DNA from: a virus
Length of the DNA: 27,988 nucleotides
Virus record (IMG/VR): IMGVR_UViG_3300046167_000349
Location: 1-27,988 of that record
Direction: 5' to 3' (one strand)
The notes beneath the pieces are model-generated. The model did not search any database. It worked only from the letters and a program-made list of their open reading frames with translations, and was not told the origin of the DNA. Numbering within the stretch: position 1 is the first letter of the stretch; each line of letters opens with the position of its first letter. Positions 1 to 27,988 of the stretch are shown here, piece by piece. Both the position numbers and the translations under genes were made by a program.

Positions 1-773
1 ATATTCAGACCTAGTGACCAAAATGTTAGAGTACCTGTATTCACAGAGGACACAGATAGCGTTTCTTTTCTATACAAAGGAGAGGTAAAACGAGTACAAA
101 GCATAAGCAGTAGCACAAACACTAACGGACAAATAGACTACATCACAGTATCAGGTGCTGACAATACAGACAATTACAAAGAACGTGTATTAGCAGACGG
201 TGGTGTACTTGAAGACAATAGCCTTTTAGATGCGTTTTTAGACAGCGTAGACATAGGCTTGGTAGACGAACTATATATCAATTCAGATAGTGGCACACAG
301 GTCGTTAAAATAAGCACAGAGCCTTGCTCAAAGTATGAGCCATACAAAGTTACGTTTCATTAACAAGTTTGGTGCATTACAGGATATGTACTTTAGCCTT
401 AAAAGCACTTGAGAGCCTAAACACCACAGGAGAAACCTACAAAGCAAATGTAGTAGACTTTAGCACACTAACATACGACACCTACAAACCCCAAGTAGCG
501 CAATACAACAAACTAGGAAAGGAAAGTATCACACTAAACACTAACTACATAAGTGAAGATTACAACGAAGTAATAAAGCAGCTTATGATGTCAGAGCAAG
601 TATGGCTTACTAGACTAGACAATCCTGCACCTGATAGCAACAATTTAGAAACAGTATTAGCTGTAATTCCTAAGACACGAAACGTAACATATAAAACAAG
701 TTTAAACGATAGACTTGTACAATACACAGTAGACTTTGATTATGCTTTTGACAAGATAAATACAGTAAGATAG
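1..773 (+). CDS. Seam-spanning phage structural (tail/neck) protein, 3' part, broken by two indels
   Basis: This is the C-terminal two thirds of a structural protein whose start is at 27596, at the other end of the window. The frame is open from base 1 and matches the frame leaving the window end. It is read in frame 1 to about 355, frame 2 to about 409 and frame 3 to the stop at 771-773. Dropping one T from TTT at 355-357 and one T from TT at 409-410 gives a smooth protein (VTFINKFGALQDMYF, then KSTESLNTTGETYK), which I recognise from a structural protein of flavobacterial phages. The joined gene would encode 387 residues. It sits between tail completion genes and a large tail protein and overlaps the next gene as TAGTG. 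Exact role unknown; a tail or baseplate component is inferred from position. Confidence 0.8.
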
Positions 774-2812
774 TGGTAATTCAGTTATACATAGAAGGGC
801 AAAGGGTTGAGTTGTTTAAAGACGAAAGTGTTACAATAACTGACAGCATCCAAAACGTAAAAGACATAGAGAAGGTATTTACTGCCTTTACTCAGTCCTT
901 TAGTATACCTGCTTCTAAGAATAATAACAAGATATTCAAGCACTACTATAACTTTGATATTACAAATGGGTTTGATGCACGTAAAAAAGTAACAGCTACT
1001 ATTGAACTAAACAACATACCATTTAGAAGCGGTAAGATAAAACTAGAAGGAGTAGACTTAAAAAACAACAAAGCACACACATATAGAATTACATTCTTTG
1101 GAGATATTGTAGACCTTAAAGACAAGATAGGAGAAAAGAAACTATCAGACTTAGACTTGACTGCATACAATTTAACATATGACCCTTCAACAGTTTACAC
1201 AAAATTAAGAGTAGCACCAAGCACTACTAATCATATTATAGCACCTTTAATAACTCACAGTCAGAGGTTGTACTATGAAGATGGTGCACACGGTGTAGGC
1301 ACAGGCAATTTATGGTACGAAAGTGGCACAGGTACATCACATCATCACGGAGTAAAGTGGAATGAGTTAAAGTACGCTATACGAGTAAACAAAATTATAG
1401 AACAAATAGAAACAGATTTAGACCTTTCTTTTTCTACTGACTTTTTTAAAAATACAAGTATTGATAAAATGGATAACTTGTTTTTATGGCTTCACAGAAA
1501 AAGCGGCAAGGTAGAAGATTTATCAGGTAGCACAGCTTTATTTGAAACACAAGTGGACGGTTGGACACCAACAACAGACGGAGATTTTAGTATAAGTACC
1601 ACACAGCTAGTCGTTACATCAAGCTTCCCTGATAGTTTTTATGATGAGTTTAAATTAACCTTACAAACTGCAAGCAGCACAGAATATAATGTAGAAATAA
1701 TAAAGAATGGGCAAAGCATTTATGATGAAACAGGTATACAAGGAAACCACATAGCAGATGGAGAGGCAGGCGATTTTGATATAGGAGATGGTATATATAC
1801 TGTATTCATAACATCAACAGCAGCAATCACATTTACAAATATATTTTGGAATATAGACTATATAGAACCTTTTGAACCGTCTGTATCTTTAACATACCCA
1901 ACAGGCAGCTATACTACCAACGCAGCATTTACATTTAACGTAAACAAACAAATGCCTGATATTAAAATATTAGATTTTCTTACAGGTCTATTTAAGATGT
2001 TTAACCTTACAGCTTTTGTACAGAATGGTGTAATACAAGTAAAGCCCTTAGATGATTTTTATACAGGTACAGACACATACGACATAACAGAGTTTGTAGA
2101 TGTGAATAGTAGCAAGGTAGATGTAGCACTTCCATATAGAGAGATAGAATTTAAATTTAAAGACACTAAAACATTTTTAGCAAATAAGTTTGGAGAACTT
2201 AATAACAGGAATTGGGGTAAGATATCATACAATGCAGGAGAAACAGCATTAGCAGGGCAATTATATAAAGTTGAGTTACCTTTTGGTCATTTACTATATG
2301 AGCGTTTAAATGATGCTGATGATGGTTCACAGTTAAACATACAATGGGGTTATAACGTAGATAAAAGCCAAAATGCTTATTTAGGTAGTCCTTTATTATT
2401 TTATCCGATAAATATAACAACAGGTGGTATCAGTTTTATAAATGAATTAGACGAAGATGGTGTACCGCAAGACCATTTATATCTTAATACCGTAAACCTG
2501 CCCTTTAATAGTGTAAGCGAAAACCCTGCTACTAATGATTTTCAATTAAACTTTAACAGAGAAGTTAGCGAATGGACACAAAACACAGATTTTGCAGATA
2601 CATTATTTACCAACTATTCTGATTATATAACAAGCGTATTTAATACCAAGCAAAGACTAACAAAGCTAAAGGCTTATTTGCCTATGCGTATCTTACTTAA
2701 CTATGGTTTAGGGGATAGGTTTATAGTAGCGGGAAACCAATACAAGATAAACAGCATAAGCACAAACCTACTTACAGGGGAAAGCGACATAGAACTAATA
2801 AATGATTTATGA
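773..2812 (+). CDS. Large tail structural protein (putative distal tail or baseplate component)
   Basis: The gene encodes 679 residues starting at GTG 773, which overlaps the stop of the gene before it. The N-terminal 130 residues are beta-rich (starting IQLYIEGQRVELF and including PFRSGKIKLEGV), and the C-terminus is also beta-rich. There is no signal peptide, membrane segment or catalytic motif that I can identify. It lies directly upstream of the tape measure gene and downstream of the seam structural protein, so a tail tip or baseplate role is likely. Similar proteins occur next to the tape measure gene in Bacteroidota phages, but I cannot name a family. A receptor-binding contribution is possible because of the long middle region (residues about 250-370). 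Confidence 0.85.
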   Translation: MVIQLYIEGQRVELFKDESVTITDSIQNVKDIEKVFTAFTQSFSIPASKNNNKIFKHYYNFDITNGFDARKKVTATIELNNIPFRSGKIKLEGVDLKNNKAHTYRITFFGDIVDLKDKIGEKKLSDLDLTAYNLTYDPSTVYTKLRVAPSTTNHIIAPLITHSQRLYYEDGAHGVGTGNLWYESGTGTSHHHGVKWNELKYAIRVNKIIEQIETDLDLSFSTDFFKNTSIDKMDNLFLWLHRKSGKVEDLSGSTALFETQVDGWTPTTDGDFSISTTQLVVTSSFPDSFYDEFKLTLQTASSTEYNVEIIKNGQSIYDETGIQGNHIADGEAGDFDIGDGIYTVFITSTAAITFTNIFWNIDYIEPFEPSVSLTYPTGSYTTNAAFTFNVNKQMPDIKILDFLTGLFKMFNLTAFVQNGVIQVKPLDDFYTGTDTYDITEFVDVNSSKVDVALPYREIEFKFKDTKTFLANKFGELNNRNWGKISYNAGETALAGQLYKVELPFGHLLYERLNDADDGSQLNIQWGYNVDKSQNAYLGSPLLFYPINITTGGISFINELDEDGVPQDHLYLNTVNLPFNSVSENPATNDFQLNFNREVSEWTQNTDFADTLFTNYSDYITSVFNTKQRLTKLKAYLPMRILLNYGLGDRFIVAGNQYKINSISTNLLTGESDIELINDL

Positions 2813-2952
2813 TTAAGAATATTCTAGACTTATTAGAATTAGCAAAAGGAGAAACAGAGAATATCCGTATAGCACAAGGTAAGTATCATTTGCCTAGTGG
2901 GTTAATGGGTGCAGGTAAAAAAATTAAAAGAGAAGTAGGATGGAAAAAATAA
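2809..2952 (+). CDS. Small conserved-looking protein bridging tail gene and tape measure gene
   Basis: A 47-residue ORF whose ATG overlaps the TGA of the tail protein gene (ATGA) and whose end overlaps the start of the tape measure gene at 2940. The ATGA overlap implies translational coupling. The protein begins with a leucine-rich helix (MIKNILDLLELAKGE) and ends in a basic segment (MGAGKKIKREVGWKK). The position, directly before the tape measure gene, and the tidy overlaps on both sides support it as a real gene. Function unknown; a minor tail assembly factor is a guess from position only. Confidence 0.65.
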   Translation: MIKNILDLLELAKGETENIRIAQGKYHLPSGLMGAGKKIKREVGWKK

Positions 2953-4676
2953 CTTTACAACTAGATGCTGATATTTCAATGGCAATAAAAGACTTTGAAA
3001 AAGTTGATGAAAGCCTAGAAAAAGTTGATGGAAGCATACAAAGTCTAAATGATGAACTTGTTACAACAAAGAAAGGTTTTAAGGGCTTAACAGTTGGAGC
3101 AAAATTAGCGAAAATAGGAATTAAAGGAATTGGTACTGCTTTAAAGGGTGCAGGTATTGGTTTAGCCGTAGCAGCTTTTACATTACTCAAAGACATATTT
3201 AAAGAAAACCAAGTAGTAGCAGATGCGTTTAAAACAGCATTTGAATTTTTATCTATTGCATTTAATGACTTTGCTAATTTTATATTTAGTAGTAGCGATA
3301 AGATTACAGGATTTTTTAAAAGTATATTTGATGACCCTTTAGGTTCTGTAAAAAGTTTAGGACTTGCAATTAAAAATAATATCATTGATAGGTTTAATTC
3401 TTTACTAGATACATTAGGGTTTGCAGGAACAGCGATAAAAAAGTTATTTGAAGGAGATTTTGCAGGTGCAGCAGAAAGTGCAAAACAAGCAACACTATCA
3501 CTTGTAGACACTATTGGTATTGTAGATACTGAAACTTTAGCTAAAGGTTTTGATGCGGTTTCTAACGGTGTAAAAAACTATGTTACAGAAACAGGCAAAG
3601 CAGCAGCCGCAAATGTACAACTAGAAAAAACAGCTAGAATTGCAGAAGCAGCTAATCAGGGGTTAATTGAGCAATACGATATTCAGGCTGAAAGTTTAAG
3701 ACAAATAAGGGATGACGAAAGCAAAACTATATCAGAACGCATAGAAGCTAACAATAAACTTGCTGAAGTATTAGACGAACAGGAAAAGGCTATGATGGCT
3801 AATGCTAATGCTAGAGTATTACAAGCAGAAGCAGAACTAGCTAAAAACAAAGAGAATATAGACAACCAAATAGCCTACCAAGAAGCACTTAACGAACAGG
3901 CAGCTATTGAGGCGCAAATAACAGGTTTTAGAAGTGAGCAACAAGTTAACGTAAATGCATTATTAAAAGAAGAGCAAGATGCAAGAAGAGAATTAGCTGA
4001 AATAGGCAAAACTGAAGCTGAATTAGAAAGACTTGAAGCATTAAATATATATAATGACCGTAAGCAGTTAATAGAAAGAACAATAAGCGATGAAGTAGAA
4101 CGAGCAGAAGCATTAAAAAAGATTAAAGCCGATTACGACGCTTATATTCGTTCAGCAGATAAGGTAGCAGCAGCAGAAGCCAATAAAATTGCTGAAGATG
4201 CGCAAAAAGCAAAATTAGACACACTACGAAATGGTTTAGCGGGTATTGCTGCTAATTTAGGCAAAGAAACAGCAGCAGGTAAGGCAGCGGCAATATCTAG
4301 TGCTTTAATATCTACATATCAAGGCGCACAAGATAGTTATAAATCATTAGCAGGTATTCCTATAATTGGTCCTGCATTAGGTTTTGCAGCAGCAGCAGCA
4401 GCGACAGTAGCAGGTTTAGCAAACGTTAAAGCTATTACATCTACCAAAACACCACAAGTAGCAGGTGGAGGGGGTACACCAAGCGTAAGCGCACCAAGTA
4501 GACCAAGCGCACCACAACCCCCTGCATTTAACATAGTAGGAGCAGGAGCAGGAAACCAATTAGCAGAAACAATAGCAGGTCAAACACAGAAGCCTATTAA
4601 AGCGTTTGTAACATCACAAGACGTAACAACTGCACAAAGTTTAGAGCGTAATATAGTAGAGGGTGCATCAATATAG
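2940..4676 (+). CDS. Tail tape measure protein
   Basis: A 578-residue protein with the typical tape measure make-up. An N-terminal helical segment (residues 1-45) is followed by a glycine- and alanine-rich hydrophobic stretch (about 55-85, including IGIKGIGTALKGAGIG). Long charged coiled coil follows (about 225-410), then a second Ala/Gly-rich hydrophobic region (about 425-500), and a Gly/Pro/Ser-rich tail. In siphoviruses this protein sits inside the tail tube and sets tail length. Using the known rule of roughly 1.5 angstrom per residue, a tail of about 85-90 nm is inferred. It starts inside the small ORF before it. A long open minus-strand frame lies opposite its first third but is only a shadow of biased codon use. 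Confidence 0.9.
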   Translation: MEKITLQLDADISMAIKDFEKVDESLEKVDGSIQSLNDELVTTKKGFKGLTVGAKLAKIGIKGIGTALKGAGIGLAVAAFTLLKDIFKENQVVADAFKTAFEFLSIAFNDFANFIFSSSDKITGFFKSIFDDPLGSVKSLGLAIKNNIIDRFNSLLDTLGFAGTAIKKLFEGDFAGAAESAKQATLSLVDTIGIVDTETLAKGFDAVSNGVKNYVTETGKAAAANVQLEKTARIAEAANQGLIEQYDIQAESLRQIRDDESKTISERIEANNKLAEVLDEQEKAMMANANARVLQAEAELAKNKENIDNQIAYQEALNEQAAIEAQITGFRSEQQVNVNALLKEEQDARRELAEIGKTEAELERLEALNIYNDRKQLIERTISDEVERAEALKKIKADYDAYIRSADKVAAAEANKIAEDAQKAKLDTLRNGLAGIAANLGKETAAGKAAAISSALISTYQGAQDSYKSLAGIPIIGPALGFAAAAAATVAGLANVKAITSTKTPQVAGGGGTPSVSAPSRPSAPQPPAFNIVGAGAGNQLAETIAGQTQKPIKAFVTSQDVTTAQSLERNIVEGASI

Positions 4677-4694
4677 TAAAATATAAAAATTAAA

Positions 4695-4706
4695 CGTTAT
4701 AGTTAT
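4695..4706 (+). promoter_or_regulatory. Late motif copy 1, CGTTATAGTTAT
   Basis: The 12 bases directly abut the ATG of the protease gene at 4707. The same motif with one variable base recurs at 6179, 8444, 23574 and 25907, always before a late gene block. A phage-specific late promoter is inferred. The copy at 23574 is 32 nt from its ATG, which argues against a simple ribosome binding site. Confidence 0.6.
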
Positions 4707-5886
4707 ATGAGGATAGTCGAACTTATTTTAGATGAAAATAGTGTAGAGGGTATAGAGGCTATCTCTATTGTAGAAAACCCTGCCATTGAGGAGGACTTTG
4801 TTGCACTAAAAAACGAAGAAGTACAACTAGCGCAAATAGACAAACAACTATTAGTAGGTGCTTTGCTTATTCCTAACAAACCTATATACAGACGTAGAGG
4901 AGAAGATGAGTATTATATTTATTTCTCTAAAGACACTATCCGTAAGGCTGCTGAAATGTACCTTATGAAAGGCAATCAGAACAACAGCACACTAGAACAC
5001 CAACACAGCCTAAACGGTTTAACGCTAGTAGAGAGTTGGCTAGTAGAAGATGAAACACACGATAAGTCTAGGAAGTATGGCTTAAACGTACCTGTAGGGT
5101 ACTTGGCTAGGGTGTAGTCAAAGTAAACAACGATGAGGTTTGGAATGACTATGTAAAAACAGGCAAAGTAAAAGGGTTTAGTATAGAAGGGGTACTTCAT
5201 TGACAAGATGGAAAGACCTAAAGAACCTATAAACGACTTTGAAGAAGAAGAAGCAGAGGAGATGCTATCTTATATACGTAGAATTGTAAGAGATGACAAA
5301 CGCTATAAAGACGGTAAGAAAGAAGAACTAGAAAGCTACTCTGACTATCCTGATGCTGTAAAGAAACAATGCACAAAGAGGCATAGACCTAAACAAAGAA
5401 ATAAACAACAAGTGCGCAACTGACGTAGGTAAGATACGAGCGCAACAATTAGCACAAGGTAAACCTATTAGCGAAAACACTATTAAACGTATGTACTCTT
5501 ATTTGTCAAGAGCAGAGGAGTATTACGATGAAGGAGATACAAAGGCTTGTGGTACTATATCCTACTTGTTGTGGGGTGGCAAAGCTGCCAAGAGATGGGC
5601 TGAAAGCAAACTAAAAGAATTAGGCTTGTTAGAGTTGAGCGAAGTAGTAAGCGACACTATGGCTATTATAGACGATAGACTAGCATACTCCACTAAAGAA
5701 CTAGCAATAAAAGCAGCACAGGATATAGGTTGTGAGAGTTACCACGAACACGAGTATGAGGGTAAGACTTGGTTTATGCCTTGTGAGCAGCACAAATTAG
5801 AAAAGCCTTGTACAGCAGGATATAGACAATACGGTATGAAAGAGAAGGATGGTAAGTTAGTACCTAATTGTATACCTATTAAGTAA
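4707..5886 (+). CDS. Prohead serine protease (XkdF-like) with C-terminal extensions, broken by four indels
   Basis: Four overlapping frames make one gene. Removing one base from GGG 5097-5099, GGG 5110-5112, GGGG 5189-5192 and AAA 5364-5366 restores an in-frame protein of 391 residues. The N-terminal part (LILDENSVEGIEAISIVENPAIE, in pieces) and the core (VPVGTWLG, then KGFSIEGYF) fit XkdF-like phage prohead proteases, which trim the scaffold during capsid maturation. Residues about 230-300 form a helical domain with DEGDTKACGTISYLLWGG. The C-terminus (about 330-391) has a Cys-rich end, CEQH, KPC, GYRQYG and VPNC, often appended to such proteins. It lies just upstream of scaffold and capsid genes, as expected, and its stop overlaps the next ATG (TAATG). 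Confidence 0.75.
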
Positions 5887-6023
5887 TGGCTAAAAGAATT
5901 GAAGTAGCGCATATAGTAAAACCTAAAGTAAAAAGAAAGGGTGTACACGCTAAAACAAAAATGAGTAGTACAAAGGGCAGTAAGAACTATAAGAAAAAAT
6001 ATAAAGGACAAGGCAAATGTTAA
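5886..6023 (+). CDS. Small, very basic protein
   Basis: A 45-residue ORF starting at the ATG that overlaps the protease stop (TAATG). It is rich in lysine and arginine (VKPKVKRKGVHAKTK, GSKNYKKKYKGQGKC), with hardly any hydrophobic core. Short basic proteins of this kind, with a KNSKNYKK-type tail, occur beside capsid genes in Bacteroidota phages. DNA or scaffold binding is possible but not shown. The next micro-gene starts inside its end at 6017. Confidence 0.7.
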   Translation: MAKRIEVAHIVKPKVKRKGVHAKTKMSSTKGSKNYKKKYKGQGKC

Positions 6024-6154
6024 AGAGATTTTTGACACCATCAAAGACAAGTCCTAAAAGCAGTAAACGTGGATGTTTATGTGCTGACAAAGACACTTAC
6101 AGTACTAAATGCTGTAAAGGTAAACTAATCAATCAAGGCATTGGTAAAATTTAA
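6017..6154 (+). CDS. Small Cys-rich protein (RGCLC ... KCC type)
   Basis: A 45-residue ORF beginning at ATG 6017, overlapping the gene before it by 7 bases. Its core is RGCLCADKDTYSTKCCKG, with four cysteines as CxC and CC, followed by INQGIGKI. This pattern is one I recognise from tiny proteins near capsid genes of flavobacterial phages. The cysteines could bind a metal or form disulphides. Function unknown. It is the last gene before the late motif at 6179. Confidence 0.7.
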   Translation: MLKRFLTPSKTSPKSSKRGCLCADKDTYSTKCCKGKLINQGIGKI

Positions 6155-6178
6155 AAATGTAAAATAAGTTAAATAAAT

Positions 6179-6190
6179 AGTTATAGTTAT
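6179..6190 (+). promoter_or_regulatory. Late motif copy 2, AGTTATAGTTAT
   Basis: Directly abuts ATG 6191 of the scaffold-like gene. It differs from the other copies only at its first base (A instead of C) and at the variable seventh to eighth positions. It would drive the scaffold and capsid block, which ends at the terminator at 7755. Confidence 0.55.
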
Positions 6191-6804
6191 ATGAAAGCAA
6201 CCGAAATGTTAAATAAGATTAAAACCTATCTAGGTGAAGAAGCTACTGACATTGTGAATGATGTTGAGCAAAGCCAAGAGAAGGTAGAACTAGCAACTGC
6301 AAAGCTAGAAAACGGTACTGTATTAGAAGCAGAGGCGTTTGAAGCAGGTAAAGAAATATTTATTATTACCGAAGATGACAAAGTAGCATTGCCTGTTGGC
6401 GATTATACTATGGAAGATGGTAAGATGCTAGTAGTAGCAGAAGAAGGCATTATTGCTGAAATCAAAGACCTAGACGAAGAAGCTGATGAAGAAGTAGAAG
6501 ATGAGTAGAAGCTGAAGAAGAAATGGGCTATGTTACTAAAGAAGAACTAGCAGAAGCAGTATCTGAAATCAAAGCTATGATTGAGGATATGAAGAAAGAA
6601 GAAATGAGTGAAGAAGTGGTTGAAGAAGCAGAAGTAGAGTTATCAGAGGAATTACCGCAAGAAGTAAAAGAGGAATTGTCTGAACCTGCTGCCGAGCCTA
6701 TTGCTCATAACCCTGAACAAAAAACTAACAATATTGGTGTAAAGTTTGCGCAAAACAGAAAGCAAACAACACTCGATAAAGTAATGTCTAAAATTAACAA
6801 TTAA
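6191..6804 (+). CDS. Scaffold-like acidic protein, split by one missing base
   Basis: Two abutting frames, 6191-6508 (105 residues) and 6523-6804 (93 residues), lie between protease and major capsid genes. Adding one A near 6504 (GATGAG to GATGAAG) joins them into 204 residues with a continuous Glu-rich middle (EVEDEVEAEEE, then MGYVTKEELAEAV). The first half carries a small beta-rich segment with LENGTVLEAEAFEAGKE. The second half is a charged coiled coil ending in a basic tail (residues about 180-204). The acidic helical make-up and position fit a capsid scaffold. If the stop at 6506-6508 is real, there are two separate genes; the smooth reading across it makes one gene more likely. Confidence 0.7.
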
Positions 6805-6815
6805 AATTAAATAAA

Positions 6816-7736
6816 ATGCCAAACCCAACTATTACAAGTTCAAGTTACGCAGGAGAGTTTGCAGGAAAATATCTTGCTGCTGCTCTTTTGTCTGCTGATA
6901 CACTAGATAGCGGAACTGTTACTATTTTACCTAACGTAAAGTATAAAGCTGCTATGAAAGTAGGTTCTTTTGGAAGTCTTGTCCGCTCTGCTGACTGTGA
7001 TTTCGATAGTTCTACTTCAACAATGACACTAACTGAAAAAGTACTTACTCCTGCTGAATTGCAAGTAAACTTACAAATCTGTAAGAAAGAATTACACGCA
7101 GATTGGGAAGCTGCTCAAATGGGCTTTAGTGCTTTTGATGAATTGCCACCACTATTCTCTGACTTCGTTATTGCACAAGTAGCAGCAGAGGTTGCAAATG
7201 CAACTGAAACTTCTATCTGGTCAGGTAGCACAGGAGAAGGTTCTTTTGACGGCTTTGATACTCTATTAACTGCTGACGGCGGTGCTGATGTAACTGCTGT
7301 TGCTATTGATAGCTCAAACGTAGTAGCACAATTAGGTGCGATTGTAGATGCTATTCCAACAACAGTTTACGGAAAAGAAGACCTTAACCTATATGTATCT
7401 TCAAACATTGCTAGAGCGTATGTACGTTCTTTAGGTGGATTTGTTGCTACTATTGGTGGTGCAGGTACAGACAACAAAGGTTCACAATGGTACAACGGTG
7501 GTCAGCTTTCTTTTGAAGGTATCAACATTGTTGTTGCTAAAGGACTTGCTGATAACACAGCGATTGCTGCTCAAAAATCTAACCTATTCTTTGGTACAGG
7601 TCTATTAGATGACCGTAACGAAGTTAAAGTTATTGATATGGCTGACCTTGACGGTTCACAGAACGTCAGAGTTGTGATGCGTTACACAGCAGGTGTACAA
7701 TACGGAGTAAGAGGCGATATCGTTCTTTACTCATAA
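6816..7736 (+). CDS. Major capsid protein
   Basis: A 306-residue protein following the scaffold by 11 nt. It starts with PNPTITSSSYAGEFAGKY. A central segment (residues about 85-130) contains ELQVNLQICKKELHADWEA, FDELPPLFSDFVIA and later NATETSIWSG, which I recognise from major capsid proteins of Bacteroidota siphoviruses, although the sequence is far from lambda or HK97. The codon mix is richer in GCT and GGT than its neighbours, as expected for a highly expressed gene. A strong hairpin-T terminator (7755-7788) follows at once, so it ends a transcription unit. The protein builds the capsid shell. Confidence 0.85.
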   Translation: MPNPTITSSSYAGEFAGKYLAAALLSADTLDSGTVTILPNVKYKAAMKVGSFGSLVRSADCDFDSSTSTMTLTEKVLTPAELQVNLQICKKELHADWEAAQMGFSAFDELPPLFSDFVIAQVAAEVANATETSIWSGSTGEGSFDGFDTLLTADGGADVTAVAIDSSNVVAQLGAIVDAIPTTVYGKEDLNLYVSSNIARAYVRSLGGFVATIGGAGTDNKGSQWYNGGQLSFEGINIVVAKGLADNTAIAAQKSNLFFGTGLLDDRNEVKVIDMADLDGSQNVRVVMRYTAGVQYGVRGDIVLYS

Positions 7737-7754
7737 TATTAACTAACATAGAAA

Positions 7755-7788
7755 GGGTGGGTTAGGTATATCCTACCTGCCCTTTTTT
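7755..7788 (+). terminator. Rho-independent terminator after the capsid gene
   Basis: GGGTGGGTTAGG and TCCTACCTGCCC pair around a TATA loop with two wobble pairs and a small internal mismatch, followed by six T at 7783-7788. It lies 19 nt after the capsid stop. Confidence 0.8.
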
Positions 7789-7803
7789 AATAAATAAATA
7801 AAT

Positions 7804-8340
7804 ATGAGTTGTGCAATAACAAAAGGTAGAGGTATAGGCTGTAAGGCAGCTTATGCAGGTATCAAAAATGTATATATACTTGATTATAGCGCAGCGATTG
7901 CAGCGTTAAGCCCTTCATCAGGAACGGTAACATTACCATCAGATGGAAGTGCTGAATTTTTCAAGTTTGAGGTAAAAGGTGGTCAAACATCTTTAGAAAC
8001 AAGCGTAACATCAAGCAGAGAAAATGGAACTACTTTTTATGAAAGTACTCTAAATATTACTTTTCAAAACCTAGATGTTGCAACACAAGAGGAGATAAAA
8101 CTCTTAAACAGAGGTAGAGCGCACTATGTTGTTGAACTATATCCTGATGGTACAGGTACTACAAAGTACTTACTAGTAGGAAAAGACAACGGTGCAGAGG
8201 TTACAGGTGGTACTATTGTAACAGGAGCAGCAGCAGGGGATTTACAAGGGTTTACACTTACAGCGACAGCTAGTGAGGTTAATCCGCCATTCTTCTCAAC
8301 TGTGCCTGATGTAGATGCTACAACTATTACTCCTGCTTAA
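7804..8340 (+). CDS. Major tail (tube) protein
   Basis: A 178-residue beta-rich protein after the capsid terminator. It begins SCAITKGRGIGCKAAYAGIKN, with CxxxxGRxxxCK and GIKNVYILDY, a start seen in tail tube proteins of flavobacterial phages. The middle (EFKVKGG-like segment, ETSVTSSRENGTTFYESTLNITF) is repetitive beta structure. The C-terminus (ATASEVNPPFF) resembles the usual end of these proteins. It lies between two terminators (7755 and 8391) with no late motif of its own, so it probably depends on read-through from the capsid unit. Confidence 0.75.
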   Translation: MSCAITKGRGIGCKAAYAGIKNVYILDYSAAIAALSPSSGTVTLPSDGSAEFFKFEVKGGQTSLETSVTSSRENGTTFYESTLNITFQNLDVATQEEIKLLNRGRAHYVVELYPDGTGTTKYLLVGKDNGAEVTGGTIVTGAAAGDLQGFTLTATASEVNPPFFSTVPDVDATTITPA

Positions 8341-8390
8341 TATATTTTTTATATATTTGCGTAGAGTATAAGTTTTTTTTGATTATGATA

Positions 8391-8421
8391 GAGGGGGGTG
8401 CATTAGCACTCCTCTTTTTTT
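8391..8421 (+). terminator. Rho-independent terminator after the major tail gene
   Basis: GAGG and GTGC on the left pair with GCAC and CCTC on the right around the loop ATTA, with three unpaired G on the left and one T on the right, and a T tract at 8415-8421. The late motif at 8444 follows 22 nt later. Confidence 0.75.
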
Positions 8422-8443
8422 ATTACAAATTCTCACTTTTTAT

Positions 8444-8455
8444 CGTTATACTTAT
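8444..8455 (+). promoter_or_regulatory. Late motif copy 3, CGTTATACTTAT
   Basis: Directly abuts ATG 8456 and follows a terminator, so a new transcription unit must start here. It is identical in all 12 bases to the copy at 23574. Confidence 0.65.
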
Positions 8456-8821
8456 ATGAAGATTGTATCAGTATCGCAAACACAAACATTTAAGTATATA
8501 CCAAGAGCGGAGTATGTTACTCAAACGCTTACATATACTGTTACTGATGAACAAACTAACAAGTCTGAAACAATTACAGCATCTACTATTGTTGATAGCA
8601 ATGAAAACTTTTTAACAGCTTCTATGACATTTGGCAGCAGCAACGCACCATTTAGAGAAGGACACTTTTACACACTAGAGGTTTTAAATGGCAGCACATT
8701 AGTATATAGAGATAAATTGTTTTGTACAGCACAAGCACCTGTAACACAAAGCAGGTATAATGTAAATAAAGACGTTTACGATACAAACGATACACACAAT
8801 AACGATTATATAGTATTATGA
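8456..8821 (+). CDS. Small beta-rich structural protein
   Basis: A 121-residue protein that opens the portal block. It has alternating beta-strand character (residues 5-40, 60-95) and a polar tail rich in Asn and Asp (residues 100-121, including KDVYDTNDT). There is no signal peptide or membrane segment. Its stop overlaps the portal ATG (ATGA at 8818), so the two are translationally coupled. I do not recognise the family beyond a general likeness to small proteins placed before the portal in Bacteroidota phages. A minor head or neck component is inferred from position. Confidence 0.75.
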   Translation: MKIVSVSQTQTFKYIPRAEYVTQTLTYTVTDEQTNKSETITASTIVDSNENFLTASMTFGSSNAPFREGHFYTLEVLNGSTLVYRDKLFCTAQAPVTQSRYNVNKDVYDTNDTHNNDYIVL

Positions 8822-10609
8822 TACACGCTTTAAGTTTATCGAATTATGTTAGCCCTACTATTGAAGAAAAAAAGGGTAAGGCATTTGTAACATACGGAGA
8901 TAAAAACTCATACTTTCAGTACCTAATAGACCGATACAATGGTAGTCCTACAAACAATGCTGTTATAAACGGTATTAGTGAAATGATATACGGCAAAGGA
9001 TTAGATGCTACTGACAGCAACAAAAAGCCTGATGCATACGCACAAGCCATTACACTATTACATAAAGACTGTTTACGCAAACTATGTGCAGACCTTAAAT
9101 TGTTTGGTCAATGTAGTATGCAGGTAATTTACAGTAAGGATAGAAAAAAGATAGCAAGGGTTGAGCATATACCTGTTGAACAACTAGCTGCTGAAAAGTG
9201 CAACGATAAAGGAGAAATAGAAGCATATTACTACTCTAATGATTGGGCTAAATACAATCGTATTAACCAAGTTAAGCGCATACCTGCTTTTGGTATGAGT
9301 AATGAAGCTATCGAAATTGTTTACGTTAAGCCTTACAGAGCAGGATACAAGTACTATGCCACCCCTGACTATCAAGGTGGGTTGCAATATGCAGACCTTG
9401 AAGAAGAAATATCTAACTTTCATATAAATAACATACAATCAGGATTAAGTCCTAGTATGCTTATCAACTTTAATTCAGGTACTCCTAGTGCAGAAGAAAG
9501 AGAACAAATAGAAAGACGTATCTATGATAAGTTTTCAGGAAGTAGTAATGCAGGTAAGTTTATACTATCGTTTAACGACAGCCCTGAAACAGCAGCTACA
9601 ATAGACCCTGTACAATTAAGTGATGCACACAACCAATATCAATTTTTAAGCGATGAGAGCAGCCGTAAGATACTTGTAGCGCATAGAGTAGTATCTCCTA
9701 TGCTTTTGGGTATTAAAGACAATACAGGGCTTGGAAACAACGCAGAGGAGCTAGAAACAGCCACAAAGCTAATGATGAACTTGGTTATTAAACCTTTTCA
9801 GAACTTACTAATAGAAGCGTTTGATGAAATACTAGCTTATAACAATATATCTCTTAACCTATACTTCAAGACACTACAACCTTTAGAGTTTATAGAAATT
9901 GACAAAGAAATTGTTGATGATGAAACACAAGAAGAAGAAACAGGTGTAAAGTTAGCAAGTGATTTAGATAAATTTGTAGACACAGATATTGCTGATGCCC
10001 TTATAGATTTAGGACAAGATGAAGAAGAACTACTAAAGGACTTTGAAGTTATAGACGAGCAAGAAGTAGACTATGACAATGACGATGACCTAAACCAAAA
10101 GATTAAGGAGTTAAACGAGCAAACTAATCTAGCTAGTACAGGTAGTGCCAAGCCATATAGTGAAAGCAAACAAGATGGTAAGTCTAAACAAAAAGGTCAA
10201 GAGGACAAAACATATTTAGTTAGATATATGTACAACCCTGCAAAGACTAAAGGCACATCTAGGGAGTTTTGCAAAAAAATGGTAAGTGCTAAAAAGGTAT
10301 ATCGTAAAGAAGATATAAACGCTATGACAAGTAAGGTTGTAAATTCAGGTTTTGGTAAGGGTGGTTCTGATACTTACTCTGTATGGCTATACAAAGGGCG
10401 GAGCAAGATGCAACCACAAATGGTTCAGACGCATTTACGCACGTAAGGAAGGCTCTAAAAGTCTAGGTAGTGTAATTAGTACAACAGAAGCTAAAAGTCA
10501 AGGATTTAAGCCCGAAGCTAACGCACAAAAAGTACCTGTCGCACCTAAAGATATGAAGTATAAAGGTTATACTGCTGCTTATTGGAATAAAATGGGATTT
10601 AAAAACTAG
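8818..10609 (+). CDS. Portal protein with C-terminal Cys/His extension, broken by one indel
   Basis: One extra G in GGG at 10396-10398 cuts this gene; removing it gives 596 residues. Residues 1-350 are the portal (VTYGDKNSYFQYLIDRYNGS, GKGLDA, HIPVEQLAAEK, then the long helix region with LVAHRVVSPMLLGIKDNTGLG), which forms the ring through which DNA enters the capsid. A very acidic linker (about 360-440) leads to a C-terminal domain (about 460-596) with YLVRYMYNPAKTKGTSREFC, YSVWLYKGGARCNHKWFRR and ending AYWNKMGFKN. The Cys-Cys-His pattern suggests metal binding. The same portal-plus-tail arrangement is known to me from related phages. The start overlaps the gene before it; the next gene follows after 2 nt. 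Confidence 0.85.
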
Positions 10610-10611
10610 AT

Positions 10612-11112
10612 ATGGCAACAGCATTATTTATAAATAGAACAGACCTTGTAAAAAACAGCATCCTTGATGGTAATGTAGATACTAATAAGTTTATACAGTT
10701 TATCAAGATAGCACAGGAGATACACGTAAGAAACTACACAGGTAGTAAGCTATACGATAAGTTACAAGCTGATATTATTGCGGACAATCTAACAGGCGAT
10801 TACCAAACGCTAGTAGATGAATATCTTGCACCAATGCTTATCCATTTTGCTATGGTAGAGTATTTGCCTTATTCAGCTTATCAGTTAAAGAATGGTGGGT
10901 TATTTAAGCACACAAGCGAGAACGGAGAAACACCTAGTAAAGATGAGGTGGACTTCCTAGTACAAAAAGAAAGAAACCTAGCGGAATACTATACAACAAG
11001 ATTTATAGACCATATGAGTTTTAACAGTAATTTATTCCCTGAATATAACAATAACTCTGATGACGATGTTTATCCTGACAAAGATAGTTTATTTAATGGG
11101 TGGGTTTTATGA
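10612..11112 (+). CDS. Putative head-tail connector (DUF6712-like)
   Basis: A 166-residue mostly helical protein right after the portal. Features are FINRTDLVKNSILDGNVD, a helix with FIKIAQEIHVRNYTG, and a conserved-looking middle YLAPMLIHFAMVEYLPYSAYQLKNGG. This is the usual build of the connector-like proteins called DUF6712, found after the portal in Bacteroidota phages, although the family name is from memory. The role, closing the head and joining the tail, is inferred. The acidic tail ends NGWVL and the stop overlaps a possible micro-ORF. Confidence 0.75.
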   Translation: MATALFINRTDLVKNSILDGNVDTNKFIQFIKIAQEIHVRNYTGSKLYDKLQADIIADNLTGDYQTLVDEYLAPMLIHFAMVEYLPYSAYQLKNGGLFKHTSENGETPSKDEVDFLVQKERNLAEYYTTRFIDHMSFNSNLFPEYNNNSDDDVYPDKDSLFNGWVL

Positions 11113-11225
11113 GAATGTACAAACCAAAAAGTAAAAATATAGTTAAACTAAAAAAATACTTAAACAAAGATAAAGATGTCTTACGGAAAAATTTACGAAA
11201 CGACTTGGTGGGGAAATCCTGTTAG
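11109..11225 (+). CDS. Possible basic micro-ORF
   Basis: A 38-residue ORF with an ATGA overlap to the connector gene. It is rich in lysine (MRMYKPKSKNIVKLKKYLNK) and runs 50 nt into the next gene in another frame. The overlap style fits this genome, but the AT-rich codons could give such an ORF by chance. Confidence 0.35.
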   Translation: MRMYKPKSKNIVKLKKYLNKDKDVLRKNLRNDLVGKSC

Positions 11226-12213
11226 TGGCGGTTGGGGTGGTATATATTACGACCTTGCTGAACAGATACCGACATTTATATTCACAGTACAAACTGATAA
11301 GACAAGTACATCCAATGACGACCAATTCACTTTGCCTCTTACAGATAATGGCACAGTAGATATTGTAGTTAATTGGGGAGATGGAACAAGTGATACAATT
11401 ACTGCTTTTGACCAAACAGAAAAAACACACACCTATCCAAGCATAGGTACTTATGAAATACAAATCACAGGTACACTTCAAGGATTTAGATTTAACAATA
11501 TCGGCGATAAAGAAAAAATTCTTGATATAAAAAATTGGGCTATTTTAGAGATGAATACATCGGCAGTTTTTAGAGGGTGTCGTAATTTAGTAGCAACCGC
11601 AACTGATAAACCAAAAAATATTACTACTTTACAAAATGCTTTTAATCAGACTTTTGATTTTAATGGAAACTTAAATAATTGGGACGTAAGTAGCGTAACA
11701 AATTTTGGTGGGTGTTTTTTTAGGGCAAGGGAGTTTAATGGGGACATAACAAACTGGGATGTAAGTAGCGCAACTTCTTTTCGAGATATGTTTGACGATG
11801 CTGAAAGATTTAACCAAGATATAAGTAATTGGGACGTTAGTAACGTAGGGGATTTTAAAGAAATGTTTCTAGGTGCATATGACTTTAATCAACCGATAGG
11901 TAGTTGGACTATAAAAAATGGAGGGAATGTTAATATGCAAAGAATGTTTAGAAATGCAATAAGTTTTGACCAAAGTTTAGCTAATTGGAATATGACACAA
12001 GTGAATAATTTAATAGAATTTTTATCAAATGCTACGCTTTCAACCGCTAATTATGACGCAACACTTATAGGGTGGGCAGCGCAAACTGTACGAAGCGGAT
12101 TAACTTGTGATTTTGGTAACTCTCAATATACAGCAGGTGGTGCAGCTGAAGCCGCAAGAAACACATTGATAAATACTTATGGTTGGACAATAACTGATGG
12201 CGGTGCAGCCTAA
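11176..12213 (+). CDS. PKD-like plus BspA/DUF285-repeat surface protein (putative tail adhesin)
   Basis: A 345-residue protein. The N-terminus (1-30) is rich in Trp and Gly. Residues about 50-100 form a PKD-like Ig fold with the marker VNWGDGTSD. Residues about 116-280 are tandem DUF285/BspA-type repeats of about 25 residues, with the pattern FNxxIxxWDVSxVxxFxxMFxxA seen at least four times. The C-terminus has YTAGGAAEAARNTL and GWTITDGG, a closing segment common in flavobacterial surface proteins. BspA-type repeats are known for binding host surfaces. In this phage it most likely forms part of a tail fibre or head decoration that touches the cell. No signal peptide is seen, which fits a virion protein rather than a lipoprotein. 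Confidence 0.8.
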   Translation: MSYGKIYETTWWGNPVSGGWGGIYYDLAEQIPTFIFTVQTDKTSTSNDDQFTLPLTDNGTVDIVVNWGDGTSDTITAFDQTEKTHTYPSIGTYEIQITGTLQGFRFNNIGDKEKILDIKNWAILEMNTSAVFRGCRNLVATATDKPKNITTLQNAFNQTFDFNGNLNNWDVSSVTNFGGCFFRAREFNGDITNWDVSSATSFRDMFDDAERFNQDISNWDVSNVGDFKEMFLGAYDFNQPIGSWTIKNGGNVNMQRMFRNAISFDQSLANWNMTQVNNLIEFLSNATLSTANYDATLIGWAAQTVRSGLTCDFGNSQYTAGGAAEAARNTLINTYGWTITDGGAA

Positions 12214-12223
12214 AAATTAAGAT

Positions 12224-12439
12224 ATGATAAAGCAAACAGATTTATGTTACCCTGATGTTAAAACGTGGTTCATTTGTTGGAATGACGAAAGAACTGAAAT
12301 AAAGTCATATGGTAGTATTACACCACAGCAATGTTTAGGCACTACTTGGAGTGAAGTCGATTACTATACTGATGAAGCGGAATGGCTTGAGGTGTTGTTG
12401 GAAAATGGAATTAATCCTGAAGAAGAAACTGTTGAATAA
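12224..12439 (+). CDS. Small acidic protein between two fibre genes
   Basis: A 71-residue protein with many Trp (TWFICWNDERTE, TTWSEVDYY, AEWLEVL) and an acidic tail NPEEETVE. It starts 10 nt after the adhesin and its stop overlaps the start of the next gene by one base (TAATG). The size and position suggest a fibre assembly chaperone or a small fibre accessory protein; that is inference only. Confidence 0.7.
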   Translation: MIKQTDLCYPDVKTWFICWNDERTEIKSYGSITPQQCLGTTWSEVDYYTDEAEWLEVLLENGINPEEETVE

Positions 12440-13602
12440 TGGCACTATCTGACATATATCAAAAAGCAAGTTTAGTACAAATACCTAGTGGCTACAAAAG
12501 TGGTACACTATACTCTGTTGTGCCTAATACTGCTGATGGGGATTTTACAGTAACAGGTGACCCACAAGGCGAAGCAACAAGAGTAAACAAAGACGGTCTT
12601 ATAGAAACGGTATCAGCTAACGTACCAAGACTTAACTATGACCCTACAAACCCACAAGACCCCACCTTACTTTTAGAGCCTACAAGGACTAACGAATGTT
12701 TATATAGCAAGACATTAAGTAGTTGGACTGAATTAAATGGTGGTTCATTGCAAACAATTACCAATAACGATGCTGTTGCGCCCGATGGCTCTCTTACCGC
12801 CTCTACAATTACTTTTACAGGAACAGGAACTTCTTTGTTAAGACAATTTACAAACAAGGCATATACAAGCAATAAGCATTCAAGTAGTTTTTATGCTAAA
12901 AAGATAAGCGGTAATGGTAGTGTATTTTTTGGAATTACAGATACCGAAACTGAATTTACTCCTACTGATGAATGGGTAAGGTACGAAGTGAACAACGTAA
13001 CGCCTACTGATTTTGGAACAAACTTGTTTTTAGACCTAAACTTTGATTGTAGCGCAGGAGATAAAATTGCAGTATGGGGTATGCAGCTTGAAGAAGGCAC
13101 GTATAGCACAAGTATAGTTAAAACAGCAGGAAGCGCAGTTACAAGGACAGTAGATGATTTTCAAAATAGCTTCACAGGGCTTACAAGTACAGCAGGAACT
13201 GTATTTTTGGATTTTGAGACAAAGGGATTAGACAGCAACTTCGGTAGATTGTTTGCGGTACACGACAGCGTAACAAGTGATGGTATTTATCTTGGGATAT
13301 ACAGCACAAACACAATAGGTTTTTTTGGAATAGATGGCGGTGCAGGATTGCCTGATGTTAAAGACACAATATCATTTAATCAAAGAAATAAACTTGTATT
13401 AACATTTGATGGAAGTGGTAATTACAAGTATTCACTAAATGGCTCTCTTCAAACAGGTACTTATACAGGTACTTCAAGACAATATGATGAAATTGGTAGG
13501 GGTAATGTAATAGGTGGTTCTTCAAACAACATTGTGATAAATCAGTTTATGGTATTTAACGAAGCACTAACAGACAGCGAACTACAAACACTAACAACGT
13601 AA
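12439..13602 (+). CDS. Tail-fibre protein with two carbohydrate-binding-like beta domains
   Basis: A 387-residue protein. Residues about 60-100 carry NVPRLNYDPTNPQDPTLLLEPTR-like sequence, typical of phage tail fibres. The next domain (about 90-235) is a jelly-roll with SSSFYAKK and the marker WGMQLEEGTYSTS. The last domain (about 240-387) is concanavalin/LamG-like, ending VFNEALTDSELQTL. Such domains bind glycans, so it is probably a receptor-binding protein. It overlaps both neighbours by one base (TAATG), suggesting coupled translation with the small proteins on either side. A minor head decoration protein is the alternative. Confidence 0.8.
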   Translation: MALSDIYQKASLVQIPSGYKSGTLYSVVPNTADGDFTVTGDPQGEATRVNKDGLIETVSANVPRLNYDPTNPQDPTLLLEPTRTNECLYSKTLSSWTELNGGSLQTITNNDAVAPDGSLTASTITFTGTGTSLLRQFTNKAYTSNKHSSSFYAKKISGNGSVFFGITDTETEFTPTDEWVRYEVNNVTPTDFGTNLFLDLNFDCSAGDKIAVWGMQLEEGTYSTSIVKTAGSAVTRTVDDFQNSFTGLTSTAGTVFLDFETKGLDSNFGRLFAVHDSVTSDGIYLGIYSTNTIGFFGIDGGAGLPDVKDTISFNQRNKLVLTFDGSGNYKYSLNGSLQTGTYTGTSRQYDEIGRGNVIGGSSNNIVINQFMVFNEALTDSELQTLTT

Positions 13603-13958
13603 TGAAATATATATTTAAAAAATACGAGTTCGAAACTCAAGAATTAGCAGAAACAAGAATAGCTGCCCTACCACATCAAGAGGATGAGGAAGGCAACGAA
13701 CACCCATCACACAGCCATACGGTTGTTAAATTAGGTTATATCTTTACAGAGCAGCCTACGTTTGACGAAGATGGCGAGATACTAACAGAAGGCGTACAGT
13801 CAGATATGTATTCTGTTGACGTTCTATGGAGAGCATCAGAGATTACTGAAACTGATGAAGAAGGCAATCAAGAGATTGACTATCCTTATGGTTGGGTATC
13901 TAAAGAGATAGAAGTAGAAGGTAACGGTGTTCACACCTTTGCAGGTAGAAACTTTTAA
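13602..13958 (+). CDS. Hypothetical acidic phage protein
   Basis: A 118-residue protein starting one base inside the previous stop. It begins with a basic strand (MKYIFKKYEFET), has a His-containing segment (HPSHSHTVVKLG) and a region FTEQPTFDEDGEILTE followed by YSVDVLWR and YPYGWVSKEI. I recall similar proteins beside fibre and lysis genes in flavobacterial phages, but no function is known to me. A role linked to the fibre is inferred only from position. Confidence 0.75.
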   Translation: MKYIFKKYEFETQELAETRIAALPHQEDEEGNEHPSHSHTVVKLGYIFTEQPTFDEDGEILTEGVQSDMYSVDVLWRASEITETDEEGNQEIDYPYGWVSKEIEVEGNGVHTFAGRNF

Positions 13959-13960
13959 TT

Positions 13961-14116
13961 ATGGACTTAAACTCGTTTAAACTTTACGTATTAAATTTGT
14001 CAGCTATTACAGTTAGTACAATGGATATATTAGAAGATAGCCTTAAAATACTTTTATTAGTAGTTACTATTGGTTATACTGTTCAAAAGTGGTACGAGTT
14101 AAAAAAGAAAAAGTGA
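13961..14116 (+). CDS. Small single-span membrane protein, putative holin or lysis accessory
   Basis: A 51-residue protein, two bases after the previous stop. It has a short N-terminal part (MDLNSFKLYVLNLSAITVS), one hydrophobic segment around residues 27-40 (LKILLLVVTIGYT) and a basic end (KKKK), which predicts one membrane span with the C-terminus in the cytoplasm. It lies just upstream of, and overlaps, the peptidase gene. The layout is typical of a class III-like holin or a lysis helper. A larger holin-like protein is at 14617, so which one triggers lysis is unclear. Confidence 0.75.
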   Translation: MDLNSFKLYVLNLSAITVSTMDILEDSLKILLLVVTIGYTVQKWYELKKKK

Positions 14117-14487
14117 AGTACTTTAATTATAGCGAGTTTGATAGCCCTGATGTTCAAGGTAGTGGTCAGCTTATGGATAAGACTTTACTAGAGATGCTAG
14201 ACGAAGTGAGAGATAAGTTCGACAAACCTATACGCATCAATAGTGGATTTAGAACACCTGCACATAATGAAGCAGTTGGTGGCAAAATGCCTGATGCTGA
14301 TGGTAATGGTGGGAGTAGCCATTTAAAAGGTTTAGCAGTAGACATAGCTTGTAAAAAGAGTACAGATAGATTTGATTTAATTAACTGCCTTTTAGATGTA
14401 GGTTTCAGTAGGATAGGAGTAGGAAATACTTTTATACACACTGACATAGACCAAGACAAGACACAAGGCATAATATGGACGTATTGA
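14113..14487 (+). CDS. Peptidase M15-type endolysin
   Basis: With the GTG at 14113, overlapping the previous stop as GTGA, the protein has 124 residues and starts MKYFNYSEFDSPD; a GTG at 14089 would add eight basic residues and is less likely. It is a zinc D-Ala-D-Ala or L-Ala-D-Glu type peptidase of the M15 family. Seen: INSGFRTPAHNEAVGG (43-57), the zinc ligands H70 and D77 in SSHLKGLAVDI, and H109 in FIHTD. It would cut peptidoglycan cross-links at the end of infection. There is no signal peptide, so it needs a holin; holin-like proteins lie on both sides. Confidence 0.9.
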   Translation: MKYFNYSEFDSPDVQGSGQLMDKTLLEMLDEVRDKFDKPIRINSGFRTPAHNEAVGGKMPDADGNGGSSHLKGLAVDIACKKSTDRFDLINCLLDVGFSRIGVGNTFIHTDIDQDKTQGIIWTY

Positions 14488-14633
14488 GCATAGCAATTAT
14501 ATTTTTATTCCCTACTTCGTTTATAGGCGGTATATCTTACTACCCTAAAAATGCAGATTACCCATTTAATGAACTAAACATATATTTGTTTTTAATACAG
14601 TTACAATTTAGAACTTATGAGCAAACCATTTAA
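14475..14633 (+). CDS. Possible small membrane protein in the lysis cassette
   Basis: A 52-residue ORF whose ATG lies inside the end of the peptidase gene and which ends inside the holin-like gene at 14617. It fills the only gap of this cassette. The first 20 residues are hydrophobic (VLSIAIIFLFPTSFIGGI) and a second hydrophobic patch is around residues 36-43. It could be a spanin-like or lysis accessory peptide, or a chance ORF. Confidence 0.4.
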   Translation: MDVLSIAIIFLFPTSFIGGISYYPKNADYPFNELNIYLFLIQLQFRTYEQTI

Positions 14634-15060
14634 AGATACTAAAGTAGGTAAGTTTCTAATAGGCGAAAAAGGTTTATTTAAGAATTTAGCCAATACACTG
14701 CCTGACAAGGGCTTTTTAGGCGTTTTAAAGAACTTAATAGCTAAAGATAATAGTTTATCCCCATTTGAAAAAGAAAAGGCGTTAGAACTGCTTAAAATGG
14801 ATATACTAGAAATGGAGCAGGTTACTGAAAGATGGACTAGCGATATGACATCAGACAGTTGGTTATCCAAAAACACAAGACCACTTACATTACTTTACTT
14901 AACATTTATGACTACTTTGTTTGTTATTTTAGATAGTAGTGATAGCCCCTTTAAAGTAGGAAGTGAATGGGTGGAACTTCTTAAAACACTTTTAGTTACT
15001 GTTTATGTTGCATATTTTGGCAGTAGAGGCTTTGAAAAGTACAAAAAAATTACTAAATAA
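14617..15060 (+). CDS. Holin-like membrane protein (3TM holin type)
   Basis: A 147-residue protein. The N-terminal half is helical and basic (KFLIGEKGLFKNLANTLPDKGF, in pieces). Residues 60-87 carry the motif EQVTERWTSDMTSDSWLSKNTRP, which is typical of the holins related to gene transfer agent and HP1 three-membrane-span holins. Two hydrophobic segments follow, about 88-106 (LTLLYLTFMTTLFVIL) and 122-137 (LLKTLLVTVYVAYF), ending in FEKYKKI. It would permeabilise the membrane for the peptidase. A TATATTTG box lies 28 nt upstream. It is the last late gene before the AT-rich spacer. Confidence 0.8.
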   Translation: MSKPFKDTKVGKFLIGEKGLFKNLANTLPDKGFLGVLKNLIAKDNSLSPFEKEKALELLKMDILEMEQVTERWTSDMTSDSWLSKNTRPLTLLYLTFMTTLFVILDSSDSPFKVGSEWVELLKTLLVTVYVAYFGSRGFEKYKKITK

Positions 15061-15257
15061 TATATAGTTATATATATATATATATAGTTATATATAATAT
15101 TGATATATAGTATTAACAAGTATATAACATATAACTACTATATAACATCTACTATAAATAGCATATAACAATAAATAAAAACTACTATATAATAATTACT
15201 ATATATGTGTTCAAAAGTATATTTTTAGATGTTTAGAAGTAGGCTTATCTTTGGCAT
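15061..15257 (+). other. AT-rich intergenic spacer with repeats
   Basis: About 197 bases with almost no G or C, made of overlapping TATA, GTTATATA and ACTATATA words. AACTACTATATAA occurs exactly twice, at 15133-15145 and 15180-15192, 47 bases apart. The spacer separates late lysis genes from early genes. An easily melted replication origin, or a terminator and promoter region, is possible; no protein or RNA gene is seen. Confidence 0.6.
15246..15253 (+). promoter_or_regulatory. Host-type -7 box TATCTTTG before the first early gene
   Basis: TATCTTTG matches the Bacteroidota -7 consensus TAnnTTTG and ends only 4 nt before ATG 15258, so transcription would start at or next to the start codon (leaderless). 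A clear -33 box is not seen. Confidence 0.5.
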
Positions 15258-15470
15258 ATGATAGAGAACATTTTAACAGAACAAATAACAGACAATCAGA
15301 AGATAGACAAGCTACTAGAATTAGATTGCAACCTATACACAAATCTAGGAAGCGACAGCACAAAGACCGAGAAGCAAGAAGTCAAACGTATGTCAAGAAA
15401 AATATATAAAGCAATACAAGGTATCAATGAGCCTATTGGTAAGTCTTTATTACAAGCTATGGACAAATGA
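15258..15470 (+). CDS. Hypothetical early protein
   Basis: A 70-residue helical protein, the first early gene. It contains LYTNLGSDSTKTEKQEVKRMSRKIY, in pieces, and ends GKSLLQAMDK. I recall the NLGSDST...EVKR...SRKIY pattern from marine flavobacterial phages, where it sits beside the NinG gene, but its function is unknown to me. Its stop overlaps the NinG start (ATGA). The -7 box directly upstream suggests early, leaderless expression by host RNA polymerase. Confidence 0.75.
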   Translation: MIENILTEQITDNQKIDKLLELDCNLYTNLGSDSTKTEKQEVKRMSRKIYKAIQGINEPIGKSLLQAMDK

Positions 15471-15829
15471 CTAGAAGCAAAATAGTTAAAAAGCTAGATA
15501 GTGTGTTCAGCCTATACATCCGCAATAGATTTGCAAACAATGGCAAAGCTGAATGTTTCACTTGTGGTAAAGTAGATGATGTAAGTAGATTACACGCAGG
15601 ACACTTTATGAGCAGAAAGCACTATGCAACTAGATGGGATGAAACAAACGTACAGGTACAATGCCCTAAATGCAATCTGTTTGGTCAAGGAGAGCAGTAC
15701 ACCTTTGGGCTTAATTTAGACAAAGAGTACGGAGATGGCACAGCAGAAAAGTTACAACAAAAAGCTAGAGGTTTAGTTAAATTGTCAAATGATGACCTAA
15801 ATGAGTTGATTGAAAAATTTAAAGTATAA
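15467..15829 (+). CDS. ninG: NinG-type recombination protein (Rap-like nuclease)
   Basis: A 120-residue protein of the lambda NinG/Rap family. Seen: the zinc pair C30 and C33 (CFTC), then HAGHF at 43-47, TRWDETNVQVQC at 55-66, and the second pair C66 and C69 followed by Asn (CPKCN). Rap/NinG acts on branched recombination intermediates and has an HNH-like zinc core. The protein is shorter than lambda NinG, as only the core is kept. It is coupled to the gene before it and is followed by a terminator, so these two genes form a short early operon. Confidence 0.9.
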   Translation: MTRSKIVKKLDSVFSLYIRNRFANNGKAECFTCGKVDDVSRLHAGHFMSRKHYATRWDETNVQVQCPKCNLFGQGEQYTFGLNLDKEYGDGTAEKLQQKARGLVKLSNDDLNELIEKFKV

Positions 15830-15872
15830 CCTGCACTTGTAGGTTAGTTTCTCTATATGTTTGTAAAGAAAG

Positions 15873-15898
15873 AGCCACCCTTTTGAGGTGGCTTTTTT
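15873..15898. terminator. Bidirectional terminator between convergent genes
   Basis: AGCCACC (15873-15879) pairs with GGTGGCT (15887-15893), loop CTTTTGA, then six T. On the other strand the stem is followed by CTCTTTCTTT. It lies between the rightward NinG gene and the leftward gene 15917-16186, so it can serve both. Confidence 0.8.
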
Positions 15899-15916
15899 GA
15901 TTGTATAATGTTTGTA

Positions 15917-16186
15917 TTATAATTGTCTTTCTGAAACGTAAAGGTTAAAACCATTACACGCTTTTTTAATCTTCTCGTACAAGGCATAACCATTTGAGTT
16001 TGTAGATGTGCTGTAAAAATACCACCCATCATATTCTTTTATCATACCTATTTTCTTTGCTTCTCTCCAATTCATACCATTTGCACGTACTGAAATAAAT
16101 GAAGCGTCAAGATATTCTTCTTTGTGATTAGATTTTATAGTTTCTAACTCTGTTTTAAGGTTTTGGTAATCTGTAATTGTTTTCAT
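15917..16186 (-). CDS. Hypothetical protein on the opposite strand (moron-like)
   Basis: The only convincing minus-strand gene, 89 residues. The first half is helical (YQNLKTELETIKSNHKEEY), followed by FISVRANGMNWREAKKIG, DGWYFYSTST and a C-terminal helix. No DNA-binding, membrane or catalytic motif is seen. It has its own host-type promoter (16207-16237) and a shared terminator, the layout of a moron, a gene transcribed independently of the phage programme. The promoter and leader are closely related to those of the gene at 25171. It could affect host physiology or superinfection; that is inference. Confidence 0.8.
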   Translation of the reverse strand: MKTITDYQNLKTELETIKSNHKEEYLDASFISVRANGMNWREAKKIGMIKEYDGWYFYSTSTNSNGYALYEKIKKACNGFNLYVSERQL

Positions 16187-16206
16187 AATGTTTGTTTTTG
16201 TTAGTA

Positions 16207-16247
16207 CAAATATACAGCTTTTATTTTATTAACCAAATGTTTATAAA
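16207..16247 (-). promoter_or_regulatory. Host-type promoter for the minus-strand gene, repeated at 25111
   Basis: On the minus strand: -33 box TTTGG (16233-16237), 18 nt spacer, -7 box TATATTTG (16207-16214). The 20-base block at 16228-16247, TTTATAAACATTTGGTTAAT in gene orientation, is identical to 25111-25130, and both leaders end AACAAACATT next to the ATG. Confidence 0.75.
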
Positions 16248-16280
16248 GTTTATTTATGTTTTTTATTAAAATATTTTTTG

Positions 16281-16288
16281 TAGCTTTG
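16281..16288 (+). promoter_or_regulatory. Host-type -7 box TAGCTTTG, leaderless arrangement
   Basis: TAGCTTTG fits TAnnTTTG and ends 4 nt before ATG 16293. It faces away from the minus-strand promoter and would start the main early operon. The -33 region (about 16257-16261, TGTTT) is weak. Confidence 0.5.
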
Positions 16289-16292
16289 CCTT

Positions 16293-16424
16293 ATGACATA
16301 TAACGAGGATTTATTACGGCTAAGAGAAGCAGAAGCCGAAGCATTACGAAAAAAAGTAGAAATGCTTGAAGCAAAAATAGAGATACTTACACAACAAATA
16401 ATGACAAATGATATATACGAGTAA
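16293..16424 (+). CDS. Coiled-coil micro-protein
   Basis: A 43-residue ORF, almost entirely one charged helix (LLRLREAEAEALRKKVEMLEAK region) with heptad-like leucines. The start follows a -7 box by 4 nt, and the last 17 bases overlap the next gene. It opens the replication operon. Possibly an oligomerising regulator; function unknown. Confidence 0.65.
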   Translation: MTYNEDLLRLREAEAEALRKKVEMLEAKIEILTQQIMTNDIYE

Positions 16425-16800
16425 AGTAAATACAGTAGTAAAAGGCGAAAGTTTTAGACTACCTGACGGAGTTACTATGAATAAATACACAGTAACATTC
16501 GCTAACGGACATAACCCTAATGTTTATTCTCCTAAGGAATTGACATTTAATGAAGGGGATGAAGTTGAGTATGATTTAGACCAAAATAAAAACAAGGCTA
16601 AAATACTTGGTAAGAAAAGTAGTGTAGCACCACCTGCTACTAAAAACAACTATTCTAATCCTAAAGATGATGTACAGAAATACATTATAAGACAAAGCAG
16701 CTTAAATAGAGCAACTGACTTGTATGCAGGGAAAGAAATAAATACAACTGAAATAATAAATTTAGCACGTACATTTGAAAACTACGTGTTTAACGGATAA
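16408..16800 (+). CDS. Hypothetical replication-region protein (possibly ssDNA-binding)
   Basis: A 130-residue protein. Residues 1-65 are beta-rich with alternating strands (KYTVTFANGH, FNEGDEVEYDLD), like a small OB-type fold. A polar linker follows (70-90), then a helical C-terminal segment with KYIIRQSSLNRATDLYAG and INLARTFENYVFNG. The IIRQSSL...A plus ARTFENYV pattern recurs in proteins of Bacteroidota phages placed next to SSB or helicase genes. Binding of single-stranded DNA is plausible but not shown. It starts inside the gene before it and is followed after 11 nt by an SSB-tailed gene. Confidence 0.75.
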   Translation: MIYTSKVNTVVKGESFRLPDGVTMNKYTVTFANGHNPNVYSPKELTFNEGDEVEYDLDQNKNKAKILGKKSSVAPPATKNNYSNPKDDVQKYIIRQSSLNRATDLYAGKEINTTEIINLARTFENYVFNG

Positions 16801-16811
16801 AAATAAATATT

Positions 16812-17078
16812 ATGACTAAAACTTGGGTAGACGGATTGAGAATATTCGACAACAAACAGGAATGGATAGTTTGCGACATTAAAATAAATGCAGACGAGAT
16901 GATAAATTGGATTAACCAAAATAGAGCAAACGTCAACGAACGTGGTTCTATTCCGATTACGATAGCTAAAAGTGAGAAAGGATTGTACTCAATGCTTAAC
17001 ACTTATGAAGTACAGAAGTCAAAGGAAGTTACAACAGCACAACATTCTCCTGACAGAGAAGCAGATTTGCCTTTCTAA
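16812..17078 (+). CDS. Small protein with SSB-like C-terminal tip (DLPF)
   Basis: An 88-residue protein. The body begins MTKTWVDGLRIFDNK, followed by a segment with IKINADEMINWIN. The last residues are DREADLPF, matching the acidic, Phe-terminated tip of bacterial SSB (D/E-rich then IPF or LPF), which recruits helicases, nucleases and polymerase subunits. The body is shorter than SSB (usual length above 110) and has no clear OB fold, so it may mimic the SSB tip or be a small SSB-like protein. Its stop overlaps the start of the helicase gene (TAATG), consistent with working together with it. Confidence 0.75.
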   Translation: MTKTWVDGLRIFDNKQEWIVCDIKINADEMINWINQNRANVNERGSIPITIAKSEKGLYSMLNTYEVQKSKEVTTAQHSPDREADLPF

Positions 17079-17989
17079 TGCTTATACAGCTAGACAATCA
17101 CATAAAGAAGTTAGACGAATACCGAGCAGGGACTTTGAAAACAGGTCTCCGCTTGGGTATTCCTAGACTTGATGAACACTTTAGGTTTAAGTATGGGGAT
17201 TTTAATATCATACTAGGACACGCAAACGTAGGGAAAACATCTCTAGTCCTGTACCTAATGACACTATACGCTATGAAGCACGGCATTAAATGGCTTGTGT
17301 TTAGTAGTGAGAATGAGCCTTATTCTATTATAAGAAAAATAGTAGAATTTAGAGAGGGCAAACCAATAAACAAAATAGAGGAGACACACTACAAGGAGCA
17401 AGTAAAGTGGATTAACGAACACTTTAAATTTATTGATGGTTCAAAGCTATACACTTACAAATCACTACTAGATTTAGCACAACACGTGAAGAAGGCTTGG
17501 GATTATCAGGGGTTTTTATTAGACCCTTACAACTCACTAAACAAAGACAAAGATGTACTAAAGGGTATATCAGGACACGAGTACGATTACCAAGCAACAA
17601 GCGAGATACGAATATTCTGCAAAGAGAATAACATAAGTACTTGGGTTTGTACACACGCTGCTACACAAAGTTTAAGGGAAAGACACCATAAAGGACACTT
17701 TTATGAAGGACATCCTATACCACCTAGTGCAGCATCAGTTGAAGGTGGAGGTAAGTTTGTAAATAGGTGTGATAACTTTTTAGTGATACACAGATACATA
17801 TACCATCCTGCTGATTGGATGTATTCACACTTGCACATTAAGAAGATTAAAGACGTAGACACAGGTGGCAGACCTACACCAATGGAAGACCCTATTAGAC
17901 TAGAAAGCGTATTAAATAACGTAGGCTTTAACATAGAGGGTAAGAACCCTATACAATATCCTAAACGTGAGCAAATAGAATTACTGTGA
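17078..17989 (+). CDS. DnaB/RecA-type replicative helicase or ATPase
   Basis: A 303-residue RecA-fold ATPase without a primase domain. Walker A is GHANVGKT (47-54), with the preceding LGIPRLDEHFRFKYGDFNIILG; Walker B is FLLDP (146-150, D149). VFSSENEP (74-81) fits the helicase motif after Walker A. VCTHAATQ and SAASVEGGGKFVNRCDNFLVIHR fit the sensor and motif 3-4 regions of DnaB/Twinkle-like proteins. It would unwind DNA at the phage fork or act as a loader. It is short for DnaB (about 450) and lacks the N-terminal domain. It overlaps the SSB-tailed gene and the SET gene, so the three are co-translated. Confidence 0.85.
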   Translation: MLIQLDNHIKKLDEYRAGTLKTGLRLGIPRLDEHFRFKYGDFNIILGHANVGKTSLVLYLMTLYAMKHGIKWLVFSSENEPYSIIRKIVEFREGKPINKIEETHYKEQVKWINEHFKFIDGSKLYTYKSLLDLAQHVKKAWDYQGFLLDPYNSLNKDKDVLKGISGHEYDYQATSEIRIFCKENNISTWVCTHAATQSLRERHHKGHFYEGHPIPPSAASVEGGGKFVNRCDNFLVIHRYIYHPADWMYSHLHIKKIKDVDTGGRPTPMEDPIRLESVLNNVGFNIEGKNPIQYPKREQIELL

Positions 17990-18303
17990 ATTTCAAAAAT
18001 ACATACAGACCTTTACCAAAAAGCCTTACTATTAAAAAGTCAGGTATAGATGGTTTAGGTTTGTTTGCTATTGATGATATTGAAATAAGCACAGAACTAG
18101 GCATTACACATATAGACCTTTGGGATAATTGGATAAGAACACCATTAGGGGGGTTTATAAATCATTCTACATATCCAAACTGTTATATTAAAGAAATAAT
18201 TAAACAAGATAAAAAGTGTAGAGTTTTATATACTTTGCGAGATATAAATAAAAAAGAAGAACTTACAGTTTATTACAAAATAAAAGAGTATATTAACCAT
18301 TAA
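17986..18303 (+). CDS. SET-domain protein (putative lysine methyltransferase)
   Basis: A 105-residue protein starting at GTG, overlapping the helicase stop (GTGA). It is a compact SET domain. Seen: GLGLFA (23-28), TELGITHI (36-43), FINHSTYPNC (57-66) with the SAM-binding NHS triplet, and EELTVYY (91-97) in the position of the usual ELTxDY. SET enzymes transfer methyl groups from SAM to lysines. The length is close to the smallest known viral SET proteins. Pre-SET and post-SET cysteines are missing. The target is unknown; its place beside helicase and sigma-like genes suggests a replication or transcription protein, phage or host. Confidence 0.85.
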   Translation: MNFKNTYRPLPKSLTIKKSGIDGLGLFAIDDIEISTELGITHIDLWDNWIRTPLGGFINHSTYPNCYIKEIIKQDKKCRVLYTLRDINKKEELTVYYKIKEYINH

Positions 18304-18312
18304 ACAACCACA

Positions 18313-18810
18313 TTGATAACCGACATATTAACAAGCAAACACAATAAATGGATAAGTTATTGCCGTAGTTGGGGGTGTAACCCTGACACATCAGAGGATT
18401 TAGTACAAGAGATGTATCTTAAACTCCTAGTGCTTATACAGAACGGTATAGATATCTCGTATAAAGACGATATAAACGACTATTATATTTATAAGGTGCT
18501 TCGTAGTATGTTTTTAGATTTATGTCGTAAGGAGCAACGTACACAAGTTGTAGACCTAACAGACGATTACATAAAACACTTAATAGAAGAAAAGACAAAG
18601 GTAGAGTTAGAAGATGAAAAGATATTTGAAGAAGCCTTTGACAAAGTAAACCAAGCACTAAATGAGATGCATTGGTACGACAAAAAGGTATTTGAACTTG
18701 TACAGGACACTAACAATATATCAGCACTATCTAGGGAAACTAACATAGAGTATAGAAGCCTTTACAATACCTATCAGAAAGTTAAACGCAAAATAAAAGA
18801 GAAATTATGA
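18313..18810 (+). CDS. Sigma-70-like factor 1
   Basis: A 165-residue protein starting at TTG 18313. Residues about 10-76 fit sigma region 2 (WISYCRSWGCNPDTSEDLVQ, then EMYLKLL and YIYKVLRSMFLDLCRKEQR). Residues about 115-160 fit a region-4-like helix-turn-helix (FELVQDTNNISALSRETNIE, then YRSLYNTYQKVKRK). Length and layout are those of ECF-type sigma factors. It would direct RNA polymerase to phage promoters. The next gene overlaps its stop (ATGA) and is a paralogue. An anti-sigma factor is not seen. Alternatively it is a DNA-binding regulator derived from a sigma factor. Confidence 0.8.
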   Translation: MITDILTSKHNKWISYCRSWGCNPDTSEDLVQEMYLKLLVLIQNGIDISYKDDINDYYIYKVLRSMFLDLCRKEQRTQVVDLTDDYIKHLIEEKTKVELEDEKIFEEAFDKVNQALNEMHWYDKKVFELVQDTNNISALSRETNIEYRSLYNTYQKVKRKIKEKL

Positions 18811-19385
18811 TTGAACAAATATATAGAGATAGAAAAAAATGGTTAAGAATTGCAATGAGTTTTGGATTAAACAAACAAGACGCTGAAGATGTATTAAGCC
18901 ATATGTATTTAAAAATTTATCAAAAATTAAAAAAAGGTTATGATATATCTTACGAAGATGGTTATAATCATATGTATGTATATAAAGTTATTAAGTCAAA
19001 GTATATAGATTTATATAGAAAAAAACGAAGAATAAAAACTATGCTTTCTATGCGATTTGACAATGATGGGGATGTAGTTTTTTTACATAGTGATGGTCAA
19101 AGGCATATGAAAACAAAGCCTAAAAAAATTAGAGCAGAAAAAAATTTAGATTATGATTTATTTAGCAATGAATACAAAAAAATACTTAATAAATTAAAAA
19201 ACAACAAAAACAGTAGTTTATACAAATTACAGCAACACGTACACTATTTTGAAGAAATAAACAATATGGAAAAACCAAGCTTTACAAATTATTGTAAATT
19301 AAATAATGTAAAATACAGGGAGGTATATAACGGTTACCATATAGTTAAAGATATTTTAAAAAATGAAATGTTAGAATTAATATGA
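18807..19385 (+). CDS. Sigma-70-like factor 2, tandem paralogue
   Basis: A 192-residue protein with an ATGA overlap to the first sigma-like gene. Region 2 is clearly related to the first copy: W, then G, then DAEDVLSHMYLKIY and GYDISYEDG, YVYKVIKSKYIDLYRKKRR. The middle (80-130) is a lysine-rich insertion that copy 1 lacks. The C-terminus (about 160-190, NYCKLNNVKYREVYNGYH) aligns with the region 4 helix of copy 1. Codons are more AT-rich than those of copy 1, so one copy may have been acquired separately. It may recognise a different promoter or replace copy 1 later in infection. Confidence 0.75.
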   Translation: MIEQIYRDRKKWLRIAMSFGLNKQDAEDVLSHMYLKIYQKLKKGYDISYEDGYNHMYVYKVIKSKYIDLYRKKRRIKTMLSMRFDNDGDVVFLHSDGQRHMKTKPKKIRAEKNLDYDLFSNEYKKILNKLKNNKNSSLYKLQQHVHYFEEINNMEKPSFTNYCKLNNVKYREVYNGYHIVKDILKNEMLELI

Positions 19386-19786
19386 CTAATAAATTTGAAC
19401 AGGACTTAAAGAATGGTCAAGAGTATGAGAAGAAAGCCTTGTTGCTTATTCAGGAAAAATACCCTAATGCCTACATAATAGACGGTTACTGTTTAGATTG
19501 GGATATATATATTCCTGAATTAAAAATAGGTGTTGAAGTTAAAAGCGATGCGCAATATAAAGTAACAGGTAATTTCTATGTAGAGTATTTTTGTAACGGT
19601 AAGCCAAGTGGTATCTCTACTACAAAGGCTGACATATATTATATATATTTAGATAAACTTTATATAGTTAAAACAGAAGATTTAAAAGCAAAATGCAGAA
19701 AATACATAAACACAGATAGAGATAAAAAAGGTGGAGATAATATGGCTAGTAAAGGAATTATACTACCAATAAATGAGTTATTATGA
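19382..19786 (+). CDS. PD-(D/E)XK-type nuclease
   Basis: A 134-residue protein of restriction-endonuclease fold. Candidate catalytic residues are D41 (WDIYIP), and E52 and K54 (GVEVKSD), followed by FYVEYFCNGKPSGISTTKAD (65-84), a strand and loop often seen in this fold. It could be a Holliday junction resolvase-like or DNA repair nuclease. It overlaps the second sigma-like gene (ATGA) and the next micro-gene. The C-terminal 20 residues are flexible (KKGGDNMASKG). Activity is inferred from motif only. Confidence 0.75.
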   Translation: MTNKFEQDLKNGQEYEKKALLLIQEKYPNAYIIDGYCLDWDIYIPELKIGVEVKSDAQYKVTGNFYVEYFCNGKPSGISTTKADIYYIYLDKLYIVKTEDLKAKCRKYINTDRDKKGGDNMASKGIILPINELL

Positions 19787-19908
19787 GATTAGGAGATTTA
19801 GTATATTACATTACAAAGTACACAGGTATAAGATATGTTTACAAAAAGATATATCCTGACTGTGGGTGTGATGACCGTAGAAAGAAGTGGAACGACATAG
19901 AACTATAA
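19783..19908 (+). CDS. Small Cys-containing protein (CGCDDR type)
   Basis: A 41-residue ORF with ATGA overlap to the nuclease gene. It reads RLGDLVYYITKYTGIRYVY, then PDCGCDDRRKKWNDIEL. The LGD...ITK.TGI...DCGCD.R pattern is one I recognise from tiny proteins of many flavobacterial phages, so it is a real gene despite its size. Function unknown; the Cys pair may bind a metal. Confidence 0.75.
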   Translation: MRLGDLVYYITKYTGIRYVYKKIYPDCGCDDRRKKWNDIEL

Positions 19909-19909
19909 T

Positions 19910-20131
19910 ATGCCAAAAGGAAAAATGAGCCAACACCAAGTATCACAATGGCAGGTGTTTCTTGCTACACTTGGAAACAAACTAACAAACGAGCAGTATA
20001 AATTTGTATGTGAGGTACACGCTGATTTATTTGCACACCCTTACCACGAGCCTTGTACGTGCAGCCCAAAACGTATAAAAGAATGGATAGCACAAATAAC
20101 AAGGATATATGAAACTGGACTTAATACATAG
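19910..20131 (+). CDS. Hypothetical small protein with CTC motif
   Basis: A 73-residue protein one base after the gene before it. It has a basic, Gln-rich N-terminus (KGKMSQHQVSQWQ), a helix, and HPYHEPCTCSPKRIKEWIAQI. The PCTCSPK segment may bind a metal through Cys and His (H, C, C). It shares 23 bases with the next gene. Function unknown. Confidence 0.7.
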   Translation: MPKGKMSQHQVSQWQVFLATLGNKLTNEQYKFVCEVHADLFAHPYHEPCTCSPKRIKEWIAQITRIYETGLNT

Positions 20132-20522
20132 TTTTGAGAAAGCCCTAGTTACTGCACTTAACCTTGATGGTTGGAGGCTGGTACATACAGGAGAAACAAA
20201 TTTACCATACGATGCACAGGGAATAAGTCCGAAAGGACACAAGGCTGTAATCGAAATGAAATTCCGAGATAAGTACTATGAAACCAAAATACTAGAGGTT
20301 GGTAAGTATAACAATCTTATGAAGATGGATAGCGATATTCAGAAGTTTTACTTTGTAAATGACCCTAAAGGAAACTATATGTTTTGGCTAAATGACTTAA
20401 AGGATTTAAAGAAGGAAGAACTGTATTGTCCTAAAACTACAATGTGGAACACCAACAAACAAAATAAAAGTGTATATTTGTTACAAGAGAAACAAGCTAT
20501 AATAACAAACATATATGAATAA
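20109..20522 (+). CDS. Second PD-(D/E)XK-type nuclease
   Basis: A 137-residue protein. The motif D35 (PYDAQG), E49, K51 (AVIEMKFR) with a following KILEVGKYNNLM fits the PD-(D/E)XK core of Holliday junction resolvase-like or repair nucleases. The N-terminal helix HSFEKALVTALNLDGW is typical of the fold. It overlaps the gene before it and, by ATGAATAA, the next micro-gene. It is not obviously a copy of the nuclease at 19382, as only the motif is shared. Confidence 0.75.
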   Translation: MKLDLIHSFEKALVTALNLDGWRLVHTGETNLPYDAQGISPKGHKAVIEMKFRDKYYETKILEVGKYNNLMKMDSDIQKFYFVNDPKGNYMFWLNDLKDLKKEELYCPKTTMWNTNKQNKSVYLLQEKQAIITNIYE

Positions 20523-20667
20523 TAAAGATTTTATTGCTATGAGTTGGGAAGAACGCATAGACTATTTTAGAGGTGTAGGGTTAAGAACTACATTTAATAT
20601 TGCTATGGATGATGACCATCCCTTATGCATAGATGCAAACGATTACCTAGACGAAAAGAATGAATAA
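20515..20667 (+). CDS. Small acidic protein
   Basis: A 50-residue ORF that overlaps the nuclease stop. It has MSWEERIDYFRGVGLR and an acidic end (DANDYLDEKNE). The last 8 bases overlap the next micro-gene. Conserved function unknown. Confidence 0.6.
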   Translation: MNNKDFIAMSWEERIDYFRGVGLRTTFNIAMDDDHPLCIDANDYLDEKNE

Positions 20668-20794
20668 GAAACGAGCAAGTCAATCAGCAAGAATACAAGA
20701 ACTAGAACAGCATATAGTTAAAATATATATGATACTAGAACAAGTAGTAGAACAGCTAAAAAACAAGGATGAACAGGGAACTACTAAAACTTAA
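20660..20794 (+). CDS. Coiled-coil micro-protein
   Basis: A 44-residue ORF: a basic start (NKKRASQSARIQELEQ) followed by a heptad helix (IYMILEQVVEQLKN). It overlaps both neighbours. The RIxELE...L..L pattern is common for small phage coiled coils. Function unknown. Confidence 0.6.
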   Translation: MNKKRASQSARIQELEQHIVKIYMILEQVVEQLKNKDEQGTTKT

Positions 20795-21044
20795 ATTTCA
20801 AGGAGATTTTACAGCAGCTTCACACATTATACAGAAGTGGTTAGAGAAAAGCCCTGACAACAAAGAACTGAAACACGTTACAGAGTATTTGACAAACTCC
20901 TATATTTATGCAACAGCTTGTGAGATGCAAATAAAAGAAGCCAATGCAATCATAAACAGATTAAGAGAGAAGCGAGATAAGTATAAAGACCTTGCAGACG
21001 ATTACAAAGAACTATACGAGAAACTACAAGAGAAAACATTATAA
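20769..21044 (+). CDS. Hypothetical helical protein
   Basis: A 91-residue, mostly helical protein. Residues 1-45 resemble a short helical hairpin (GDFTAASHIIQKWLEKSPDN), and residues 50-91 are a charged coiled coil (REKRDKYKDLADDYKELYEK). It overlaps the previous micro-gene by 26 bases and is 14 nt upstream of the exonuclease gene. A helper of the exonuclease is possible by position. Confidence 0.65.
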   Translation: MNRELLKLKFQGDFTAASHIIQKWLEKSPDNKELKHVTEYLTNSYIYATACEMQIKEANAIINRLREKRDKYKDLADDYKELYEKLQEKTL

Positions 21045-21058
21045 CAAACATATAGATT

Positions 21059-21829
21059 ATGATAACATTACTAAACGGAGAGAAGTGGGATAGGCAAGAG
21101 TTACTATCTAAAATGGATGATGATAGCTTTTACTATGGGCATTTAGGTAAACACGCATTAAGTAGCAGCAGCATTAAATTGTTACAGACAAGCCCAAAAA
21201 AATATCACTACATTACAAAGTACAGCAAGAACGAAACTTCACCTGCTTTACGTGCAGGGCATTTATTCCACACAGCTATACTAGAGCCTGAAAAATACAG
21301 CGAGATAAAATTCATAGACGTACAAAGTAGAAACGCTAAAAAGTTTAAGGAAGCAGTAGAGGAGTATGGAGAATGTTTTACAGCAAAAGAGCGTAGCGAA
21401 AACGAGAGGTTAATAGATGCTTTCTTTAAGAACGAACAAGCCTTGCAACTTATTACTGATTGCCAAACAGAAGTACCTGCTATTGGCAATATAGATATGA
21501 TGCCATTTAGAGGCAAAGCAGATGTATTAGGTAAGCAAGGTATAGTAGATTTAAAAACTACAACCGACATACGAGCATTCCCCTATTCAGCTAAAAAATA
21601 CGGTTATGATATACAAGTGTACATATACTGCCAACTATTTAACATACCTTATACAGAGTTTACATTTATAGCTTTAGACAAAGGCACACTAGACATAGCG
21701 ATATACGATGTATCAGAGGACTTCTATTTAGAGGGGGAACGCAAAACACTAGAAGCAATAGACAGATACAAGATGTTCTTCATAGAAGATGCAGACCTAG
21801 ATAGTTATACATTAAGAGGCACATTATGA
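21059..21829 (+). CDS. PD-(D/E)XK exonuclease, RecE/DUF3799-like
   Basis: A 256-residue protein of the phage-type RecB-like exonuclease group. Seen: SSSSIKLLQTSPKKYHY (35-51), LRAGHLFHTAILEPE (64-78), the catalytic set D155 (RGKADVL), D164 and K166 (IVDLKTTTD), and the QxxxY motif Q186-Y190 (YDIQVYIYC). It would chew 5' ends for recombination or replication repair. No annealing partner of the RecT or Beta type was recognised nearby, although the protein at 16408 is a candidate ssDNA binder. It overlaps the next gene by ATGATG. Confidence 0.85.
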   Translation: MITLLNGEKWDRQELLSKMDDDSFYYGHLGKHALSSSSIKLLQTSPKKYHYITKYSKNETSPALRAGHLFHTAILEPEKYSEIKFIDVQSRNAKKFKEAVEEYGECFTAKERSENERLIDAFFKNEQALQLITDCQTEVPAIGNIDMMPFRGKADVLGKQGIVDLKTTTDIRAFPYSAKKYGYDIQVYIYCQLFNIPYTEFTFIALDKGTLDIAIYDVSEDFYLEGERKTLEAIDRYKMFFIEDADLDSYTLRGTL

Positions 21830-22647
21830 TGAATATACATATATACACAAGAGACGAAAAAGCTAAAATAAAAATTAACAATACAGATTGGGTTTTTAAA
21901 AGCGAAAGAGGAAAAAACCTTGAGCAATCTATTATTGAATTTAATAAAACATTTAAAGAGTATGCTCACCATTATTTAGGTACAGATTTAAACAATAAAT
22001 ACACTCAATCAAGTATTGATGAATTAGAGTGTACATTGCTTATTGACCATATTTTAACTAAAAAAGATTTCGAAGATAATATAGGATGGTATGTGGAAAA
22101 AAACATTGAGGAGTGTTATTTTTATCAAGATGAGTATAGGAATGTAATTTTAGACCACATTCATTCTAGTGATGATTTTAAAACGAAAAGATTTTGGGCT
22201 GAACATTATAACAATCTTCGTTTAGGTTCTTTGGATAGTTTTTTAAGAGATTTTTACTTTTATAGTAAAGTTAAAAAAAAGTTATACTCTGAAAACTATG
22301 TAGATTTAGTTAAATATGATGAATATATTATATATCAAAACGAATACGTAAAGAAGTTAGTAGCTAAAAAACCGAAAGTTAAAAAGGTTAAAAAAAATAA
22401 TACTAAAAATAAAAAAACTTATATTCTTAAAGATAATAATACAGGTTATTACAAGATAGGTAAATCAATAAACCCATTAAATAGGGAGAAAACATTGCAG
22501 TCAGAAAAACCTACATACCAAATGATTAAGATTTTTGATAAAGATGTAGAATATGAATTACATAAAAAATATAATAATCAAAGGCAAAGAGGGGAATGGT
22601 TTAACCTAAATAATACACAAGTTAAATACATATGCACACACTATTAG
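21826..22647 (+). CDS. GIY-YIG (T5orf172/MUG113-type) protein
   Basis: A 273-residue protein. Residues about 1-180 are an unknown helical domain. A lysine-rich linker follows (about 183-200, KKPKVKKVKKNNTKNKK). The C-terminal part (199-273) has YILKDNNTGYYKIGKSINPL, then ELHKKYNNQRQRGEWFNL, which fits T5orf172, a GIY-YIG nuclease subgroup. It is more AT-rich in codons than its neighbours and breaks the run of recombination genes, which suggests late arrival, perhaps as a selfish or homing-type nuclease gene. The target is unknown. Confidence 0.8.
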   Translation: MMNIHIYTRDEKAKIKINNTDWVFKSERGKNLEQSIIEFNKTFKEYAHHYLGTDLNNKYTQSSIDELECTLLIDHILTKKDFEDNIGWYVEKNIEECYFYQDEYRNVILDHIHSSDDFKTKRFWAEHYNNLRLGSLDSFLRDFYFYSKVKKKLYSENYVDLVKYDEYIIYQNEYVKKLVAKKPKVKKVKKNNTKNKKTYILKDNNTGYYKIGKSINPLNREKTLQSEKPTYQMIKIFDKDVEYELHKKYNNQRQRGEWFNLNNTQVKYICTHY

Positions 22648-22648
22648 T

Positions 22649-22783
22649 ATGAAACGATTTATAAGCGATATGGAAACCATACAACTAGCAATTAAGCTAG
22701 GAGATTATGAAGATGCTTTACAAATGCTACAAGAGGTTAAAGAAGAAATGATTATATTAGATGCTTTAAACTATGATGCGTAA
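22649..22783 (+). CDS. Small helical protein
   Basis: A 44-residue ORF one base after the GIY-YIG stop. It is a charged helical hairpin (LAIKLGDYEDALQMLQEVKE). The last 11 bases overlap the next ORF. Function unknown. Confidence 0.55.
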   Translation: MKRFISDMETIQLAIKLGDYEDALQMLQEVKEEMIILDALNYDA

Positions 22784-22952
22784 GACTACACTAATAAAAA
22801 GTTATGCCTACTTTAAAGGCGAACTACAAAGAGCATACGAAAACACAAACGAGAAACTAATAAACTATTATACAGATGAAATACAAAAACTTCTTACTAA
22901 ATACTACACAAAGAAACAGGGAGAACATACAACATCTAAAAACTTTGATTGA
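22773..22952 (+). CDS. Small protein upstream of the DnaA-like gene
   Basis: A 59-residue ORF, with ATGATG inside the end of the gene before it. It is helical and lysine-rich (RKTTLIKSYAYFKGELQRAY, then KLLTKYYTKKQGE). It overlaps the DnaA-like gene by 77 bases in another frame, more than other overlaps here, so its end may be misjudged. Function unknown. Confidence 0.5.
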   Translation: MMRKTTLIKSYAYFKGELQRAYENTNEKLINYYTDEIQKLLTKYYTKKQGEHTTSKNFD

Positions 22953-23376
22953 GAAGCAAACAGGAAAAGACATAACAATAAACACTAGACACAGAGAAAT
23001 AGTATTTGCAAGAAAGATATACTACAAGATACTTACCCTAACTACCAAGATGAGTTACAAGTCTATTGGAGATACACTAGGGCAGACACACGCAACTGTA
23101 ATACACGCACTAAACAACTTTGATTGGGATTATAACCATAACCCTGCATTTAAAGAGGCATACGATAGGGTATACAACTTGTACACTAAAAAGGGTACTG
23201 TTGCTACTGTTGAAACAATGGTGTACGAAAACAGAGTACTAGAAGAAAAGATAGTTGAACTAAAAGGTCAGATAGACGAATTGAGAAACGAGTTAAAAGA
23301 AACACGTAGAAACAATATAAGACCTAGAAACCAAGAAGCAACTATATACAACGCATCAGAAACAGTAATACTATGA
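22876..23376 (+). CDS. DnaA domain-IV-like DNA-binding protein
   Basis: A 166-residue protein without the AAA+ part of DnaA. Residues about 34-85 fit DnaA domain IV: RHREIVFARKIYYKIL, then MSYKSIGDTLGQTHATVIHAL, with THATVIHA in place of the DnaA signature DHTTVLHA. The C-terminal half is a coiled coil (about 115-155, VLEEKIVELKGQIDELRNEL). It could mark a phage origin and recruit the helicase at 17078, or block host initiation by competing for DnaA boxes. It is the last large early gene before two membrane micro-genes and the terminase block. Confidence 0.85.
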   Translation: MKYKNFLLNTTQRNRENIQHLKTLIEKQTGKDITINTRHREIVFARKIYYKILTLTTKMSYKSIGDTLGQTHATVIHALNNFDWDYNHNPAFKEAYDRVYNLYTKKGTVATVETMVYENRVLEEKIVELKGQIDELRNELKETRRNNIRPRNQEATIYNASETVIL

Positions 23377-23468
23377 AAAAAGCAATACACATAATAGCAA
23401 TTATATGGGCTGCCTTTCTAACAATAGGAGTAATAGGTGGAGCGATTGAAATAATAATAAACTTATGA
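23373..23468 (+). CDS. Single-span membrane micro-protein 1
   Basis: A 31-residue ORF that overlaps the DnaA-like stop (ATGA). After MKKA it is nearly all hydrophobic (IHIIAIIWAAFLTIGVIGG), so one membrane span is expected. The next micro-gene starts in its stop. Function unknown. Confidence 0.6.
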   Translation: MKKAIHIIAIIWAAFLTIGVIGGAIEIIINL

Positions 23469-23557
23469 AAATAAACCATACAAAAATATTAGCTTGGATA
23501 GTAATAGGAATTATGACAATAGCTATTTGGAACAGCATATATAATTTAGTGTTTTAA
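23465..23557 (+). CDS. Single-span membrane micro-protein 2
   Basis: A 30-residue ORF with ATGA overlap. It has a basic start (MKINHTK) and a span (ILAWIVIGIMTIAIW). Together with the gene before it, it makes a pair of tiny membrane peptides at the end of the early operon; superinfection exclusion or lysis timing is possible. Confidence 0.6.
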   Translation: MKINHTKILAWIVIGIMTIAIWNSIYNLVF

Positions 23558-23573
23558 AAAAGTAAACTAATTA

Positions 23574-23585
23574 CGTTATACTTAT
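23574..23585 (+). promoter_or_regulatory. Late motif copy 4, CGTTATACTTAT
   Basis: Lies 32 nt before the terminase small subunit ATG, in the first non-coding gap after the early operon. It is identical to the copy at 8444. Because it is not next to an ATG here, it must act by transcription rather than translation. Confidence 0.65.
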
Positions 23586-23617
23586 AAGCGGTTTACAATA
23601 ACTTAATACGCTTAACT

Positions 23618-23980
23618 ATGTACGACACTAAAGAACTAGAAAGAAAATCACTAGAAGCCATTAAAGAGCATAAACTGATGTTTATAGAACACGTAGTTGC
23701 TTATTTACCCTGTTCAAAGCCTACTTTTTATGAGCATAAACTTAACGAACTTAACAGCATAAAAAAGGCGATAGAAGAAAATAGAACTGTTAAGAAAGTA
23801 GCTTTACTTAATAATTGGATTACAACTGAAGCCGCACCTGTATTGCAAATAGCAGCTATGAAGATGATTAGTAGTGATGAAGAAGCGCACAGGCTAAATG
23901 GTACAAAGCGTGAGATAAAGCACGACACAAAACAAAAGAGTTTTAAGGTAGAAGTGATTGACCACAATACAAGTAAATAA
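23618..23980 (+). CDS. Terminase small subunit
   Basis: A 120-residue protein before the large subunit. The middle has a helix-turn-helix-like element, VAYLPCSKPTFYEHKLNELN (29-51), which I recognise from small terminases of Bacteroidota phages, followed by a helical oligomerisation region (60-90) and a basic tail (KREIKHDTKQKSFK). It binds the packaging start site and loads the large subunit. The overlap with the next gene is 23 bases. Confidence 0.8.
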   Translation: MYDTKELERKSLEAIKEHKLMFIEHVVAYLPCSKPTFYEHKLNELNSIKKAIEENRTVKKVALLNNWITTEAAPVLQIAAMKMISSDEEAHRLNGTKREIKHDTKQKSFKVEVIDHNTSK

Positions 23981-25109
23981 AGTATACAACCATCTAACCA
24001 ACTCTAATAAGAAGATAACATTAGAAGTGGGTGGAACTAGGAGCGGTAAGACATACAATGTTCTACTGTGGATTATTCTACACTATTGCCAACACAACGA
24101 AAACAAAACGATTACTATATGCCGTAAGACATTCCCTGCTGTACGTGCTACTGTGATGCGAGACTTCCTAGAGATACTCAAACGTATGGACTTATACGAC
24201 GAGCAGCACCACAACAAGTCAAATCACGAGTATAAGCTAGACAGTAACCTCATAGAGTTTATATCATTAGACCAACCACAAAAGGTAAGAGGACGTAAAA
24301 GAGATTTACTTTTCGCCAATGAGATGAATGAACTGACATTTGAAGATTGGCAGCAGTTGGTATTTAGAACAACAGACAAGATAGTAGGAGACCTTAACCC
24401 TTCTGATGAGTACCATTGGATATGGGAGAAGCTAGAGCAAAGGGAAGATGTAGAAATATACAACACTACCTACCTAGACAATCCATTCCTAGACGATAGC
24501 ATAAGAAGCGAGATAGAACTACTAAAAGACACAGATGAGAACTATTGGCGTATATATGGACTTGGGCAAAGAGCAATTAGCAAAGCAACTATATTCAAAT
24601 ACACGGAGATTGATAGCATACCTGACGATGCACAGCTTGTGGCTTATGGGATGGACTTTGGATTTAACGACCCTACTACACTTGTTGCAACATACAAGAA
24701 AGACCACAACCTATACTTTAAAGAAATGCTATACAGGTCAAAGATGACAACAGAGGACATACACCAATATCTAAAAGGAGTAGAGGTATTAGGTATGACT
24801 TATGCTGATAGCGCAAGACCTGAAATAATAGAACAGCTGCGTAGATACGGACACAAGGTAATGAAGTCTTATAAGGGTGCTAATTCTGTACTAGCAGGGA
24901 TAGACCTACTCAAAAGGTATAAACTCCACGTAACAAAGGATAGCGAGAATATGATAAAAGAGTTTAGAAGCTATAAGTGGAAAGAAGATAGAGCAGGTAG
25001 AATAACTAACGTACCTGAAGATTTACACAACCACACACTTGATGCAGCTAGGTATAGTTGCTACTCTATATTAAGCAAGCCTAACTTTGGTAAGTACTAT
25101 ATACATTAG
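23958..25109 (+). CDS. Terminase large subunit
   Basis: A 383-residue packaging motor protein. Start at TTG 23958. The ATPase domain has Walker A GGTRSGKT (25-32) and Walker B LLFANE (117-122). The nuclease domain has YGMDFGFNDPT (230-240, D233), YADSARPEI (282-290, D284) and HTLDAARY (359-366, D362), the three acidic residues of the RNase H-like site. It packs DNA into the prohead and cuts it. It is a little shorter than most (about 420-500). Follows the small subunit with overlap, as in most tailed phages. Confidence 0.95.
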   Translation: MTTIQVNKVYNHLTNSNKKITLEVGGTRSGKTYNVLLWIILHYCQHNENKTITICRKTFPAVRATVMRDFLEILKRMDLYDEQHHNKSNHEYKLDSNLIEFISLDQPQKVRGRKRDLLFANEMNELTFEDWQQLVFRTTDKIVGDLNPSDEYHWIWEKLEQREDVEIYNTTYLDNPFLDDSIRSEIELLKDTDENYWRIYGLGQRAISKATIFKYTEIDSIPDDAQLVAYGMDFGFNDPTTLVATYKKDHNLYFKEMLYRSKMTTEDIHQYLKGVEVLGMTYADSARPEIIEQLRRYGHKVMKSYKGANSVLAGIDLLKRYKLHVTKDSENMIKEFRSYKWKEDRAGRITNVPEDLHNHTLDAARYSCYSILSKPNFGKYYIH

Positions 25110-25110
25110 T

Positions 25111-25152
25111 TTTATAAACATTTGGTTAATTAAAATATAGTTTATATATTAG
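25111..25152 (+). promoter_or_regulatory. Host-type promoter, repeated copy of the one at 16207-16247
   Basis: -33 box TTTGG at 25121-25125, 19 nt spacer, -7 box TATATTAG at 25145-25152 (one mismatch to TAnnTTTG). The 20-base block 25111-25130 is identical to the minus-strand copy, and the leader ends AACAAACATT next to ATG 25171. Confidence 0.7.
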
Positions 25153-25170
25153 CACTATAAAACAAACATT

Positions 25171-25410
25171 ATGGAAACACTTAATAAACATCACAGAGAA
25201 ATATTTGTAGGTAAATTAAAAGACCTATTTGATAAGAAAGATATGTTGCAAAGTTTCTCCTTTAGAATGTTAAAGGATAAGCAAGATGCAAAATCTGAAA
25301 GAGAACAAGATGCGTGTCAAGCAAGTATTGATAGTACTGAACTTGAAATAGAATTTGTACAAGACCAAATTGAACGCATACAAGATATACTAATTAACAA
25401 TCACTTATAA
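25171..25410 (+). CDS. Hypothetical coiled-coil protein under a host-type promoter
   Basis: A 79-residue charged helical protein (EIFVGKLKDLFDKKDMLQSF, QDACQASIDSTELEIEFVQD). It has its own promoter, shared almost word for word with the minus-strand gene at 15917-16186. It opens a run of five micro-genes ending at the terminator at 25859. The layout resembles a moron cassette inserted between terminase and tail genes. Function unknown. Confidence 0.75.
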   Translation: METLNKHHREIFVGKLKDLFDKKDMLQSFSFRMLKDKQDAKSEREQDACQASIDSTELEIEFVQDQIERIQDILINNHL

Positions 25411-25526
25411 TGAAACGTAAGATAGAAAACTTTATATTTGACACAATTATATACGTAGCTGCTTTTGGACTAGTATGTACGTTTTGCCAACTATGCGCAC
25501 ACGCTGATAAGTGGATGGGGTTATGA
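25410..25526 (+). CDS. Small membrane protein with Cys cluster
   Basis: A 38-residue ORF, ATG overlapping the previous stop (TAATG). One hydrophobic span (IIYVAAFGLVCTFCQLCAH) with three cysteines. Next ORF starts at its stop. Function unknown. Confidence 0.55.
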   Translation: MKRKIENFIFDTIIYVAAFGLVCTFCQLCAHADKWMGL

Positions 25527-25603
25527 AAGATTTAAAACTTTTTATAGTGGTTATTCTGACACTAACATTTTTAGTTTGGTCTAAACATTACTTGGGGATA
25601 TGA
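25523..25603 (+). CDS. Single-span membrane micro-protein
   Basis: A 26-residue ORF with ATGA overlap on both sides. Basic start (MKDLK) and one span (LFIVVILTLTFLVW). Too small to judge by itself; the regular overlaps support it. Confidence 0.5.
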   Translation: MKDLKLFIVVILTLTFLVWSKHYLGI

Positions 25604-25722
25604 TAGTAGAAATAGGAAACAAACACTTTAGAGATACAGGGGAAACTATGCAAGAGGTATATTGGAATGAAACCTTTGAGGAGTGGACACCTGTACTTTG
25701 GGAACAACAAATGGAGATATGA
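25600..25722 (+). CDS. Small acidic protein
   Basis: A 40-residue ORF between two ATGA overlaps. It has many aromatic and acidic residues (TMQEVYWNETFEEWTPVLW). Function unknown. Confidence 0.55.
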   Translation: MIVEIGNKHFRDTGETMQEVYWNETFEEWTPVLWEQQMEI

Positions 25723-25871
25723 AACTACATAAACTACACACAGGGGTTATAATAACTCACATACACACAGACATAGGGATAAGCGTAAAGGCTAGACATC
25801 CTAAAGACAAGGACTATAAAGTGTGGGAATTACTACACAGAACACAAGAATTTTACAGAGGGCTTTTATAG
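25719..25871 (+). CDS. Small basic His-rich protein
   Basis: A 50-residue ORF starting at the ATGA overlap at 25719. It has five His in the first 16 residues (KLHKLHTGVIITHIHTD) and HPKDKDYKVWELLHRTQEF. Its stop lies inside the terminator hairpin at 25859. Function unknown. Confidence 0.6.
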   Translation: MKLHKLHTGVIITHIHTDIGISVKARHPKDKDYKVWELLHRTQEFYRGLL

Positions 25872-25881
25872 CCCTTTTTTT
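25859..25881 (+). terminator. Rho-independent terminator before the tail chaperone gene
   Basis: AGGGCT (25859-25864) pairs with AGCCCT (25870-25875), loop TTTAT, followed by a T tract to 25881. The late motif at 25907 follows. Confidence 0.75.
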
Positions 25882-25906
25882 ATTTCCTAAAAACCTGCTT
25901 TATATA

Positions 25907-25918
25907 CGTTATATTTAT
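25907..25918 (+). promoter_or_regulatory. Late motif copy 5, CGTTATATTTAT
   Basis: Directly abuts ATG 25919 and follows a terminator, so a transcription start is needed here. It would drive the tail genes through the seam to the tape measure gene. Confidence 0.65.
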
Positions 25919-26563
25919 ATGAAGTATGAATTAAACGTACCTACAAGCCTAAATGAGATAACTCTTGGTCAATATCAACAGTATCTAAAACTACCTGAAG
26001 GCTTAACTGAAAACCAAGTAGCACTTAAAATGGTGGGTATCTTCTGCCAAGTGCCTGACACAGTTGTAAGAAACATCAAAGCTGCTGACATACAAACAAT
26101 AGTAGCAACCCTTACAAAGATGTTTGAGGACACTCCTGAACTAACAAGAGAGTTTAAACTAAACGGCAAACGATACGGCTTTATACCTAACCTAGACGAT
26201 ATGTCTTTTGGCGAGTACATAGACATTGATACATACTTGGGGGATTGGGATAACATAGAGAAAGCTATGGCAGTCCTTTACAGACCCGTACAGGGCAGTT
26301 ATGACAAATTATATAACATAGAGCCATACGAAGCTAAAGATGCCCTAGAGTACAAGCATATGCCTTTAGGAGTTGTATTAGGTTCTATTGTTTTTTTTTA
26401 CAATTTAGGGAGCGAATTGTGTCAGGTTATGATGGATTATTCACTCAATCAGGAAATGACCTATCAACAGAAGCAAACTTTGGAGCAAAGTGGGGTTGGT
26501 ATCAATCAATATACGGATTGGCTCAAGGAGACGTTACAAGATTTGAAAATATCACTAAACTAA
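25919..26563 (+). CDS. Tail assembly chaperone, zero-frame product (G-like)
   Basis: A 214-residue helical protein. It begins MKYELNVPTSLNEITLGQYQ and contains LPEGLTENQVALKMVGIF, GKRYGFIPNLDDMSFGEYID and ends TDWLKETLQDLKISLN, a pattern I recognise from tail chaperone-like proteins of Bacteroidota phages. In siphoviruses such a chaperone keeps the tape measure soluble. A run of nine T at 26391-26399 and a second coding frame beyond it suggest that some ribosomes shift to make a longer form. It follows the terminator and late motif. Confidence 0.75.
   Translation: MKYELNVPTSLNEITLGQYQQYLKLPEGLTENQVALKMVGIFCQVPDTVVRNIKAADIQTIVATLTKMFEDTPELTREFKLNGKRYGFIPNLDDMSFGEYIDIDTYLGDWDNIEKAMAVLYRPVQGSYDKLYNIEPYEAKDALEYKHMPLGVVLGSIVFFYNLGSELCQVMMDYSLNQEMTYQQKQTLEQSGVGINQYTDWLKETLQDLKISLN
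26392..26398 (+). other. Putative -1 ribosomal frameshift site
   Basis: The zero frame reads T TTT TTT TAC here, a slippery heptamer (X XXY YYZ with X and Y both T), inside nine T. Slipping back one base enters the open frame that ends at 26646. No clear downstream stem was worked out by eye. Confidence 0.6.
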
Positions 26564-26646
26564 ATATGCACGAATGTTTATATGCATTAGAGTTTATGAA
26601 AGAGAAAAACGAATTAGAAGCAAAAAGAATTAAACGAAATGGCTAA
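26398..26646 (+). CDS. Frameshift extension of the tail chaperone (T-like part)
   Basis: In the -1 frame, 82 residues continue after the slip. The sequence from about 26440 (STEANFGAKWGWYQSIYGLA, then FENITKLNMHECLYALEF, KEKNELEAKRIK) has a protein-like composition and resembles the C-terminal part of tail chaperones that bind the tape measure. The fused product would have 242 residues. A separate start at GTG 26419 is possible. The end overlaps the next gene at 26639. Confidence 0.65.
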   Translation, partial: LQFRERIVSGYDGLFTQSGNDLSTEANFGAKWGWYQSIYGLAQGDVTRFENITKLNMHECLYALEFMKEKNELEAKRIKRNG

Positions 26647-27106
26647 TACAGCAGTAAGAGGTTTTTACCTAATCACGCAAACTATAAAAGACCAACTACT
26701 ATTGGATGAAAATGTCAATACGGTTACAACAGGAGATTTAACAGAGATAGACTTATCCAAGCAAACTATATTCCCATTGTCGCACGTTATCATAAACAGC
26801 GCAGCCATACAAGAACAAGTAATTAGATTTAACATCACAGTCCTAGCTATGGATGTTGTAGACTTTAGCAAAGAAGAAACAACAGATATATTTATAGGCA
26901 ACAACAACGAGCAGGATGTACTTAACACACAACTAGCAGTATTAAATAGATTGTTTGGATTGTTAAGACAAGCAGACGTTAGCGATGTGTACTCACTTGA
27001 TAGCGACCCTAGCTGTGAGCCGTTCTATGATAGATTTGAAAACGAATTAGCAGGGTGGAGTACAACCTTTGACATAACCATACCTAATGACATATACCTA
27101 TGCTAG
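26639..27106 (+). CDS. Putative tail terminator or neck protein
   Basis: A 155-residue alpha-beta protein that begins ANTAVRGFYLITQTIKDQLL and carries IFPLSHVIINSAAIQEQVIR, VLAMDVVDF and NNEQDVLNTQLAVLNRLFGLL. The fold hint (strand, helix, long strand pair) fits tail terminator proteins, which cap the tail tube. It is placed between the chaperone and a gp10-like gene. It overlaps both neighbours by 7-8 bases. Family assignment is by context. Confidence 0.65.
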   Translation: MANTAVRGFYLITQTIKDQLLLDENVNTVTTGDLTEIDLSKQTIFPLSHVIINSAAIQEQVIRFNITVLAMDVVDFSKEETTDIFIGNNNEQDVLNTQLAVLNRLFGLLRQADVSDVYSLDSDPSCEPFYDRFENELAGWSTTFDITIPNDIYLC

Positions 27107-27606
27107 ACAATACAGAGGATATATTAAGAGGGTTTGCCAAGAGGGTTATACAACAATCTAGGACACGACTAACTAAAGGTAAAAAGAATAGTAGTAAGGA
27201 ATTATACAACAGCCTTAAATACGACCTTAAAACGTCTGCAAATGCGTTTATACTAAACTTCTTTATGGAGGAGTATGGTATTTATCAGGACAAGGGTGTA
27301 AGTGGTACTAAAAAGAAATACAACACACCTTTTAGTTATAAAGATAAGATGCCACCACCACAAGCATTAGATAAGTGGTTAGTGAGAAAAGGTATTAAAG
27401 GAGTAAGAAACGAACAAGGGCAATTTATAAAGAGAAAGAGTTTACAGTATCTAATGGCTAGAAGTATATTTAGAAAGGGTATTAAGCCAAGCAATTTCTT
27501 TACAAAGAGTTTTGAACAAGCATTTGACAAACTACCAAAAGAGTTAGTAGATGCATACAAATTAGATTTAGAAGAATTTTTAACATCAGCAACAAGTGGC
27601 AATTAA
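27100..27606 (+). CDS. HK97 gp10-like tail completion protein
   Basis: A 168-residue basic protein. It has FFMEEYGIYQDKGVSGTKKK, FSYKDKMPPPQALDKWLVRK, and SIFRKGIKPSNFFTKSFEQA, a pattern I recognise from head-tail joining or tail completion proteins (HK97 gp10 type) in flavobacterial phages. It would join the tail to the head connector. The stop overlaps the next gene (27596) by 11 bases. Confidence 0.7.
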   Translation: MLDNTEDILRGFAKRVIQQSRTRLTKGKKNSSKELYNSLKYDLKTSANAFILNFFMEEYGIYQDKGVSGTKKKYNTPFSYKDKMPPPQALDKWLVRKGIKGVRNEQGQFIKRKSLQYLMARSIFRKGIKPSNFFTKSFEQAFDKLPKELVDAYKLDLEEFLTSATSGN

Positions 27607-27988
27607 AATAAACGTAAGAAGTCCATATTATGTAAAAGCAAGTAATGCTAGTTTGGCATCAGCTACTTTAAGCCTGTATATATACACAGGTACATTTACA
27701 ACGGATAAGGGAGCAGCTAAATACACAATAACTAAAAACGAGATAAGCACTAACAACTATGTTGTTTTTGAAATTGCAGAACTTGTAAGGGATTACCTAG
27801 ATATAGAATTTGATGGGGAGTACGATAGTCAAACCGTATGGGTTGAAGCTGATGTAGAAATGTTTGATGCTATCAATGGCGGTGGTTCTAGTTTAGGCAC
27901 AACAAGCACAGACTATATTGCCTTTGATGGTTACGGATATTTTGAAGATGCTATCAATCCTGAATTAAGTAGAACTTACCTACAAAGT
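27596..27988 (+). CDS. Seam-spanning structural protein, 5' part (continues at base 1)
   Basis: Starts at GTG 27596 inside the previous gene: VAIKINVRSPYYVKASNASL, with an N-terminus of beta-strands (LSLYIYTG, FEIAELVRDYLDIEFDGEYD). It runs to the last base of the window with no stop (131 codons), at an exact codon boundary. Reading on at base 1 gives NPELSRTYLQS followed by IFRPSDQNVRVPVF, a smooth join of one structural protein of about 387 residues after correction of two indels. Role as for the feature at 1-773. Confidence 0.75.
   Translation, partial: MAIKINVRSPYYVKASNASLASATLSLYIYTGTFTTDKGAAKYTITKNEISTNNYVVFEIAELVRDYLDIEFDGEYDSQTVWVEADVEMFDAINGGGSSLGTTSTDYIAFDGYGYFEDAINPELSRTYLQS

Follow-up and report, generated by a model that had tools for sequence, protein, structure and literature searches.

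A stand-alone DnaA domain IV protein with altered recognition residues in a phage lineage: a candidate origin-binding dimer

In the viral sequence analyzed here (IMG/VR record IMGVR_UViG_3300046167_000349, positions 1 to 27,988, the whole stretch of 27,988 nucleotides being hereafter the window), which belongs to a small marine bacterial virus, we identified a gene that encodes a DnaA domain IV without the rest of DnaA, followed by a predicted coiled coil and, at the C-terminus, a conserved peptide (Table 1). Half of the residues with which this domain reads DnaA boxes are changed. We propose, with close to an even chance of being right, that the protein is a phage-encoded, AAA+-free origin-binding dimer, with phage-specific repeats as its sites. 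Under this proposal, the C-terminal coil would hold the DnaA-type domain IV as a dimer, probably a parallel one, which would bind phage-specific repeats, most likely those of the AT-rich array located before the early operon. The bound dimer would mark the phage origin and assist in recruiting the DnaB-like helicase of the phage, for which the C-terminal peptide may be the contact, with priming and synthesis carried out by host enzymes.

Table 1. Features of the window discussed in the text
Feature	Position	Strand	Basis
Stand-alone DnaA domain IV protein, 166 aa	22876..23376	+	profile, fold, selection
DnaA domain IV fold, residues 16-108	22921..23199	+	VIA-align to 3pvp (16..108) and 1j1v (16..105)
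QTHATVIH, residues 70-77, start of recognition helix (E. coli 432-439)	23083..23106	+	alignment to 1j1v
Predicted coiled coil, residues 112-143, N119 at 'a'	23209..23304	+	heptads, model helix 112-147
Conserved C-terminal peptide IRPRNQEATIY, residues 148-158	23317..23349	+	comparison of relatives
59-aa out-of-frame ORF that overlaps the 5' end of the DnaA-IV gene	22773..22952	+	
PDDEXK exonuclease (exonuclease VIII-like), upstream syntenic marker	21059..21829	+	
Presumed small terminase, 120 aa, encoded immediately ahead of the large terminase	23618..23980	+	position only
Large terminase subunit (TerL), downstream syntenic marker	23958..25109	+	
303-aa protein with a DnaB-like helicase domain, presumed partner acting downstream	17078..17989	+	
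AT-rich conserved noncoding spacer, candidate binding region or origin	15061..15257	.	conservation, repeats
Promoter-like TATCTTTG	15246..15253	+	invariant in 13 aligned sequences

Domain architecture and occurrence in other phages

The original prediction, made from the sequence alone, described a stand-alone DnaA domain IV that lacks the AAA+ domain and is fused to a coiled coil, and this description was borne out in all three parts. A profile search matched residues 30-80 to Bac_DnaA_C (PF08299; E=1e-10; score 41.9 bits, cut-off 31.5), the single such match in the whole 27,988-base record; of DnaA, the 166-aa protein holds the C-terminal domain alone and no AAA+ domain. The AlphaFold2 model built from 30 sequences had a mean pLDDT of 80, with 83 residues at 90 or above (a model from only 15 close relatives was poor, with a pLDDT of 45). 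The top rows of the VIA-align 2 ranking were DnaA DNA-binding domains (3pvp, Z 14.5; 1j1v, Z 13.9; 8btg, Z 12.9), the best non-DnaA row scoring Z 6.3; Foldseek by itself returned nothing from the PDB at E≤0.001, its best hit being 3pvp at 7.5e-3. In the predicted coil, LIVM residues occupy seven of eight a/d positions (28-residue window from residue 112), a score matched by 37 of 5000 shuffles of residues 105-150. Position 'a' is mostly I, V or L and position 'd' is L or M, the asparagine at 'a' being as in parallel dimeric zippers.

The ORF is a real gene under purifying selection, with dN/dS, for the window versus 15 relatives, at 0.08 for domain IV and 0.24 for the coil. Synonymous change is low where the gene overlaps the 59-aa ORF (pS 0.093, versus 0.247 in domain IV).

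Loci in IMG/VR, annotated cultured phages and published mentions together indicate that proteins of this kind are known and widespread. A pattern scan of IMG/VR yielded at least 80 loci, and 73 of the 80 listed hold stand-alone domain IV ORFs of 98-214 aa, seven having been dropped by eye as not DnaA-IV (L049, L056, L057, L062, L103, L116 and L121). The 73 form 38 clusters at 60% identity and, all having been chosen by a DH[AST]TV-type pattern, carry the D by construction. None of these kept loci listed encodes a full-length DnaA, with the frame open upstream in L081, L107 and L114, where an AAA+ part is possible. Annotated versions occur in cultured phages, for example Nonlabens P12024L, Flavobacterium tooticki/mumin, Tenacibaculum Gundel_1 and Olleya Harreka_1, and a stand-alone DnaA-C protein is present in Pelagibacter HTVC034P and the HTVC010P group. 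DnaA is given among the proteins common to all HTVC010P-related genomes in a passage of Chen et al. 2019 (PMC6811365), and a passage of PMC4615864 names a 'replication initiation protein DnaA' in a Polaribacter phage. Marine phages widely encode stand-alone DnaA-C proteins, which carry the label 'replication initiation' by homology; we found no functional test of them in the open-licence literature. No prophage relative was confirmed in genome contigs, where 367 stretches matched a pattern and none proved to be a relative.

In other phages, a scan of 20 large neighboring ORFs identified, within three ORFs of the gene, a DnaB-type helicase (L078, L080, L110 and L118), a primase-like protein (L068 and L079), VapE (L093) and a DNA polymerase A (L050). 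Furthermore, genes annotated as a primosomal protein and a DNA replication protein adjoin the DnaA-C gene in Gundel_1, and a primase/helicase is encoded near it in Nekkels_1.

Recognition residues, DnaA boxes and the C-terminal peptide

Aligned to E. coli domain IV (1j1v numbering, 374-467), residues R38, R46, K62, Q70 and T71 of the window protein are equivalent to R399, R407, P423, R432 and D433, and H72, A73, T74 and H77 to H434, T435, T436 and H439; the translation of ORF 22876-23376 contains QTHATVIHAL. Passages of PMC7561715 and PMC5043019 on box recognition give R399, P423, D433, H434, T435 and H439 as the base-contacting set, the latter terming the 433-434 dyad highly conserved, and a passage of PMC5742627 reports that the substitutions R399A and T435M make E. 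coli DnaA defective for box binding. The expectation that the box-binding residues are present held for three of these six contacts (R399, H434 and H439, as R38, H72 and H77) and failed for the other three (P423 to K62, D433 to T71 and T435 to A73), which makes it less likely that the protein reads DnaA boxes but leaves its assignment to domain IV unaffected. The motif DHTTV is found in all of the cellular DnaAs aligned (E. coli, M. tuberculosis, B. subtilis and Aquifex).

The same position varies among the relatives. In 59 distinct related domains, gathered via the exonuclease or the tail without using the recognition motif, residue 433 is N in 28, H in 13, T in 11, D in 6 and K in 1, as tallied by a regular expression; in the residue-by-residue alignment, some rows of loci with an insertion are misaligned (KDmhHATV reads as D). 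D433 is thus lost in 53 of the 59. Residue 435 is A in all 52 domains with N, H or T at 433, and in the six D433 domains it is A, T or S, two of each. The equivalents of R399, R407 and H434 are retained in 39/39 distinct exonuclease-linked domains. The variation at 433 and 435 over the 59 domains points to a recognition code that is altered and still changing.

DnaA boxes are enriched neither in the window nor in 38 non-redundant loci with such proteins: TTATCCACA with at most one mismatch occurs 6 times in the window (8.2 expected), TTWTNCACA 3 times (4.8 expected), and TTATNCACA 16 times in the 38 loci (26.0 expected). A special depletion of boxes was considered and rejected, given that TTATnCACA comes only 59th among 560 permuted words. 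The suggestion that the protein binds or titrates DnaA boxes therefore found no backing, with boxes not enriched and D433 replaced in the lineage. Taken together, the three changed contacts, the lack of box enrichment and the loss of D433 in 53 of 59 domains indicate that host DnaA boxes are probably not what the protein reads; the sites that it marks are probably on the viral DNA and not on that of the host.

These data also bear on a highly improbable alternative, in which the protein competes with host DnaA by covering host boxes and so blocks host initiation or DnaA-controlled genes. A domain IV fold without AAA+ would indeed be dominant negative, and a phage genome without box enrichment is compatible with such a role; however, the changes at P423, D433 and T435, considered with the box-binding defects of R399A and T435M quoted above from PMC5742627, argue against it, as does the loss of D433 in most related domains even though DHTTV is common to the aligned cellular DnaAs. 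A protein that targets a near-universal box should not drift at residue 433.

At the C-terminus, the consensus of the relatives is I-x-P-R-N-Q-Q-[AT]-[TK]-[IV]-Y (IxPRNQQxxxY; the window has QE), starting 12-21 residues before the protein end. This peptide, described here for the first time, was found only on these DnaA-IV proteins: all 34 distinct peptide contexts among the loci gathered up to that point lie within DnaA-IV ORFs, and in an IMG/VR peptide scan with 107 matching stretches, each of the 80 loci listed (64 distinct) has one DnaA-IV ORF with the peptide. The recognition motif is present in 59 of the 64 distinct ORFs, the other five being fragments of 35-89 aa that lie no more than ~250 bases from the upstream edge of the available DNA. 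The peptide is missing from the clade with H at residue 71 (the equivalent of D433) and from L058, L064, L090 and L123. The coil is not universal either: in the clade with N at 71, the middle region is a different, non-coil sequence and the peptide persists. A search of cultured phages with the 25-aa tail gave no match. A docking peptide would be the natural reading of such a conserved tail. A beta-clamp motif was considered and set aside: Q154 is E in the window and some relatives, with the preceding P-R-N-Q kept.

Gene place and the AT-rich spacer

The DnaA-IV gene has a fixed place between the exonuclease and TerL, a new observation that holds in 39/39 relatives that could be scored, that is, loci holding both markers. 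The exonuclease led to 61 new loci, of which 22 without TerL downstream were excluded from the 39; DnaA-IV is present in 11 of these 22. Distant phages keep the order exonuclease, DnaA-IV, small gene, TerL. This place could suggest a packaging accessory, a DNA-binding terminase partner that marks the packaging site, particularly as the gene lies two to three genes before the terminase in L058, L064, L066, L073, L081, L090, L095, L106 and L123. We consider this role improbable: another small gene, ahead of the terminase, already has the position expected of the small subunit, the gene sits away from terminase genes in annotated phages, TerL is found in 13 of the 73 motif-selected loci (many of them short), and the synteny may reflect plain vertical inheritance.

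Within this conserved order, the protein itself is variable. Identities of exonuclease, TerL and DnaA-IV to those of the window are 94, 95 and 44% in L194, 92, 97 and 45% in L195, and 79, 93 and 48% in L202, and L196 (exonuclease 88%, TerL 91%) has a DnaA-IV that lacks both the coil pattern and the tail. DnaA-IV evolves or is replaced faster than the genes on either side, as would be expected of a specificity determinant.

The recognized genes of the window lie almost all on the plus strand. In L002, L013 and L026, the match runs to the window end (27988), is followed by 9 bases and resumes at the window start, so that the window probably represents a phage genome that is nearly complete and circularly permuted. 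Beside DnaA-IV, a GIY-YIG/T5orf172-type gene (21826-22647) is absent from some relatives (L007 joins 21829 to 22648) and is likely a mobile insertion. Directly 3' of the helicase lies a SET-domain gene (17986-18303) present in some relatives only. Two adjacent sigma-70 region 2-like genes (18313-18810 and 18807-19385; Pfam E 6e-5 and 1e-4, narrowly missing the cut-off; RNA polymerase sigma factor by PHROG) are retained in many relatives. Promoter-like elements at 25111-25183 (plus strand) and 16174-16247 (minus strand), 82.7% identical over 75 columns, form an inverted pair, the first preceding a plus-strand gene at 25171 and the second a minus-strand ORF (15917-16186), with matching copies in relatives. 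The stretch 25407-25724 was rejected as a conserved noncoding block, its reading frames suggesting small ORFs; the small-ORF block at 25407-25593 is duplicated in L002 (99% identical over 200 bases).

The AT-rich spacer, earlier put forward as a candidate origin, is a constrained noncoding element that bears repeats. In 13 sequences, 177 of its 197 columns are invariant, and its p-distance of 0.043, compared with 0.129 for the four-fold sites in three genes nearby, corresponds to threefold conservation beyond those sites. The spacer holds 6 of the 12 genome-wide copies of ACTATATA/TATATAGT and 6 of the 17 of ATATAAC/GTTATAT, and none of 1000 dinucleotide shuffles reached the six copies of its top C/G-containing 8-mer. 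It ends, ahead of the early operon, in the promoter-like element, which resembles the Bacteroidota -7 promoter element. The same words occur in the spacers of the more distant L200 and L204 (ACTATATA 4 versus 0.8 expected), a comparison of homologous DNA with words picked after viewing the spacer. Rfam and tRNA searches returned nothing.

Phages of the N71 clade have another AT array at the spacer position, and those of the H71 clade a pyrimidine tract. In L216 (4970-5410), L217, L219, L227 and L234, all with H at 71, this pyrimidine-rich tract of TTTCTTTCTTTTT repeats replaces the AT spacer. The constraint on the spacer and its repeats are likewise new observations, as is the difference in the noncoding element at this position between clades with different recognition helices, and the agreement of element type with clade and residue 71, seen over four groups, is suggestive.

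The proposed origin-binding function is supported by the retention of the R399, R407 and H434 equivalents in 39/39 domains, by the replication-module neighbors in other phages, by the constrained spacer with its repeats, and by the early ORFs scanned, among which no polymerase or primase was recognized. It is weakened by the cousin G001 (helicase 47% identical, DnaA-IV present), whose homologous spacer has neither AT-repeat array nor pyrimidine tract, and by GC skew, which is positive throughout the window with no switch. In the window lineage, moreover, the gene adjoins the terminase rather than the helicase, the repeat words were chosen post hoc and L200 and L204 are homologous in this DNA, and AT repeats beside a promoter could serve transcription.

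The last point leads to a rather unlikely but sizable alternative, namely, that the dimer is a transcription regulator which, at the repeats upstream of the early promoter or at sites at the early/late boundary, switches phage expression. The array directly upstream of an invariant promoter-like element is consistent with this, as are the position of DnaA-IV as the last recognized gene before the terminase genes and a dimeric HTH with fast-changing specificity, which suits a repressor; DnaA itself is also a transcription factor, with activator and repressor roles reviewed in PMC8203912. On the other hand, homologs elsewhere often lie beside helicases, primases and polymerases, and no repeat or operator-like array was found around the gene itself (22500-24100). 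An origin binder and a regulator predict the same binding site.

Going beyond the origin-binding dimer, we consider it possible, if doubtful, that the lineage carries a replication-specificity cassette without an AAA+ motor. The recognition helix would be re-specified by clade (T71, N71, H71 or D), with a matching noncoding element, be it AT repeats, a different AT array or the pyrimidine tract, at a constant position ahead of the early operon, and IxPRNQQxxxY would dock to a common replication partner and so hand the bound origin over to it. If true, this would show how related phages come to differ in origin recognition when the AAA+ part of DnaA is absent. The lineage offers handles in its off-code recognition helix, its constrained repeat element as a candidate site, and its conserved peptide as a candidate docking motif.

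Comparison with known systems

Bacterial DnaA domain IV (PF08299; E. coli 1J1V, M. tuberculosis 3PVP, B. subtilis 8BTG) has the same fold as residues 16-108 of the window protein, and the equivalents of R399, R407, H434, T436 and H439 are common to both. In contrast to bacterial DnaA, the window protein lacks domains I-III, is changed at P423, D433 and T435, and has the coil and the peptide added. It resembles the stand-alone DnaA-C proteins of other phages in size, in its single domain IV and in its phage location; six aligned cultured-phage proteins are 22-25% identical to it, none of the six shows the PRNQQ peptide, and four keep the DH dyad.

By analogy, the function proposed here would liken the protein to lambda O, as a small phage DNA-binding protein with origin repeats and helicase hand-over. 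Lambda O binds repeats that lie inside the O gene and contacts the helicase or its loader; the window DnaA-IV gene has no repeat array inside it, and the analyses run recognized no relationship between the two. Finally, the TnpA-REP-type HUH proteins, with a C-terminal Bac_DnaA_C-like domain, illustrate the reuse of DnaA-C outside DnaA, as presented in a passage of PMC6006769, whose authors note there that the flanking repeats are unlike DnaA boxes; in these proteins, unlike in the window protein, DnaA-C is fused to an endonuclease.
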